Below the pieces are notes generated by a model that saw nothing but the letters and a program-made list of their open reading frames with translations, had not been told where the DNA came from and searched no databases. DNA of 64,000 bases from Alphaproteobacteria bacterium (GTDB lineage: Bacteria; Pseudomonadota; Alphaproteobacteria; Reyranellales; Reyranellaceae). The DNA lies in the NCBI GenBank assembly GCA_019635875.1, contig JAHBYP010000001.1, positions 62,001 through 126,000 of the forward strand. Reading direction: 5' to 3'. Numbering within the stretch: the first letter of the stretch is position 1; each line of letters starts with the position of its first letter. This document shows positions 1-64,000 of the stretch, piece after piece. Both the position numbers and the translations under genes were made by a program.

Positions 1-840
1 CTAGTGCGTCGCCGTTCAAGATCTCCACGCCGTCGGCTTCTGCCTGCCGGACCGTGTCCGGCTGATCCTCGATGACGATGAAGGGCCTTCCCCGGTTCTT
101 CAGTTCCCGGGCGATCAGATGACCAACCCGACCATAGCCGACGAGGATGACGTGGCCTTGGGTGGCGGGCTGCTGCGGTGGCTGCTCGTCTGCCGCCGCT
201 TCCTCTGGTCGGCTCACGATGAGCGAAAAGAGGAAGGGGTTGAGGAAGATCGATATGATCGCGCCTGCCAGGATCAGGTCGCGACCTTCGGATGGTAGCA
301 TGCCGAGTTGCGTTCCCAGTGCGGCCAGGATGAACGAAAATTCGCCGATCTGCGCGAGGCTGGCGGCGATCGTAAGCGCTTTGCCACTCGAATAGCCGAA
401 GGCGCGGACGATGACGAAGGCCGCGATCGATTTGCCAATGATGATGATCCCGACCGTTGCCAGCAGCGGAAGCGGCTGCTCGATCACCACCGCCGGATCG
501 AACAGCATGCCGACGGATACGAAGAACAGGACCGCAAAGGCATCGCGCAGCGGCAACGTCTCTTCCGTCGCCCGGCGGCTGAGCGGAGTCTCGCCCAGGA
601 TCATGCCCGCAAAAAAAGCGCCAAGTGCGAACGAGACATCGAACACGAAGGCTGCACCGAACGCGACTCCCAATGCGATGGCCAGAACGGCCAGGCGGAA
701 CAGTTCGCGCGAACCGGTATGCGCCACCCAATGGAGGGCGACGGGGATCAACCGGCGGCCGACGATCAGCATGAGCGCAATGAAGCCCGCCACCTTGAAA
801 AGCGTGCCGGCCAGCGGCGCAACGAACGACGAGACACCGC
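1..840 (-). CDS. Kef-type K+/H+ antiporter (YbaL-like), partial and truncated
   Basis: Partial gene that leaves the window at its C-terminal side. Read on the minus strand it shows transmembrane segments typical of CPA2 monovalent cation/proton antiporters, with signature stretches GVSFALGAFFAG-like (here DVSFALGAFFAGM), LPLRDAFAVLFFVSVGMLFDP and ASLAQIGEFSFILA. The start of a TrkA-N NAD-binding domain follows near the left edge (VILVGYGRVGHLIA). The family normally has about 200 more residues before this point (the first membrane helices). They are absent: recognisable similarity stops near 830-840, where an autotransporter fragment begins on the other strand. The gene is therefore probably not functional as it stands, or the junction is an assembly error. 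Family assignment is firm; the exact break point is not. Confidence 0.75.
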
Positions 841-1261
841 TTTCGGCAGTTCCGTCGCCAATCTCGCCTATGTGAGGGTCCGCACCGGCGGCTTCATGGA
901 GCAGGGCGGGGCGGCTGCGCTGACCAGCCCGGCCGCGACGACGGATGTGATCTTCACCACGCTGGGCCTGCGCGCCTCGACGACGTTCGACGTCAAGGGT
1001 GCGACCGTCACGGCGACCGGTACGCTCGGCTGGCGTCATGCCTTCGGCGATGTGACGCCGCTCTCGACGATGCGCCTTGCCGGCGGCGGCAATGCCTTCC
1101 CGATCGGCGGCGTTCCGATCGCCCGCGACGCGGCCGTGGTCGAAGCCGGCGTCAATGTGGCGCTGACGTCAGCCACGACGCTCGGCATCTCCTATGGCGG
1201 CCAGTTCGGCTTAGGAATGTCCGACCACGCCGCCAAGGCCAGCTTCAGCGTCAAGTTCTGA
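841..1261 (+). pseudogene. Autotransporter beta-domain C-terminal fragment
   Basis: The last ~135 codons of an autotransporter outer-membrane barrel. Visible landmarks are ANLAYVRVRTGGF, FTTLGLRAS, GTLGWRHAFGD and VVEAGVNVAL, ending in the C-terminal Phe (SFSVKF) that outer-membrane barrels use as an assembly signal. There is no passenger domain, no signal peptide and no plausible start. The frame stays open upstream to about 308 only because it runs antisense through the kef fragment. Family proteins need a ~280-residue barrel, so this is a 5'-truncated relic. It may have lost its front in the same event that truncated kef. Confidence 0.7.
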
Positions 1262-1385
1262 GCGTTCGGCAGTTGAGCATTCCGGCCAGCAGTGGTAGAT
1301 CGTGCCCCCGATGACGTTCGCCGCCACCCGGACCACGCCGAAACCGACCACCACAGGTGGGGCGGTGAAGGTGCGCGCGCGGTAG

Positions 1386-3708
<2,323 letters not shown>

Positions 3709-3848
3709 TGTCCGCACTCCGATCCCTTGTTCGTTGCGGCCAGACTACGGGTTCGCGCGCGCCGCGAGTCAAGCCGGGCGGACGGATCGACACCAGCCAT
3801 GCGCCGGTGTCATGATCGGGCCGTGTCGCCCCGGTCATGGAGGCAGGA

Positions 3849-3947
3849 ATGCGTGGATCGTTCTTGGTCTGGCTGCTCGTCATCATCCCGCCGGTGGCCG
3901 TCGGCGGCTACTACATGTGGCGCCGCTATCGCCACTGGTTCAGGTAG
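3849..3947 (+). CDS. Small membrane peptide (32 aa), putative
   Basis: A 32-codon frame beginning MRGSFLVWLLVIIPP and ending RRYRHWFR. It consists of one hydrophobic helix (about residues 5-23) followed by a strongly basic tail, so it would insert N-out/C-in under the positive-inside rule. A very good Shine-Dalgarno (GGAGG then AGGA) precedes the ATG. It lies alone between two minus-strand genes and is followed directly by a palindromic repeat. I do not recognise a family. The call rests on the ribosome site and the clean membrane-peptide pattern. Confidence 0.4.
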   Translation: MRGSFLVWLLVIIPPVAVGGYYMWRRYRHWFR

Positions 3948-3955
3948 GCGACTCC

Positions 3956-4075
3956 CTTCCCCCGGAGGGGGAAGGTGGCGCGCAGCGCCGGATGGGGGAT
4001 GTCGAAGACGAAGGCGGTGTCCGTCTTCGACATCCCCCTTCCGCCCTTCGGGCACCTTCCCCCTCCGGGGGAAGG
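3956..4075. repeat. Family A palindromic intergenic repeat, copy 1
   Basis: About 120 bp inverted repeat. The outer arms are CTTCCCCCGGAGGGGGAAGG, itself nearly palindromic. The inner arms are GGGGATGTCGAAGACG and CGTCTTCGACATCCCC around a short centre. One half carries a GCGCGCAGCGC hairpin and the other CCCTTCGGGC. It lies between convergent gene ends. Confidence 0.9.
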
Positions 4076-4079
4076 AAGT

Positions 4080-5693
4080 TCACGGCGTGGGCGCGAAGCT
4101 GTCGGCGCGGGCGACGCGCCAGGGCTCGGTGAAGCGCGGATCGTTGGTGCCGCGCAGGATCTCGCCCGGCTCGAGGAAGCGGTACAGCCGGTCGAAGCTC
4201 TTGACCTTGTTGGGCGCGATGCGCTGCGAGAAATGCCTCGGCTGCAGCTGGCTGGGATGGTCGAGCCCGGCCGAGGCCACGACCTCGGCCAGCGCCTTGA
4301 GCGTCGAGGCGTGGAAGCGATAGACGCGCTCGGCCTTGTCGGGCACGTCGAGCGCGCGCTGGCGCCACGGATCCTGCGTCGCCACGCCGGTCGGGCAGCG
4401 ATCGGTGTGGCAGCTCTGCGACTGGATGCAGCCCACCGCCATCATGAATCCGCGCGCCGCGTTGCACCAGTCGGCGCCCAGCGCCATGGCGCGCGCGATG
4501 TCGAAGGCCGACGTGATCTTGCCGGCCACGCCGATGCGGATGCGGTCGCGGATGTTCAGGCCGACCAGCGCGTTGTGCACGAACAGCAGGCCTTCGCGTA
4601 AAGGCATGCCGATATGGTCGAGGAACTCCAGCGGCGCCGCGCCGGTGCCGCCCTCGGCGCCGTCGACGACGATGAAATCCGGATAGATCCCGGTCTCGAG
4701 CATCGCCTTGCACATGCCGAGGAATTCCCAGGGATGGCCGATGCACAGCTTGAAGCCCACCGGCCGCCCGTCGCTCAGCGCCCGCAGCTTGGCGATGAAC
4801 GCCATCATCTCCAGCGGCGTGGCGAAGGCCGAATGGAACGGCGGCGAGATGCAGTCCTCGCCCTGCGGCACGCCACGCGTCAGCGAGATCTCGGGCGACA
4901 CCTTGGCCGCCGGCAGCACGCCGCCATGGCCCGGCTTGGCGCCCTGCGACAGCTTGATCTCGATCATCTTGATCTGCGGCGCGGCCACCGTTTCGCGGAA
5001 GCGTTCCTCGCTGAACGTGCCGTCGGGGTTGCGGCAGCCGAAATAGCCGCTGCCGATCTCCCACACGATGTCGCCGCCGTTCTCCCTGTGATAGGGGCTG
5101 AAGCCGCCCTCGCCGGTGTCGTGATAGAAGCCGCCGCGCTTCGCGCCGGTGTTCAGCGCGCGCACCGCGTTGGCGCTGAGCGAGCCGAAGCTCATCGCCG
5201 AGATGTTGAACACCGAGGCCGAGTAGGGCTGCGTGCAGTCCGGTCCGCCGATCGAGACGCGGAACGGCTCGCTCGAAGGATGGCGCGCGACGATCGAGTG
5301 GTGCATCCATTCGAAGGCATTGCCGTAGACGTCGAGCTGGGTGCCGAACGGCTTCTTGTCGAGCTGGCCCTTGGCGCGCTGGTAGACGATCGAGCGCTTC
5401 TCGCGGTTGAACGGCGTGCCGTCGGTGTCGCTCTCCAGGAAATACTGGCGGATCTCGGGGCGGAACGCCTCGAGCAGGAAGCGGATATGGGCGGTGATCG
5501 GGTAGTTGCGCAGGATGCTGCTCTTCTTCTGCATCACGTCGTAGACGCCGAGGCCGACCAGCGCCGCGGCGATCAGGAACAGCACCAGGAAGCCGGCATA
5601 GACGAAGGACAGCACCAGCAGCACGATCGCCGCCACGATCGACAGCGTGAACGCCGCGTAGCGCGGCATGAAGGCGAGCGCGATCGTGCCCAT
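4080..5693 (-). CDS. FMN-binding glutamate synthase family protein (GltB2-like)
   Basis: A 537-residue protein with two N-terminal hydrophobic segments (about residues 8-50), then the FMN-binding central domain of glutamate synthase. Landmarks are SAMSFGSLS, GGHGG-like KPGHGGVLPAAKV, VDGAEGGTGAAP and a cysteine cluster C-x5-C-x4-C (CIQSQSCHTDRCPTG) that in this family binds a 3Fe-4S centre. It lacks the glutamine amidotransferase domain of true GOGAT, so the substrate is uncertain; such membrane-anchored stand-alone proteins have unassigned redox roles. The start at 5693 has GGGGGAA upstream. A longer frame upstream is artefactual because it runs through palindrome B1. Confidence 0.85.
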   Translation of the reverse strand: MGTIALAFMPRYAAFTLSIVAAIVLLVLSFVYAGFLVLFLIAAALVGLGVYDVMQKKSSILRNYPITAHIRFLLEAFRPEIRQYFLESDTDGTPFNREKRSIVYQRAKGQLDKKPFGTQLDVYGNAFEWMHHSIVARHPSSEPFRVSIGGPDCTQPYSASVFNISAMSFGSLSANAVRALNTGAKRGGFYHDTGEGGFSPYHRENGGDIVWEIGSGYFGCRNPDGTFSEERFRETVAAPQIKMIEIKLSQGAKPGHGGVLPAAKVSPEISLTRGVPQGEDCISPPFHSAFATPLEMMAFIAKLRALSDGRPVGFKLCIGHPWEFLGMCKAMLETGIYPDFIVVDGAEGGTGAAPLEFLDHIGMPLREGLLFVHNALVGLNIRDRIRIGVAGKITSAFDIARAMALGADWCNAARGFMMAVGCIQSQSCHTDRCPTGVATQDPWRQRALDVPDKAERVYRFHASTLKALAEVVASAGLDHPSQLQPRHFSQRIAPNKVKSFDRLYRFLEPGEILRGTNDPRFTEPWRVARADSFAPTP

Positions 5694-5728
5694 GCAGGCG
5701 TTCCCCCCGATTGGATTTCTGTCTTCCT

Positions 5729-5784
5729 GGGACCGCCGGCGTCCCGCCGGCATCTTGAAGAGCCGGCGGGACGCCGGCGGTCCC
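5729..5784. repeat. Family B inverted repeat, copy 1
   Basis: A 23-bp arm starting GGGACCGCCGGCG (5729-5751) is matched by its exact reverse complement at 5762-5784, with a 10-nt loop. It lies in the divergent region between the FMN protein and the Bug protein. Related copies are at 40014-40086 and within 62900-63024. Confidence 0.85.
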
Positions 5785-5849
5785 ACATGACAGTCAGCAC
5801 CCGATTGTGAAGCGCCGCCGCCCACGACGGAAGACCCGCCATCCTCTTC

Positions 5850-5968
5850 CTTCCCCCGGAGGGGGAAGGTGGCGCGGAGCGACGGAAGGGGGATGTCTCA
5901 ACCAGGCCGCTGTCCGTCTTCGACATCCCCCTTCCGCCCTTCGGGCACCTTCCCCCTCCGGGGGAAGG
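5850..5968. repeat. Family A palindromic intergenic repeat, copy 2
   Basis: Same outer arms (CTTCCCCCGGAGGGGGAAGG) as copy 1, but the inner arms are less matched: GATGTCTCAACC against GTCTTCGACATC. The 362-bp divergent gap 5694-6055 holds this copy, B1 and presumably the promoters of both flanking genes. Confidence 0.9.
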
Positions 5969-6055
5969 GATTGAATGGGTGGACGGCCGCGTCAAGGTCG
6001 GGAAGGATGCGCCACCACGGCCCGCGGGCAGACGGGCACAGGGAGGCAGAACACA

Positions 6056-7054
6056 ATGAGCGTAGATTTCACCAGGCGGCCGCTGCGCCGCCGTACCCTT
6101 CTGGGCACCGCCGCGGCGCTGGGCGTCGCCGCGCCGGCCGTGCTGCGCGCGCAGACCGGCGACTGGCCCAAGGGCCAGATCCGCCTGGTCGTGCCCTTCC
6201 CGCCGGGCGGTTCGACCGACCCGATCGCGCGCCTGCTGGGCGCGCAGCTGACGGCCAACAACGGCTGGAGCATCATCGTCGACAACAAGCCGGGCGGCAC
6301 CGGCGTGGTCGGCGCCGGCATCGTCGCCAAGGCGCCGCCCGACGGCCTGACCTGGCTGGTCGCCTTCGACAACCACATCCTCAATCCGCTGTTCACGCCG
6401 AACCTGTCCTACAAGGACGAGGAGCTGGCCAACGTCATGCTGATCGGCCGCGCGCCGCAGGGCATCGGCGTGCATCCCGACCGACCCTACAAGACCTTCG
6501 CCGAGGTCATCGCCGACGCCAAGAAGAAGCCCGGCAAGCTGGCCTTCAGCGTGCTGGCGGCGAGCCAGGCGCTGGTGCTGCTGCACCAGATGCAGGCCGA
6601 CAACGGCTATGACATGAACGTCATCCCCTATAAAGGCGGCGGCCCGCTGCTCGCCGACGCGCTGGCCGGCCACACCGACATGGCGATCTCCAGCCTGGCG
6701 GCGCTGTCGCCGCACTTCCGCTCCAACAAGCTGCGGCCGGTGGCGGTGACCAGCGAGAAGCGCGCCGGCACGCTGCCCGACGTCTCGACCCTGATGGAGC
6801 AGGGCGTCAAGGCGCCGGCGTCCTATTCCTGGTGGGGCGTCTACGCGCCGGCGGCCACGCCCAAGCCGATCGTCGACCGCATGAACGCCGAGCTCGCCAG
6901 GGCGGCGCGCAGCGCGGAGATCACGGCGAAGTTCGTCGACCAGTTCAACATGGAGATCGTCGCCGGCTCGCCGCAGGAGTTCGCCGAGTTCCAGCGCAAG
7001 GAACAGGCGATCTGGGGCAAGACGATCCGCGAGAAGGGGCTGAAGCCGGAGTGA
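6056..7054 (+). CDS. Bug/TctC-family tripartite tricarboxylate transporter substrate-binding protein
   Basis: A 332-residue periplasmic solute receptor. The N-terminus carries a twin-arginine-type signal (RRRTLLG at residues 11-17, then an Ala-rich hydrophobic stretch ending APAVLRAQ). The mature part has the Bug hallmark VVPFPPGGSTDPIAR and VDNKPGGTG. Members bind carboxylates or amino acids with a conserved two-lobe fold and usually feed TctAB membrane partners. None is encoded nearby, so this is an orphan receptor. I chose the ATG at 6056 because GGGAGG lies 9 nt upstream and the signal peptide starts there. Relics of a second Bug gene lie at 9281-9345 and 10618-10670. Confidence 0.9.
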   Translation: MSVDFTRRPLRRRTLLGTAAALGVAAPAVLRAQTGDWPKGQIRLVVPFPPGGSTDPIARLLGAQLTANNGWSIIVDNKPGGTGVVGAGIVAKAPPDGLTWLVAFDNHILNPLFTPNLSYKDEELANVMLIGRAPQGIGVHPDRPYKTFAEVIADAKKKPGKLAFSVLAASQALVLLHQMQADNGYDMNVIPYKGGGPLLADALAGHTDMAISSLAALSPHFRSNKLRPVAVTSEKRAGTLPDVSTLMEQGVKAPASYSWWGVYAPAATPKPIVDRMNAELARAARSAEITAKFVDQFNMEIVAGSPQEFAEFQRKEQAIWGKTIREKGLKPE

Positions 7055-7110
7055 TCGCCTCGGTCCCAGGCCGAGGCCATCGCCCGCAAGTCCGGAAGAA
7101 GCACTCTGCG

Positions 7111-7246
7111 CCGTCGCCCTGAGCGAAGCGGAGCGTGATCGAAGGGCCTTGCCACGACAAGCGCGCTGGTCTTGTCGATGGAAGGTCCTTCGACCTCGCG
7201 AAGGAGCGGCGCAGACGCCCCGCCTGGGCTTCGTTCAGGACGACGG
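7111..7246. repeat. Family C inverted repeat, diverged copy
   Basis: Outer arms CCGTCGCCCTGAGCGAAG (7111-7128) and CTTCGTTCAGGACGACGG (7229-7246) pair with two mismatches; inner arms with CGAAGGGCCTT and AAGGTCCTTCG also pair. The remaining 7055-7511 gap shows nothing else I can support except the leader of the TPR gene. Confidence 0.6.
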
Positions 7247-7511
7247 ACGCTTGAGCATTCGAAGTCCGGTCGAAGCGAGCTCATGCGCCACGGCGGAGCG
7301 ACCCGCCATCCGCGCCACGCGATGCGGCCGGGGCGTCTTGCCAAGCGATGGTGGCCCATGCATCATCGATGCAGGCGGGTACCAGTCGTGACCATAGTCG
7401 TGTCGCCGAAGTGGACAATCGCCGCACATCTCTCTCTGTTGACGCGCTCGCGAGACTTCGGGCTTCGCGCCATCAAGTCATCGACCGATGCCCAGGAAGC
7501 GGGAGGTGACC

Positions 7512-9095
7512 ATGCTGCTCAAGCAGTCAATGCTGATCGCCGCAAGCGCGGCACTCTTGTGGTCGACACCGGTCGTTGCCCAACCGCGATCCGGCAACAC
7601 GGACCTCGGCAACGTCGAGTTCAAGACGTCATGCAATGCCGAGGCGCAGGCGAAGTTCAATCTCGCGATGGCCTACCAGCATTCGTTCTGGTACCGCGCT
7701 GCCACCGACACCTTCAACGAGGTGCTGAAGCTCGATTCCTCGTGTGCCATCGCGTATTGGGGCCTGGCCATGGCCAACCTGCGCAACCCCTATGCTCCGC
7801 CGCTGGCGGCGTGGCTGAAGGACGGCCTGGCCATGATCGACAAGGGCCTGGCGCTCGTCCCCAGGAGCGAGCGCGAAAAGGCCTATCTCGAGGCGCTCGG
7901 CAGCTTCTACCGCGACCACGACAAGCTGACGCACGGCGCGCGCCAGGTTGCCTATGCCAAGGCGATGGAGGCGCTGGCAGCGCGCTATCCCGATGACCAG
8001 GAAGCGCGAATCTACTGGGCACTGGCACTGGCGGCGTCTGCCTCGCCGGCCGACAAGACCTATGCCAATCAGCTCAAGGCGGCGAAAATCCTTGAGCCGA
8101 TCTTTCAGGCGCAGCCGAAGCATCCCGGCGTCGCGCACTACCTGATCCACGCCTACGACTATCCACCGATCGCCAAGCACGGCGTCGAGGCGGCGAAGCG
8201 CTATGCCACCATTGCGCCGGACTCGCCGCACGCCCTGCATATGCCGTCGCACATCTTCACGCGCCTGGGCTATTGGCAGGACTCGATCGACGCCAATGCC
8301 GCTGCGGCGCGTGTCGCCAAGGCGCAGAACGAGGCGCAGGACGAGGCGCATGCGCTGGACTACCTCGTCTACGCCTTCCTGCAGACCGGCCGCGATACGT
8401 TGGCTGCCAGGGCGTTGGACGAGTTGCGCAAGATCAACCCCGGCAAGGGCCGCTTCGCGGCGCCCTTCGCCATGTCCGCGGCTCCGGCGCGTTACGTGCT
8501 GGAACGTGGCCAATGGACCGAGGCCGCATCCCTTGCGCTGCAGCCCGGCGAGTTCGCATACGCCGAGTCGCATCTGCATTTCGCGCGGGCTGTCGGCGCC
8601 GGGCACACCGGCAACGCCGCGCAGGCGCGCGAAGAAGCCGCCCGGCTCGCCGCGCTGGCCGACAAGCTGAAGGCGGCGAAGAACGACTACTGGGCCGTGC
8701 AGGTCGACATCCAGCACCGCGCGGCGCTGGCCTGGGCGGCCTGGGCCGACAAGCAGTATGATCAGGCGATCGCCGCCATGACGAATGTCGCGGACCGTGA
8801 GGATCTCACCGAAAAGCATGTCGTGACGCCGGGCCCGCTGCTGCCGGGACGCGAGATGCTCGGCGAGATGCTGCTGGCGCGCGGCAGGAACGTCGAGGCG
8901 CTGGCCGCCTTTGAGGCCGTCCTCGCCAAGGAGCCGAATCGCTTCCGGGCGCTGGCTGGCGCCGGCCGCGCCGCACAGGCGGCGGGCGACATGGCGAAGG
9001 CCAAGACGCACTTCCGGTCGCTGCTGGTCATGTGCAAGGAGGCCGATACCGAACGGCCCGAGCTGAAGCTGGCCCGCGACGTGGTCGGCGGCTGA
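7512..9095 (+). CDS. Exported TPR-repeat protein
   Basis: A 527-residue protein with a cleavable signal peptide (MLLKQSMLIAASAALLW, cut after VVAQ). Helical TPR-like repeats run through most of its length, for example FNLAMAYQHSFWYRAATDTFNEVLKLDSS at the front and ALAAFEAVLAKEPNRFRALAGAGRAAQAAGD near the end. Central stretches HYLIHAYDYP and HALHMPSHIFTRLGYW are strongly conserved-looking and typical of an uncharacterised family of periplasmic tetratricopeptide proteins. The start at 7512 has GGGAGGTG upstream. It is transcribed alone and I infer a scaffold role only from the fold. Confidence 0.8.
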   Translation: MLLKQSMLIAASAALLWSTPVVAQPRSGNTDLGNVEFKTSCNAEAQAKFNLAMAYQHSFWYRAATDTFNEVLKLDSSCAIAYWGLAMANLRNPYAPPLAAWLKDGLAMIDKGLALVPRSEREKAYLEALGSFYRDHDKLTHGARQVAYAKAMEALAARYPDDQEARIYWALALAASASPADKTYANQLKAAKILEPIFQAQPKHPGVAHYLIHAYDYPPIAKHGVEAAKRYATIAPDSPHALHMPSHIFTRLGYWQDSIDANAAAARVAKAQNEAQDEAHALDYLVYAFLQTGRDTLAARALDELRKINPGKGRFAAPFAMSAAPARYVLERGQWTEAASLALQPGEFAYAESHLHFARAVGAGHTGNAAQAREEAARLAALADKLKAAKNDYWAVQVDIQHRAALAWAAWADKQYDQAIAAMTNVADREDLTEKHVVTPGPLLPGREMLGEMLLARGRNVEALAAFEAVLAKEPNRFRALAGAGRAAQAAGDMAKAKTHFRSLLVMCKEADTERPELKLARDVVGG

Positions 9096-9142
9096 GGATC
9101 ATCCGCGGATCTCCGCGGCGAGGCATTCTCGACGGATCAACC

Positions 9143-9288
9143 GCGCCGGGACTGCGCGAGATGATGCGAATTGGTTGCCGTGCCGGCGGCGGATTCCTGC
9201 TCCTCCGGTTGGGCTGGAATCCGCCGATGGGCGCCGGCTTCGATTGACCGGCCATCCTTCGGTGGGGGTGCTACACTTGTATGGGTGC
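9143..9288 (+). repeat. 146-bp direct repeat, left copy
   Basis: Similar over its whole length to 10396-10542. It contains the hairpin GGCGGATTCC ... GGAATCCGCC. The two copies flank the alpha/beta hydrolase gene in the same orientation. The gap 9096-9511 holds this repeat and the Bug relic. Confidence 0.75.
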
Positions 9289-9345
9289 AGAGCTCGCCGA
9301 GATCTGGGGCAAGACGATCCGGGAGAAGGGGCTGAACCTGAGTGA
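9281..9345 (+). pseudogene. Relic of a Bug-family gene (C-terminus)
   Basis: Encodes AEIWGKTIREKGL, nearly identical to the last residues of the intact Bug gene (AIWGKTIREKGLKPE at about 7011-7051), then runs out of frame near the old stop. Only about 20 codons remain. Confidence 0.55.
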
Positions 9346-9511
9346 TGACGGTCAGCCTCGTGGCTGCGTCGCGGCCTTCTCGTCGCGCACCGGCCGCAGC
9401 AGGAGCCCTGCGGTCGGCGCGCTTCGCATGCGAACCGCGCTCGCGTACAGCCTAGTGCACGCTGACCATCCAGAGCCTGTGCGGACCAGTCAAGAAATAG
9501 GGGGGGGGTGC

Positions 9512-10255
9512 ATGAGCTACGCAGAGAACGACGGGGTAAGAATTTACTACGAGATAGAGGGTAGCGGGCCCCCCCTTCTCTTGCAGCATGGCTTCAGCCA
9601 GAACCTCAATGACTGGCGCCAATTGGGATATGTCAAAGAACTGGCTTCGAGGTATCAAGTCGTCCTCATGGATGCTCGCGGTCATGGGCAAAGTGACAAG
9701 CCGCACGATCCCGAGGACTATTCAATTGACAAGCACGTAGCCGACGTTCTCGCCGTAATGAATGCCGCCGGCATCGAGCGGGCCCATTTCTGGGGCTATT
9801 CGATGGGCGGATGGATCGGGTTCGGACTGGTCATCAAATCCCCTGCGCGTCTCAACAAGGCTGTGCTCGGCGGCGTCCAGCCCTATGGCCGGCCAGCGCG
9901 ACAGGGTGGTCCAGACGGCAGCAATGCAGAGGAGTTCGTGCGAGACTTTTGCAAAAGGATGGGAATCGACTTCGATACTCTGCCTGCCGACTTCCAGAAC
10001 TACCTGCTGTCATCAGACACGAAGGCTTGGGTTGCTTCGTTGCAGTTGCCACGCGAGTCGCTCGAGAATGCGCTGCCTGGCATCAGCACGCCTTGCCTTC
10101 TCTATGCTGGGGACAAGGACGGCCTCTATGCGCAGGCCCAGAAGGCAGCATCCCAAATGCCTAATGCGTCGTTCGTCGGGGTCAGTGGCGCCCACGTACC
10201 GGCGTTCCTGGACTCTGCGGCGGTGCTGCCGCATGTCCTAAAATTCCTCGGCTGA
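9512..10255 (+). CDS. Alpha/beta hydrolase
   Basis: A 247-residue serine hydrolase of unknown substrate. It has the oxyanion-hole motif QHGF (residues 25-28), the nucleophile elbow GYSMGG (Ser97), an acid in YAGDKDG and the C-terminal His in SGAHVPAF, so the catalytic triad is complete. The start ATG at 9512 follows a run of G's that acts as ribosome site; the longer frame from 9281 only includes the Bug relic. Base composition is visibly less GC-rich than the neighbours (ATTTACTACGAGATAGAG and similar codons). With the flanking direct repeats this suggests acquisition by transfer. Confidence 0.85.
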   Translation: MSYAENDGVRIYYEIEGSGPPLLLQHGFSQNLNDWRQLGYVKELASRYQVVLMDARGHGQSDKPHDPEDYSIDKHVADVLAVMNAAGIERAHFWGYSMGGWIGFGLVIKSPARLNKAVLGGVQPYGRPARQGGPDGSNAEEFVRDFCKRMGIDFDTLPADFQNYLLSSDTKAWVASLQLPRESLENALPGISTPCLLYAGDKDGLYAQAQKAASQMPNASFVGVSGAHVPAFLDSAAVLPHVLKFLG

Positions 10256-10395
10256 ACCGACCGAGCACGTTTGCGCGGAGTCCTCGAGAGGTCACAAGCT
10301 GGCAGTCTCGCCCAGCGGGCGGATCGAGACGCTCTGGATACGCAATGTGTCTCGCGCGACGCTATATGGGAAGCGCGCTTCGTGAGCGACCAAGC

Positions 10396-10542
10396 GCGCT
10401 GAGACTGAGCGAGATGATGCGAATTTGTCGCCGCGTCCGCGGCGGATTCCTGCTCCTCCGGTAGTGCTGGAATCCGCCGATGGGCGCGGGCTTCGATTGA
10501 CCGGCGCCATTCCCCCGAGGGGAGCCGCACTTGCATGGGTGC
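10396..10542 (+). repeat. 147-bp direct repeat, right copy
   Basis: Second copy of the 9143-9288 repeat, including the GGCGGATTCC hairpin and the shared end ATGGGTGC. The gap 10256-10670 holds this repeat and a second Bug relic (10618-10670, RPFIERMNAVRA, resembling PIVDRMNAELARA of the intact gene). Confidence 0.75.
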
Positions 10543-10670
10543 TGCCTGCGAGGTTGTTGCTTGATGCCGCGCGCGGCTTCGGCCTGGCCACGGCGTGTGC
10601 GCCAGTCAGGCGGCGTCTCACACGGGCGCGCCCAGGCCGTTCATCGAGCGCATGAACGCCGTGCGCGCCT

Positions 10671-11507
10671 TCAGGCGTGCGATGCGACGGCGCCTTGAGC
10701 CTTTCTCGCGGGCAATCCGGGACCGGCTACATCCTCGACGTAGTAGGTGACGATCGGCTCGCGCTTGCCCTTGACGGGCATCGGCGGCATCGCGCGCAGC
10801 CTGAACCGGTCGTCGAGCGTCCTGCGAATATCCTCGGTGATCAGCAGGTCCACCTCGTGGACCGACGTCAATCCTTCGACCCTCGACGCGACATTGATCG
10901 GATCGCCGGTCACCGTGAACTTGTTGAGACTGCCAGCACCCATCACGCCGGCCACGACCTCGCCACCATGGATGCCGATGCCGAAGCGCAGCTCCGGCAG
11001 GGACTTCGCCCGAAGCTCCTCATTGTAGGCGGCGAGCGCGGCGCGCATGTCGAGCGCCGCCAGCACCGAGTCGCGGCCTTGCCAGGGGTTGTGCTCCAGC
11101 GCGCCGAACAGCGCGAGCAATCCGTCGCCCACGAGCTCGTTGATGTGGCCGTGATGGCTGGTGATGACCGCGTTCATGCGCCGGAAATACTCGTTGAGGA
11201 TGCCCACCGTCACTGCCGGGTCGAGCCGGTCGCTGAGCGCGGTGAAGCCGCGCAGATCGGCGAACAGCATCGTTACCGCGCGTCGCTGCGGAACATAACC
11301 GCCGTGTTCCCCGGTCAGCTGCTCGACGACATCCGCCGGGACGAAATGCTCGAACTCGCGCTGGAGCTGCTCGAGCTTCTCGTGCGAGACCGCGACCAGC
11401 CTGTGCAGCTGTCTGGACCGGCGGCGCAACACCAGCACGCCTGCGCCAAGTCCAACGATGAGCGCGGCCATCGCCGCCAGCAGCCAGGTCAGCAGATTCT
11501 CGCTCAT
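10671..11507 (-). CDS. Class III adenylate/guanylate cyclase, membrane anchored
   Basis: A 278-residue protein with one N-terminal transmembrane helix (LTWLLAAMAALIVGLGAGVLVL), a short helical linker, and a class III cyclase catalytic domain. The domain shows MLFADLRGFTALSD (first metal Asp), INELVGDGLLALFG (second metal Asp), GIGIHGGEVVAG and VTGDPINVASRVE (transition-state Asn/Arg). It would make cAMP (or cGMP) at the cytoplasmic face of the membrane. Its ATG overlaps the stop of the upstream gene (ATGA), so the two are translationally coupled. It has no recognisable sensor domain of its own, so the coupled CMD-like protein may be its partner. Confidence 0.85.
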   Translation of the reverse strand: MSENLLTWLLAAMAALIVGLGAGVLVLRRRSRQLHRLVAVSHEKLEQLQREFEHFVPADVVEQLTGEHGGYVPQRRAVTMLFADLRGFTALSDRLDPAVTVGILNEYFRRMNAVITSHHGHINELVGDGLLALFGALEHNPWQGRDSVLAALDMRAALAAYNEELRAKSLPELRFGIGIHGGEVVAGVMGAGSLNKFTVTGDPINVASRVEGLTSVHEVDLLITEDIRRTLDDRFRLRAMPPMPVKGKREPIVTYYVEDVAGPGLPARKAQGAVASHA

Positions 11508-12586
11508 TCCAGCAACATCGCCAGCCTGACGGTGGCATTGGCCAGCGCGGCGACACCGACCGCCTCGAGCAGGGCCGCGTCGCCGATCTCGGCAGCCAGC
11601 GCGGCGGTCTGCTTCTGAACCACCGCCGTCTGGTAGTACACGGTGTCGCGCACCCAGGGCAGCAGCAGCGCGTCGCGTTGCGAGAGGCGCGGCGAACGCA
11701 GCGTAAGGATCGCGGCATCGATCTCCGCGTCGCTGAAATCCTCCTCGGCGAGCAATGCGCGCGCCTCGGCTTCGCTCCGGCGGCAGCCAAGCGTGCGGGC
11801 GACGACCGCGAACATCAGCGCCTTCACCGCTCTGGGCAAGACGGCTGAGGCGAAGGCGCTGTCGAGGCCCGCCCTGAAGATCGTGGCGCCCGGCAGGCCG
11901 GCCAGGGTTGCCACGACGCTGCCGAACGGGCCGGCCTGGAGTGTAGCGGCGTCCAGCATTGCCGGCTGCGCGGGCTTCTGCATCGACATGAGTATGCGCA
12001 CCACCGGCGCCATCAGGCGTCCGGCAAAACTGTTCGCCATGCGCTCGAACGCCCGCTCCGGCGGACAGGCGATGAGAATGCCGATCCGATTGTAGTAGCA
12101 ACCGAGCGCGATCAGCATCGCCATCTCGCTGACGGCAAGCGGCGAAAATCCCAGCGCGACCAGCGCATCGTAATCCGCCTTCATCGGGCGCGGCCGCGAG
12201 CGCGCCAGGCTGCGGCAGAAGGCGATGAAGGCCCGATCCTTCTCGTCGAGCTCGGCGAATGTCGCGTCCTGCTCGATGCGGTTGATGAAGGCTTCCGAAT
12301 AGCCCAGCACCTTCATGTACGCCCGGTTGGCGCCGTAGCAGTAACGGCAGGAATTCTCCTGCGCTGTGACCAGGGCGCCGATGTTGAACAGCCGGGGCGG
12401 CATCGCGGCCGGCCGGTAGGAGGTCATCGATACGCAGACCTCACGCACCCAGGGGCTGAGCGCCACCCGTCGATCGACTTCGCTGACCTGCCCGGCGCGG
12501 CGCTTCACCTCGCCTTCCCAGGTCGGATCGGAAACGGGCGAGAGGATCGACTGCCCCCATTCGATCTGGTCCAGAAGCTGGGCCAT
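11504..12586 (-). CDS. Carboxymuconolactone decarboxylase / AhpD-like protein
   Basis: A 360-residue all-helical protein. The first half carries the AhpD-type redox motif ENSCRYCYGANR (CxxC about residue 99), expected for alkylhydroperoxidase-like chemistry. The second half repeats the helical fold without a CxxC, so the protein looks like two fused CMD domains, one active. It precedes the cyclase with a 4-nt overlap, which suggests a functional link such as redox-dependent control of cyclic nucleotide synthesis. That link is inference from coupling only. Confidence 0.7.
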   Translation of the reverse strand: MAQLLDQIEWGQSILSPVSDPTWEGEVKRRAGQVSEVDRRVALSPWVREVCVSMTSYRPAAMPPRLFNIGALVTAQENSCRYCYGANRAYMKVLGYSEAFINRIEQDATFAELDEKDRAFIAFCRSLARSRPRPMKADYDALVALGFSPLAVSEMAMLIALGCYYNRIGILIACPPERAFERMANSFAGRLMAPVVRILMSMQKPAQPAMLDAATLQAGPFGSVVATLAGLPGATIFRAGLDSAFASAVLPRAVKALMFAVVARTLGCRRSEAEARALLAEEDFSDAEIDAAILTLRSPRLSQRDALLLPWVRDTVYYQTAVVQKQTAALAAEIGDAALLEAVGVAALANATVRLAMLLE

Positions 12587-12849
12587 CGCGGGCCTCCACT
12601 GGTTGGACGACCAATCTTACCCGGGCGGGTGCGAGCTTCACCAGAGCGTCGGAACGCTCGAGGTTGCCGCCCCATCCACGGCGCTGCCAGAACCAGTCCT
12701 CGTTGAGGCTTTCGGTGCGATCGATTGCGAACGACGGGCGCTGATGCGCCGCTCCACTATGCCGCGTGGGTATCCATGCTGGGCGGCTGCCAGGTCCACC
12801 CGCGATCGGTGCTGTGCCACACCGGGCTGCGCATGCCGTCCAGTGCGCG

Positions 12850-13605
12850 TCAGGGTCCGACGGCAGCCGGCGGAATATCCGGGCCGATCTGCAACGTGAA
12901 GAACCCGGCCGCCCCGCCGGCCTGGTCGCGTCCCGCGCCGATGCGCAGGTTGAGATCCGCGCCCCAGCTGGTGCGGCCCTGCACGCTCAACGCGCCGCCC
13001 GAGAACAGATACTGCGGCTGCTCCTTCAGGATCGCGTCCTTGTCGGCGAACAGCTGCAGGCTGACATCGAGATCGGTGGCGAAGCGGTACCGCCGCCCCA
13101 ACCCCACCGACAGGCCGAGCCAGCGCGAATCGAGCGCCGAGCCGGCGACGGTCCCGTCGACGCCGTCGTAGCGCGGGCGCCCGGACGGATCGACGGCACC
13201 GATCGAGAACGGCTCGCCGGTGACGACGTTGGTCGCGCCCGGAACCGTGACCGGCCGCCACAGGGCGCCCGGCCCGGCATCGCCGATCAGGCCCGCGAGC
13301 TTGTCCCACAGCGGGCTGCCGGCCGAGAGCAGGCTGTTGCGTGCCGATTGCGTCGGCGTCAGGCTCGTGTTGAGACGCAGCGCGTTCGTCATGTTGCCCA
13401 TCGCCGGCTTCAGCACGTCGTCGAGTCCGGCGAAGAGATTGGTCCCCAGCGGCCTCAGGCCGCCGCCGGGCATGTATCCGCACCAGCCCATCTGCGGCTG
13501 CAGCAACGCCGGATCGAGGGTGAGGTGAAAGTCGCCGAGCAGCCCCGTGCGCGGCGGCCGGTAGCCACCCTGCAGGAATGACGACGACAGCTGGAAATCG
13601 GACAT
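12850..13605 (-). CDS. Hypothetical protein next to the CRISPR array
   Basis: A 251-residue frame beginning MSDFQLSSSFLQGGYRP, Gly/Pro/Leu-rich. It has no signal peptide, no membrane helix, and alternating hydrophobic stretches in the second half (SRWLGLSVGLGRRYRF, LDVSLQLFADKD, GAGRDQAGGAAGFFTLQIG) that look like beta-strands, possibly a small barrel or adhesin-like fold. I recognise no family. Its start lies about 270 bp from the first CRISPR repeat, pointing away from the array. Just after its stop the same frame goes on (12766-12849) with a BNR-like motif STDRGWTW, so the stop could be a secondary truncation. Confidence 0.55.
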   Translation of the reverse strand: MSDFQLSSSFLQGGYRPPRTGLLGDFHLTLDPALLQPQMGWCGYMPGGGLRPLGTNLFAGLDDVLKPAMGNMTNALRLNTSLTPTQSARNSLLSAGSPLWDKLAGLIGDAGPGALWRPVTVPGATNVVTGEPFSIGAVDPSGRPRYDGVDGTVAGSALDSRWLGLSVGLGRRYRFATDLDVSLQLFADKDAILKEQPQYLFSGGALSVQGRTSWGADLNLRIGAGRDQAGGAAGFFTLQIGPDIPPAAVGP

Positions 13606-13834
13606 GTCGGCCTCCCCCGAACTCTGCCCACCACAGAGGCAGCGTGGGCGCGGTTCAAGGCGGAAATGAGGCGACGCTCATTCGCCCTTCGACGCCGTCG
13701 AGGGCTGAAGCCGGAGGGGGCCCTCAAGATGAAGAGGCCGTTTGCGATCGCCGCCGGCCGTGCGGTGTGTAGACGGTAAGGAAGAGCTTCCGCTTGCTGG
13801 AAAGCGTGTTGGATGCGCGCGGACGACAGTCCGC

Positions 13835-13878
13835 AGGCTGATGGTCCCGCCCTTGTGGCGGGGCCATCAGCCTTCTTT
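13835..13878 (+). terminator. Strong intrinsic terminator directly upstream of the CRISPR array
   Basis: Stem AGGCTGATGG (13835-13844) pairs with CCATCAGCCT (13864-13873), extended by inner CCCGCC/GGCGGG pairs, followed by TTCTTT. It ends at the first base of repeat 1 and reads in the same direction as the crRNAs. It would block read-through into the array, so crRNA transcription must start inside it. A second small hairpin (GCGGAC gaca GTCCGC) lies just before. The rest of 13606-13834 shows no AT-rich leader. Confidence 0.75.
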
Positions 13879-15630
13879 GCCGTGGTTTCCCTACCGACTT
13901 CCCATTGGTAGGCTGCCGACCTGCTGGACTGGCGCGACCACGAGGCCGTGGTTTCCCTACCGACTTCCCATTGGTAGGCTGCCGACCTGCTGGACTGGCG
14001 CGACCACGAGGCCGTGGTTTCTCTACCGACTTCCCATTGGTAGGCTCCCAGGGATCGCGCGGGCGTCCACCCGGCGGCCGTGGTTTCCCTACCGACTTCC
14101 CATTGGTAGGCTGTCAGCGCCGCCCATCCGCGAATGCTCATGGCCGTGGTTTCCCTACCGACTTCCCATTGGTAGGCTATCGGCACCGCGTTCCTGCCGT
14201 GGCGCCGGGCCGTGGTTTCCCTACCGACTTCCCATTGGTAGGCTCAGACCGCCGAAGACGCGCGCGCCTTCGCTGCCGTGGTTTCCCTACCGACTTCCCA
14301 TTGGTAGGCTCAGACCGCCGAAGACGCGCGCGCCTTCGCTGCCGTGGTTTCCCTACCGACTTCCCATTGGTAGGCTTCTACCTGAAGCACGTTGACAGTC
14401 GGGAAGGCCGTGGTTTCCCTACCGACTTCCCATTGGTAGGCTTTGATCTCCGCGATGATCCTGGCGACATCGGCCGTGGTTTCCCTACCGACTTCCCATT
14501 GGTAGGCTACCGCTCGGAGAGCGGATACCAGATCGCGGGCCGTGGTTTCCCTACCGACTTCCCATTGGTAGGCTGCGAAGGCGATGTTGCGCGCCGGATC
14601 GTGCGCCGTGGTTTCCCTACCGACTTCCCATTGGTAGGCTATCGACGATCTCGTCACGATCGCCGAAGTCGCCGTGGTTTCCCTACCGACTTCCCATTGG
14701 TAGGCTCGAAGGCCTGGAGGATCGGCGTCAGCGTGCGCCGTGGTTTCCCTACCGACTTCCCATTGGTAGGCTCTGCTGTCGGTCTGCGGCCGCGCGGTTT
14801 GGGCCGTGGTTTCCCTACCGACTTCCCATTGGTAGGCTGTCGTGATGTTCGTCTACCGCGACGAATACGCCGTGGTTTCCCTACCGACTTCCCATTGGTA
14901 GGCTTCGCAGGCCATCCTGCCGCTCGAGCTTGAGGCCGTGGTTTCCCTACCGACTTCCCATTGGTAGGCTGAGAATCCGCTCAAGGGCCGCGTCGAGACG
15001 GCCGTGGTTTCCCTACCGACTTCCCATTGGTAGGCTGACCAATTGGCGATGTTGACCGGCGCGTCGGCCGTGGTTTCCCTACCGACTTCCCATTGGTAGG
15101 CTGGCAACGAGGAATCGCTGACGACATACAGCGCCGTGGTTTCCCTACCGACTTCCCATTGGTAGGCTTTGAGGGGGTTTCTTGCGCGCGCCGGCCGCGC
15201 CGTGGTTTCCCTACCGACTTCCCATTGGTAGGCTTCGATCACGTTGGACAGCATGCTTTCGGCCGCCGTGGTTTCCCTACCGACTTCCCATTGGTAGGCT
15301 TTTGGAGGGGGTGTCTTGTCCATACGGACCGCCGTGGTTTCCCTACCGACTTCCCATTGGTAGGCTGCGTCGCCGGCCGAGAAGCGCGTGCCGTCAGCCG
15401 TGGTTTCCCTACCGACTTCCCATTGGTAGGCTGTCACGGGGATGACGTAGTAGGGCGTGCCGGCCGTGGTTTCCCTACCGACTTCCCATTGGTAGGCTCC
15501 TTCGGATCAGTCAGCGTCCAGTGGAGGAGCCGTGGTTTCCCTACCGACTTCCCATTGGTAGGCTATCAAGTGGTCGGAAGCGGCGAGCTTCTGAGCCGTG
15601 GTTTCCCTACCGACTTCCCATTGGTAGGCT
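13879..15630 (+). CRISPR. Type II-C CRISPR array, 27 repeats and 26 spacers
   Basis: Repeats are 36 bp, beginning GCCGTGGTTTCCC and ending CCATTGGTAGGCT. All are identical in the copies I checked except repeat 3 (14011-14046), which has C to T at 14022. All spacers are 30 bp, giving a strict 66-bp period from 13879 to the last repeat at 15595. Spacers 1 and 2 are identical, as are spacers 6 and 7, so 24 are distinct. An inner inverted repeat CCTACC / GGTAGG lies in each repeat. The tracrRNA anti-repeat at 20008-20033 fixes crRNA polarity as the + strand: each mature crRNA is spacer followed by the GCCGUGGUUUCCC end of the repeat. The array reads toward cas2. Reading frames spanning the array are artefacts of the 66-bp (22-codon) period. 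Confidence 0.98.
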
Positions 15631-15653
15631 CGCTTCGCGGCAACGGGTTAAAC

Positions 15654-15697
15654 CTGCTCTGATTTCCGCTCTCATTTGAGAGCCGAAATCAGAGCAG
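15654..15697. terminator. Bidirectional hairpin between CRISPR array and cas2
   Basis: Arms CTGCTCTGATTTC (15654-15666) and GAAATCAGAGCAG (15685-15697) are perfect complements, with an inner CGCTCTC/GAGAGC stem. The cas2 stop codon lies inside the right arm, so the hairpin sits at the meeting point of the convergent array and cas transcripts. T-tracts are weak on both sides. Confidence 0.65.
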
Positions 15698-16018
15698 AAC
15701 CATTTGCTGGGGGGCGACTCGCTCGGTTTTTTTCGCCTCGCCAAGCAGCAGACGCATACGGGCATATTGCTTATCCGTCACCTGGAGCACGCGCACGCTG
15801 CCCTTCTTCGGCAGATTCTTCGTCACGCGCTGGACATGCTTCGAGGCCGCATCCTCCCCTCGCGCCACCCGCGCGCAAACGGAAAACTGCAGCATCATAT
15901 AGCCGTCGTCCTTTAGGAAGTTGCGGAAGCGGGTCGCCGTGCGGCGCTCCGCCTTCGTGCCAACAGGCAGGTCGAAGAAGACGAACATCCACAAGACACG
16001 AGTCTCCTCGGCCTTCAC
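15689..16018 (-). CDS. cas2: CRISPR-associated endoribonuclease Cas2
   Basis: A 109-residue subunit of the Cas1-Cas2 spacer integrase. The N-terminal beta-strand VLWMFVFFDLPVGTKAERR carries the family's conserved Asp, and FLKDDGYMMLQFSVCARVARG is the typical second block. The GTG start at 16018 overlaps the cas1 stop (GTGA), and the VKAEETRVLW leader matches other II-C Cas2 starts. An internal ATG 10 codons later is the alternative. The gene is intact, unlike cas1 just upstream. Confidence 0.92.
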   Translation of the reverse strand: MKAEETRVLWMFVFFDLPVGTKAERRTATRFRNFLKDDGYMMLQFSVCARVARGEDAASKHVQRVTKNLPKKGSVRVLQVTDKQYARMRLLLGEAKKTERVAPQQMVLL

Positions 16019-16907
16019 TTGGCGAACGCCGGCAGTTCCAGCACGGTGCTGGTGCCACTGTCGATCGCGCGTACAAGTGAGGCCGCCGCCTTCTCGCTCG
16101 CCGCGAGCAGGGTCATTGTCTCGTGCGCCATGGCGCAATCGGCCAGCATGACTCCCGCCAACTTGCGGCGCTGGTCGAGCGTTAGTTCATCGCGCGCGGC
16201 GCGACCTTCGCCGATCACGCGCCAAGCCAGCACATCGACGAACGGCCGGAACGGCTCCACCATATCGTCGGCGAGATTGAAGGCGTTTGTCGCGCTGGCG
16301 TGATTGACACCCAAAGCCGGCAAGAGTCCGGCGGCGACGAGTGCTCGTGCGACGCAGGAGCGAATCACCGCATAGCCGTAATTCAGCATCATGTTCCGAG
16401 TGTCGCCCGCATCCTCGCGGCGGAACCCGTCGAACAAGCAACTCCAATACTCCTCGCAGCGCGGGCCTCTACATTGACAGTGTCGCCACTGTCGACCAAT
16501 CGCGCCATGGCGATCAGGCCGCGTGCGCCGGCGCGGCCGACTTCGCCGAGGGCGGCCGCCTGATTGACGATCTTCGCCTGCACGATCGCCTGCCACAGGC
16601 GCTTCTTGAGCGGCGTACTCATGTTCGCCTGCGCCAGCGCGATGCCGCCTTGGCGGAAGTGACGGTGAAAGGGCAGGGTAACGCCGCTCGGCGTATGGGT
16701 CGCATCGGTGGCGATCAGTGCAATACCGTTCTCCATACATGCGGAGAGCAGCGTCGAGGTCAATGTCGCGTGTGGCGCGTCGAGCACGATCCAGGCGATA
16801 TCTTCGAGTGCCAGACGTACCTCGCCGTCGTCTTGTGCGACGACGATCTGACCATCGGCGACGGTCAGGCGCGCGGACTTGCTTATGTGCAGGCCACGCC
16901 ACGCCAT
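16015..16907 (-). pseudogene. cas1: CRISPR-associated integrase Cas1, split by a single-base frameshift
   Basis: Cas1 is the metal-dependent integrase for new spacers. Here the first 152 residues (MAWRGLHISKSARLTVADG ... NVEARAAR, with catalytic Glu147) lie in one frame. The rest (YWSCLFDGFRRED ... LNYGYAVIRSCVARALVAAG, NHASATNAFNLADDMVEPFRP, with catalytic His and Asp) continues in another. The frames meet at about 16450-16455, in the run AGGAG, where one base seems to be missing. Restoring it gives about 297 residues, the normal II-C length, with all three metal ligands. As sequenced the first frame ends at 16389, before the active site is complete. The start overlaps the end of cas9 by 25 bp. 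It is either a true recent mutation or a sequencing error. Confidence 0.88.
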
Positions 16908-19900
16908 GTGCGGGTTTCTCGCTGGATTTCATGCCGTCGACCGAGGCGGTCGACCTGAAACTTCCGAAAGACCTTCAGGCTGCGCGCACCGATGCCGGTG
17001 ATCATTGCTTGCAGCGTGTCGTGTGGCGAGATCTTGATCGCGCCCGTGTTCCGATCGAGTGCGCGGAAATACCCATGGATGCATGTGCCGTCTTGCTTCT
17101 CAATCTCAAGGAACGACAATTGACTCAAGCTGAATAGGAACTCGTGATCGGCTGTAAGCGGCTCCTCCTCGCCACCGCCCCGCACATATGCGCTTGGAGC
17201 TTGGGGGAAGTCCTCTTTGGAGGCGACTTGATGCGGATAAACCGGCACCAGAAAATACTCGGTAGTGCCCCTCCTATTCGGCTTCCGGAACACGTCCACG
17301 CGCACCATCTCGCCCCGGTCGGCGGCGCCGTCGCGGATCAGCACATCGGCCTTCTTGTTAGTGGTGAGGCTCACCTTGCGGATGGGATCGCCCTTCGGCG
17401 ACAGCGGCGGCCTGTCCTTTGGTTTGCCCGCCATGACCCAATCGCGCAGCGCCGACACGACGCGGTGATTACGCTCGGCGTCTTTGATGCGGTCGAGGTC
17501 CTTCTCGTTCAGCGTCTCCACCGATTTTCGCTCATGGACAACAGGCCCATTCTCGTCTTTGCCTATGGCACGAATGGTTGCCGCATGAGCTTCTCCGCGC
17601 ACGCGTCCGCGTTCGGCCCGGCTAACGAAGATGTGTGGGAAGAGCGCATCCACGTCTTCCTTGAAGTTGGGCCACGGCATGGGAAACTTCGCGATGAAGC
17701 GGCTGGAGCCGCGTTCCTCCTCGATCTGTGCGGCGCGCGTCAGGCGGTTGAGCGCTCCTTCGGTCGTGGCCGCGACGATGAGCGCATCCAATGCGTGATG
17801 CCGGTCGTCGGGAATACGCTTACCGTCCTTGTCCTTTTTCAGACCCTGAACGCCCCAAGCGCGCCGCAACCGGTCGGTCAGCGCGCCTGGGCGCGTGAAC
17901 ACACGGCGAGAACCATCCACGGGATACATGCCTCTCAGCATGTCGGCGAGCAGACGTGTCGCATACTGTGTGTCAGTAAGATTGCGCGGTCGAAATTTTT
18001 CTTCGAGAACCTTGGCATCGCGCAGAAGGTAGTTGCGCTTCTTGCGTCCCTTGAATGCCTTGTTCGTCTCGACTCTTGTGGCAAACGCCTCCCATGCCTC
18101 TTCTGTTCGCACTTGCTTGAACCATTCGAACGGCGTCAGTCCCTTCTTGTCCTGGTTCTCCTTGGCAATGCACAGCGTCTTGTTGATGAAACTGTCGTCC
18201 CCTGATCGACTCCACGGCAGGATGTGATCGACTTGGACGCGGTTGTCCGAGGAGACGATCCAGTCCGGGTGGATCTCGCTATCCGAGTAAAAGCAGCGGC
18301 CAGCCTGTTCTTTCCATAGCTCGAAGCGCAGCAGATCCTCGGCGTTCGCGGCTTCGCGTCCAACCGTGCCCCGGTATTCTTCGCGCAGACGGTCTTTGGC
18401 CTTGTTGCGCTTCTCGATACCGCTCGTGATCTTGTCACGCTCTTCCTTGCTCTTGCCGACATCGCGCGCCAACTCGATATGAATGGCGCCTGGTAGGCCG
18501 TATTCACGTACGATCGCCCGAACTTGCCTCACGGCTTCACCGAGCGCCTTGCGGGCGACGGGATTGCCGATGGCGGAGAGATCGGTTTCGGGGCGGCGCG
18601 CGTGGTCATAGCCCGAGGCCGTGCAGGCTTCCGAATAGACGAGCCCTCTCATGAGATGCGGCAGAATATTACGTGCTGCCTTGGCCGAGATGTGACCCGC
18701 ACCCCTGAAGGTGGCGAAATCGCCCTCGACAACGCCCTTCATCAGTGCCTCTAGGACCAGCGGCTCGAAATCGATTTCCTCGAGGCCCTTGCGGATGGAC
18801 TCGGGCGCCTCACGGAAGGTGATGATTGCAGCGGCACGGTCGACCTTGTCGGGCTGGTTCAACAGCGTCTTCCAGGCATCGCCCAGCACATTGCGGAATG
18901 CCTTGGTGCCGGCGGCCTGATCGCTTGATCGCGACGCGATCTCGCGCTTCCCTTCCTCCTCACGAGGGACATCGAACGAGTCCCCATCGCCGAGCTTTAG
19001 CAGCCCGCGCAACCGCTTGTAGGTCAGCTTGATACCCGGCGCGCCGAAGTCGGCCATCGCAAGGGAGATTTCCCCAGCTGTCAGTGTTCGCTCACCACCA
19101 GCGTAGCGAACGCTCAGCGTGCATAAGCGCGACGCGAGTCGGAACCGTTCGAAAGATGGGCTGTGCTTCGCGGCGCGGCGCTCGTCAGATTCAAATGGGC
19201 AGAATCCGACCCGATCGTCGCTATCCTGCAACGGCCGTTGAAAGAACGCGGTTTCGATGAACTGGCGCTGCAGATCAGGATTCGCGATGGCGTTTCCCAT
19301 GCGCCGCTGCCGGTCGAATATCAGCACGACCTCGCGCTCCAAATCGTCGCGCAAGATGGAGCGATCAAAGTTGCCGTCGCGATTGCGCTTACGTGCGGCA
19401 TAGGTCGCATCCTTGGCGAACATTTCGCCGACTGTGCGCCAGTCCTTCAGATGCTCACGCGTCCTCTCGATCGCGCCAAGCATCTTCGATGACTCCTCGT
19501 TGGCGTTCTTGCCCCGGTCGCGCTTGCTGTTCGACTTGAAGCCGCGGTGCTTCGCGATATGGCCTAAAGCCACCGCCAGCTCCGGCCCTTCGAGAGGGCG
19601 GTTCAGCGCCTCGGCCCGCAATGTCCAGGGGTTCAGGCCCATCGCCAGCACCTTCTTCGAATCGTCGGTCAGCAGTCCGTGGCTCTTGAGCAAAGCCCGT
19701 ACCCCGTTCATCCGCTGCCTCCGGCGCTTGATGACGCGGCGCATGAGTCGGTTCTGACGTCTGATCTGATTGGTCGGCGTACGCTCCTTGGCGGTTTCCG
19801 GAGCATCGAAGCACCGAACGCCCATTGCGATGATGCGGCCGTCTCCGCTGTCGGCACCCTCAATCATCGCCCAGCCGCACGAGGCAATTCCGAGATCAAT

Positions 19901-19948
19901 GCCCAGCGTCAGACTTTCCCGCAATACGGGTTCGAAAGCTGCCGTCAT
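16883..19948 (-). CDS. cas9: Type II-C CRISPR effector nuclease Cas9
   Basis: RNA-guided DNA endonuclease of about 1,021 residues, the compact II-C size. Numbered from the ATG at 19948: RuvC-I LGIDLG with Asp18; an Arg-rich bridge helix around 63-80 (RRQNRLMRRVIKRRRQRM); RuvC-II IHIELARD with Glu492; HNH QVDHILPWSRSG with His575 and Asn589; RuvC-III HHALDAL with His718 and Asp721. All catalytic residues are present. The last ~250 residues form the PAM-interacting region and do not tell the PAM. I prefer the ATG at 19948 (GGGGGA just upstream) over a TTG at 19960. First gene of cas9-cas1-cas2; there is no csn2 or cas4, which supports II-C. Confidence 0.97.
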   Translation of the reverse strand: MTAAFEPVLRESLTLGIDLGIASCGWAMIEGADSGDGRIIAMGVRCFDAPETAKERTPTNQIRRQNRLMRRVIKRRRQRMNGVRALLKSHGLLTDDSKKVLAMGLNPWTLRAEALNRPLEGPELAVALGHIAKHRGFKSNSKRDRGKNANEESSKMLGAIERTREHLKDWRTVGEMFAKDATYAARKRNRDGNFDRSILRDDLEREVVLIFDRQRRMGNAIANPDLQRQFIETAFFQRPLQDSDDRVGFCPFESDERRAAKHSPSFERFRLASRLCTLSVRYAGGERTLTAGEISLAMADFGAPGIKLTYKRLRGLLKLGDGDSFDVPREEEGKREIASRSSDQAAGTKAFRNVLGDAWKTLLNQPDKVDRAAAIITFREAPESIRKGLEEIDFEPLVLEALMKGVVEGDFATFRGAGHISAKAARNILPHLMRGLVYSEACTASGYDHARRPETDLSAIGNPVARKALGEAVRQVRAIVREYGLPGAIHIELARDVGKSKEERDKITSGIEKRNKAKDRLREEYRGTVGREAANAEDLLRFELWKEQAGRCFYSDSEIHPDWIVSSDNRVQVDHILPWSRSGDDSFINKTLCIAKENQDKKGLTPFEWFKQVRTEEAWEAFATRVETNKAFKGRKKRNYLLRDAKVLEEKFRPRNLTDTQYATRLLADMLRGMYPVDGSRRVFTRPGALTDRLRRAWGVQGLKKDKDGKRIPDDRHHALDALIVAATTEGALNRLTRAAQIEEERGSSRFIAKFPMPWPNFKEDVDALFPHIFVSRAERGRVRGEAHAATIRAIGKDENGPVVHERKSVETLNEKDLDRIKDAERNHRVVSALRDWVMAGKPKDRPPLSPKGDPIRKVSLTTNKKADVLIRDGAADRGEMVRVDVFRKPNRRGTTEYFLVPVYPHQVASKEDFPQAPSAYVRGGGEEEPLTADHEFLFSLSQLSFLEIEKQDGTCIHGYFRALDRNTGAIKISPHDTLQAMITGIGARSLKVFRKFQVDRLGRRHEIQRETRTWRGVACT

Positions 19949-19974
19949 GGAGTCCCCCAACTCGAATTGCTATC

Positions 19975-19980
19975 TTGACG
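19975..19980 (+). promoter_or_regulatory. Possible -35 element for the tracrRNA
   Basis: TTGACG lies about 30 nt before the anti-repeat on the + strand, inside the cas9 leader. No convincing -10 follows at 16-18 nt (weak candidates around TCAAGT or AGTATT), so only the -35 is suggested. Confidence 0.3.
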
Positions 19981-20003
19981 CAGACGGGCGATGGTGCTCA
20001 AGT

Positions 20004-20095
20004 ATTTGTGGGAAGTCGGTTGGGAAACCACGGTAAAGTGGTTATCCACTGAAGGTTCAAACCCCGGACGTGGAAACGCGCTCCGGGGTTTTCCT
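20004..20095 (+). ncRNA. tracrRNA
   Basis: The anti-repeat at 20008-20033 (GTGGGAAGTCGG, TT, GGGAAACCACGG) is complementary to repeat positions 2-27, with one U-U mismatch and one terminal G-U wobble. It is followed by a small hairpin AGTGG TTAT CCACT (20037-20050), a single-stranded linker, and an intrinsic terminator: CCCCGGA (20062-20068) paired with TCCGGGG (20082-20088), then TTTT. This is the usual order of a tracrRNA: duplex with crRNA, nexus-like hairpin, terminal hairpin. It is divergent from cas9 and lies about 60 bp upstream of its start. The exact 5' end is inferred. Confidence 0.92.
20062..20092 (+). terminator. tracrRNA terminator hairpin
   Basis: Seven-base-pair CCCCGGA/TCCGGGG stem and TTTT tail closing the tracrRNA. 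The following 20096-20410 shows no gene or clear element. Confidence 0.85.
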
Positions 20096-20410
20096 CATTT
20101 GGGGCTGCGATGAGGTGAGCGTTCAGATGCAACGCTCAGTTGCTGACCGTTGCAGCTAATCCGTTGGCCTTTGGAAGGGTATGGTGCGTGCAAGGCTTCG
20201 CGCGTTAGGCGTAGAAGCGCGCTGATGTGGCACGCTGCGGGCTGCGAGCGCCAACCACGCATGACCGCGTGAATCGGACCGCGTAACAGACGGCAATTTT
20301 GCCGATTCCATCGGCATCGGAATGCCCTGTTCGACACCGCTAGGGGTTTAAATCGCGCCCTCCACGCCACAGGCGTACACCCGCTCCAGCACCAACCGCT
20401 GGAGTCCCCG

Positions 20411-21241
20411 ATGCCCCGTGCCCGTCTGATCCCGCCCGAATTCTGGACCACGGAGGCGGTCGTCGACTGCGCGCCGATGGCCCGCCTGCTGCTGCTCGGG
20501 CTCAGCAACTTCGCCGACGATTTCGGCGTGCTGCCGCTGCGGCCGCGCACCTTGCGCCTGCAGGTCTTCCCCGGCGATTCGCTCGACGACGAGGCCGTGC
20601 GCGTCCTGATCGAGGAGCTGGCGGCGCGCGGCCTGGTGCGCCGCTACACGGTCGAGGACGTGGAATACCTGTCGATCGTCGACTGGGCGGTCCACCAGCG
20701 CGTCGGCAAGCGCGCCCGGCGCCGCTACCCGGCGCCCGACCATGGCGAACCCCATAGCAATCCATCGCAAGGCCCCGAGCCGGTCGCCGCCGAACCACCG
20801 CCGCCTGCGCCCGAAGCCGCCGCCTGCGATGCCGCGGCCGCGACGCCCGACCATAGCAATCCATTGCAAAGCCCCGAGCTGGCCGCCGAGGATCCGCCGC
20901 CCGCGCGCGAAGCCGCCGCCTGCGCTGCGACGGCCACGATGGCAGACCATAGCAATCCATCGCAGAGCCCCGGGCCGGTCGCGGCCGCGAACGACGACGC
21001 GGCCGAGGCCGCCTGGCACCAGGCCGTCGCCTCGGCGGTGCGGCGCAGCTGGGGCGCCGACCTGCCCGCCGACCTGCCGCTGCATGCCGCGCGCTGGCGC
21101 GCCGAGGGCCGCGACCTCGCGCGCGACGTGCTGCCGGCGGTCCGCAGGGTCGTGCGCGCCGCCGTCGAGCTCAACCGCCCGCTGCACCTCGCCCTGGCCG
21201 ACGCCGCCATGGCAAACCATGGCAATCGGGCCGCGGCGTGA
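20411..21241 (+). CDS. Phage-replication-initiator-like protein with internal repeats
   Basis: A 276-residue protein. The N-terminal ~100 residues (RLIPPEFWTTEAVVDCAPMARLLLLGL, NFADDFGVLPLRPRTLRLQVFP, LIEELAARGLVRRY) match the winged-helix N-domain seen in phage replisome-organiser proteins. The middle is a low-complexity Ala/Pro/Glu linker with a unit of about 33 residues repeated (each copy has HSNPSQ or HSNPLQ, then PEPVAA-like, PPP.P..AAAC). The C-terminal ~80 residues are helical, possibly for helicase loading. No other phage genes lie nearby, so it may be a domesticated or stranded phage gene. GGAG lies upstream of the ATG. Confidence 0.6.
   Translation: MPRARLIPPEFWTTEAVVDCAPMARLLLLGLSNFADDFGVLPLRPRTLRLQVFPGDSLDDEAVRVLIEELAARGLVRRYTVEDVEYLSIVDWAVHQRVGKRARRRYPAPDHGEPHSNPSQGPEPVAAEPPPPAPEAAACDAAAATPDHSNPLQSPELAAEDPPPAREAAACAATATMADHSNPSQSPGPVAAANDDAAEAAWHQAVASAVRRSWGADLPADLPLHAARWRAEGRDLARDVLPAVRRVVRAAVELNRPLHLALADAAMANHGNRAAA
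20752..20980 (+). repeat. Three direct repeats inside the phage-like gene
   Basis: The block CCATAGCAATCCAT followed by CGCAAGGCCCCGAG-like sequence recurs at about 20752, 20851 and 20947 (99- and 96-bp spacing). A weaker echo, CCATGGCAAT, is near 21219. Both the DNA and the protein repeat. Confidence 0.8.
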
Positions 21242-21253
21242 TCATCCTCATGC

Positions 21254-21372
21254 CTTCCCCCGGAGGGGGAAGGTGCCCGAAGGGCGGAAGGGGGATGTCG
21301 AAGACGGACACCGGCTTCGTTGAGGCATCCCCCATCCGGCGCTGCGCGCCACCTTCCCCCTCCGGGGGAAGG
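21254..21372. repeat. Family A palindromic intergenic repeat, copy 3
   Basis: Full-length copy with CTTCCCCCGGAGGGGGAAGG arms. The left half is the CCCGAAGGGCGG type and the right half the GCGCTGCGCGCC type, the reverse order of copy 1. Confidence 0.9.
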
Positions 21373-21467
21373 TAAGGTTGAAGCCCAAGACCTTGGAACG
21401 GCGCGCCGTTGTGCCTGTCGCGCGCGGTTTGTCATGATGGCCGGATAACCGGAAGGACCCCACGCCC

Positions 21468-22445
21468 ATGAAGCTCGCCATCCTCGACGACTACCAGAAC
21501 ATCGCCCTGGGCTATGGCGACTGGGACCGGCTGCGCGCGCGCGGCGTCGAGGTGACGGCCTTCGACCGCCATCTCGGCGAGCCGGACGAGGCGGCCAGGG
21601 CGCTGGCGCCGTTCGACCTCGTGCTGCTGATGCGCGAGCGCCAGCCGTTTCCCAAGGCGCTGATCGATCGGCTGCCCAACCTGAAGTTCGTCACGCTCAC
21701 CGGCTCGCGCGCGCCCAGCATGGATCTCGCGGCGCTCACCGCGCGCGGCATCCCGGTCAGCAACACCGGCGCCGGCGGCTCGAGCGCGCCCACCGCGGAG
21801 CTGAGCTGGGCGCTGATCATGGACGCCACGCGCCACGTCACGGCCGGCGACCGGCTGGTGCGCAAGGGCGGCTGGCACAAGGGCCTGCCGATGGGTTTCG
21901 CGCTGGAGGGCAAGCGGCTGGGCGTGATCGGCCTGGGCAAACTGGGCTCGCGCGTCGCGCGCTACGCGAAGGCCTTCGACATGGAGGTGGTGGCCTGGAG
22001 CCAGAACCTCACGGCGGACAAGGCGGCGGAGGCCGGCGCGACGCTGGTGAGCAAGGACGAGCTGCTGGCGACGTCGGACGTGATCACCATTCATATGATC
22101 CTGAGCGGCCGCACGCGCGGGCTGATCGGCGCGGCGGATTTCGCCAGGATGAAGCGGGGCGTGATCTTCGTGAACACCTCGCGCGGGCCGATCGTCGAGG
22201 AGGCCGCGCTGGTCGCGGCGCTGAAGAGCGGCCACGTCGCCTCGGCCGGGCTCGACGTCTACGACGTCGAGCCGATGCGGCCGGGCCATGCGCTCGTCGA
22301 GCTCGACAACGTCGTGCTGTCGCCGCATCTGGGCTACGTCGTCGAGCCGGCCTTCCGCGCCTTCTACGCCGATGCGATCGAGAACTTCCTCGCCTGGCTC
22401 GACGGCAAGCCGATCCGCGTCATGAACCCCGAGACGGTGAAATGA
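21468..22445 (+). CDS. D-2-hydroxyacid dehydrogenase family protein
   Basis: A 325-residue NAD-dependent dehydrogenase. An N-terminal catalytic subdomain (MKLAILDDYQNIALGYGDW) is followed by the Rossmann motif VIGLGKLGSRVA, the substrate-binding/catalytic Arg in NTSRGPIVEE, the Glu in LDVYDVEP and the catalytic His in LSPHLGYV. Length fits the SerA/D-lactate dehydrogenase superfamily without the ACT domain of long SerA, so the substrate is uncertain. GGAAGGA lies before the ATG. Flanked on both sides by family A repeats and apparently transcribed alone. Confidence 0.88.
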   Translation: MKLAILDDYQNIALGYGDWDRLRARGVEVTAFDRHLGEPDEAARALAPFDLVLLMRERQPFPKALIDRLPNLKFVTLTGSRAPSMDLAALTARGIPVSNTGAGGSSAPTAELSWALIMDATRHVTAGDRLVRKGGWHKGLPMGFALEGKRLGVIGLGKLGSRVARYAKAFDMEVVAWSQNLTADKAAEAGATLVSKDELLATSDVITIHMILSGRTRGLIGAADFARMKRGVIFVNTSRGPIVEEAALVAALKSGHVASAGLDVYDVEPMRPGHALVELDNVVLSPHLGYVVEPAFRAFYADAIENFLAWLDGKPIRVMNPETVK

Positions 22446-22449
22446 TTCC

Positions 22450-22568
22450 CTTCCCCCGGAGGGGGAAGGTGCCCGAAGGGCGGAAGGGGGATGCCTCAAC
22501 GACTCCGATGTCCGTCTTCCACATCCCCCTTCCGTCGCTCCGCGCCACCTTCCCCCTCCGGGGGAAGG
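22450..22568. repeat. Family A palindromic intergenic repeat, copy 4
   Basis: Begins within 5 bp of the dehydrogenase stop and lies between convergent genes. Its stem could act as a bidirectional transcript end. Confidence 0.9.
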
Positions 22569-22627
22569 CAAAACGCAAACAGCCCGGCGGTGTGGCCGGG
22601 CTGTCTTCGTCTCGGCGGGCGAGGCGG

Positions 22628-23053
22628 TCAGTCGCGCAGGTTCTGCGTCCAGCCGTCGTTGTCGCCGGTGTCGACCTGGAAGAACATGCGCCGGTACTTG
22701 TCCGGCGGGCAGAGGTCGGAGGTGATGGTGAAGGGCTGGCGGCTGACGCAGATCGGGATGTTGCCCTTCCACTCCTTGTTGACGTTCTTGTTCTGGCCGT
22801 AGAGCAGGTAGTAGCGGTACTGGAGCTTGCCGCTCCACAGCACGGCGCATTCGCCCTTGGCGAACTTGTACCAGCCCTCCGAGATGATGATGTGGCCGCC
22901 CTGGGCGTTCTTCTTGCCGGTGTTCAGCGCCTTGGCCACCTCGATGTCGACCGAGGACAGATTGCAGAGCCGGAAGCTGTTCTGCGCCTGGGCTCCCCCC
23001 GATATCGCCATGGCGCCGATCACGCCGGCGACGATCGCCAGTTTACGAAGCAT
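22628..23053 (-). CDS. DUF1036 family exported protein
   Basis: A 141-residue protein with a clear signal peptide (LRKLAIVAGVIGAMAISGGAQAQ). The DUF1036 pattern follows: an opening strand FRLCNLSSVDIEVA, then ISEGWYKFAKGECAVLW, a YRYYLLYG block and paired cysteines (PICVSRQPFTI and DLCPPDK). The family is common in Alphaproteobacteria, is exported, and has no assigned function. Monocistronic, ending next to repeat A4. Confidence 0.8.
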   Translation of the reverse strand: MLRKLAIVAGVIGAMAISGGAQAQNSFRLCNLSSVDIEVAKALNTGKKNAQGGHIIISEGWYKFAKGECAVLWSGKLQYRYYLLYGQNKNVNKEWKGNIPICVSRQPFTITSDLCPPDKYRRMFFQVDTGDNDGWTQNLRD

Positions 23054-23163
23054 CGATCCTCTCCCTCTCGACTGTCGCCCTGCCGGTCCGGCAGACCCCG
23101 GATGGGGTTCACCCCAATACCCCGATCATACTCGCCTTTGCGCGTATCGCCAGAATCTCGTGA

Positions 23164-24270
23164 TCAGAGACCCGTCAGGCGGTCGACCTCGGCGTCGCTC
23201 AGCCCGACCAGACGGGCGGTGTCGCGCAGCTGGCCCCAGGTCGTCTCGTCGACCGGCACGCCCCGGGCCAGCCGGTCGGCGCGCCGGGCGCGCTCGGGCT
23301 CGCCCGGGGTCAGCACCTGCTCGACGCCGGGCTGCGGCCTGGCCGACTTCACCCAGGCGATGAAGTCTTGCGAGTCCTTGCGCCAGATGCTCTCGCCGCC
23401 GAGCTTCGCGGGGTCGATGATCACCGACAGCATGTTGTTGACGATGTCGCCCGGCGGGCCCTTGGTGGTCTCCGGCGTCGCCGTCATGCCGCCGGTCAGC
23501 GCGCCCGAGAGGATGTCGCAGATCACCGCCAGCCCGCCGCCCTTGTGCAGGCCGAAGGGCAGGATGGCGCCGAACGGGCCGTTGCCCCACATCACCCCGG
23601 GATCGGCGGTGTGGTTGCCCTCGTGGTCGATCAACAGGCCGGGCTCCATCTCCTCGCGCTTGTTGTAGGCCACGCGCACCTTGCCCATGGCGACCTGGCT
23701 GGTGGCGAAGTCGAGCACGATGTGCTGGCCGTTCTCGCCCGGGATGGTGCAGCAATAGGGGTTGGTCGAGAAGCGCGCCTCCGCACCGCCGAACGGCGCG
23801 ACCAGCGGCTTGTGGCCGTGCACGTTGACGTAGTGCATCGAGACCATGCCGGCATCGGCGCAGCGCTCGCCCCAGGCGCCGATGCGGCCGATGTGATGGC
23901 AGTTGCGCAGGCCGACGACGCAGACGCCGAACTGGCGGGCGCGCTCGATGCCGAAATCCATCGCCTCGCCGGCGACCACCTGGCCGTAGCCCTTGCCGCC
24001 GTCGACGGTGATCACCGCGCCGTTGTCGACGACGATGCGGGCATGCCAGTTGCGCTTGCAGTTGCCGGCGCGCGCGTTCTCGATGTAGCGCGGGATCATG
24101 CCGACGCCGTGGCTGTCGTGGCCGTAGAGATTGGCCAGCACCAGATTCTCGGCGACGATCCTCGCCTCGCCGGGCTCGCTGCCCTCCTTCTCGCAGATCG
24201 CCCGGATATACGCCGTCAACCGCTCGGCGTTGACCCTGACCTCGCCGACCTTGCCCGCACTCGCCGCCAT
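23164..24270 (-). CDS. Malate/L-lactate dehydrogenase-type oxidoreductase (Ldh2 family)
   Basis: A 368-residue NAD(P)-dependent dehydrogenase of the Ldh2/YlbC/ureidoglycolate group. Hallmarks are the conserved NLYGHDSHGVGMIPRY with catalytic His, the RNCHHIGRIGAWGE stretch, the STNPYCCTIPG loop, and LPFGLHKGGGLA. The substrate among 2-oxo/2-hydroxy acids cannot be told. I use the ATG at 24270 with AAGGA upstream; a GTG 8 codons earlier would give 376 residues. An enoyl-CoA hydratase lies upstream on the same strand but is separated by repeat A5. Confidence 0.88.
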   Translation of the reverse strand: MAASAGKVGEVRVNAERLTAYIRAICEKEGSEPGEARIVAENLVLANLYGHDSHGVGMIPRYIENARAGNCKRNWHARIVVDNGAVITVDGGKGYGQVVAGEAMDFGIERARQFGVCVVGLRNCHHIGRIGAWGERCADAGMVSMHYVNVHGHKPLVAPFGGAEARFSTNPYCCTIPGENGQHIVLDFATSQVAMGKVRVAYNKREEMEPGLLIDHEGNHTADPGVMWGNGPFGAILPFGLHKGGGLAVICDILSGALTGGMTATPETTKGPPGDIVNNMLSVIIDPAKLGGESIWRKDSQDFIAWVKSARPQPGVEQVLTPGEPERARRADRLARGVPVDETTWGQLRDTARLVGLSDAEVDRLTGL

Positions 24271-24342
24271 CACCCGCTTCCTTCCCTTACGCACTCTTGG
24301 CCGCGAGGCTACGCAACGCGATGCCGTTCATGCAATCACTAC

Positions 24343-24467
24343 CTTCCCCCGGAGGGGGAAGGTGGCGCGCGCAGCGCGACGGAAGGGGGATGTCGAAGAC
24401 GGACTCCTGCGTTCGTCTTCGACATCCCCCATCCGCCCTTCGGGCACCTTCCCCCTCCGGGGGAAGG
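24343..24467. repeat. Family A palindromic intergenic repeat, copy 5
   Basis: Full copy between two same-strand genes. The centre has matching GATGTCGAAGACGGAC and CGTCTTCGACATC arms, so most of the element can fold into one long hairpin. Confidence 0.9.
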
Positions 24468-24474
24468 TAAGCGG

Positions 24475-25266
24475 TCAACTCGGATACCAGCCGGGCTTGC
24501 GCCTCTCGACGAAGCTGGCTAGGCCTTCGGCGGCCTCGTCGGTCTGGCGCTTGGCGGCGTGCTCGCGCACCAGCGTCGCCACGGCCTCGGCGTCGAGCAG
24601 CGAGCACGCCACCGCCAGGCTGCGCCGCTTGGTCTGCGCCGTCGCCTCCGGCGCGTTCATCAGGATGGCATCGACGATGCGCGCGCCGGTCGCCTCGAGC
24701 TCGGCGACGGGCACGACCTCGTGCACCAGGCCGACGCGGCGCGCCTCGTGCGCGTCGAAGCGCTCGCCGCTGAGCGCGTAGCGCCGCACCTGCCTGACGC
24801 CCATGGCGTCGACGAGCTGCGGGATGATGATGCCCGCCATCAGGCCCCAGCGCGTCTCGCTGATGGCGAAGAAGGCGTCCTCGGCGGCGACGACGACGTC
24901 GCAGGCGGCGGCGATGCCGGTGCCGCCGCCGATGCAGGCGCCACGGATCAGCGCCACGGTCGGGCAGGGCGCCTCGTTGAGCCGGCGCACCGCCTCGGCG
25001 GTCGCCAGCGAGGCCTGCTCGTTCGCCGCCGCGTCCTGCGCGCGCACGCCGCGGATCCACGCCAGGTCGGCGCCGGCCTGGAAGTGCCGGCCGTTGCCGC
25101 GCAGCACCGCGGCGCGCAGGCCGGGCGTTCGCTCCAGCGCATCGAGCGCGCGCAACAGGCCCTCGATCAGCGCGCCGTCATAGGCGTTGTTGACCTCGGG
25201 CCGGTTGAAGGTGACGGACGCGACGCCACGCCCATCGACCGTCAAAAGGACTGGATTTTCCGCCAT
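24475..25266 (-). CDS. Enoyl-CoA hydratase/isomerase family protein
   Basis: A 263-residue crotonase-fold protein acting on acyl-CoA thioesters. Visible are NRPEVNNAYDGALIEGL, the CoA/oxyanion region GRHFQAGADLAWI and the second oxyanion loop GACIGGGTGIAAACDVVVA. SETRWGLMAG keeps the catalytic-position Glu. Length is typical of the family. The start at 25266 is chosen because GAGGAG lies 9 nt upstream. It is divergent from an MFS carrier with only 55 bp between starts, so the two share a promoter region. Confidence 0.88.
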   Translation of the reverse strand: MAENPVLLTVDGRGVASVTFNRPEVNNAYDGALIEGLLRALDALERTPGLRAAVLRGNGRHFQAGADLAWIRGVRAQDAAANEQASLATAEAVRRLNEAPCPTVALIRGACIGGGTGIAAACDVVVAAEDAFFAISETRWGLMAGIIIPQLVDAMGVRQVRRYALSGERFDAHEARRVGLVHEVVPVAELEATGARIVDAILMNAPEATAQTKRRSLAVACSLLDAEAVATLVREHAAKRQTDEAAEGLASFVERRKPGWYPS

Positions 25267-25321
25267 CGATACCATCTCCTCACCGGCCATCGTAGCCGCC
25301 GCATCTCAGGGGTTGAAGTTC

Positions 25322-26638
25322 ATGCAGCTCTCGCGCGCCCGCCTGCTGGCGTTCGTTTCGCAGGCGCTGCCGATCGCCGGGCTCGGCCTGCCGATCGTGA
25401 TCTATCTGCCGCCGTTCTACGCCGAGGAGCTCGGCCTGGGGCTGACGGCGGTCGGCTCGATCTTCATGATCACCCGCTTCTTCGACGTCGCCATCGATCC
25501 CGCCTTCGGCCTGTTCGCCGACCGTTACGGCACGCGCTGGGGCCGGCGCAAGCCGTGGATCGCCGCGGCGATACCCATCCTCGCCGTCAGCGTGTGGATG
25601 ATCTTCCTGCCCGCGGGCACGGTGAGCGGCACCTACCTGCTGGTCTGGCTGCTGATCCTCTATGTCGGCTGGACCTGCGCCACGATCTCGATCCTGGCGT
25701 GGAGCGCCGAGCTCGCCACCGACTACGACGCGCGTACCCGTCTGCAGGGCGCCTACCAGGCGATGCTGATGGTCGGCCTGATCGCCGTGCTCGCCGTACC
25801 GGCGCTCTACGAAGCCGCCGGCGAGGCCTCGCTGCGCGAGAAGATGCGCGGCGTCGGCCTCTTCATCGTCGTGCTGCTGGTCCCGACCTTCCTCGCCGCG
25901 CTCGCCTTCGTGCCCGAGGTATCCGTCGCCGAGCGTCCCCATGTCGACTGGCGCGGCGTGCTCTTCGCGCTGTGGCGCAGCCGGCCGCTGCGCCGCCTGC
26001 TGCTCGCCGACCTGCTGATCGGCCTGTCGAGCGGCGTGTCGGGCTCGCTGGTGATCTTCGTCATCAAGGACGCCTTCGCGCTCGGCCAGCGCTCCGGCGT
26101 GCTGATGCTGGCCTATTTCGTCGCCGGCTGCGTCGCGATCCCGCTCTGGGTGAAGCTCGGCGCGAAGTTCGAGAAGCACTCCACCTTGATCTGGGCGCAG
26201 CTCTACAGCGTCGTGCTGCTGCCGGCGTTCTTCCTGCTGGAGCCCGGTAATTTCGCGCTGACACTGCTCGTGCTGGTGCTGTTCGGCCTGCCCTATGCCT
26301 CGCACCGCTTCCTGATGAAGGCGATGATGGCCGACATCACCGACGAGGACCAGGTCACCACCGGCCGCATGCAGGCCGGCGTCTACTTCTCGCTGCTCGC
26401 CAGCACCGAGAAGATCGGCCTGGCGCTGGCCGTGGGCGTGACCTACGCGCTGCTCGACCTCGTGGGCTTCAAGACCGGCGTGGCCAACGACAAGGCAGCG
26501 ATCGACGGCCTGCTCTGGGTCTTCGTCGCCCTGCCCACCGCGCTGCACGTGCTGTGCGCGCTCGCGCTGTGGCGCTTCCCGCTCGGCCGCGAACGCCAAC
26601 GCGCGCTGCGCCGGCAGATCGAGGGGGCGGGGGTGTAG
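25322..26638 (+). CDS. MFS transporter, GPH/MelB-like (MFS_2)
   Basis: A 438-residue inner-membrane carrier with about 12 helices. The family signature after helix 2, FFDVAIDPAFGLFADRYGTRWGRRKPWI, is that of glycoside-pentoside-hexuronide:cation symporters, followed by ATISILAWSAELATDYDARTR. The second half has SHRFLMKAMMADITDEDQ, also typical. Despite the family name, many members of this branch carry non-sugar substrates. Divergent from the crotonase gene and ending 10 bp before repeat A6. Confidence 0.85.
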   Translation: MQLSRARLLAFVSQALPIAGLGLPIVIYLPPFYAEELGLGLTAVGSIFMITRFFDVAIDPAFGLFADRYGTRWGRRKPWIAAAIPILAVSVWMIFLPAGTVSGTYLLVWLLILYVGWTCATISILAWSAELATDYDARTRLQGAYQAMLMVGLIAVLAVPALYEAAGEASLREKMRGVGLFIVVLLVPTFLAALAFVPEVSVAERPHVDWRGVLFALWRSRPLRRLLLADLLIGLSSGVSGSLVIFVIKDAFALGQRSGVLMLAYFVAGCVAIPLWVKLGAKFEKHSTLIWAQLYSVVLLPAFFLLEPGNFALTLLVLVLFGLPYASHRFLMKAMMADITDEDQVTTGRMQAGVYFSLLASTEKIGLALAVGVTYALLDLVGFKTGVANDKAAIDGLLWVFVALPTALHVLCALALWRFPLGRERQRALRRQIEGAGV

Positions 26639-26648
26639 CGACATCTAC

Positions 26649-26766
26649 CTTCCCCCGGAGGGGGAAGGTGCCCGAAGGGCGGATGGGGATGTCGAAGACG
26701 GACACCGAGTGCGTTGAGACATCCCCCATCCGTCGCTCCGCGCCACCTTCCCCCTCCGGGGGAAGG
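26649..26766. repeat. Family A palindromic intergenic repeat, copy 6
   Basis: Fills the gap between two convergent stops. CCCGAAGGGCGG-type left half; right half with GTCGCTCCGCGCC. Confidence 0.9.
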
Positions 26767-26775
26767 TAAGACCGA

Positions 26776-29016
26776 TCAGTGTCCTACCGGATCGCGGCGA
26801 TTGAGGTAGTACTCGTCGCGCGGGAAGAGGTCGGTGTTGGCGTCGGCGAAGGGCTCGACGCGGCCGTCGTTGAGGATGTCGGGCTTCTTCTCGCCGAACC
26901 AGCGGCGCAGCTCGGTGACATCGACGCCGGCGGCTTCGAAATGCCCGCGAATCGCCGGATCGTCGAGCTTGCGCTGGATCGCCGCCGGGTCGTAGGCGAT
27001 CGGCCGGTCGCTGCCGATCAGCGCCGGGTGCACCATCGTCACGTAGGGGAAGACGCTGCGGAAGGTCGCGACGCTGCGATCGGTCGGCGCCCATTGCACG
27101 TAGAGCCCGCCGGGCTCGAGGCGTGCTTTCACCTGCTGGAAGAACTCGACCGAGTAGAGCAGGCCTGACAGCGAGCTCTTGGGCAGAATCGCGTCGGCCT
27201 CGATCACGTGGTAGCGCGTGGTGTCGACGGCGAGCGCATGGCGGCCGTCGCCGATGTGGAAGTCGAAGCGCTTGGCGGACAGCAATCGGTCGATGCCGAT
27301 GCGCCCGCCCGAGGCGACGAAGATCCGCAGCGAGTCGACCACCGGCTCGACGATCTCGATGGCGCGCACGCGCTCGGTGGCGGGATTGACGCCGGCGCTG
27401 TAGGGCGTGCCGCCGCTGCCGCTGCCGATCACCAGCACGCGCTTGGGGTCGGTGTGCGCCAGCGGCCCGATCGCGCCGAGGAAGGCGTGCACGGTGCAGA
27501 ACGGCAGGCAGCTCTGCGAGTGGCCGGCGATGTACATGCGGCCGCGCTCGGCCTCGGTCAGGCGGATCATCACCACGCCGGTGCGATCCTCGGCGACGAT
27601 GGCGCGCTCGGCGGTCTTCAGCCCGTGCAGCCTCGTCCAGAAGCCGTGCGTCGCGGGCAGCAGCGCGATGCAGGCGCCCAGCGCCACGGCGGCGCCGGCG
27701 ATGCGCAGGCGCGTGGCGCTGCGGTCGCGCAGCATCTCGATCAGCGCGAAGGCCAGGCCGATCACGGCGATCAGCTTCAGCGTTCCCGACGTGCCCAGCC
27801 AGTGCAGCAGCGCCAGGCCGGCGACCAGGCTGCCGGCGCTGTTGCCGACGATGTTGGCGAGCTGCACGTAGCCGACGCGACGGCCGACCGCGGCGAGATC
27901 GCGCTGCACGGCCTTCTGCACGACGGGAAACGAGAAGCCCATGACGAAGCTGGCGGGCAGCACGACCAGCGCCAGCAGCACGGCGATCAGCCAGGGCCGC
28001 GCGTCGGCGCCGGCGACGATGTCCTTGTCGACCATGTCGTCGGGCAGCACGCCCCAGCCGATCAGCCACCAGGTCAGCAGCGCGCCGCCGATGCCCAGCA
28101 GGGCGGCGATCGCCTGCATGCGGAAGAAGAAGCCCCGTGGATCGGCGATGCGGTCGATCACCCTGGCGCCGGCCAGCAGGCCGACTGCGTCGCCGACCAG
28201 GAACACGCCCAGCACCAGCGAGAAGCCGTAGGCGTTGGACTGCAGGGTGACGCCGATCAGCCGGTACCAGACGATCTGCAGCGCCACGATCGAGAAGCCG
28301 GAGACGAAGACCAGGAAGCACCAGCGGCCCACGGGCGCATCGCCGCCCGCGATCGTTCTGGCCGATGACGCGGCCCCACAGTCGGCACGCAGGCCCCGCG
28401 TCACGGCAAGCGACACACCGCCAGCGGCGATGGCGACGTTGATGGCGGCGGCGAGATAGATCGCGCCGTCGTAGCCGAGATGGCCGATGACCACCCAGCC
28501 GGCGACGAGGGCGCCGATGCCGGCGCCCAGGGTGTTGAGCCCGTAGAGCCAGCCGATCTGCCGCGCCGAGGCGGCGATGTCCTGCACGATCGCCTTCGAC
28601 AGCAGCGGCAGCGAGCAGCCCATCAGGAAGGTCGGCCACAGAAGGCAGGCGAAGACGATCAGGAACATCGTCAGGCGCGAGGACGACAGCGGCGCCAGCC
28701 TGGCGAATACCACCTCGTGGAACAGCCACGGGCTCAGCGCGGCGAACAGCGCGATGCCCAGCTCGCAGGCGGCGAAGAGCAGCAGCGCCGCGCGCCGCGA
28801 CAGCCGGTCGGCGCGCAGCCCGGCGACCAGGCTGCCGATGCCCAGGCCGAGCAGAAAGGCGCCGACGACGATGGCGGCGGAGATGCTGTCGGCGCCGCCG
28901 AACAGGCCGAGCAGGCGATGCCACGCCGTCTGGTAGACCAGGGCGCTGAAACCGCTGAAGAAGAAGAGCGCGAACAGAAAGGCGAGCGCGGTGCGCGGCG
29001 TCGTGCTGGAGGTCAT
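26776..29016 (-). CDS. Membrane-fused spermidine synthase-like protein
   Basis: A 746-residue protein. Residues about 10-460 form a polytopic MFS-like membrane region (YQTAWHRLLGLFGG, GLGIGSLVAG, PTFLMGCSLPLLSKA, repeated with a second SGFSIVALQIVWYR half). From about 480 a class I methyltransferase-like fold of polyamine aminopropyltransferases follows, with VLVIGSGSGGTPY (nucleotide loop) and FHIGDGRHAL. Such fusions are widespread and uncharacterised; they may modify or export a substrate at the inner membrane. Whether the soluble part transfers aminopropyl groups is unknown. Transcribed alone between repeats A6 and A7. Confidence 0.82.
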   Translation of the reverse strand: MTSSTTPRTALAFLFALFFFSGFSALVYQTAWHRLLGLFGGADSISAAIVVGAFLLGLGIGSLVAGLRADRLSRRAALLLFAACELGIALFAALSPWLFHEVVFARLAPLSSSRLTMFLIVFACLLWPTFLMGCSLPLLSKAIVQDIAASARQIGWLYGLNTLGAGIGALVAGWVVIGHLGYDGAIYLAAAINVAIAAGGVSLAVTRGLRADCGAASSARTIAGGDAPVGRWCFLVFVSGFSIVALQIVWYRLIGVTLQSNAYGFSLVLGVFLVGDAVGLLAGARVIDRIADPRGFFFRMQAIAALLGIGGALLTWWLIGWGVLPDDMVDKDIVAGADARPWLIAVLLALVVLPASFVMGFSFPVVQKAVQRDLAAVGRRVGYVQLANIVGNSAGSLVAGLALLHWLGTSGTLKLIAVIGLAFALIEMLRDRSATRLRIAGAAVALGACIALLPATHGFWTRLHGLKTAERAIVAEDRTGVVMIRLTEAERGRMYIAGHSQSCLPFCTVHAFLGAIGPLAHTDPKRVLVIGSGSGGTPYSAGVNPATERVRAIEIVEPVVDSLRIFVASGGRIGIDRLLSAKRFDFHIGDGRHALAVDTTRYHVIEADAILPKSSLSGLLYSVEFFQQVKARLEPGGLYVQWAPTDRSVATFRSVFPYVTMVHPALIGSDRPIAYDPAAIQRKLDDPAIRGHFEAAGVDVTELRRWFGEKKPDILNDGRVEPFADANTDLFPRDEYYLNRRDPVGH

Positions 29017-29075
29017 GGGCCTATGGAAGCTCGCCCGCGAAGGTCAGCGCGATCGCATGTGGAGTTCGGCCCTAC

Positions 29076-29196
29076 CTTCCCCCGGAGGGGGAAGGTGGCG
29101 CGCGAAGCGCCGGATGGGGGATGCCTCAACGAAACCGGTGTCCGGCTTCGACATCCCCCTTCCGCCCTTCGGGCACCTTCCCCCTCCGGGGGAAGG
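29076..29196. repeat. Family A palindromic intergenic repeat, copy 7
   Basis: Full copy in the 248-bp gap between two minus-strand genes. GCGCGAAGCGCC left half, CCCTTCGGGC right half. Confidence 0.9.
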
Positions 29197-29264
29197 TAAG
29201 ACCAAGTCAGGTCCGCCACATGTCATAGCCCCGACTGCGCGGGGAGAAGGAAAGGCGATGATGC

Positions 29265-30182
29265 TCATGCAGCCGTCGACTCGTCTTCCCATGGCGGCGG
29301 GTCGAACTTGGTGGTCAGGAAGTCGACCAGTGCCGTGACCTTGGGCGGCAGCAGGCGGCGGTGCGGATAGACCGCCTGGATCGGGATGGTGTCGCGCGGC
29401 GTGAAGGGCTGCAGGATCTCGACCAGGCTGCCGTCGCGCACCGCGCGCGCCACGGTCAGCCTGGTGAGTCGCACGATGCCGACGCCCTCGACCGCGAGCT
29501 GGTAGAGCACGTCGCCGTCGTCGGTGCGGCAATTGCCGCGCACCATCACCTCGCGCGCCACGCCCTCGACGATGAACGGCCAGCGGTTCATCGGCGTGCG
29601 GTCGCGGAAGCCCATGCAGTTGTGGCGCGTGAGCTCGTCGGGATGCTGCGGCTCGCCGTGCTTCTTCAGATAGGCGGGCGCGGCGACGACGACTCGCCGG
29701 TCCTCGCCGATCTTGCGCGCGACGAAGCTGGAATCGGCCAGGCGGCCGATGCGGAAGGCGACATCGAAGCCCTCCTGCACGAGGTCGACCACGCGGTCGG
29801 TGAAGGAGAGATCGAGCTCGATGCCGGGATGGCTGTCGAGGAACTCCGGCACCAGCGGCAGGATCTGGTGCGCGCCGAAGGCCAGCGAGGTGGTGACCTT
29901 GACCAGGCCGCGCGCCTCATGCCCGCGCCGGCCGATCGCCGCCTCGACCTCGTCGACCTCGCCGATGATGCGCGCGGCGTCGCGGTAGAAATTCTCGCCT
30001 GCCTCGGTCAGCGCCAGCTTGCGCGTGGTGCGGTTGAACAGCCGCACGCCCAGCCGCTCCTCCAGCCGGGTCACGAGCTTGCTGACCGCCGATGGCGTCA
30101 GGCCGAGCTGCGGCGCGGCGGCCGAGAAGCCGTTGGCTTCCACCACCTTGACGAACGCCGCCATGTCGCCGATCCGGTCCAC
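29265..30182 (-). CDS. LysR-family transcriptional regulator
   Basis: A 305-residue regulator. The N-terminal winged helix-turn-helix (FVKVVEANGFSAAAPQLGLTPSAVSKLVTRLEERLG) is followed by the RLFNRTTRKLALTEAG linker and a periplasmic-binding-like effector domain. The DinB-family gene lies divergently, which is the standard layout for a LysR target. A GATGAA-N5-TTCATC palindrome sits in the 30183-30221 gap as a likely operator. Confidence 0.9.
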   Translation of the reverse strand: MDRIGDMAAFVKVVEANGFSAAAPQLGLTPSAVSKLVTRLEERLGVRLFNRTTRKLALTEAGENFYRDAARIIGEVDEVEAAIGRRGHEARGLVKVTTSLAFGAHQILPLVPEFLDSHPGIELDLSFTDRVVDLVQEGFDVAFRIGRLADSSFVARKIGEDRRVVVAAPAYLKKHGEPQHPDELTRHNCMGFRDRTPMNRWPFIVEGVAREVMVRGNCRTDDGDVLYQLAVEGVGIVRLTRLTVARAVRDGSLVEILQPFTPRDTIPIQAVYPHRRLLPPKVTALVDFLTTKFDPPPWEDESTAA

Positions 30183-30204
30183 GCTGCCCCTGTCTTTGCT
30201 TATT

Positions 30205-30221
30205 GATGAACCGAATTCATC
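30205..30221. promoter_or_regulatory. Putative LysR operator palindrome
   Basis: GATGAA (30205-30210) and TTCATC (30216-30221) are perfect complements around CCGAA, 23 bp from the regulator's start codon and upstream of the divergent DinB gene. Spacing and symmetry fit LysR-type sites. Confidence 0.45.
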
Positions 30222-30278
30222 ATGGAGCGAGCATTGGACGATCTTCAGCCAAGATCAATCGAGAACTATCCTTCGCAG

Positions 30279-30785
30279 ATGCGAAACGCTGCGCTCTGGG
30301 CCCAGTTCGCCCGCTACAACACCGTGGCGAATGACCGGCTGTACGCCGCGGCGGCCGCGTTTGCCGACGCCGACCGCAAACGTGACGTCGGCGCCTTCTT
30401 CGGCAGCCTGCACGGTACCCTGAACCATCTGCTGGTCGGCGACGGCATCTGGATGGCCCGCTTCGAGGGCCGCGCGGCGCCATCGACCGGGCTGGATGCG
30501 ATCCTGCACGAATCGTTCGACGACCTGCGCGCGGCCCGCACCGTGATGGATGCGCGCATCGAGGCGTTCTTCGTCGCCTTGCCGGACGGTTTCCTCGAAC
30601 GGCCGGTCCGCTACGGCAACAACGAGGGCCGCGTCTTCGAGGACCCGCCCTCGCTGATCCTGCCGCACTTCTTCAACCACCAGACCCATCACCGCGGCCA
30701 GGCGCACGCCATCCTCTCGCAGCTCGGCATGGGCCGCCGCACGCCGGTCCTCGACCTGCACCGCGTGCTCAAGCCAGATCCTTGA
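30279..30785 (+). CDS. DinB family protein (putative metal-dependent hydrolase)
   Basis: A 168-residue four-helix bundle protein of the DinB/YfiT group. The family's His triad is visible: SLHGTLNHLLVGD in helix 2 and FFNHQTHHRGQAHAIL in helix 4, expected to bind a divalent metal and in some members a thiol cofactor. Family members begin at the FARYNTVANDRLY helix, so I chose the ATG at 30279. An ATG at 30222 would add 19 residues and abut the operator palindrome. Likely controlled by the divergent LysR regulator. Confidence 0.8.
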   Translation: MRNAALWAQFARYNTVANDRLYAAAAAFADADRKRDVGAFFGSLHGTLNHLLVGDGIWMARFEGRAAPSTGLDAILHESFDDLRAARTVMDARIEAFFVALPDGFLERPVRYGNNEGRVFEDPPSLILPHFFNHQTHHRGQAHAILSQLGMGRRTPVLDLHRVLKPDP

Positions 30786-30796
30786 CCGTAGCTTCC

Positions 30797-30922
30797 CTTC
30801 CCCCGGAGGGGGAAGGTGGCGCGCGCAGCGCGACGGAAGGGGGATGTCGAAGACGAACGCAGGAGTCCGTCTTCGACATCCCCCTTCCGCCCTTCGGGCA
30901 CCTTCCCCCTCCGGGGAAAGGG
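30797..30922. repeat. Family A palindromic intergenic repeat, copy 8
   Basis: Between convergent genes. The right outer arm is slightly degenerate (CCGGGGAAAGGG instead of CCGGGGGAAGG). Confidence 0.88.
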
Positions 30923-30925
30923 AAG

Positions 30926-33355
30926 CTACACCGGCGATGGCGGTGGTGGTGGCGGCGGCGGCGCTGGCGGCGGTGCGGTGCCGGCGATGCCGATGCCGGC
31001 GGCGGCGAGATTGTCGAGCACCGCGTGGTTGAGCTGGCTGCGCGCCACCGGCGTCGTGGCGATGTTGCGCAGGAAGCAGCGCAGCTCCCATTCCAGCCCG
31101 TTGGGCGCGATCCTGTTGAACACGGTGAACGGCTTGGGCGTGGTCGCCACCAGCGGATTGTCGGTCGCCGCCTGCATCAGTGCGGCCTGGACCCGGGCGA
31201 GGTCGCTGCCGTGCGCGACGCTGACCGTGATGTCCACGCGCGCCATGTTGTCGGCGTAGGTCCAGTTGATCACCGCGGTCTGCAGGAACTGCGAGTTCGG
31301 CACGATCACCGAGGCGCGTTGCGCGGTCTGCAGCTCGGTGGCGCGGATGTTGATGCGCTTCACCGATCCCTCGTGAGCGCCGACGGTCACCCAGTCGCCG
31401 ACCTTGATCGGCCGCTCGACGAGCAGGACGATTCCCGAGATCGTGTTATTGGCCAGGCCCTGCAGGCCAAGGCCGATGCCGACCGAGAGCGCGCCGACGA
31501 TCAGCGCCAGGTTGGAGAACTCGACGCCCAGCGCCGTGATGCCCAGCAGCGCGGCGGCGACGATGCCGACATAGTTCAGGCCGGCATCGATGGTGTACTG
31601 CACCGTCCGATTGATCTCCATCGACGGCAGCACGCGCTCGCGCACGGTGCGGCGCAGCAGCTGCAGCGCCGCCAGCGCCACCACGAACACCGCGACGCCG
31701 ATCAGGATCGCCACCAGCGAGATGGTGTGGCCGCCGACCTTCAGGCCGGTGAGCAGACGCCACGTCCAGTCGACGATGTCGTCGGACGGCACGCCCCAGA
31801 TCGCCGGCAGCACCACCGACAGCGCGGCGAACAGGATGATGTCGAGCGCCAGCAGCAGCAGCAATCGGCCCTTGAGCGGCGACTCGGGCGCAAGGCCCAT
31901 CGCCTGGCGCATCCAGCGGCCGCTGGGCGTGTCGGGTGCCGAGGCGGCCTCGACCACGTCGTGCACCACCTGGCGCACCACGATGGCCAGGACGATGGCG
32001 ATCAGGCTGAACAGCAGCGATTCGTAGAGATGGCTGGCAAGGTTGCTGTAACCCAGCACCGCCGCGCCCAGCGACAAGAGCGCGATCAGCGTGATCAGGT
32101 GCCGCGCGGCCGCCCAGACGCGGCCGCCGAGCGGCCGGTGCGAGCCATCGTCGTCGGCTTTGCCGCGGCGCCACGCCTCGGCGCGGAACACCGGGATGGT
32201 GAGCGGCACGGCGAGGGCCACGAAGAGCAGGATGGTCAGGGCCTGGAGTGCCGGCCGGTCGGGGAAGGGCGGTATCAGCAAGCCCTGCAGCGACATCAGG
32301 ATCGCGTAGGCCCAGACCAGCCGCCGCAGGCGGTTCGAGAGGATGCGCGCGGCGCCATCGTCGAACGGCGCGATGCGCCAAGTCGGCCGCATCGGCGCCA
32401 GCGCCGATTCGCCGATGCCCGAGGCGAGCAGCGCGATGGCCAGGCCGATCGCCGTCCTGGTGACGAACCAGGTGGTCGCCGCACCGGGATTGCCGCTGTG
32501 GAACACCACCACCAGGAAGAGCAGCGCCAGCACCGGCGCGGCGACCGAGCCCACGCCGTCGAGCGCCGCGGCGACGACACGCTGGCGATAGGTCGGCTCG
32601 GCGATGCCGCTGTCGCGGCCGTGGCGCTCGCGCAGGCGTCGGAGCCACCACCACAGCCCGACGGTGACGAAGGCGCCGATCAGCGCGACCGGCGCGGCGG
32701 AGAGCGGTCCGTCCGCCGGGTCGGCGGCGAACCACACCGCGGCCGTGGCGCGCTGCTGCACGATCACGTCGCCGAGGTCGACGGAGGCCTGTTCCCAGGT
32801 CGCCGGCGCGAAGGGCGAGGCCGCCTTGCGTAGCAGGGTGCGCACGAAGGTCTCGCCGCGCAGCCGCCCGAGCTGCTGGACCAGGCGTTCGGCGCGCGCG
32901 TTGGCGAGCTCGGCCTGGCGTACGCGGCCCTCGATCAGCGCCACCTGGGCGCGCAGACGCTCGCGTTCCTGCCGCACATCGTCGGGCTCGTCGACCCGGG
33001 CGTCGTCCGGCTTGCGATCCGGCTTGGCGTCGGGCTGTGCCGCCGGCTCGAGCTTGCCCAGCAGGGCGCGCAGCGAGGCCAGCTCGTCCCGTGCCGCCGC
33101 CGCCGCACCGGCCGACGAATCGCGGATCTCGGCGGCTTCGTGACGCAGCTGCTCGATCTCCGCCCGGACCAGGTTGGGCCGGCTCGCGACATCGGCGATG
33201 CGATCCAGCGTGCGGGTCCAGCCGGCCAGCATGGTGGTGAAGGGCCGCTCGGGCGCTCCGGGCTGCGCTGTCTGTGCGAAGGCCGCCGATGCGAGCACAC
33301 CGAGCGCCACGAAGGTCAGCAGAAGACGGCGCGCGGCGGAGGCCAGGGAACCCAT
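30926..33355 (-). CDS. Mechanosensitive ion channel protein with DUF3772 domain
   Basis: An 809-residue inner-membrane protein. It has a signal peptide (LLLTFVALGVLASAAFAQ), a periplasmic helical domain of DUF3772 type to about residue 190, then about ten transmembrane helices. The last of these form the MscS core: FSNLALIVGALSVGIGLGLQGLANNTISG is the Gly/Ala-rich pore helix, followed by the cytoplasmic beta-domain VERPIKVGDWVTVG. The C-terminus is an unusual poly-proline tail. It would open under membrane tension during osmotic downshock. Length and architecture resemble MscK/MscM-type large channels. I start at the ATG 33355 where the signal peptide begins. Confidence 0.88.
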   Translation of the reverse strand: MGSLASAARRLLLTFVALGVLASAAFAQTAQPGAPERPFTTMLAGWTRTLDRIADVASRPNLVRAEIEQLRHEAAEIRDSSAGAAAAARDELASLRALLGKLEPAAQPDAKPDRKPDDARVDEPDDVRQERERLRAQVALIEGRVRQAELANARAERLVQQLGRLRGETFVRTLLRKAASPFAPATWEQASVDLGDVIVQQRATAAVWFAADPADGPLSAAPVALIGAFVTVGLWWWLRRLRERHGRDSGIAEPTYRQRVVAAALDGVGSVAAPVLALLFLVVVFHSGNPGAATTWFVTRTAIGLAIALLASGIGESALAPMRPTWRIAPFDDGAARILSNRLRRLVWAYAILMSLQGLLIPPFPDRPALQALTILLFVALAVPLTIPVFRAEAWRRGKADDDGSHRPLGGRVWAAARHLITLIALLSLGAAVLGYSNLASHLYESLLFSLIAIVLAIVVRQVVHDVVEAASAPDTPSGRWMRQAMGLAPESPLKGRLLLLLALDIILFAALSVVLPAIWGVPSDDIVDWTWRLLTGLKVGGHTISLVAILIGVAVFVVALAALQLLRRTVRERVLPSMEINRTVQYTIDAGLNYVGIVAAALLGITALGVEFSNLALIVGALSVGIGLGLQGLANNTISGIVLLVERPIKVGDWVTVGAHEGSVKRINIRATELQTAQRASVIVPNSQFLQTAVINWTYADNMARVDITVSVAHGSDLARVQAALMQAATDNPLVATTPKPFTVFNRIAPNGLEWELRCFLRNIATTPVARSQLNHAVLDNLAAAGIGIAGTAPPPAPPPPPPPPSPV

Positions 33356-33405
33356 GACCGTTTCGCTACCGCGTCGCGCCGCACGGCGCAACGGCGAGTC
33401 CAATG

Positions 33406-33435
33406 CCTTCCCCCGCCAGGCCAGCGGGGGAAGGT
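33406..33435. repeat. Short hairpin related to family A
   Basis: CCTTCCCCCGC and GCGGGGGAAGG arms around CAGGCCA, upstream of the channel gene. It resembles the outer arms of family A with the whole centre missing. Confidence 0.6.
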
Positions 33436-33446
33436 AGAAGAGACCT

Positions 33447-34661
33447 CTACGCCACCGGCCCGCCTGTCCCCGCCGGCGCGGCGGCCAGGCGCGCGGCGCG
33501 GCGGCGCTTGGCCAGCATGATCATGCCGACCGTGCCCCCGACACCGACCACCAGCACGGCGATGCCGACTACAGGGCGGTAGTACAGCCAGGCGATGGCG
33601 ATGGTGGTCGTCGCCACCAGCAGGGTGAGCACGAAGGCGATGACGCCGGTGCCCATGCGGATGACGTCGCCGAGAATCGGCAGCACGTCGCCCAGCACGC
33701 CCAGCGGACGGAAGAACAGGCCGAAGCCGATGAACATCGCCAGCGCGCCGCCGCCGCGCAGGATCCAGGTCAGCGTCACGTTGGCCGCCTGCGCCTCGCT
33801 GAACAGCTGCGCCGCCGGCACCACGCCCTTGGCGACGATCAGCAGCGCATCGCCCGCCTGGGTCTGGTAGCGGCCGAAGCCCGAGCCGGCCTGGCGCGCG
33901 ATGACAGTGAGCTGCTGCGCCGTGACCTGCTCGAAGCTGACGCGCAGATCGCCGATGCGCGGCGAGCCCGGATCGACGCCCATGTAGATCGTGCCGTCAC
34001 TGACATGGAGGTTGCCGCCCAGACGCTGGCGCAGCGCCTGGAGCTGCGCCTGGTCGACCGGCAGGCGTTCGCCGCCGCCGACCTGACCCAGCGTCTCGGC
34101 GGTGAGCTGGAAAGCGCCCATACTCGCCGACGGGGCGACGAAGTCGCGGCCGCTGTAGCGCATCTCGGGATTCGAATGACCGCCGGGCTGCTTGAAGCGC
34201 GAGGAGTCGATGCGCCGGTCGGACCAGGCCCTGACATAGGTATAGGTTGTCACCGTCTCCTGGCTGCCGCCGACATTGGTGCGTTTCTCCTGCTTGGTCT
34301 CCTCCTTCCACTGGTACATCTCGACCTTGCGCACCAGCCTGACCGCCGTCACCGACATGCCGAACTCGGGGTCGGCCACCGGGCCGGCGAGCTTGAGGTC
34401 GGCGGAGACATGCACCAGCTTGCCCTCGTTGGCGGCGTCGACGCGCTCGGACGGCACGCTGATGACGGCGGCGGCACCCTCGCTCAGCGAGCGCGCGGTG
34501 GTGACGGCGCGGCCCTCGTTCCAGAACAGCACGCCGATGGAGACGGCGACCAGCACGATGCCGGTCAGCACGCCGGTGATGGCCTGCTTCATGCGATCGA
34601 ACCACGAAACCCGCGTCGTCTCGGTGAAGCTGTCGCTGCTGCCTTGGTTCTCGTCCGACAT
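33447..34661 (-). CDS. TMEM43 (LUMA) family membrane protein
   Basis: A 404-residue protein of the TMEM43 family, named after the human nuclear-envelope protein. One helix near the N-terminus (AITGVLTGIVLVAVSIGVLFWNEGRAV) precedes a long extracytoplasmic domain with the family's NEGRAVTTARSL and YSGRDFVAPSA stretches. A cluster of three to four helices follows near the C-terminus (LTWILRGGGALAMFIGFGLFFRPL, GVIAFVLTLLVATTTIAIAWLYY) and a basic tail. Bacterial members have no known function. Start at 34661 has a strong GGGGGAGAGG. It is divergent from the MBL hydrolase and ends about 90 bp before the channel gene start. Confidence 0.8.
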   Translation of the reverse strand: MSDENQGSSDSFTETTRVSWFDRMKQAITGVLTGIVLVAVSIGVLFWNEGRAVTTARSLSEGAAAVISVPSERVDAANEGKLVHVSADLKLAGPVADPEFGMSVTAVRLVRKVEMYQWKEETKQEKRTNVGGSQETVTTYTYVRAWSDRRIDSSRFKQPGGHSNPEMRYSGRDFVAPSASMGAFQLTAETLGQVGGGERLPVDQAQLQALRQRLGGNLHVSDGTIYMGVDPGSPRIGDLRVSFEQVTAQQLTVIARQAGSGFGRYQTQAGDALLIVAKGVVPAAQLFSEAQAANVTLTWILRGGGALAMFIGFGLFFRPLGVLGDVLPILGDVIRMGTGVIAFVLTLLVATTTIAIAWLYYRPVVGIAVLVVGVGGTVGMIMLAKRRRAARLAAAPAGTGGPVA

Positions 34662-34814
34662 GGCCTCTCCCCCCTTGTCAGGTTCCCGCCAGTGTACTTG
34701 CAGCGTGCGCGCCTTGCACCTACGGTTCGCCTGGTACGCCACCTCACGAGGGAGAACCGGGATGAAGCGCGCCCCAGGCGGAGCGCAAGCAGCCACGGCG
34801 ATGGAGCGCGTCTG

Positions 34815-35708
34815 ATGGACCGCCCCGCGCCCATGCCGGTCACGTTCCGGCTGGGCGAGATCACCGTGTTCAGGATCAAGGAGACCCTTGGCCGGGCGTT
34901 CTCGCCGCTCTTCCTGCTGCCCGCGATGGATCGCGACGTGCTGCGGGAACACGCAGGCTGGCTGGTGCCGAGCCACTACGACGCCGAGGTCGACCGCTTC
35001 GTCATGGGCACGCATTCCTGGGTGCTGAAGACCAAGCGCCACACGATCCTGGTCGACACCTGCATCGGCAACCAGAAGTTCCGGCCGGAAAGCCCGAACT
35101 TCCACATGCTCGACATGCCCTACCTGCAGCGGCTGGTCGATGCCGGGCTGTCGGTCGAGGACATCGACATCGTCTTCTGCACCCATATGCATGTCGACCA
35201 TGTCGGCTGGAACACGCGGCTGCTCAACGGCCGCTGGGTGCCGACGTTTCCCAACGCGAAGTACCTCTACTCCCGGCGCGAGTTCGAGTGGGTGAAGAAC
35301 CGCGCCGGTCTGCAGCCCGACTCCGAGGAGGCCGCGATCTACAACGATTCGATCGGTCCCATCGCCGCCGCCGGCCTGGCGGTGATCGTCGACGACGGCT
35401 ACGAGATCGAGCCGGGCATCACGCTGGAGCTGGCGTCGGGCCACACACCGGGCTCGATGGTGATGCGCGTGCAGTCGGGCCAGGGCCGCGCCGCCCTGGT
35501 CGGCGACGTCTGCCACCACCCGCTGCAGGTGTTTTTTCCTGAATGGAACAGCGCCTTCTGCGAGGACGAGGACGGCGCACGTGCCACGCGCCGGCGCGTG
35601 CTGGGCAGCGTGGCCTCCGACGGCAGCCTGCTGATGCCCGCCCATTTCGGCGCCCCGCACGCCGTGCGCGTCAAGGCCAAGGGCGACCGCTTCGAGATTC
35701 CGTTTTGA
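34815..35708 (+). CDS. MBL-fold metallo-hydrolase
   Basis: A 297-residue metallo-beta-lactamase fold enzyme. The zinc motif THMHVDHVGW (HxHxDH) is intact, with further ligands likely in ASGHTPGSM and LVGDVCHHP and in the C-terminal MPAHFGAPH. The layout (GLGEITVFRIKE-type N-terminus, long insert FRPESPNFHMLDMPYLQ) is that of the AttM/AiiB-like and related lactonase branch, but the substrate cannot be assigned. GGAG lies 8 nt before the ATG. Confidence 0.87.
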   Translation: MDRPAPMPVTFRLGEITVFRIKETLGRAFSPLFLLPAMDRDVLREHAGWLVPSHYDAEVDRFVMGTHSWVLKTKRHTILVDTCIGNQKFRPESPNFHMLDMPYLQRLVDAGLSVEDIDIVFCTHMHVDHVGWNTRLLNGRWVPTFPNAKYLYSRREFEWVKNRAGLQPDSEEAAIYNDSIGPIAAAGLAVIVDDGYEIEPGITLELASGHTPGSMVMRVQSGQGRAALVGDVCHHPLQVFFPEWNSAFCEDEDGARATRRRVLGSVASDGSLLMPAHFGAPHAVRVKAKGDRFEIPF

Positions 35709-35714
35709 CACACC

Positions 35715-35817
35715 GTCGTCCTGAGCGCAGCGAAGGACCTCGCGGTATCGCGGCCACACACGAGCGTCGTGGCCGATCGCTCCACCGCGAGGTCCTTCGC
35801 TGCGCTCAGGACGACAG
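35715..35817. repeat. Family C inverted repeat, copy 1
   Basis: Arms CGTCGTCCTGAGCGCAGCG / CGCTGCGCTCAGGACGACAG, continuing through AAGGACCTCGCGG and its complement, enclose a ~30-bp centre. It fills the gap between convergent stops. Confidence 0.85.
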
Positions 35818-35823
35818 CGTGCC

Positions 35824-37407
35824 TCAGCGTCCGAACACCCTACGGTGGCAGGCGGCGAAGATCGACTGGAACTGGCGCAGCCTGGGCGTGAGGTAGCCGG
35901 CGCGCGAATCGGCCTTCATGCGGGCGTGGTCGGCGGCGGTGAACTGCCGCTCGTCCTCGTCGATCACGCAGTCGCAGTAGGTCGGGCAGGCGCCGCGCCG
36001 CGCCGGGTGGATGCGATCGTCGCTGCGGCAGGAAGAGACGCAGCGGCCCATGAAGGCAGCGCGCTGGCCGGGCGAGATGCGTGGCGGCTGTGCCGCGCGG
36101 CGGCGCGCATCCTCCTCCTCGATCTGCGCGCGCAGGCGGCGCGCCTGCTCGGTCGCCGCGACGCGGCGTTCCTCTTCCTCGCGGCGCGCGCGGTCTTCCT
36201 GCCGTGCCCGATCGGCGGCGGCGCGGCGTTCCAGCTCGGCGGCCTGGCGGCGCGTGTTCTCGGCCGTCGCCCGCGCGCGCAGCTCGGCGATGCGCGCTTT
36301 GGCGATGCCGGCATAGACGCCGTCGGGGAAGCGCTTGAGGAAGGCCTCGAACACTGCCGGATCGGTGCTGCGCGACACGGTGTTCCAGGCCGCCAGCTCC
36401 ATCGCCTCCTTCGACACCGGCGGTGGTTCCGGTGGCGGCGGCCTGGCCCATTTGTGCGCGTTGAGCCGCTCGGGCGAGGCGATGACGGCGGCGACCAGCG
36501 CCAGCCTGAATCCCACCGTGGGCACGCGCCGCGGGCCCTGATCGTCGAAGGGCGCGATCTCCTGGCGGTAGGACGAGCGGATATTGGCCTCGACCGTCTG
36601 GTAGTTGCCGCCCTTCACGACATAGCCGCCGCTCTGGCCGCGCGCGCCGCCGGCGCGGTAGAGGCGGAAGGACTCGAGCACGATCTCGTCGGCGTTGCCG
36701 AGGATGTCGTGCAGCCCCAGCGGGTTGGGCGCGAGCGAACCCGCGATCTGCAACTCGCCGTTCGACGAGCGCGTGCTGCGGAACCAGACATACTTCTCGA
36801 TGCCCTCCTTCATCGGGAAGGTGGTGGCTTCGAACTCCCGGGGCGTGACCTCGCCGCCGCCGCGCGCGGCGAACTCCCACTCCGCCTCGGTCGGCAGGCG
36901 CAGAAAGCCGAGCGTGCCGTCCTCGCGCGGCAGCTTGTCCCGCGCGTTCTTCAGCAGCCACTCGGAATAGAGCTGGGCGGCCTGCACCGCGTCGAACCAC
37001 GTCGTGCGCACCGCCGGCTTCATCAGCGCGCGGTCGGGCGTCTCGCAATCCTCGTTGATCGCCGCCAGCTGCAGCGCGGTGATCTCGTACTTGGCGATGT
37101 AGTAGTAGCGGCGATGCCGATCGGCACGGTCGGTGAAGGCGCCCTCGACGTACTCCTCGCGGCTCGCTTCGGCGTACTGGAAGCGCGGATCCTCGCCGCC
37201 GATGACGATGCGCCGCCGCGGCGAGCCCTCGCGCGGCACGTCGACCCGCCGGAACACCATCGCGCCGCCGCACGGCATCGGCAGGGTGAAATCGTCGGCC
37301 AGCGGCTGCGGATTGTAGAAGCGCTCAGGCCAAGGCTCGGCCGGCTGCGCCGGCGCGCCGCCCGCCAGCACGCCGCCCGCCAGCACGCCGCACAGCAGCG
37401 CCAACAT
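35824..37407 (-). CDS. Formylglycine-generating-enzyme-like (SUMF1) exported protein with Cys-rich tail
   Basis: A 527-residue protein in four parts. Signal peptide (MLALLCGVLAGGVLAGGAPAQ). FGE-sulfatase-like fold from about 40 to 310, with YYYIAKYEITALQ, FLRLPTEAEWEFAARGG, GLHDILGNADEIV and GGYVVKGGNY. A Glu/Arg-rich coiled coil at about 360-440. A C-terminal Cys-rich domain of about 85 residues (CVSSC ... CPTYCDC ... ACHRRVFG). The classic FGE catalytic cysteine pair is not evident, so it may be a binding or regulatory homologue. The same Cys-rich domain makes up the protein encoded just upstream. Confidence 0.75.
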   Translation of the reverse strand: MLALLCGVLAGGVLAGGAPAQPAEPWPERFYNPQPLADDFTLPMPCGGAMVFRRVDVPREGSPRRRIVIGGEDPRFQYAEASREEYVEGAFTDRADRHRRYYYIAKYEITALQLAAINEDCETPDRALMKPAVRTTWFDAVQAAQLYSEWLLKNARDKLPREDGTLGFLRLPTEAEWEFAARGGGEVTPREFEATTFPMKEGIEKYVWFRSTRSSNGELQIAGSLAPNPLGLHDILGNADEIVLESFRLYRAGGARGQSGGYVVKGGNYQTVEANIRSSYRQEIAPFDDQGPRRVPTVGFRLALVAAVIASPERLNAHKWARPPPPEPPPVSKEAMELAAWNTVSRSTDPAVFEAFLKRFPDGVYAGIAKARIAELRARATAENTRRQAAELERRAAADRARQEDRARREEEERRVAATEQARRLRAQIEEEDARRRAAQPPRISPGQRAAFMGRCVSSCRSDDRIHPARRGACPTYCDCVIDEDERQFTAADHARMKADSRAGYLTPRLRQFQSIFAACHRRVFGR

Positions 37408-37560
37408 GGCTCTCGATGTCAATCGCCGACGCAATGCTCGTTCCCGCCCACCGGGGCAGCCCATTCGAACCGACGGCGGGTAACGCCGACAGGCCGATTC
37501 GGTTTCGCCGCGTTACACCGCGATTGTGGCGTCGGCCGGGCGCGCGGCTACGCTCTGCGG

Positions 37561-37887
37561 CTACTGGCCGAAGGCCTGCTGGTTGCAGGCCGGCACGAGG
37601 CCGTGGAATTGCTGTGTCTTGGGATGATCGCGCCCGGCGCGCGCCGCCTCGTCCATGTCCTCGAAGTCCTGCGACGAGAAGATCTTCTCGCCCTCGTTGG
37701 CGAGGCAGTTGCAGAACATGCCGCATTGCGGCTTCTTCGAGACGTGGACGTTGGGATTGTTCTCGCAGGCGGGGATGCAATCGTTCAGGAACTTGCCGCG
37801 CTGGCTCATGCTCCACTGCGCCTGCGCCTGCGCCGGCAGGACGAAGGCGAAAGCGACGAGGGTGGTGGTGAGAAGCAGGCGTTTCAT
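37561..37887 (-). CDS. Small exported Cys-rich protein
   Basis: A 108-residue protein with a signal peptide (RLLLTTTLVAFAFVLPAQAQAQ) and six cysteines in the pattern C-x3-C, C-x3-C-x-C and one near the end (DCIPACENN ... CGMFCNC ... PACNQQAFG). The spacing and flanking residues (QR..F at the start, F near the middle, AC...FG at the end) match the C-terminal domain of the SUMF1-like protein encoded next. That makes it a free-standing version of that domain, probably disulfide-bonded in the periplasm. It lies 4 bp after the LLM oxidoreductase gene. I know no named family. Confidence 0.7.
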   Translation of the reverse strand: MKRLLLTTTLVAFAFVLPAQAQAQWSMSQRGKFLNDCIPACENNPNVHVSKKPQCGMFCNCLANEGEKIFSSQDFEDMDEAARAGRDHPKTQQFHGLVPACNQQAFGQ

Positions 37888-37890
37888 GGG

Positions 37891-39018
37891 TCACTCCGCC
37901 GCGCGCGCGAAACGGTGGTCGGGCAGGTCGACGGCGCGGTCGATCTCCTCCCCGACGTCGATCTTCTGCACCTCGGGCATCACCTCGCGCGCGAACTGGG
38001 TCATGTTGCGCACCGCCTCCTCGTGCGGCATGCCGGCGTAGGAGAACACGCCGACAAAGGCCTTGTTGGCGGTCTGCTGGTGGATCTTCACGATCTTGGC
38101 GTGCGCCTGCTCGGGCGTGCCGTAGACCTGCAGGTCGGCAAAGAACTCGATCGCCTTCGCGTCACCGTAGGTGTGCAGCTTCTCGTTCATCTTGACGTAG
38201 TACTCGTAGCCCCTGGTCGCGCGGATGTGCTCGCCGGCAAACTGGTAGTGGTCGAGCACGGTGCGATAGTAGCCGCCGATGTACGTCATCGCCATCTCGC
38301 GCGCGCGCTCGGCGCTGGGATCGACGAAGATCCAGCCGGCAGAGACCGGCTTGGGCGGTTCGCTGCCGTTGATCTCCTGGAACAGCCTGCGGTACTCGGT
38401 GAGCTCCTTCTCGACCTCGCGCCACGGCTTCTGCGGAATGATCAGCAGGCCCACCCCGAGCCGCGCCATGATCATCGCGCTCTCGGGCGAGACGGCGGCG
38501 GCATAGGTGCGGCCGCGGAAGCTTCTGAACGGCGCCGGCCGGATCGCCGTGGGCGGCTGCCGATAGTGCTTGCCGTCGTAGCGCATGATGCCGCTCTCGA
38601 GGCCATCGAGCATCGCCTCGGCATACTCGATGAAGCGCTCGCGGCTCTCGCCCATGTCCAGCCGGAAGCCGTCGAACTCGACCTTGCCGGCGCCGCGGCC
38701 GAGGCCCAGGATCATGCGGCCGTCGGAGAGGTTGTCGAGCATCGAGATCTGCTCGGCTGCGCGCATCGGATCGTGCCACGGCAGCACGACGACCATCGAG
38801 CCCAGCTTCACCGTGCGCGTGCGGCCGGCCATGTAGGACAGGAACTGCACGACGTCCGGGCACATCGTGTAGTCGGTGAAATGGTGCTCGACCGACCAGA
38901 TCGATTCGAATCCCAGCGGCTCGGCCATCTCCGCCAGCAGCAGCTCGTTGCGATAGACCTGCCGGTCGGTGACCTGCCGGCCGGTGTTCTGGAAGATCGC
39001 GGCCATCCCGACATGCAT
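37891..39018 (-). CDS. LLM-class flavin-dependent oxidoreductase
   Basis: A 375-residue luciferase-like monooxygenase with a TIM-barrel fold using FMNH2 or F420-type flavin. Recognisable segments are GFESIWSVEHHF, the LGSMVVVLPWHDPMRAAEQISMLDNLSDGR block and the FGLGRGAGKVEFDGF-like loop. The substrate is unknown. GGAG precedes the ATG at 39018. It lies 4 bp upstream of the small Cys-rich gene, so the two may be co-transcribed, with the SUMF1-like gene third. Divergent from the DUF4846 gene. Confidence 0.87.
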   Translation of the reverse strand: MHVGMAAIFQNTGRQVTDRQVYRNELLLAEMAEPLGFESIWSVEHHFTDYTMCPDVVQFLSYMAGRTRTVKLGSMVVVLPWHDPMRAAEQISMLDNLSDGRMILGLGRGAGKVEFDGFRLDMGESRERFIEYAEAMLDGLESGIMRYDGKHYRQPPTAIRPAPFRSFRGRTYAAAVSPESAMIMARLGVGLLIIPQKPWREVEKELTEYRRLFQEINGSEPPKPVSAGWIFVDPSAERAREMAMTYIGGYYRTVLDHYQFAGEHIRATRGYEYYVKMNEKLHTYGDAKAIEFFADLQVYGTPEQAHAKIVKIHQQTANKAFVGVFSYAGMPHEEAVRNMTQFAREVMPEVQKIDVGEEIDRAVDLPDHRFARAAE

Positions 39019-39190
39019 GGCGAGGCTCCATGTGCTGACGGACTGCCGGCCCGAGCTCGGCGAGGGATTGCTGCGCCCGGGATGACAGCGGGGTCCAGTC
39101 CCATGCTAAACGCTGGTTCAGCGCATTGACCAGCACGGTTTGCGGCGCATCTGCCGTACTTCCGCCGCAGGTCGCGGGCATCGTCGCGCG

Positions 39191-40003
39191 ATGCTTGCGC
39201 GTCGCCGCCTCCTCGCCACCGCCGCAGCGCTCGCCGGTGGCCTGTCATCGGCGCGTGCGCAGAGCCTGTCGCGCGAACGCCTGACCGATCGCTTCGATCC
39301 GCCGCCGGGCCATCGCCGCCTCGCCGTTCCCGATGGCCATTTCGGCGCCTGGCTGCGCGCGCTGCCGCTGCACCAGGCCGATGCGCCGATCCTGCTGCAT
39401 ACCGGCCGGCCGCGCGCCGCGCAGGGCGGCGCGGTGGCGATCGTCGACATCGATGTCGGCCGCGCCGATCTGCAGCAATGCGCCGACGCCATCATTCGCC
39501 TGCGCGCCGAGTACCTGCGCGCGCAGGGACGGCGCGACGCGCTCGCCTTCCGCTTCACCAACGGCGAGCGCTACGCCTATGCCGAGTATCTCGCCGGACG
39601 CCGGCCGGTGCCGCGCGGCAATTCGATCACCTGGGTCGCGGCGCGCCCCTCGCCCGATTCGCGCGCTGCGTTCCGCGCCTGGCTCGACGTGATCTTCACC
39701 TATGCCGGCACGATCTCGCTGGCGCGCGAGCTGCAACGTGTGGGCGATCCGGCGGCGATCGAGCCGGGCGACGTGCTGATCCAGCCCGGCTCGCCGGGCC
39801 ACGCCATCGTCGCCGTCGATGTCGCCGAGCGCGAGGGCCGGCGCGTGGCGCAGTTCGCGCAGAGCTTCATGCCGGCGCAGAGCATCCACGTGCTGCGCGG
39901 GCCGGTCGCCGGCGCCTGGTACGCGGCGTCGCGCGAGGCGGTGTTCGACACGCCCGACTGGCGCTTCGCCGCCGCCGACCTCAGGCGCTTTCCGCCAGTA
40001 TGA
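39191..40003 (+). CDS. DUF4846 domain exported protein
   Basis: A 270-residue protein with an N-terminal signal (MLARRRLLATAAALAGGLSSARAQ) containing an Arg cluster. The DUF4846 pattern follows: FDPPPGHRRLAVPDGHFGAWLRALPL, VDIDVGRADLQQCADAIIRLRAEYL, FTNGERYAYAEYLAG, and the late DVLIQPGSPGHAIVAVDVAE block, which looks like a papain-like (NlpC/P60-type) fold. Function is not established. The start at 39191 is chosen because the signal peptide begins there. The Shine-Dalgarno is weak. Confidence 0.78.
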   Translation: MLARRRLLATAAALAGGLSSARAQSLSRERLTDRFDPPPGHRRLAVPDGHFGAWLRALPLHQADAPILLHTGRPRAAQGGAVAIVDIDVGRADLQQCADAIIRLRAEYLRAQGRRDALAFRFTNGERYAYAEYLAGRRPVPRGNSITWVAARPSPDSRAAFRAWLDVIFTYAGTISLARELQRVGDPAAIEPGDVLIQPGSPGHAIVAVDVAEREGRRVAQFAQSFMPAQSIHVLRGPVAGAWYAASREAVFDTPDWRFAAADLRRFPPV

Positions 40004-40013
40004 GGCTGTCTTT

Positions 40014-40086
40014 GGGCGCGCCGGCGTCCCGCCGGCTCATGGTGGCGGCGCAAAGCGCCGCCTGCCGGCGGGACGCCGGCGCTCCC
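40014..40086. repeat. Family B inverted repeat, copy 2
   Basis: Outer arm GCGCCGGCGTCCCGCCGGC-like and its complement enclose a second hairpin GGCGGCGC AAA GCGCCGCC. It fills the convergent gap between the DUF4846 and LysR genes. Confidence 0.82.
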
Positions 40087-40099
40087 AGGAACTCAATCT

Positions 40100-41011
40100 C
40101 TAAGCGATCTTGAGGCGGCGCGGGCCCTCGACCTTGTCGCGCGCCAGCTCGTCGAGCAGCCAGCTGCGGAAGGCGACGATCTTGGGCCGCTGCGCCATGT
40201 GCGCCGGGCAGACGAACCACCACGCCTTGCCGCTGGCCACGACATCGGGGAAGGGCTGCACCAGCCGGCCCTCGCGCAGATCCTCGACGAAGAGATCGGG
40301 CGGGCCGATGGCCACGCCGGCGCCTTCGAGCGCCGCCTCGACGGCGATCTTGGTCGAGTCGAAGGCCAGCACACGGCGCGGCTTGAAATCGTCGAGCCCC
40401 ATGGCGCGCAGCCAGATCGGCCACTCGGGCTCGTAGTGCGTGTCGATCAGCGGCGCCTTGCGCAGATCGTCGGGCGTCTTGAGCATGGCGGCGAATTTCG
40501 GACTGGTGAGCGGCGTCAGCACGTCGGCGAACAGCTTGGTGGCGTGCAGATCCTCGGCCGGCTGGCCGGCGAAACGGATCGCGCAGTCGACGTTCTCGCG
40601 CTCGAAATCGACGCTGCGCTGCGTCGTCGTCATGCGCACCTCGATGTCGGGATGCGCGGTCTGGAAGCGATGCAGGCGCGGCACCAGCCAGGCGAGCGCG
40701 AAGGTGGTGACGAGGCTCAGGGTCAGCACCTTGGTGCCGCTGCGCTGCTCGAGCTTCTGCAGCGCCGCGGCCATGCGGTCGAAGGCGTCGCGCAGGTCGG
40801 GCAGCAGCGCCTCGGCGTCCTCGGTCAGCAACAGCCCGCGCGGCAGGCGGCGGAACAGTGCCACGCCCAGCCGCTCCTCCAGCCCTTTCACCTGATGGCT
40901 GACGGCGGCCGGCGTCACCGCCAGCTCGTCGGCGGCGGCGACGAAGCTCCTGTGTCGTGCGGCGGCCTCGAAGGCGCGCAAGGCATTGAGCGGCAGCGGG
41001 CCCCGGGACAT
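40100..41011 (-). CDS. LysR-family regulator, GcvA-like
   Basis: A 303-residue regulator beginning MSRGPLPLNALRAFEAAARH. The helix-turn-helix FVAAADELAVTPAAVSHQVKGLEERLG and the following LFRRLPRGLLLTEDAEALLP are typical of the GcvA/AmpR subgroup, as is the effector-domain stretch EWPIWLRAMG. The target is not obvious; the only divergent neighbour is the DUF1127 gene 135 bp away. The reading frame is open for about 130 codons upstream, but that part is antisense to the DUF1127 gene. Confidence 0.88.
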   Translation of the reverse strand: MSRGPLPLNALRAFEAAARHRSFVAAADELAVTPAAVSHQVKGLEERLGVALFRRLPRGLLLTEDAEALLPDLRDAFDRMAAALQKLEQRSGTKVLTLSLVTTFALAWLVPRLHRFQTAHPDIEVRMTTTQRSVDFERENVDCAIRFAGQPAEDLHATKLFADVLTPLTSPKFAAMLKTPDDLRKAPLIDTHYEPEWPIWLRAMGLDDFKPRRVLAFDSTKIAVEAALEGAGVAIGPPDLFVEDLREGRLVQPFPDVVASGKAWWFVCPAHMAQRPKIVAFRSWLLDELARDKVEGPRRLKIA

Positions 41012-41146
41012 GGGCAGGCTTATACCAGCTAAGTCTGAGGGCGAGAAGACATCCGTTGTGGGGAATGGCCGAACGCCCACATATCGCGTGTTAGCAACGT
41101 CTGGACGGGCACTTGTATCGACACAATGCCCAAATGGAGTTGAGCC

Positions 41147-41371
41147 ATGGCGCTCGTGACCGACAGCCTCATCCACGCCCCGGCGCCCAAGGCGTCCTTC
41201 GTCGGGCAGCTCACCGTCGCCGCCACCGCGGCCTTCGACTGGCTGTTCCGTCGTCTCGAGCTGGCTCGCTCGCGTGCCGATCTGCTGGAGATGGACGATC
41301 GCATGCTGGCCGATATCGGCCTCGACCGGGCGACCGCCAAGAGCGAAGGCCAGCGCGGGTTCTGGGGTTAA
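41147..41371 (+). CDS. DUF1127 domain protein
   Basis: A 74-residue protein ending in the DUF1127 motif: RSRADLLEMDDRMLADIGLDRATAKSEG, a short Arg-rich helix pair. The family is abundant in Alphaproteobacteria. Some small members affect RNA turnover and nutrient metabolism, but this one is longer at the N-terminus and unassigned. GGAG lies before the ATG. Family C repeat C2 follows and may end the transcript. Confidence 0.85.
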   Translation: MALVTDSLIHAPAPKASFVGQLTVAATAAFDWLFRRLELARSRADLLEMDDRMLADIGLDRATAKSEGQRGFWG

Positions 41372-41379
41372 GTCGTGCC

Positions 41380-41443
41380 TGTCATCCCGAGCGAGCGAGG
41401 GATCCAGGACCACTCTAGATCCCTCGCTGCGCTCGGGATGACA
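41380..41443. repeat. Family C inverted repeat, copy 2
   Basis: TGTCATCCCGAGCG...AGCGAGGGATC pairs with GATCCCTCGCTGCGCTCGGGATGACA; the left arm lacks two bases of the right. It sits between convergent stops. Confidence 0.85.
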
Positions 41444-41446
41444 AAG

Positions 41447-42379
41447 CTAGCGGAAATCGGGAACGCGGATCGCGTTGGGCAGGACGGTGACGGTCGCCGG
41501 CAGGCGGCCGACCGTCTCGCCGTCGACATCGACCAGCGTCTCGGCGCCGTCGCTTTCCAGCCGGATCGACCGCATGCCCTGGCGCAGGCTCACCGCCGGA
41601 TGGCCGATATGGCCGCCGTCGTACAGCCTGGGCATGACTTGCAGCAGCGCCTGCAGGCGGCCCAGCCTGCCGAGCTCGACCATGTCGAGCAGGCCGTCAT
41701 CGACCAGCGCCGGCGGCACAAGTTTCATGCCGCCGCCGCCCGAGGGCAGGCCGGCGATCATGCCGCCGAACAACGCTCGTTCCTCCGCGGGTGATTCGTC
41801 GATCGCGATGCGTGTCGTGCGCGCGGCGTAGCGCAGCACGACCGGCGGCGTGGCGAGGTAATAGGCGATGCGCCCCAGCCGCTTCATCCAGCGTGACGTC
41901 GAGGCGTCGCGGCTGATCGTGGCCGGCGCGCCGAAGCTGACCAGGATCAGGCCGTGACGCGTGTGCGGCGTGCCCTCGAGTCCCTGCAGTTCGATGCGCA
42001 TGGCGTCGATCAGGCGCGTGCGGCGGTTGGCCAGCGCGTCGATCGCCTCGGCCGGATCGAGCGGCACGCCCAGCCCGCGGCAGGAATCGTTGCCGGTGCC
42101 GGCGGGCATCGGCGCCAGCGTGAGCCTCGAGGCGTCGACGCCCGACGCCAGCATGCCGTTGAGCACCTCGTTGACCGAGCCGTCGCCGCCCAGCACGACG
42201 AAGCGCTCGCAGCCCTTCAGCGCCGCCGCGCGCGTCCAGCGCGTCGCATCGCCCGGCCGCAGGGTGAAGCTCACATCGAGCGGCCCGAGCACCGCCGCCA
42301 TGCGCTCGCGGAACCACGGCCAGCGCTTCGCCATCCGGCCCTTGGCCGCCATCGGGTTGACGATGACCTTGGTGCGCAT
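41447..42379 (-). CDS. Diacylglycerol kinase family lipid kinase
   Basis: A 310-residue protein with the DAGK catalytic domain: VNPMAAKGR at the N-terminus, the nucleotide motif VLGGDGSVNEVLNG (Gly64-Gly67) and PAGTGND near residue 93. A C-terminal beta-sandwich domain follows, as in YegS/DgkB. It would phosphorylate a lipid or sphingoid base at the membrane using ATP; the exact lipid is unknown. Divergent from the M20 hydrolase across repeat C3. Confidence 0.87.
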   Translation of the reverse strand: MRTKVIVNPMAAKGRMAKRWPWFRERMAAVLGPLDVSFTLRPGDATRWTRAAALKGCERFVVLGGDGSVNEVLNGMLASGVDASRLTLAPMPAGTGNDSCRGLGVPLDPAEAIDALANRRTRLIDAMRIELQGLEGTPHTRHGLILVSFGAPATISRDASTSRWMKRLGRIAYYLATPPVVLRYAARTTRIAIDESPAEERALFGGMIAGLPSGGGGMKLVPPALVDDGLLDMVELGRLGRLQALLQVMPRLYDGGHIGHPAVSLRQGMRSIRLESDGAETLVDVDGETVGRLPATVTVLPNAIRVPDFR

Positions 42380-42433
42380 GCCGCTCCCGGTAAGCGCGCT
42401 TCTGCGGCGCGCCGTTGCAGCACTCTATCGCCA

Positions 42434-42501
42434 CTGTCATTCCGAGCGCAGCGAGGAATCCGGGCCGCCCGCCGGATTCCTCGCTTCGCTCGGAATGACA
42501 G
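42434..42501. repeat. Family C inverted repeat, copy 3
   Basis: CTGTCATTCCGAGCGCAGCG and CGCTTCGCTCGGAATGACAG arms with an inner AGGAATCCGG/CCGGATTCCT stem, in the divergent gap 42380-42542. Confidence 0.87.
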
Positions 42502-42542
42502 CGTGCTCTAGACTGCCGCCGACCTTTGCATCCGGAGTAGTC

Positions 42543-43715
42543 ATGACCATCGATCCCGCGATCGCCGCCTTCGCGACCGACCTCACCGCCTGGCGCCGCG
42601 ACATCCACGCCCATCCCGAGCTCGGCTTCGAGGAGGAGCGCACCAGCGCCATCGTCGCGGCGAAGCTCAAGGAGTTCGGCTGCGAGGTCACCACGGGCAT
42701 CGGCAAGACCGGCGTCGTCGGCACCATCCGCGTCGGCAATAACCCGCGCGCCGTCGGCCTGCGCGCCGACATGGACGCGCTGCCGATGGACGAGATGAAC
42801 ACGTTCGAGCATGCCTCGAAGCACAAGGGCCGCATGCATGCCTGCGGCCATGACGGCCACACCACGATGCTGCTGGGCGCGGCGCGCCATCTGGCGGCGA
42901 CGCGCAACTTCGACGGCACGGTGCACTTCATCTTCCAGCCCGCCGAGGAAGGCCGCGGCGGCGCCGAGGCGATGGTCAGGGACGGGCTGTTCGAGAAGTT
43001 CCCCTGCGAGGTCGTGTTCGGCATGCACAACCGGCCGAAGCTCGATGTCGGGCGCTTCCAGATCCGCTCCGGCCCGATGATGGCCGGCGGCGGGCTGTTC
43101 GACATCCACATCAAGGGCAAGGGCGCGCATGGCGCGCGGCCCGAGAGCGGCGTCGATCCCGTGGTGATCGGCGGCCATATCATCACCGCGCTGCAGACCG
43201 TGATCTCGCGCACCCTGGCGCCGATCGATTCGGGCGTGATCAGCATCACCCAGATGCATGCCGGCGACGCCTACAACGTGATCCCCGAGACCGCCGTGCT
43301 GCGCGGCACCGTGCGCGCCTTCCGCAAGGAGGTGATGGCGACGATCAAGGAGAAGATCGAGCGCATCGCCTCGGGCATCGCGCACACGCTGGGCGGCGAG
43401 GCGAAGGCCGACGTGCGCATCGTCTTCCCGCCGCTGGTCAACAACCCCGACGAGGCGAAGTGGATCGGCGACGTCGCCGCCTCGATCGTCGGCGAGGACA
43501 AGGTCAACCGCGAAGGTGCCTACGTGATGGCCTCGGAGGATTTCTCCTACATGCTGGAGAAGGTGCCGGGCGCCTTCATCCTGATCGGCAACGGCGGCGG
43601 CGAGGGCGGCTGCGAGGTGCACAATCCCGGCTACGACTTCAACGACGAGGCGCTGCCGCTGGGCGCCACGCTGTGGGCGCGGGTCGTCGAGACGCGGCTG
43701 GCGAAGCGCGATTGA
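42543..43715 (+). CDS. M20 family amidohydrolase (hippurate hydrolase-like)
   Basis: A 390-residue zinc metallopeptidase-fold amidohydrolase. Metal and catalytic residues are visible in order: RADMDALPM, MHACGHDGHTTM, PAEEGRGGAEAM, FGMHNRP, and EVHNPGYDFND near the C-terminus. The central dimerisation domain begins GGLFDIHIKGKGAHGARPESGVDP. It would cleave N-acyl amino acids or related amides. The next gene starts with a TTG overlapping its stop, so the two are likely translated in series. Confidence 0.9.
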   Translation: MTIDPAIAAFATDLTAWRRDIHAHPELGFEEERTSAIVAAKLKEFGCEVTTGIGKTGVVGTIRVGNNPRAVGLRADMDALPMDEMNTFEHASKHKGRMHACGHDGHTTMLLGAARHLAATRNFDGTVHFIFQPAEEGRGGAEAMVRDGLFEKFPCEVVFGMHNRPKLDVGRFQIRSGPMMAGGGLFDIHIKGKGAHGARPESGVDPVVIGGHIITALQTVISRTLAPIDSGVISITQMHAGDAYNVIPETAVLRGTVRAFRKEVMATIKEKIERIASGIAHTLGGEAKADVRIVFPPLVNNPDEAKWIGDVAASIVGEDKVNREGAYVMASEDFSYMLEKVPGAFILIGNGGGEGGCEVHNPGYDFNDEALPLGATLWARVVETRLAKRD

Positions 43716-44557
43716 CCGACGACGGCAAGCCGCAGGTCGGCCGCCCCGGCCTCCTCGCTGTGGACGACAGCGAGTTCCTCAAGCGCGACGAACTGCGCGG
43801 CATACGCTTCGCGCTGGAGTACGAGCGCGCCGAGCTGGCGCTGCGCGGCTGGGGCGTGCGATCGACCGTGATCGCGTTCGGCAGCGCCCGCATCCCCTCG
43901 CCCGAGATGCTGCGCGCCGCCGGCGAAGGCGGCGTGCAGGGCCGTGATGCGCGGCAGCTCGACAGGCTGGCCCCTCTCGCGCGCTACTACGACGTGGCGC
44001 GCGAGTTCGGCCGCATCGTCTCGCAGCGCGGCGGCGCGCTCGATCGCACCATGGAGGGGCGCCACAACGTCATCGCCACCGGCGGCGGACCGGGCATCAT
44101 GGAGGCGGCGAATCGCGGTGCGGCCGATGTCGGCGCGCCGTCGATCGGCTTCAACATCGCCCTGCCGCACGAGCAGGCGCCGAACCCGTATTCGACGCCG
44201 GAGCTGACTTTCCATTTCCACTACTTCGCCATGCGCAAGATGCATCTGGCGATGCGTGCCCGGGCGCTGGCGGTGTTTCCCGGCGGCTTCGGCACCTTCG
44301 ACGAGCTGTTCGAGATCCTGACCTTGCAGCAAACCGGCAAGGGCCATCAGGCGATCGTCGTGCTGATCGGCGGCGAATTCTGGCGCGACACGGTCGGCTT
44401 CGACGCGCTGGCTTCACGCGGCCTGATCGATGCCGGCGACCTGGCGCTGTTTCGCATCGTCGATACCGCCGAGGAGGCCTGGGCCTATCTGGTCGAGCGC
44501 GGCCTGCTCGAGCAGGCGGCGTCGGACATCACCCCGCTGCCGACCGACGAGCCGTGA
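43712..44557 (+). CDS. LOG family Rossmann-fold protein (TIGR00730-like)
   Basis: A 281-residue protein with both LOG motifs: GGGPGIMEAANRGA and the catalytic PGGFGTFDELFEIL. The relatively long N-terminus (ELRGIRFALEYERAELALRGWGVRSTVIAFGSARI) places it in the longer LOG-like branch, whose members are not shown to activate cytokinins and may hydrolyse other nucleotide monophosphates. The start appears to be a TTG at 43712 overlapping the previous stop (TTGA). A GTG at 43759 is the alternative. Confidence 0.8.
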   Translation: MTDDGKPQVGRPGLLAVDDSEFLKRDELRGIRFALEYERAELALRGWGVRSTVIAFGSARIPSPEMLRAAGEGGVQGRDARQLDRLAPLARYYDVAREFGRIVSQRGGALDRTMEGRHNVIATGGGPGIMEAANRGAADVGAPSIGFNIALPHEQAPNPYSTPELTFHFHYFAMRKMHLAMRARALAVFPGGFGTFDELFEILTLQQTGKGHQAIVVLIGGEFWRDTVGFDALASRGLIDAGDLALFRIVDTAEEAWAYLVERGLLEQAASDITPLPTDEP

Positions 44558-44596
44558 GAGCGCGGTAGCGCCGTCTCGCCATCGTATGCGATCGCG

Positions 44597-44835
44597 CTTC
44601 CCCCGGAGGGCAGGGCGATCGCGTATAGCCTTCTTTCCTTCTCCCCGCGAAGGCGGGGAGAAGGTGCCCGAAGGGCGGATGAGGGGCTTCGCGGAGTCTC
44701 GACACCACCGATATGTGGCGTTGCGCGAGAAGCCCCTCATCCGCCTCGCTGGCGCTCGGCACCTTCTCCCCGCCGTCGCGGGGAGAAGGAACTGGAGCAA
44801 AGCCATATGCGATCGCCCTGCCCTCCGGGGGAAGG
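44597..44835. repeat. Nested palindromes (family A-like outer arms around a family D core)
   Basis: The outer arms CTTCCCCCGGAGGGCAGGGC (44597-44616) and their complement ending at 44835 enclose a second long inverted repeat. Its arms start CCTTCTCCCCG with their own GGGGAGAAGG partner, then GGATGAGGGGCTTC / GAAGCCCCTCATCC. The gap 44558-44882 holds only this. Confidence 0.85.
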
Positions 44836-44882
44836 AAGATCGCGTCGCTGCCATCCCTCGAGGGTGCGCAAAATGGCGCCGC

Positions 44883-46256
44883 TCAGCGTTCGGGCGGCAG
44901 GATCTCGGCGGGTGCCACGACGACGGCGCTGGCCGGCTCGTCGCGGGCGATCTCGCCCATCGTCGGCTCCGGCGCGCGCCATTGCAGCGTGCCGAAGGCG
45001 CCGCAGGAATCGCATACCGCCTGCCAGCGCTCGTGCACCGCGCCGCAGGCGGTGCAGCGCCAGTGCCGGTCGCCGGGCGCGTCGGCGGCGCGCGCCAGCC
45101 AGTGGCGCACCTTCTCGCCATCGGCGAACTCGGCCTCCTCGAGATCGGCCATCAGGCGGCAGACGCGCACCACCGGACGCTTGCCGCCGGCGGCCGTCAG
45201 ATGACGCCGCGCCTCGCCCCAGAGATTGGCCTCCAGGCATTCGCGCGCCAGCGCGATATGGCTTTCCAGCTCGTTCGGGTTGGTCGCCGTCAGCCGCGTC
45301 AGCGCCTGCACACGCTTGACCGGATCCTTCTCGCCCTGCGCCGAGAGATAGAGCTGCGCCAGATCGGGATGCGGCGCCGTCGCCCAGACCTTCTCGATCG
45401 CCTTGGTCGCCTTGCGTGTCTCGTCGCGCTTGAGCAGCAGCTCGGCGTAGCGATAGGCCACCGGGATGCGCTCGGGCGCCAGGCCGAATGCGGCCCGGGC
45501 GTTCTCCATCGCGTCCATGTCACCGCCCGAACGCTCGGCGGCGCGGCTGCGCTCGACCAGCAGCAGCGCGTCGAGCGTGCGGCCGCGCTCGGGATCGACC
45601 AGGCGGCTCTTCAGGCCGGACTGCAGCGTCTTCTGCGCGTCGAGCCACTTGCCGGCGCGCGCCTGCATGTCGAACAGCGTGCGCACCACCCAGGGCGTGT
45701 CGGGGCGCAGCGCGAAGGCGCGCTCGGCGTAGCCGAGCGCCTTGGCCGAATCGCCGTCGCGCAAGGCCTGCATCAGCAGACCGCGCAGGCCGAGGAAGGC
45801 GAGTTCCTCGTCCTCCAGCATCTCGTTGAAATAGCGCCGCGCCGCCTCGCGGTCGCCGGAGAGCTGCGCCGCCTGCGCCGACAGCAGCAGGGTCAGCCCC
45901 GGCTCGTCGAGCAGGCGTTCGGCCTGGCGCGCCAGCTTCTGTGCCTCGCCGGAATCGCCCGCGGCGACCGCGACCATGCCCTGGCTCAGCGCGCGATAGC
46001 CCTTGCGGCGGCGGCCCTCGCCCCAGCTGCCGATCAGCGAGCCCGGTGCGTGCTTCAGCCAGCGCACGACGCCGTAGAGCGCGGTGCACAGGGCGGCGAA
46101 CAGCACCACCACCAGCAGCAGCACGCCGACGCTGGTGTCCATGCGCCAGCCGTGCCACTCGATGGTGACGTCGCCCGGGCGTTCGGCAAGCCACACCGCG
46201 GCGACCATCGCGGCCGCGGCGAGCGCGAACCACAGCAGCGTACGGAATGTCGTCAT
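44883..46256 (-). CDS. hemY: HemY-like heme biosynthesis-associated protein
   Basis: A 457-residue inner-membrane protein. Two N-terminal helices (FRTLLWFALAAAAMVAAVWLAE and SVGVLLLVVVLFAALCTALYGVV) precede the HemY_N region (RRRKGYRALSQGMVAVAAGD) and a TPR array. Near the C-terminus is a zinc-ribbon-like CTACG ... CDSCG pair. This is the HemY found beside hemC/hemD in Proteobacteria, distinct from the Bacillus oxidase of the same name; its role in tetrapyrrole synthesis is structural or regulatory. The ATG overlaps the upstream stop (ATGA), so it is coupled to the hemD-mitofilin gene. Confidence 0.87.
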   Translation of the reverse strand: MTTFRTLLWFALAAAAMVAAVWLAERPGDVTIEWHGWRMDTSVGVLLLVVVLFAALCTALYGVVRWLKHAPGSLIGSWGEGRRRKGYRALSQGMVAVAAGDSGEAQKLARQAERLLDEPGLTLLLSAQAAQLSGDREAARRYFNEMLEDEELAFLGLRGLLMQALRDGDSAKALGYAERAFALRPDTPWVVRTLFDMQARAGKWLDAQKTLQSGLKSRLVDPERGRTLDALLLVERSRAAERSGGDMDAMENARAAFGLAPERIPVAYRYAELLLKRDETRKATKAIEKVWATAPHPDLAQLYLSAQGEKDPVKRVQALTRLTATNPNELESHIALARECLEANLWGEARRHLTAAGGKRPVVRVCRLMADLEEAEFADGEKVRHWLARAADAPGDRHWRCTACGAVHERWQAVCDSCGAFGTLQWRAPEPTMGEIARDEPASAVVVAPAEILPPER

Positions 46257-48535
46257 TTCGCAGCGCCGCGCGACAGCAGGGAGACGCCGTGCAGGCTCAG
46301 CCGGTCGACCACGCGCTCAGCCGCCAGGTGGGTCTCGGCGCTGATCAGCCAGGTCGCGGCGGGCGTGGCGGCGGCGCCCTTGAGCTGCTTCACCTCGCCG
46401 ACGGCGCGGCCGAGATCACCGGCGTTCACCGCCGCCTCGGCGCGCGCGAGGATCGCATCGGCCTCCATGCCCTTGGTGCTCTCGCCGACGCGGCGGATCG
46501 AGACGATGCTCTTTAGCTTGCCCAGCACGCGCTGCCAGAACGAATCGTCGGCGAGATCGGCGGCGATCACCGCGCGCGCCACCGTCGGGAACTCGCCGGC
46601 CAGCACGCGCACCGGCACGACGCCCGTGGGTGCCACCTTGACGAGCTCCTCGCGCATCGCGGCGACCTGCGGATCCAGGGCCGCCAGCGGCGTCAGCATC
46701 TCGAGGCTCGAGGTGAAGGGTCCGCCGGCCTCGAGCGCCTGGCGCAGGCGCGCGGCGACGCCGATCACCGCGGCGCCGCGGCTGCTGGTCAGCGCGCGCT
46801 CGTCGCCGCCGGCCCGCGCGGCGAGATCGCGATTGAGGCCTTCGATCTTGGTCGCCGTTTCCCGCGTGACGGCATCGAGGCGCGCGGCAATCTCCTTCTC
46901 GATCGCGTCGGCGCGCGCGCGCGCCTGGGCGGCGGCGTCGCGTGCGCCGCTGTCCGTGCTGGCACCGCGCGCGATCTCGGCGCGCAGCCGCGCCTCGAGC
47001 TCGGCGAGCTGGCGCACCACTTCGGCCTTCTCGGCGAGATTGGCCGTCGTGCCGGCGGCCTGCGCGTCGCGCTTCTCCAGCCGGTCGAGGCGCTCGACCA
47101 GCACCGCGATCTGGCGCGCGGCGTCGCCGGTGTCGGCGCTCGTTGCGGTGCCCGGCGTGGTCGGCGCATCGGCCGGCCGCGCCGCCAGCGCCTTCAGCGT
47201 GGTCTGCGCGCTCTGCAGCTCGCTCTTCAGTACTGCCAGTTCAGACCGGAGCTGGCCGAGGGCGCTTTCCAGACGCGCGGCGTCTGGCGACGGGCCGGCA
47301 GCGGTGGGCGGCCGATTGGCCATGGTCTCGACCCGCTGTGTCAGCGCGTCGAGCTTGCTGGAGAGCTCCTGGATGGCCGCGGTCCGGCGCTCCTGCGCCT
47401 CGACGCGCTGCTCGACGCGGCCGATCGACTCGCGCAGCGCCGGCGACGGATCGGAAGGCGCCGGCTTTGCCTCGAGCGCGACGATGCGGTCCTGCAGCGG
47501 CTTGAGCCGATCGGCGGCGCTCGGCGGTGGCGTCTGCCCGGTCAGCGCATAGGCGGCGTCGCGCATGGCCTCGGGATTGGCGAGATAGAGGACGGTGATG
47601 GCCGCCAGCACGACGATGGTGGCGACGATGCCGGTGATAAAGGCGCCGATGACGCCGAGGCCGCGGCGCGGCTGGCGGGTCGGTTCGGGCTTGGCGGCAG
47701 GCTTGGGCGCGGGCTCGGGTGGTGGAGGCGGATCGCTGGCGGCAGGCGTCGGCTTCGCAGGCGCGTCGCTCATGTCAGGTTCTCCTGGGTCCGCCGCTGC
47801 CGCCGGGGGAGGCGACAGGCGGTCGATGGCCAGCAACATCTCGTCCTGCGTCGGCCGCCCGGCGACCGCCACGCTGCGCCAGGGCAGCGTCGCGATCCGG
47901 TCGGCCACCGCCGGGCTCATCGCCACCGCGTCCGTCTTGGCGAGGCCGCGCGCGATCTCCGGTCGGGAGGCGAGCTTAACAAAGGCCTCGGCGGTACGCG
48001 GCGAAAAAAGCGTCACGACATCGACAGTTCCCTCGCTCAGCGCGTGCTCGACGTCGAAGGGCAGCGTGTCGGCCAGCCGCGTCTCGTAGAGCGCGACATG
48101 GGAGATGGCGTAGCCGCTCGCGGTCAGCTGGCCCACGAGGTCACCCGCCGTCGCCGTGCCGCCGGCGTGCAGCAGCGGGCCGGCATCGGCGCGCACCTGC
48201 TTGCGCACCAGCACGGCAAGCGCCGTGACGTCGCCTGCGGCCGACAGCGTGTCGTGGAAGCCCAGTGCCTCGGCCGCCGCGGCGGTGGCGTCGCCGACAA
48301 CCAGCAGGCGCAGGTCGCGCCTGGACGTGGCCTCGGCCAGCGCGCGCGCGCCATTGACGCTGGTCAGCAGCACCGCCTGCGCCGCCTCGAGGCGCGCATC
48401 GAGATCGTCGGGCGGCGTCAGGCTCTGGTGGCTGAGCAGCGGCGCCTTCAGCGCGTCGTGGCCGTGGGCGGCGAGCGCCTCGGCAAAGCCGCTGGCCTCG
48501 GGTTCGGCACGAGTGATCAGCACGCGCATCGCCAT
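46253..48535 (-). CDS. hemD: Uroporphyrinogen-III synthase fused in frame to a mitofilin/Mic60-like protein
   Basis: One open frame of 760 residues. Residues 1 to about 245 are HemD (MRVLITRAEPEASGFAEAL ... LFSPRTAEAF ... VAVAGRPTQDEMLLAIDRL), which closes hydroxymethylbilane to uroporphyrinogen III. From about 255 a Pro/Lys-rich stretch leads to one transmembrane helix (GAFITGIVATIVVLAAITVLYL), a long coiled coil, and a C-terminal helical domain typical of alphaproteobacterial COG4223 (Mic60-like) proteins. Relatives usually encode these as two genes. Here an internal ATG at about 47773 has a strong AGGAGAA, so two products are also possible. The start overlaps the hemC stop (TGATG). Confidence 0.8.
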   Translation of the reverse strand: MAMRVLITRAEPEASGFAEALAAHGHDALKAPLLSHQSLTPPDDLDARLEAAQAVLLTSVNGARALAEATSRRDLRLLVVGDATAAAAEALGFHDTLSAAGDVTALAVLVRKQVRADAGPLLHAGGTATAGDLVGQLTASGYAISHVALYETRLADTLPFDVEHALSEGTVDVVTLFSPRTAEAFVKLASRPEIARGLAKTDAVAMSPAVADRIATLPWRSVAVAGRPTQDEMLLAIDRLSPPPAAAADPGEPDMSDAPAKPTPAASDPPPPPEPAPKPAAKPEPTRQPRRGLGVIGAFITGIVATIVVLAAITVLYLANPEAMRDAAYALTGQTPPPSAADRLKPLQDRIVALEAKPAPSDPSPALRESIGRVEQRVEAQERRTAAIQELSSKLDALTQRVETMANRPPTAAGPSPDAARLESALGQLRSELAVLKSELQSAQTTLKALAARPADAPTTPGTATSADTGDAARQIAVLVERLDRLEKRDAQAAGTTANLAEKAEVVRQLAELEARLRAEIARGASTDSGARDAAAQARARADAIEKEIAARLDAVTRETATKIEGLNRDLAARAGGDERALTSSRGAAVIGVAARLRQALEAGGPFTSSLEMLTPLAALDPQVAAMREELVKVAPTGVVPVRVLAGEFPTVARAVIAADLADDSFWQRVLGKLKSIVSIRRVGESTKGMEADAILARAEAAVNAGDLGRAVGEVKQLKGAAATPAATWLISAETHLAAERVVDRLSLHGVSLLSRGAAK

Positions 48536-49452
48536 CACCCCTCGAAGAAATGCGGACCGGCGCGGCCGCGCAGCTCTCGGCCGGCGTCCTCGCCCAGGGC
48601 GATGGCGTCGCGCGCCGCGCCGCGCCGCTCGGCGGCGATCACCTCGGACCCGTCGGGCCGCGCCACCAGCGCGCGCAGCCACAGGCCGCCCTCGGCGGGC
48701 ACGGCGTAACCGGCGATCGGCGTGCGGCACGAGCCTTCGAGCACCGCCTGCATGGCGAACTCCGCGCGCACGCAGGTCTCGGTCGCCGTGTGGTTGATCG
48801 CCGCCAGCAGATCGCGCGTCGCGCCGTCGGCGGCGCGGCACTCGACGCAGATCGCGCCCTGGCCGGCGGCGGGCAGCATGTCCTCGACCGGCACCGGCAC
48901 ACCGACATCGCCGCGGCCCAGCCGGTTCAGCCCGGCGCGCGCCAGCAGCATCGCCTGGGCCAGGCCCTCGTCGAGCTTGCGCAGGCGGGTGTCGACATTG
49001 CCGCGCACCGGCACGATCGTCAGGTCGGGCCTGAGGTGCAGAAGCAGCGCCTTGCGGCGCAGCGCCACCGTGGCCACGGTGGCCCCTTCCGGCAGGTCGG
49101 CGATGCGCGCGATGCGGCCGGGCGAGATCAGCGCGTCGCGCGGATCCTCGCGCTCGGCGAAGGCCGCCAGCATCAGGCCCTCGGGCAGCACCGGCAGCAT
49201 GTCCTTGGCGCTGTGCACGGCGATGTCGAGCGCGCCGCCCAGCAGCCCGTCCTCGATCTCGCGCGTGAACAGACCCTTGCCGCCGATCTCCGACAGCGGC
49301 CGGTCCTGCACCTTGTCGCCGGTGGTGCGGATGGTGACGATCTCGACCTCGAGCCCGGGATGCGCCGTCCTCAGGGCATCGCGCATCTGGTTGGCCTGGA
49401 TCAACGCCAGCGGGCTGCCGCGCGTGCCGAGGCGCAGGACGGGCTTGCTCAT
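48535..49452 (-). CDS. hemC: Hydroxymethylbilane synthase (porphobilinogen deaminase)
   Basis: A 305-residue enzyme that polymerises four porphobilinogen units for heme and related tetrapyrroles. It begins [17 protein letters not shown], has [11 protein letters not shown] with its substrate-binding residues, and the cofactor-attachment cysteine in [12 protein letters not shown]. The start at 49452 has AGGGGTGG upstream; a longer frame adds 7 residues. First gene of hemC-hemD/mic60-hemY, and divergent from tsaD with 73 bp between starts. Confidence 0.95.
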
Positions 49453-49525
49453 GGCCACCCCTGTAGCGGGCAAGGCGGCGGCGGAAAAGCCCCATCGTGC
49501 CGCACTTATGGGCTACAAGGCGGCC

Positions 49526-50617
49526 ATGATCGTCCTGGGCATCGAGACCAGCTGCGACGAGACGGCGGCCGCCGTGGTCGAAGCCCGCTCCGCGCCGGTC
49601 GGCCGGCTGCGCTCCAACGTCGTGCGCGCCCAGCTGGCCGAGCACGCGCGCTTCGGCGGCGTCGTGCCGGAGCTGGCGGCGCGTGCCCATGTCGAGGTGA
49701 TCGACGCCGTGGTGCAGCGCGCCATGGACGAGGCGGGGCTGTCGTTCGACCAGCTCGACGGCGTGGCCGCCACCGGCGGGCCGGGGCTGATCGGCGGCGT
49801 GATCGTCGGCGTCACCACGGCCAAGGCGATCGCCCTGGCGTCGGGCAAGCCGTTCCTCGCCGTCAACCATCTCGAGGCGCATGCGCTGACCGCGCGCCTG
49901 GTCGAGCCGGTGGCGTTTCCCTTCCTGCTGCTGCTGGTCTCCGGCGGCCATTGCCAGCTGCTCTCGGTCGAAGGCGTCGGCCGCTATGTCCGGCTGGGCA
50001 CGACCATCGACGACGCCGTCGGCGAGTCGTTCGACAAGACCGCCAAGCTGCTCGGTCTGGGCTTCCCCGGCGGACCCGCGGTCGAGCGCGCGGCGAAGGA
50101 CGGCGATGCCCGCCGCTTCGACCTGCCGCGGCCGATGTGGCGCAAGCCGGGCTGCGACTTCTCGTTCTCCGGCCTGAAGACCGCGGTGCGCGTGGTGGCG
50201 CAGTCGCTGACGCCCAGTGATGTGCAGGGCATCGCCGACCTCGCCGCCAGCTTCCAGCGTACGGTGGGCGACGTGCTGGCCGATCGCTGCACCAACGCGC
50301 TTTCGATGTTCCGCGACCGTTGTGGCGCGACAACGCCGCAGCCGGTGCCGCTGGTCGTCGCCGGCGGCGTCGCCGCCAACGCCTACCTGCGCGCGCGCCT
50401 GGGCGATCTCGCCGCCGAGCGCGACGCCGTGCTGGTGGCGCCGCCGCCGGCGCTGTGCACCGACAACGGCGCGATGGTCGCCTGGGCCGGGCTGGAGCGG
50501 CTGCTGCTGGGCCAGCGCGACAGCCTCGACTTCGCGCCACGCCCGCGCTGGCCGCTCGACGAATCGGCACGCGCCATGATCGGCCGCTCCGGTGTCGGCG
50601 CCGGCGTGAAGGTGTAG
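49526..50617 (+). CDS. tsaD: tRNA N6-adenosine threonylcarbamoyltransferase
   Basis: A 363-residue enzyme that moves the threonylcarbamoyl group from TC-AMP to A37 of ANN-decoding tRNAs, working with TsaB and TsaE. Hallmarks: N-terminal [16 protein letters not shown], the metal-binding [16 protein letters not shown], and the C-terminal [13 protein letters not shown]. Length is normal. I use the ATG at 49526 (AAGGCGG upstream); a second ATG 18 nt earlier is possible. Divergent from hemC, an arrangement seen in other Alphaproteobacteria. Confidence 0.95.
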
Positions 50618-50627
50618 GCTCGTGACG

Positions 50628-51275
50628 ATGAACGCCACCACCCTGCCCAACGGCGCGCGCGTCGAGGTGACGCCGCTGTTCGCTACGCCGGTCGTGCTGG
50701 TCGAGCTGCCGGATGCGGCGCGGCTGAACGGCGAGCTGCGCCGCGTGATCGCTGAGCGCGAGAAGGCAGTGCCGGGCACCCAGCACAGCAATCTCGGCGG
50801 CTACCAGTCGAGCTGGGACATGAACCAGTGGGGTGGCGCCGCAGCGCTGCGCCTGCTCGATGCCGGGCGCGACGTCGCCAATCGGCTGACCACCGACCGC
50901 ACCGGCAAGCTGGTGCGCGTGCAGTGGAAGGCCAACATGTGGGCCAACGTCAATCGCGCCGGCCACGGCAACGAGTTCCACACCCATCCCGGCTCGTTCT
51001 GGTCGGCCGTCTACTACGTCGACGATGGCGGCATTGCAGCCGATCCGTCGCTCGGCGGCGAGCTCGAGTTCATGGACCCGCGCGGCGTGGCGCCGGCGAT
51101 GTACGCGCCGCACCTCGCCTTCGCCACGCCGGGCGGGCTGTCGAGCGGCGCCTGCGAGTCGATCCCGCCGCGCGCCGGCCGGCTGGTGATGTTCCCGGCC
51201 TGGCTGCTGCACGGCGTACGTCCCTATCGCGGCGTCGCCGAACGCATCTCCATCGCCTTCAACCTGAGCGTCTGA
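50628..51275 (+). CDS. 2OG-Fe(II) oxygenase, TIGR02466 type
   Basis: A 215-residue protein of the small Fe(II)/2-oxoglutarate oxygenase branch annotated as TIGR02466. Likely ligands lie in NEFHTHPGSFWSAVYYV, with the distal His and the 2OG-binding Arg in MFPAWLLHGVRPYRG...RISIAFNL. The double-stranded beta-helix core is clear; the substrate is unknown. The start lies 10 bp after the tsaD stop, so it is probably co-transcribed with tsaD. A GTG two codons earlier is an alternative. Confidence 0.82.
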   Translation: MNATTLPNGARVEVTPLFATPVVLVELPDAARLNGELRRVIAEREKAVPGTQHSNLGGYQSSWDMNQWGGAAALRLLDAGRDVANRLTTDRTGKLVRVQWKANMWANVNRAGHGNEFHTHPGSFWSAVYYVDDGGIAADPSLGGELEFMDPRGVAPAMYAPHLAFATPGGLSSGACESIPPRAGRLVMFPAWLLHGVRPYRGVAERISIAFNLSV

Positions 51276-51301
51276 TGAACAGGCTCGATCTCACTTCTTG
51301 C

Positions 51302-51426
51302 CTTCCCCCGGAGGGGGAAGGTGGCACGTGCAGCGTGACGGAAGGGGGATGTCGAAGACGGACTTCTGCGTTCGGCATCGACATCCCCCTTCCGCCCTTC
51401 GGGCCCCTTCCCCCTCCGGGGGAAGG
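51302..51426. repeat. Family A palindromic intergenic repeat, copy 9
   Basis: Full copy between two same-strand oxygenase genes. GGCACGTGCAGCGTGACGG left half, CCCTTCGGGC right half; slightly diverged arms. Confidence 0.9.
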
Positions 51427-51441
51427 AATGGGGTCCTCGTC

Positions 51442-52551
51442 ATGACCAGCGCGTTCTTTCCCTTCCGGCCGGGCGATCGCTTTCCCGAGGTGGCGCTGCC
51501 CGGCGTCGACGGCATGGGCCACAAGCTGAGCTGGAGCGTGCAGGGCGAGCCGCTGGTCGTGGTGGCCCTGGGCGATGTGCGGCTGCTGACCGCGGGGCCC
51601 ATGGGCGGGCTGATCGCGTCGATCGCCGATGCCGGCGCATCGACGGCGGTGATCGTCGGCGCCAACATCACCGCGGCGCAGGGAGCGCTGAAGGGCTTCG
51701 CGATGCCCGGCGGTGGTAGCGTGCCGCCGGTGCTGTGCGATCCCGACCGGCGCGTGCTCGCGACCCTGCTGGCGCCCGATCCCGCGCAGGGCGCGTCGGT
51801 CGGCGCGCCGCACGATCATCGGCTGATCGTGCTCGACGCCAACCAGCGGCTGGTCGACGCGTTCACCGGCGCCGATGTCGAGGCGCTGCGCGATGCGGTG
51901 CTGGCGGCGATCGCCGCAGCGCGTGCCGATCGGCCCCCTGAAACGGTGCTGTTCGGCTCGGCGGCGCCCGTGATGATGCTGCCGCGCGTCTTCGAGCCGG
52001 CCTTCTGCAGGAGCCTGATCGAGCAGTGGACCAGCGGCGAGCGCAGCGACGGCGGCGTGTCGAGCCGCTACGGCAATGTCATGGCCGCCGACCGCAAGCG
52101 CACCGAGGACCACATCGTGCGCGATCCCGCCATGGTCAAGCAGATCACCGATCGCTTGGCCTATCGCGTCGGGCCGGAGCTGATGCGCCTGTTCAGCTGG
52201 GAAGCCGAGTTCGCCTTCGACGCGCCGGTGATCCTGTCCTACGCCGCCGGCCAGCAGCATTTCTTCCGCGCCCATCGCGACAACGGCACACCGCAGACCG
52301 CCGATCGCACCTTCGCCGTGTCGCTGAACCTCAACGAGGACTACGAGGGCGGCGAGCTGGTGTTCCCGGAGTTCGGGCCGACGCGCTACAAGCCCAAGGC
52401 GGGCATGGCGGCGATCTTCTCCTGTTCGCTGCTGCACGAGGCGCTGCCGGTGAGCGAGGGCAGGCGCTTCGTGCTCACCACCTTCTTCCGCGACCGCAAG
52501 AAGCAGCTGCAGGCGCAGCAGCAACAGCGGCCGCCGTCACTGCGCCGCTGA
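51442..52551 (+). CDS. 2OG-Fe(II) oxygenase with N-terminal thioredoxin-like domain
   Basis: A 369-residue two-domain protein. Residues about 5-155 resemble a peroxiredoxin/thioredoxin fold (FRPGDRFPEVALPGVDG, PLVVVALGD, DHRLIVLDANQRLVDAF) but lack the peroxidatic Thr-x-x-Cys. From about 180 a prolyl-4-hydroxylase-like oxygenase follows, with HFFRAHRDN (HxD iron ligands) and FSCSLLHEALPVSEGRRFVLTTFF (distal His and 2OG Arg). This domain pairing occurs in uncharacterised proteobacterial oxygenases. The 3' end overlaps the convergent carrier by 15 bp. The Gln/Arg-rich tail is probably disordered. Confidence 0.82.
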   Translation: MTSAFFPFRPGDRFPEVALPGVDGMGHKLSWSVQGEPLVVVALGDVRLLTAGPMGGLIASIADAGASTAVIVGANITAAQGALKGFAMPGGGSVPPVLCDPDRRVLATLLAPDPAQGASVGAPHDHRLIVLDANQRLVDAFTGADVEALRDAVLAAIAAARADRPPETVLFGSAAPVMMLPRVFEPAFCRSLIEQWTSGERSDGGVSSRYGNVMAADRKRTEDHIVRDPAMVKQITDRLAYRVGPELMRLFSWEAEFAFDAPVILSYAAGQQHFFRAHRDNGTPQTADRTFAVSLNLNEDYEGGELVFPEFGPTRYKPKAGMAAIFSCSLLHEALPVSEGRRFVLTTFFRDRKKQLQAQQQQRPPSLRR

Positions 52552-54021
52552 GCTGCGCTCCTCGCGCACGAACCACAGGATGGCGAAGCCGATCACGAGG
52601 AAGGGCAGCACGACGGCGACGCCCCAGCGCTGGGTCTGGGTGGCGGTCGTGACGATGGCGATGGCGGTGGGCGCCATCCACGCCGTGGCGCGGCCCGACA
52701 GCGCATAGAGGCCGTAGAACTCGCCGGCCATGCCCTCGGGCGCCAGGCGGCCCATCATGGTGCGGCTGCCGGCCTGCATCGGACCCATGCAGGTGCCCAG
52801 CAGCACGGCGAAGGCCATGAAGGTGAGTTCCTGCGACGAGCCGAACAGGCCGCGCGCCGGATCGAGCGGCGACACGGGGACGAAGTACAGGATCCTGTCG
52901 GCCGAGACCGAGAGGATGCCCAGGGCGGCGATGGTGACGCCGGCGGTCGTCAGCAGCACGAGGCGGCGCGAGCCGATGCGGTCGTCGAGCCGGCCGCCCA
53001 GCAGGCAGCCGGGGATCGCGGCGATGGTGATGATGATGCCGAAGACACCGAGCGTCACCGTGCTCCAGCCGAACACGCCCTTGGCGTAGACGCCGCCGAA
53101 GGCGATGATCGCCGCCAGGCCGTCATTGTAGATCATGTAGGCGATCAGGAAGAGGAACGGGTTGCGGTAGTGCGCGACCTTCTTGACCGTCGCCCACAGT
53201 TTGCGCGCCCCGTCGCGCGCGGCGTCGAGCGGCGAGACGCCGCTGGCCTTGCCGTCGGGCGTGAACAGGAACATCGGGGCCACGAAGATCGCCAGCCACA
53301 GCGCCGAGGCCGGGCCGATCAGGCGCTCGACCTCGAAGGTCCTGGCATCCAGGCCGAAGAGCGGCGGGCTGCCCGCGGGCGCCAGTCCGACCATCGCGGG
53401 ATCGCGCACGGCCAGCACGATGAACAGCGACAGCAGGCCGCCGGTATAGCCCAGGCCCCAGCCCAGGCCGGAGAGCCAGCCCATGCGCCGGGGCTCGACG
53501 ATGGTCGGCAGCTGCGCGTTGTTGAAGACGATCGAGAACTCCGCGCCGATGGTGCCGAGGATCAGCGCGAAGGAGATCGCCGGCACGATCGCGGCGTTGC
53601 CCGGCGTGGCGAACCACAGGATGGCGCAGCCGATCGCCGTCAGGATCTGGAAGACCAGGATGTAGGGCTTGCGCCGCCCGGTGATGTCGGCCATCGAGCC
53701 GAGGAAGGGGCTGAGCAGGGCCAGCAGCACACCGGCGGCCGATTGCGTGAAGGCCAGCGCCGCCTGGCCGGCGGCGCCCGAGGCTTCCTTGATCTGCGCC
53801 AGCTCGGCCGCCGAGGGCGCGCGGCCCAACGTCTGAAGGAGCTGCGCCTCCTGCAGCCCGGCGACCAGCTCGCCGGCGAAGTACGGGCCGAAGATGAAGG
53901 TGGTGATGAGGGTGAAGAACGGCTGGTTGGCCCAGTCGAACATCGCCCACGACACCTGACCCAGCCGCGCGCCGGGCCTCGCCGTGCCGTCGCTGTCCGC
54001 CGGCGCGTGTCCGCCCGCCAT
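52537..54021 (-). CDS. MFS transporter, UMF1 (Atg22-like) family
   Basis: A 494-residue inner-membrane carrier with 12 helices. The family marker WAMFDWANQPFFTLITTFIFGPYFA opens the protein, followed by LLSPFLGSMADITGRRKPYI after helix 2. In yeast, Atg22 relatives export amino acids from the vacuole; bacterial substrates are unknown. The C-terminal part has GPMQAGSRTMMGRLAPEGMAGEFYGLYALSGR, also typical of UMF1 proteins. Confidence 0.85.
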   Translation of the reverse strand: MAGGHAPADSDGTARPGARLGQVSWAMFDWANQPFFTLITTFIFGPYFAGELVAGLQEAQLLQTLGRAPSAAELAQIKEASGAAGQAALAFTQSAAGVLLALLSPFLGSMADITGRRKPYILVFQILTAIGCAILWFATPGNAAIVPAISFALILGTIGAEFSIVFNNAQLPTIVEPRRMGWLSGLGWGLGYTGGLLSLFIVLAVRDPAMVGLAPAGSPPLFGLDARTFEVERLIGPASALWLAIFVAPMFLFTPDGKASGVSPLDAARDGARKLWATVKKVAHYRNPFLFLIAYMIYNDGLAAIIAFGGVYAKGVFGWSTVTLGVFGIIITIAAIPGCLLGGRLDDRIGSRRLVLLTTAGVTIAALGILSVSADRILYFVPVSPLDPARGLFGSSQELTFMAFAVLLGTCMGPMQAGSRTMMGRLAPEGMAGEFYGLYALSGRATAWMAPTAIAIVTTATQTQRWGVAVVLPFLVIGFAILWFVREERSSAAQ

Positions 54022-54086
54022 GCCCCCTCACACGGTCCCGTTGTGCGATGTCCAGCTTGCGGATGCGCGTCGTCGAAGTCCAGCGC

Positions 54087-54797
54087 TCAGGGCTTCTTGC
54101 GCACGATGCAGCCGCTGAAGCTGCCCTTGCCGCCGGTATAGGAGTGGCGATTGCCACCCAGCGAGAACGACCAGACGAAGCCGGTCGGGTCGTAGTTGAT
54201 CGGCGTGCCCGCCGTGCCGTCGACCAGGCGCAACTCGCCGTCCCACGGATCGCAGACGCACACCTTGTTGCCGAAGGTGGTGTGGACCTCGTCGATCACG
54301 GTGAAGTGGCCGCCGCCGCCATTCCAGCCGACGCGCGCGATCACCGGGTAGCCCTTGTCGGTCGAGGCCTTGACCGCGGCGTAGACATCGCCCGGACTGA
54401 GGATGACGCATTCCCAGCCGGAGAGGCCGATGCGACGCAGCACCTCGGGATAGTGGGTGGCGTTGCTGTAGGTCGAGCCGTCGTAGACTGAGCCGGTGAC
54501 GTCGCTGTAGATCTTGTAGATCTCGGGCTCCTCCTTCACCGCCTGCTCGACCGACAGTTTCGCCAGCTGCCCGCCAATGTACGTGCCGCCGGGCACGCCC
54601 GAGGAGGAGATCGCCGCGCCGGCCGAGACGCCGGCGACCATCAGATGCTTCTTCATCTTGAAGTTGACCATCAGGATGCTGGCGATGCCGCAGGAGTTCG
54701 AGCTGTCGGCGCCGGCCTTGGTGACGGTGTCCTGCGAGCGCACGGCGTGCACGCTGCCGTAGCGGTCGACGCGCATGAACCAGGATGTGATAGACAT
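54087..54797 (-). CDS. Papain-fold (C39-like) protein, paralogue 1
   Basis: A 236-residue protein beginning MSITSWFMRVDRYGSVHAVR. Candidate catalytic residues of a C39-like cysteine peptidase are SSNSCGIASILM (Cys), GGGHFTVIDEV (His) and CVCDPWDGELRLVD (Asp/Asn position). No signal peptide is seen. It is a tandem duplicate of the next gene (same length, about three quarters identical by eye). GGGAGAG precedes the ATG. Function is not established; it could be a peptidase, an effector, or an inactive papain fold. Confidence 0.7.
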   Translation of the reverse strand: MSITSWFMRVDRYGSVHAVRSQDTVTKAGADSSNSCGIASILMVNFKMKKHLMVAGVSAGAAISSSGVPGGTYIGGQLAKLSVEQAVKEEPEIYKIYSDVTGSVYDGSTYSNATHYPEVLRRIGLSGWECVILSPGDVYAAVKASTDKGYPVIARVGWNGGGGHFTVIDEVHTTFGNKVCVCDPWDGELRLVDGTAGTPINYDPTGFVWSFSLGGNRHSYTGGKGSFSGCIVRKKP

Positions 54798-54853
54798 GGC
54801 GGATCTCTCCCAATTGTGGACAATGTCGGCGCGCTTGTGGCAATCGCCGGGCG

Positions 54854-55564
54854 CTACACCTTGCGCACGATGCAGCTGCTGAACTTGCCGGCGCCGCCGG
54901 TATAGGAGTGGCGGTTGCCGCCCAGCGAGAACGACCAGACGAAGCCGGTCGGATCGTAGTTCGTGACCGTGTTGGCGGCACCGTCGACCAGCCGCAGCTC
55001 GCCGTCCCACGGATCGCAGACGCAGAGCTTGCCGCCGCCCGATGTCGAATGCACCTGGTCGATGACGACGAAATGCGCGCCGCCGCCGTTCCACGCCACG
55101 CGCGCGATCACCGGAGCGCCCTTGTCGACCGCCGTCTTGATCGACGTATAGACGTCTGCCTCGGGCACGAAGACGCGCTCCCAGGTGCCCAGCCCCAGGC
55201 GGCGCAGCACCTCGGGAAACTGGCCGGCGATGCTGTAGGTCGAGCCGTCGTAGGTCGAGCCCGTGACGTCGCTGTAGATCTTGTAGATCTCGGGCTCGTC
55301 CTTGACCGCATTGGCGATCGATGCGCGCGCCAGCTGGCCGCCGATGAAGGTGCCCAGCGGCGAGCCCGACGAGGCGATCGAGGCGCCGGCCGAGACGCCG
55401 GCGACCATCAGATGCTTCTTCTGCTTGAAGTTCACCATCAGGATGCTGGCGATGCCGCAGGAATTGGAGCTGTCGGCGCCGCCTACGGTGATGGTGTCCT
55501 GCGAGCGCACGGCGTGCACGCTGGCGTAGCGGTCGATGCGCATGAACCAGGAAGTGATGGACAT
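54854..55564 (-). CDS. Papain-fold (C39-like) protein, paralogue 2
   Basis: The upstream copy of the tandem pair, also 236 residues, with the same Cys (SSNSCGIASILM), His (GGGAHFVVIDQV) and CVCDPWDGELRLVD positions. Differences cluster in the middle (FPEVLRRLGLGTWERVFVPEADVY against YPEVLRRIGLSGWECVILSPGDVY), which would be the substrate-facing part. The start at 55564 has AGGGGAG upstream. Only 56 bp separate the two genes, so they are likely co-transcribed. Confidence 0.7.
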   Translation of the reverse strand: MSITSWFMRIDRYASVHAVRSQDTITVGGADSSNSCGIASILMVNFKQKKHLMVAGVSAGASIASSGSPLGTFIGGQLARASIANAVKDEPEIYKIYSDVTGSTYDGSTYSIAGQFPEVLRRLGLGTWERVFVPEADVYTSIKTAVDKGAPVIARVAWNGGGAHFVVIDQVHSTSGGGKLCVCDPWDGELRLVDGAANTVTNYDPTGFVWSFSLGGNRHSYTGGAGKFSSCIVRKV

Positions 55565-55740
55565 GGCAAATTCTCCCCTGTACCGAAACGCAGGGTGAAA
55601 CAAATGTGATCAATCACTCGAAAGCGAGTGTGCCACGAAACGCGACGCTTGGACAGAAGATTCAGAAGGCGGGTCGCAGTTTCCCACCATCGCCCGTGGT
55701 CGTTGACCTGGATATCAGGCTTTCGTTACATCTGCGGCTG

Positions 55741-55814
55741 CGCGGGTGTAGCTCAATGGTAGAGCAGAAGCTTCCCAAGCTTACGACGAGGGTTCGATTC
55801 CCTTCACCCGCTCC
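55741..55814 (+). tRNA. tRNA-Gly (anticodon CCC)
   Basis: A 74-nt cloverleaf with CCA encoded. The acceptor GCGGGTG pairs with CACCCGC; the D arm is GCTC...GAGC; the anticodon loop is TTCCCAA with CCC at 55773-55775; the T arm is GAGGG TTCGATT CCCTT. It reads GGG codons, common in this genome. Confidence 0.96.
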
Positions 55815-55891
55815 AGCTCTCCTCGTTGAGACTTGACGAATTCGCGCCGGACCGCCTGCTCGTCGTCTTGCGCAAGCAGGGCGCGGGCCGA

Positions 55892-57220
55892 TCACATCAG
55901 GCCGGGCTCGCCCAGATCCGTTCCGTCGACGAGCCGGCTGTAGCGATACGGGTGTGGATCGACGATCGGCGAGTCGTTGGCGACGATGTCGGCCGCCAGC
56001 CGTCCCGCTGCCGGGCCGATGCCGAAGCCGTGGCCGCTGAAGCCGGCGGAGACATGCAGGCCGGGCAGCCTGTCGATGGCGGAGATCACCGGGATCCAGT
56101 CGGGTGTGAAGTCGATCAGCCCGCCGTACTTGTGCACGATCTTCACGTCGGCGAGCTCGGGATAGATCTCGCCGATGCGCTTGAGCGCAAAGCCGACCAG
56201 CTTCTCCTGCGGCGGCGGGTCGTAGGTGCGCATGCGCTCGAAGGGCGAGACCGTATCGTTGCGCCAGCTCAGGATGGCCTCGGGGCCCTCGAAGAAGGAG
56301 CGGCCGACGCGGATGGACAGGAGCTTGTAGCGCTTCTTGAAGGTGCGCCAGAACGGCCGCGCATACTTCAGCCCCTGGGGGCTGAGCTCGAGCATGCCGC
56401 GTCCGCTGATGCCGATGGTGTAGCCGCCGTCGAGGCGGCGGCGGAACGTGACGTCGGGCGTCGAAATGCCGCCTTCGGTGATCTGCGGCGCCGGCGCGGT
56501 GAAGAACGACGTCGAGCGCACGCCGGCCAGGGGCATGTCGATACCGTGGTGGCGGCAGAACATCGAGGTCCAGACGCCGCCCGCGACGAGCACGGAGCTG
56601 GTGCGGATCGTGCCCTTTTCAGTGATCACACCGCTGACGCGCCCCGCCGACGTCTCGAGCCCACGCGCCGCGCAGTCCTGATGGAGGGTGGCGCCGCGAC
56701 GCCGCGCACCCTCGGCGATCGCCGGCACCGCGAGCGCGGGTTCCGCCCGGCCGTCGGTCGGCGAGTGGATGCCGCCGGTCCAGTTCCCGGTGCTGCCCGG
56801 CGTCATCTCCTTGGCCTCGGACGCGGAGAGAACATGGCTGCGCATCTGCATCTCGCGGGCCTGATCGCTCCAGCGTGACCATCTGTCGAGGTCGGACGGG
56901 CTGTTCGTCACATAGATGAGACCGGTTCGGCGAAAGCCGGTCTCGGCGCCCAGCTCCTCGTTCAGCCCGCCCCACATCTCCAGGGCACGCTGCGCCAGCG
57001 GCAGTTCGCGCAGATCGCGGTTCTGCTGGCGGCACCAGCCCCAGTTGCGGCTGGATTGCTCGCCGGCGATGCAGCCCTTCTCGACCACGGCGACCGAATG
57101 TCCCTTCCCGGCGAGATGGTAGGCGGCCGAGATGCCGGCGATGCCGCCGCCGATCACGACGACATCGGCGGATTGCGGCAGCGCTGCATCGCTTGCGATA
57201 CGGGTGACGGGCGGCGACAT
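55892..57220 (-). CDS. FAD-dependent oxidoreductase (DadA/DAO family)
   Basis: A 442-residue flavoenzyme of the glycine/D-amino-acid oxidase group. The dinucleotide fold is VVVIGGGIAGISAAYHLAGKG, followed by the EKGCIAGEQSSRNWGWCRQQ loop common to the gamma-glutamylputrescine and sarcosine oxidase branches. The C-terminus has GGLIDFTPDWIPVI and SGFSGHGFGIGPAAGRLAADIV for FAD binding. It probably oxidises an amino acid or amine. It lies 17 bp after the XRE-cupin regulator gene and is likely controlled by it. Confidence 0.87.
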   Translation of the reverse strand: MSPPVTRIASDAALPQSADVVVIGGGIAGISAAYHLAGKGHSVAVVEKGCIAGEQSSRNWGWCRQQNRDLRELPLAQRALEMWGGLNEELGAETGFRRTGLIYVTNSPSDLDRWSRWSDQAREMQMRSHVLSASEAKEMTPGSTGNWTGGIHSPTDGRAEPALAVPAIAEGARRRGATLHQDCAARGLETSAGRVSGVITEKGTIRTSSVLVAGGVWTSMFCRHHGIDMPLAGVRSTSFFTAPAPQITEGGISTPDVTFRRRLDGGYTIGISGRGMLELSPQGLKYARPFWRTFKKRYKLLSIRVGRSFFEGPEAILSWRNDTVSPFERMRTYDPPPQEKLVGFALKRIGEIYPELADVKIVHKYGGLIDFTPDWIPVISAIDRLPGLHVSAGFSGHGFGIGPAAGRLAADIVANDSPIVDPHPYRYSRLVDGTDLGEPGLM

Positions 57221-57237
57221 ACGACGACCTTCCTGCG

Positions 57238-57867
57238 TTAGAGGTGCGTGTCGAGCACGCTCATGATCCAGATCAGCTTCGCCTCTTCGGTTGACCGGTT
57301 GGCGATGCCGTGCGGGATGTTGCTCCTGAACTGGAAGCTGTCGCCCTCGCCGAGCTCCGTGGTGCTGTCGCCGACGCTCAGCACGACGCGACCGGAGAGC
57401 ACCAGGCCACCCTTGTCGCCGGTGCCGATCAGCACGTCTTCGCTGATGCTGCCGGGCGCCATGGTGATGATCATGAAACGGAGATTGTCGTCGTTGCGCG
57501 GCGACAGCAGCTCCTTCACCAGGCCGGTTCCGCTGGCGACGATGCGCGGGCGCTGGTCGGCCCGCCTGACGAAGGGCATGTCCTCGTTCGGCACGCCGCT
57601 CCCGGGATCGAGGAACTCCCAGAGATTGACGCCGAGCGCCGTGCGCAACCGCTGCAGCGTCCTCATCGACGGGTTGGACTGGCCGCGCTCGATCTGGCTG
57701 ATGATGCCGGCGGACACGCCGGCCCTCGCCGCGAGCTCGAGAATCGTCAGCTTGTGCTCGGCCCGCAGCTGGCGAAGCCGCACACCGATCTGACGCGGAT
57801 CGCTGCCGGGCACGGAACGCCCGTTCGTCGCCTGATCGGGAGGGGGTGAAATTTCAACAACCTGCAT
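57238..57867 (-). CDS. XRE-family regulator with C-terminal cupin domain
   Basis: A 209-residue regulator. The XRE helix-turn-helix at about 27-82 is IGVRLRQLRAEHKLTILELAARAGVSAGIISQIERG. A cupin_2 sensor at about 130-200 is GLVLSGRVVLSVGDSTTELGEGDSFQFRSNIPHGIAN. This is the PuuR/SutR layout, where the cupin senses an amine, amino acid or sulfur compound. As first gene of a two-gene operon with the FAD oxidoreductase, it probably represses its own AT-rich promoter (57868 onward). Confidence 0.87.
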   Translation of the reverse strand: MQVVEISPPPDQATNGRSVPGSDPRQIGVRLRQLRAEHKLTILELAARAGVSAGIISQIERGQSNPSMRTLQRLRTALGVNLWEFLDPGSGVPNEDMPFVRRADQRPRIVASGTGLVKELLSPRNDDNLRFMIITMAPGSISEDVLIGTGDKGGLVLSGRVVLSVGDSTTELGEGDSFQFRSNIPHGIANRSTEEAKLIWIMSVLDTHL

Positions 57868-58080
57868 GGTAATTCATTATACAGAAGGGGAAGCGCCAAG
57901 GATCAGTCACCATCAGATTCGATTGATACTGCTCGATTGTCAACTGGAATGGATTATAGTAAATGATCCAATGGTATATATTTCACTATTGCACACTGTT
58001 AAAAATCAGGAAGGCTGTATTCGCATTCAGTAAATTTGAGAGAAGGTGCCGTATAATGAAAACATGGTTCGGATTCTGAA
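57868..58080. promoter_or_regulatory. AT-rich promoter island upstream of the XRE operon
   Basis: About 200 bp with far lower GC than anything else in the window (runs such as GGTATATATTTCACTATTG and GTTAAAAATCAGG). It contains TATA-like sequences on both strands, including CATTATACAG just upstream of the XRE start. No gene of believable length lies in it, only a 7-codon frame after TATAATG. Confidence 0.45.
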
Positions 58081-58133
58081 AAGGGATCGGAGCCGGTCGA
58101 CCCTGAGTCCTGTCCTCTGACCGCCGCCCAGAC

Positions 58134-59018
58134 TTACGACGAAGGCTCACTTCCCTTCGCGCGCTCCAGCCGCCACACAAGCCATCCGCCGAGCACGATG
58201 CAGCCGATGCCGGCAAAGGCGAGCAAATCGGGCAACTCGGCGAAGACGAGCAGCCCGATCAGCGTCGCTGTCACCAGCTCGAGATAGACCAGCGGCGAGA
58301 GGACTCCGACCTCGGCGTAGCGGAAGGCGGCGATCACCATGAAGTGGCAGAGGGTGGACAGCGCGCCCATCGCCGCGATCAGCAACAGCTCGTCCCCGCT
58401 CGGCCACGACCAGTGCGTCAGCGCGAACGGGGTCAGCAGCAGCGCGCCGGCGACGCACTGGAAGCGCAGCGCATCAATCGGCGGCGTGCGCACCACGGCG
58501 ATGCGCGTCGTGATCAGGTAGCCGGCGAACAGCGCGCCGCTGGCGACCGCCAGCAGGGCGCCGAGGCTGGGCTCGGCGCCGGGCCGCACGACCAGGATGG
58601 CGCCGGCGAGCCCCAGCGCCGCGGCAGCCAAGCGGCCGGCGCTCAGCCGCTCGCCCAGCAGCGGCGCGGCCAGCGCGGCGATCACCGGCCCGAGGAAGTA
58701 GCCGCCGAACGCGGTGGCCAGCGGGATGCGCGTGATGGCGAAGAAGAAGCAGGTCATCGCGCCGACGATCAGGACGGTGCGCAGGAGATTGGCCGGCAGG
58801 TCCTGCCGCAGGTCGTGGGTGACGCGATAGAAGCCGGCGGTCAGCGACACCACGATCAGCGAGGATGCGACGTAGCGCGCCCAGGCGACGAAGACCGGCG
58901 AATGCGTGGCGCCCAGCAGCTTGGCGATGCCGTCGACCACGGGGATTGCCAACGACGCGCTGGCCATCAGCGCGATGCCGATGGCCAGGCGTCTTGTCGG
59001 CGAGGGGCTGTCGTTCAT
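58134..59018 (-). CDS. EamA/DMT-family permease
   Basis: A 294-residue inner-membrane protein with about ten helices in two EamA repeats. The first includes DGIAKLLGATHSPVFVAWARYVASSLIVV, the second LGALLAVASGALFAGYLITTRIAVV and PLVYLELVTATLIGLLVFAELPD. Likely a metabolite exporter of the drug/metabolite superfamily; substrate unknown. Start at 59018 on family length; no clear Shine-Dalgarno. It lies just downstream of the MFS gene on the same strand. Confidence 0.83.
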   Translation of the reverse strand: MNDSPSPTRRLAIGIALMASASLAIPVVDGIAKLLGATHSPVFVAWARYVASSLIVVSLTAGFYRVTHDLRQDLPANLLRTVLIVGAMTCFFFAITRIPLATAFGGYFLGPVIAALAAPLLGERLSAGRLAAAALGLAGAILVVRPGAEPSLGALLAVASGALFAGYLITTRIAVVRTPPIDALRFQCVAGALLLTPFALTHWSWPSGDELLLIAAMGALSTLCHFMVIAAFRYAEVGVLSPLVYLELVTATLIGLLVFAELPDLLAFAGIGCIVLGGWLVWRLERAKGSEPSS

Positions 59019-59058
59019 TGGCGGCGAGGATGCATCGCATCCCGCCGCCTGATCAACG

Positions 59059-60264
59059 TCAGGCCGGTTGCTGCACCGGCCGCGCGCGCGAGGCGAAGGG
59101 CGGGAAGGCGAGCGCGATCGCCGTGGCGCCCAGGCCCAGGCCGAACGAGCCGATATAGAGCCAGCCGTAGCTGGCATGGGCGTCGAAGATCCAGCCGCCG
59201 GCCAGCGGCCCGAACGCCATGCCGATGCTCGACAGCGCCGTGGCGGCACCGAACACGCGGCCCATGACGTGCATCGGGAAGTACTCGCGCGCGATCACCG
59301 CGTAAATCGGCATCACGCCGCCATAGGCGAAGCCGAAGACGATGGCGACGGCGTAGAATTCGCCAAGCTGGCGCGTGAAGAAGTACGCGCCGGCCATCAC
59401 CGCCTGGACCAGCAGGCCGATCACCAGCACGCGCTTGGCGCCGAAGCGGTCGGCGGCGATGCCCAGCACCAGGCGCCCGGCGAGGCCGGCGAGGCCCTCG
59501 ACGCTGTAGATCGTCACCGCGCTCATCATCGGCAGGCCGCAGGCGATGGCGTAGCTCACGGTGTGGAAGATCGGGCCGGAATGCGTGGCGCAGCACATGA
59601 AGAAGGTCAGGCCCAGCACGATGAACTGCGGCGAGCGCAGCGCGCGGCCCACCGTCATGCCTGGATCGGCGGCGGCGCCGGCGGCGACCGACGGCGATTG
59701 CGGCGGCGCGGGACGCACCAGCAGCGACGTGGGCACCAGCACGGCCCAGGCGAGGATCGCGATCCACACCTGCGCCGTACGCCAGTCGTAGGTCTCGATC
59801 AGCCAGCTGGCGAGGGGCGAGATCGTCATCGGCGCCATGCCCATGCCAGCTGAGACCAGCGACACCGCGAGCGCGCGGCGCTTCTCGAACCAGCCCGTCA
59901 CCGTCACCATCATCGGCGCGAAGACCGCCCCGGCCGCGGCGCCCACCAGCACGCCATAGATGATCTGGAACTCCAGCAGCGAGGTTGCGCGGCTTGACAG
60001 GAACAGGCCCAGCCCGAGCAGGATCGAACCCGCCAGCACGACCGGCCGGGGCCCGACCCGATCGAGCAGCCAGCCCCAGAAGAAGGCGGCGACGCCCATG
60101 GTGAGGAAGTCGAGCGTCATCGCCGTGGAGATGCCGGTGCGCGACCAGCCGGTTGCCGCCGACATCGGCTGCAGGAAGACCGCGAGCGAGAACAGCGTGC
60201 CGATGGCGACACAGCCCATCACACCGCCCGCCGCGACGATCACCCAGCCGTAAGAGACACGCAT
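59059..60264 (-). CDS. MFS transporter (oxalate/formate-antiporter-like), paralogue of the carrier at 2488
   Basis: A 401-residue 12-helix carrier beginning MRVSYGWVIVAAGGVMGCVAIG. It shares order and wording with the first MFS gene (GWSRTGISTAMTLDFLTMGVAAFFWGWLLDRVGPRPVV; SGPIFHTVSYAIACGLPMMSAVTIYSVEGLAGLAGRLVLGI), so the two arose by duplication. AAGGAG precedes the ATG at 60264. Substrate unknown, probably a monocarboxylate. Confidence 0.86.
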   Translation of the reverse strand: MRVSYGWVIVAAGGVMGCVAIGTLFSLAVFLQPMSAATGWSRTGISTAMTLDFLTMGVAAFFWGWLLDRVGPRPVVLAGSILLGLGLFLSSRATSLLEFQIIYGVLVGAAAGAVFAPMMVTVTGWFEKRRALAVSLVSAGMGMAPMTISPLASWLIETYDWRTAQVWIAILAWAVLVPTSLLVRPAPPQSPSVAAGAAADPGMTVGRALRSPQFIVLGLTFFMCCATHSGPIFHTVSYAIACGLPMMSAVTIYSVEGLAGLAGRLVLGIAADRFGAKRVLVIGLLVQAVMAGAYFFTRQLGEFYAVAIVFGFAYGGVMPIYAVIAREYFPMHVMGRVFGAATALSSIGMAFGPLAGGWIFDAHASYGWLYIGSFGLGLGATAIALAFPPFASRARPVQQPA

Positions 60265-60321
60265 GGATTGCTCCTTCGGATATGGCTGCATTTAACCCAA
60301 TGGTTTAATACTGTCAATCCA

Positions 60322-60354
60322 CTCCCTTCTCCCCGCCTTCGCGGGAAGAAGGAC
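60322..60354. repeat. Short family D hairpin
   Basis: CCCTTCTCCCCGCC and GCGGGAAGAAGG-like arms around TTC, a remnant of the core seen at 44635-44790, upstream of the MFS gene. Confidence 0.5.
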
Positions 60355-60402
60355 GGGTTCACCACCAAGACGAATGAGCGTCGGCGAAGGATTCGCAGCG
60401 AG

Positions 60403-60639
60403 ATGGAAACTCCTCGATATGCCGCCTTTGACATGGTCACCCTCCTGCGGAGGCGCTTGATGGCGCCTCGTTCGATCACCTCGGATGCTCTCCACAAGTT
60501 GCGACGAAAGATTGCGGAGTCGCTCGAAGATCCGCGCCTGAACACTCCCGCCAGCAGGGTCTTTCGCGCCCTGCGCGTTCATCATGCGCGACGCCTGAAA
60601 CAGAAGGCCAAAGCCCACTCATCGCGCGCCAGGCGTTGA
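60403..60639 (+). CDS. Small basic protein, possible orphan antitoxin-like
   Basis: A 78-residue frame beginning METPRYAAFDMV. The middle, KLRRKIAESLEDPRLNTPASRVFRALRVHHARRLK, resembles the C-terminal stretch of small addiction-module antitoxins (pattern ESL.DPR...P...VF..LR). No toxin gene is adjacent and the N-terminal DNA-binding part is unclear, so it may be a solitary or decayed antitoxin. The region is less GC-rich than its neighbours. No strong Shine-Dalgarno. Confidence 0.35.
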   Translation: METPRYAAFDMVTLLRRRLMAPRSITSDALHKLRRKIAESLEDPRLNTPASRVFRALRVHHARRLKQKAKAHSSRARR

Positions 60640-60737
60640 GGCGAGTTCGTCACCCTGCGGAACAGAGCGAACCCGGTTGTTGCGGCCTTCACCTGCATCG
60701 GCCTGTAATCCGACAGACGAAGCCGAGGACACGCCGC

Positions 60738-61865
60738 ATGACGCTACCGCTCGCGGGCATCAGGGTGATCGAGGTCGGGCAGGCCTATGCCGGGCCGCTG
60801 GCGGGCGCGATCCTCGCCGACATGGGTGCTGACGTGATCAAGGTCGAGAAGCCCGATGGCGGCGACGACGCGCGGCTGTGGGGCCCGCCCTTCGTCGAGG
60901 GCGACAGCGTGATGTTCCGCGCCAACAACCGCGGCAAGCGCTCGGTGACGCTCGATATCAAATCGGCGGCCGACGTGGCCAGGCTCAAGGCGCTGGCGAA
61001 GGACGCCGACATTCTGATCCAGAATCTGCGGCCGGGCATCGTCGAAGAGCTGGGCATCGGGCCGGAGGCGCTGCGCACGGTCAATCCCAGGCTGATCTAC
61101 TGCTCGATCTGGGCCTTCGGCCACCAGGGGCCGCTGAAGATGGCGCCGGGCTTCGATCCTCTGCTGCAGGCCTATGGCGGGGTGATGACGCTCACCGGCC
61201 GGCCGGAGGATCCGCCGACCTTCTGCGCGCCGGCGATCAACGATGCCGCCACCGGCATGTGGTGTGTGATTGGCGCGCTCGCGGCGCTGCAAAGGCGGCA
61301 CGCGACGGGCGAGGGCTGCGTCATCGACACCTCGCTGTTCGAGACCGCCGCGAGCTGGGTGTCGGGCGCGCTGCACAGCTACTGGGTCTCGGGCCAGCTG
61401 CCGCAGCGCCACGGCACCGGCAGCCCGATCATCGTGCCCTACCAGGCGTTCGAGACGGCCGACAAGCCGATCGTCATCGCCTGCGGCAACGACCGGCTGT
61501 TCGTGAAGTTCGCCGAGGCGGTCGGCAAGCCCGAATGGGCGGCCGACCCGCGCTTCGAGAACAACCGCAAGCGCGCGGAGGTGCGGGTGGAGCTGGCGGC
61601 GCTGATCCAGGCGATCATCCGCACGCAGCCACGCGCGCACTGGATCGCGCTCTTCGCCAAGGCCGGCGTGCCGTGCGCGCCGGTCAACGACGTCGGCGAT
61701 CTGGCGCAGAGCGAGCAGCTGGCGGCGATGGACATGACGCGGACCTTGCCGACGACCGGCATGCAGGTGGTCGGCCTGCCGATCAGCTTCGATCGCCGGC
61801 GGCCTACGCCGATCCGCGATTCGCCGAAGCTCGGTGAGCACAACGACGAGGTCTTCGGACAATGA
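60738..61865 (+). CDS. CaiB/BaiF-type CoA transferase
   Basis: A 375-residue class III CoA transferase. The N-terminus AGIRVIEVGQAYAGPLAGAILADMGADVIKVE is typical. The catalytic aspartate is in PAINDAATGM at position 169, the same number as in formyl-CoA transferase. The late stretch AGVPCAPVNDVGDLAQSEQL is also conserved. It moves CoA between carboxylic acids. The next gene overlaps its stop by 4 bp (ATGA), so it forms an operon with the hydrolase. Confidence 0.9.
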   Translation: MTLPLAGIRVIEVGQAYAGPLAGAILADMGADVIKVEKPDGGDDARLWGPPFVEGDSVMFRANNRGKRSVTLDIKSAADVARLKALAKDADILIQNLRPGIVEELGIGPEALRTVNPRLIYCSIWAFGHQGPLKMAPGFDPLLQAYGGVMTLTGRPEDPPTFCAPAINDAATGMWCVIGALAALQRRHATGEGCVIDTSLFETAASWVSGALHSYWVSGQLPQRHGTGSPIIVPYQAFETADKPIVIACGNDRLFVKFAEAVGKPEWAADPRFENNRKRAEVRVELAALIQAIIRTQPRAHWIALFAKAGVPCAPVNDVGDLAQSEQLAAMDMTRTLPTTGMQVVGLPISFDRRRPTPIRDSPKLGEHNDEVFGQ

Positions 61866-62884
61866 CTACGATCAGCGAACATGTCGCGAAGTCGGCGCGG
61901 CACACGACGTTCTATCTCGCCGCCGGTCCGGCCGATGGCCTGCCGGTGATCTTCGTGCATGGCTGGCCGGAGCTGTCGATCTCGTGGCGCCATCAGCTGC
62001 CGGTGATGGGCGGGCTGGGCTTTCGCGCCATCGCCGCCGACATGCGCGGCTACGGCCGCTCCAGTGTCTACGCCACGCACGGCGACTACGCGCAGGAGCA
62101 CATCGTCGCCGACATGCTCGAGCTCGCCGATTCGCTGGGCATCGGCAAGGCCGTCTGGGTCGGCCATGACTGGGGCAGCCCGGTGGTATGGAATCTCGCC
62201 AGCCACCATCCCGACCGCTGCATCGCCGTCGCCAATCTCTGCGTGCCCTATCACACGCTGGAGTACGGCCTCGACCATGTGCTGCCGCTGATCGACCGGA
62301 GTGTCTATCCCGAGGCGACCTATCCCGCCGGTCAATGGGAATACATGCGCTTCTACGAGGAGAGCTTCGCCACGGCGACCGGGAGCTTCGATGCCAATCC
62401 CTACACCGTGGTGAAGGCGCTGTTCCGCAAGGGCAGCCCGGCCGGGCAGGGCAAGCCCTCGCGCACCGCCGAGGTGCGGCGCAACGGCGGCTGGTTCGGC
62501 CCCGGCGGCGCGCCGGACCTGCCGCGCGACGCCGATGTGGTGAGCGAGGAGGATCTGCGCGTCTACGCCGGAGCGCTGGAACGCAACGGCTTCTTCGGTC
62601 CCGATTCCTGGTACATGAACCACGCCGCCAACGCCGCCTATGCGGCGAAGGCGCTGAACGGCGGACATCTCGACCTGCCGGTGCTCTTCCTCGCCGCGCG
62701 CTACGACTACACCTGCGAGAGCGTCACTTCGCGCCTGCCCGAGCCTATGCGCCGGTACTGCCGCAACCTCACCGAATCCATCGTCGACAGCGGTCACTGG
62801 ATGGCGCAGGAGAAGCCCGTCGAGGTCAACCGCGCGTTGACCCACTGGCTGGCGACCAAGGTGCCCGGCGGCTGGCCGGGTTGA
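61862..62884 (+). CDS. Alpha/beta hydrolase, epoxide-hydrolase-like
   Basis: A 340-residue hydrolase with FVHGWPELSISWRHQ (oxyanion loop with HGWP), nucleophile Asp103 in VGHDWGSPVV, and the catalytic His in VDSGHWMAQEKP. An Asp nucleophile with HGWP is characteristic of epoxide hydrolases and fluoroacetate/haloacetate dehalogenases; which one cannot be told here. Translationally coupled to the CoA transferase, so the pair probably acts in one catabolic step series. Confidence 0.87.
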   Translation: MTTISEHVAKSARHTTFYLAAGPADGLPVIFVHGWPELSISWRHQLPVMGGLGFRAIAADMRGYGRSSVYATHGDYAQEHIVADMLELADSLGIGKAVWVGHDWGSPVVWNLASHHPDRCIAVANLCVPYHTLEYGLDHVLPLIDRSVYPEATYPAGQWEYMRFYEESFATATGSFDANPYTVVKALFRKGSPAGQGKPSRTAEVRRNGGWFGPGGAPDLPRDADVVSEEDLRVYAGALERNGFFGPDSWYMNHAANAAYAAKALNGGHLDLPVLFLAARYDYTCESVTSRLPEPMRRYCRNLTESIVDSGHWMAQEKPVEVNRALTHWLATKVPGGWPG

Positions 62885-62899
62885 GTGCTCTCCCGCGCT

Positions 62900-63024
62900 C
62901 TGTCATCCCGAGCGCAGCGAGGGATCTCTTTGGCAGCGCCTCCCGCCGGCTCAATTGGATGCCGGCGAGACGCCGGCGCTCCCAGGAAGACACCTTGGAT
63001 CCCTCGCTACGCTCGGGATGACAG
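62900..63024. repeat. Family C inverted repeat, copy 4, with a family B element nested inside
   Basis: The outer arms CTGTCATCCCGAGCGCAGCG and CGCTACGCTCGGGATGACAG enclose a B-type hairpin (CCCGCCGGC ... GCCGGCGAGACGCCGGCGCTCCC at about 62940-62989). Between convergent stops. Confidence 0.85.
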
Positions 63025-63031
63025 GCACGCC

Positions 63032-63367
63032 TCAGAACACCGTTCCGTCGGGCGACCATTCGGCCTTGCGGTCTTCAATCTCGACCACCCAGACATCGGG
63101 ATCGCGGCCGACCTGGCGGGCGATGTAGGCATCGGCTTCGGGTTCCGGCACGGGCAGCGGACCGGTGCCCCTGGCCCATCCCTGCTCGCCGTCGATCGTG
63201 CTGGTCTGGGTGAAGACTGTGACGCCCGCGTCGAAGCGGTTGACCTTCACCAGCACCGTGCCAGCGTCGGGATCGCCGCGGCGCACGACCACGGCGGGGA
63301 TCATGCGCCGGTCGCACAGCCTGATCTGGGCCGAGACCCACAGGCTCGTGGTCAGCCCCATCGCCAT
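63032..63367 (-). CDS. DUF1491 family protein
   Basis: A 111-residue alphaproteobacterial protein with the DUF1491 pattern: LWVSAQIRLCDRRMIPAVVVRRGDPDAGTVLVKVNR, then DGEQGWARGTG, PEPEADAYIARQVGRDPDVWVVEIEDR. Function unknown. The start overlaps the upstream stop (TGATG), so it is translationally coupled to the partial gene at the right edge. Confidence 0.82.
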   Translation of the reverse strand: MAMGLTTSLWVSAQIRLCDRRMIPAVVVRRGDPDAGTVLVKVNRFDAGVTVFTQTSTIDGEQGWARGTGPLPVPEPEADAYIARQVGRDPDVWVVEIEDRKAEWSPDGTVF

Positions 63368-64000
63368 CAGTGCAGGGCCGCGTCGAGACCGTCGAACACC
63401 GGACGCGCCGCGCGCCAGCGATAGCCCACGACATGCACGCCGGCCGTCCCGACGGCTTCGGCCAGTGAGGCGCGCGCGCCTTCCGGCACGATCAGGATCG
63501 CCGCCGCGCCGTTGCTGCCGACGCGGCGCAGCAGCAGGCGGCCGACTGCGCGCTCGATGCGATCGCGCGCCGGATCGGTGGCGATCTCCAGCAGCGGCGG
63601 CGCAGCGCGACGCGGCGTGAACAGCGGATCGCCGCCGCCATTGGCCGACAGCCCGCGGCGCGCCAGCTCCTCGGCCAGCGCCTCGAGCACCAGCGGCCGG
63701 TCGCAGGCTGCGCTGATCGCGTGACCGGCCTCGGTGATGGCCGGCGCCGGCGTCGCGGCGTCGAGCGCCGCGGCGGCGCCGTCGCCCGACTTGAAGCCAT
63801 GCACCGCCGACACGAAGCGGCCGACCTGGCGCGCCAGGCGCGGCCCTTCGAGCGGGCCGATCACCAGCAGCTCGGTGCTCGTGCCGTCGGGCCAGCGCGC
63901 CGGCTGCCAGTTGCCCGTGGCGGCGAAGTCGCGGAACGCCTGCTTGCGCCGGCCGGCGCGCGCCCCGCCGATCTTGCCGCTATGGGCGAGGTAGAGCGCA
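63367..64000 (-). CDS. Unrecognised protein, partial (N-terminus outside the window)
   Basis: The visible 210 C-terminal codons read ALYLAHSGKIGGARAGRRKQAFRDFAATGNWQP, then LLVIGPLEGPRLARQVGRFVSAVHGFKSGDGAA, and end DGLDAALH. It is Ala/Arg-rich with alternating helices and strands and no membrane segment. It could belong to a nucleotide-binding fold, but I see no decisive motif. The frame is open to the window edge. Coupled to the DUF1491 gene. Confidence 0.65.
   Translation of the reverse strand, partial: ALYLAHSGKIGGARAGRRKQAFRDFAATGNWQPARWPDGTSTELLVIGPLEGPRLARQVGRFVSAVHGFKSGDGAAAALDAATPAPAITEAGHAISAACDRPLVLEALAEELARRGLSANGGGDPLFTPRRAAPPLLEIATDPARDRIERAVGRLLLRRVGSNGAAAILIVPEGARASLAEAVGTAGVHVVGYRWRAARPVFDGLDAALH

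Follow-up and report, generated by a model that had tools for sequence, protein, structure and literature searches.

The CRISPR array at 13879-15630 of the window (the whole 64,000-nucleotide stretch of alphaproteobacterial DNA that was analyzed) is best explained by a promoter in each repeat, an insulating hairpin in front of the array and entry of new spacers on the cas2 side, and we consider this explanation as a whole very likely. That each repeat has its own promoter was proposed in a preliminary description of this DNA, and the idea is supported by the assignment of the crRNA to the + strand from tracrRNA pairing, the lack of a predicted upstream promoter, the terminator-like hairpin at repeat 1, the near-universal TAnnnT at the repeat 3' ends and the unchanged 3' ends of internal repeats. 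From these sequence features we infer that transcription is initiated by the repeats, where it starts and that the hairpin terminates.

According to the proposed mechanism, RNA polymerase would start in the following spacer, about 5-8 nt from its beginning, and the transcript would consist of a guide of about 22-25 nt and then the next repeat, whose 5' part would pair with tracrRNA, itself transcribed from a separate promoter next to cas9. Ahead of repeat 1, the hairpin would block outside + strand transcription from the array, and would thereby prevent useless extraneous crRNA from the intact repeat 1. New spacers would be inserted at the cas2 side, i.e. at the 3' end of the crRNA strand. If this is true, each spacer is expressed whatever its position in the array.

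Organization of the locus

The locus has a standard type II-C CRISPR-Cas9 layout. Only cas9, cas1 and cas2 are present, csn2 and cas4 are absent, and the array is immediately next to cas2, without a further cas gene in between. All three genes are on the - strand: cas9 (16883-19948, 1021 aa; NCBIfam TIGR01865, 606 bits), a type II cas1 (16015-16907) whose TIGR03639 halves lie in two frames as a result of one frameshift near 16452, and the cas2 ORF (15689-16138; Cas2 domain at residues 51-139, NCBIfam TIGR01573). The closest full-length Cas9 relatives are from a Reyranella MAG (79% identical) and an Enhydrobacter MAG (76%). In the two nearest relatives (L001 and L002) cas1 is intact, with the frame change of the window at the same residue. 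The frameshift sits at a short G run, and may either be real, so that adaptation is lost and the array can no longer grow, or be a sequencing error in this run.

A tracrRNA with anti-repeat and terminator, as expected for type II-C, was found on the + strand at about 20008-20097, divergent from the cas9-cas1-cas2 operon. Folding and conservation showed an anti-repeat at about 20010-20036, followed by stem-loops and a terminator (AACCCCGGA..TCCGGGGTTTT). The tracrRNA promoter at 19975-20003 (+ strand) consists of TTGACG, 17 nt and TCAAGT with TGC before it; TTGAC and TGCTCAAGT are kept in L001, L002 and L003 and the intervening bases vary. The duplex with the tracrRNA was more stable for the + strand repeat (-55.1 kcal/mol) than for the opposite strand pair (-48.8 kcal/mol), and this better pairing identifies + as the crRNA strand. 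The array is thus transcribed opposite to the cas operon and has its acquisition end at the crRNA 3' side, both in agreement with type II-C. Another candidate tracrRNA at 13760-13876 was rejected, since the anti-repeat at about 20010-20036 pairs far better.

When the array was re-measured, the coordinates and sequences first given for the hairpin and the 27 repeat ends proved right. The array has 27 repeats, each 36 nt long, and 26 spacers, each 30 nt long, with a repeat-to-repeat period of exactly 66 nt throughout. All 27 repeats end in TGGTAGGCT, and comparison of the 27 copies revealed a single variant, in repeat 3, where position 12 is changed from C to T. In repeat 1 the proposed (extended) -10 element is TGGTAGGCT at 13906-13914, with TAGGCT at 13909-13914, and all 27 repeats have it, at intervals of 66 nt. 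TAGGCT occupies positions 31-36 of the repeat, which places the -10 element in register at the 3' end. The number of 27 internal crRNA promoters suggested initially holds for the motif, but only 26 repeats precede a spacer; as repeat 27 has none after it, 26 crRNA units are possible, and these have 24 distinct spacers because spacers 1 and 2 (13915-13944 and 13981-14010) and spacers 6 and 7 (14245-14274 and 14311-14340) are identical. The two pairs are probably repeat-spacer duplications. Searches with the window spacers gave no match in phages or in the genome itself outside the array, and among plasmids the only match was a related Tistrella array. At 14418-14440 the inner palindrome of the repeat (CCTACC..GGTAGG) together with a T-rich spacer start resembles a weak terminator, so that read-through along the array could be reduced by some spacers.

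The flank on the cas2 side (15631-15745, + strand) is conserved and forms an integration-side leader, with a hairpin at 15654-15697 and then a short stem and a T-run at about 15712-15734 that overlaps the 3' end of cas2. The hairpin is conserved in relatives, including a compensatory change of a C-G pair to G-C in L069 and L076 (CTGCTG/CAGCAG in place of CTGCTC/GAGCAG). The preliminary description saw no leader, which is correct for the non-conserved 5' flank but not for the 3' side. Across arrays the last repeats are nearly perfect, which also identifies the cas2 side as the acquisition end. The hairpin at 15654-15697 directly follows the last repeat with no T-run immediately behind it; many other alphaproteobacteria have a plain terminator in the same place.

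A -10-like core at the repeat 3' end

A short motif in one repeat alone is little proof, and we therefore compared repeats across species. TGnTAnnnT, with five fixed bases, is a weak motif in a single repeat and stands out from chance only by such a comparison. Cas9-linked arrays were gathered from Pseudomonadota and a few other bacteria, giving 55 distinct repeats (52 from Pseudomonadota, 3 from others), and the arrays were oriented opposite to cas9, except for L095, which was oriented by tracrRNA pairing. The duplex energy agreed with the cas9 orientation rule in most loci, the exceptions being L007, L055, L057, L075 and L095. The results showed TAnnnT at the 3' end of 33 of the 34 distinct alphaproteobacterial repeats and at the corresponding end of the other strand in none (0/34). 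In the wider set it was found in register in 52/55 distinct repeats, or 51 if L095 is counted against the motif. Conservation was confined to particular positions: T31 and A32 were present in all 55 repeats, T36 in 52, G29 in 51 and T28 in 30, and positions 33-35 vary. The first, second and sixth bases of the -10 hexamer (T, A and T) are those that matter most in sigma-70 promoters.

An extended -10 (TGnTAnnnT) had been proposed for every repeat. In the window all 27 copies have the TG, but the full motif was found in only 27 of the 55 distinct repeats, and in close relatives the TG is replaced, with CGG, AGG and GAG in L061, L063 and L068. Loss of the TG extension in close relatives means that a -10 core is better supported than an extended -10. 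The core itself is weak on paper, as TAGGCT matches TATAAT at only 3/6 positions. A -35 at repeat positions 8-13, with 17-nt spacing, was also considered and rejected; it is inseparable from tracrRNA pairing and is not specially spared in decayed first repeats. Likewise, a terminal palindrome does not force the TAnnnT, since the palindrome covers just 0-6 of the 8 end positions and most repeats depart from it exactly at TAnnnT.

Outside Pseudomonadota, type II-C repeats, mostly of Bacillota (L005-L008, L142, L143, L145), also end in TAnnnT, and the csn2-linked II-A repeats of Bacillota, a sample of only three distinct repeats, end in TCAAAC or similar without TAnnnT. In place of TAnnnT, the repeats of L053, L124 and L127 have TATAAC or TAAAAC at the end; position 36 is a T in the last repeat of L127, which is its newest. 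L146 and L147 (repeat GTTTTGGTTCTCTGATGGATATTGATAAACTTACAC) have a Cas9 of about 1160 aa, no csn2 match and TAnnnT at neither repeat end, and may use another mode of crRNA transcription.

Sequence constraint within arrays

Among 1055 internal repeats, all 31 distinct real changes fell in positions 1-27. Positions 28-36 had none, as one further apparent change there was an N and was not counted. Under a uniform model this distribution has a probability of 0.75^31, about 1e-4. Eleven of the 31 changes come from L091, in which one copy may be rearranged, and without this locus the comparison is 20 vs 0 (about 3e-3).

Integration takes place at repeat ends, and the conserved 3' end could be a recognition site for Cas1-Cas2 rather than a promoter, especially as type II Cas1 is common to all these arrays and gives a profile match in the window. 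Yet integration is restricted to the repeat at the leader side, whereas old internal repeats are unchanged in positions 28-36 as well, and in terms of a -10 hexamer, T1, A2 and T6 are invariant and the three bases between them are free. We therefore regard recognition by Cas1-Cas2 as an improbable reason for the conservation. Because integration no longer takes place at internal repeats, and the main part of the crRNA that pairs with tracrRNA does not include positions 28-36, the simplest reason is a DNA function carried by each repeat.

In many arrays the first repeat has decayed in the half that pairs with tracrRNA and has kept the -10. First repeats had 146 changes in positions 1-27 and two in positions 28-36, with none at T31, A32 or T36. 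This pattern fits a repeat of which only the promoter half is needed, although it is partly erosion from the outer edge. Whether the repeat 3' end is held constant as a promoter on every repeat throughout type II-C, so that the oldest repeat would decay to a promoter only by losing the tracrRNA-pairing half and keeping T31, A32 and T36, is in our judgment evenly balanced.

Alternatively, a promoter ahead of repeat 1 could give one long precursor that tracrRNA and RNase III then process, in the manner of type II-A, the TAnnnT being incidental. The region 13606-13830 upstream of the array is intergenic, and a promoter that escaped recognition, e.g. one of a non-sigma-70 type, could lie there. 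A scan of both strands at 13400-16200 with a consensus of the sigma-70 type only found no sigma-70-like promoter, a hairpin of -36 kcal/mol stands directly before repeat 1, the 3' flank is conserved and the 5' flank is not, and the decay of many first repeats lies in the very half that pairs with tracrRNA. All of this speaks against a long precursor, which we judge to be very unlikely.

The hairpin in front of the array

A terminator just before repeat 1 was part of the preliminary description, and folding bore this out: a hairpin that resembles a Rho-independent terminator and its TTCTTT tail (13835-13878, + strand) abut repeat 1, which begins at 13879. The hairpin (13835-13873) has a 17-bp stem and a 5-nt loop (-36.3 kcal/mol, z -7.6), and none of 200 shuffles was as stable. 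It is thus a stem-loop with a U-tract, although the tract is interrupted (UUCUUU) and termination is predicted from the structure.

The block at 12849-13682 is 85-88% identical to four CRISPR-less relatives, and in all four the similarity ends at 13680-13682, which probably marks the edge of an inserted region carrying the CRISPR-Cas locus. Between this edge and repeat 1, the sequence at 13683-13878 had no real match in 101 genomes, and the region 13683-13874 is common to neither CRISPR-carrying nor CRISPR-less relatives. The hairpin lies outside the conserved CRISPR-Cas module.

It is possible, and only somewhat less probable than an even chance, that the hairpin ends an unrelated small RNA or an upstream gene and is irrelevant to the array, which would be compatible with promoters in the repeats. 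Its place outside the module, in a region unique among relatives, agrees with this, as does the finding that arrays are preceded by terminators hardly more often than expected by chance: terminator-like hairpins within about 110 nt upstream were found for 6/48 arrays vs 3.4 expected in shuffles, the window hairpin being the strongest of these and the closest to repeat 1. Terminators have also been reported upstream of 11-12% of II-C arrays, without enrichment over other intergenic regions (PMC12080349). Against an unrelated hairpin, a similarly placed terminator has been tested in C. jejuni (PMC12080349). Moreover, we recognised no codirectional gene for the hairpin to serve, because the conserved upstream gene (12850-13605, - strand) runs the opposite way. 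As pre-array terminators are not clearly enriched, insulation of the array by the hairpin is plausible but not a function selected for in general.

Comparison with known systems

In the type II-C system of Neisseria meningitidis, Zhang et al. in 2013 reportedly found a promoter in each 36-nt repeat, which ends in TGCTACAAT, and crRNA 5' ends that are said to form without processing. The -10 core of that repeat (TACAAT) is nearer to the consensus than TAGGCT of the window. In Campylobacter jejuni, dRNA-seq mapped the starts to the fifth position of each spacer, and an extended -10-like box forms the end of the repeats (Dugar et al. 2013, PMC3656092). Like the window, the C. jejuni II-C locus has an array opposite to the cas genes and repeats with such an end (GGTAAAAT; PMC3656092), but the tracrRNA position differs and the C. 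jejuni -10 is AT-rich. Starts within spacers were thus measured in C. jejuni, and are predicted for the window array.

Feussner et al. 2025 described II-C arrays with a promoter per repeat, acquisition at the last repeat and mutated first repeats, and suggested that the first repeat must keep its promoter function (PMC12080349). They also proposed that upstream Rho-independent terminators would act as insulators to prevent extraneous crRNA (PMC12080349). In those arrays, as in the window, the terminator stands directly before the first repeat, there an extra repeat. Unlike theirs, the first repeat of the window is intact, and protection would therefore depend mainly on the terminator.

Orientation of II-C arrays by current tools is inconsistent (PMC12638026), and TAnnnT at the crRNA 3' end would, if true, provide a simple orientation rule that needs sequence only. 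Taken together, since the mechanism is already known from C. jejuni and from Feussner et al. 2025, the window offers a good new example with comparative support rather than a new mechanism, and extends the design of one promoter per repeat to a GC-rich alphaproteobacterial lineage.
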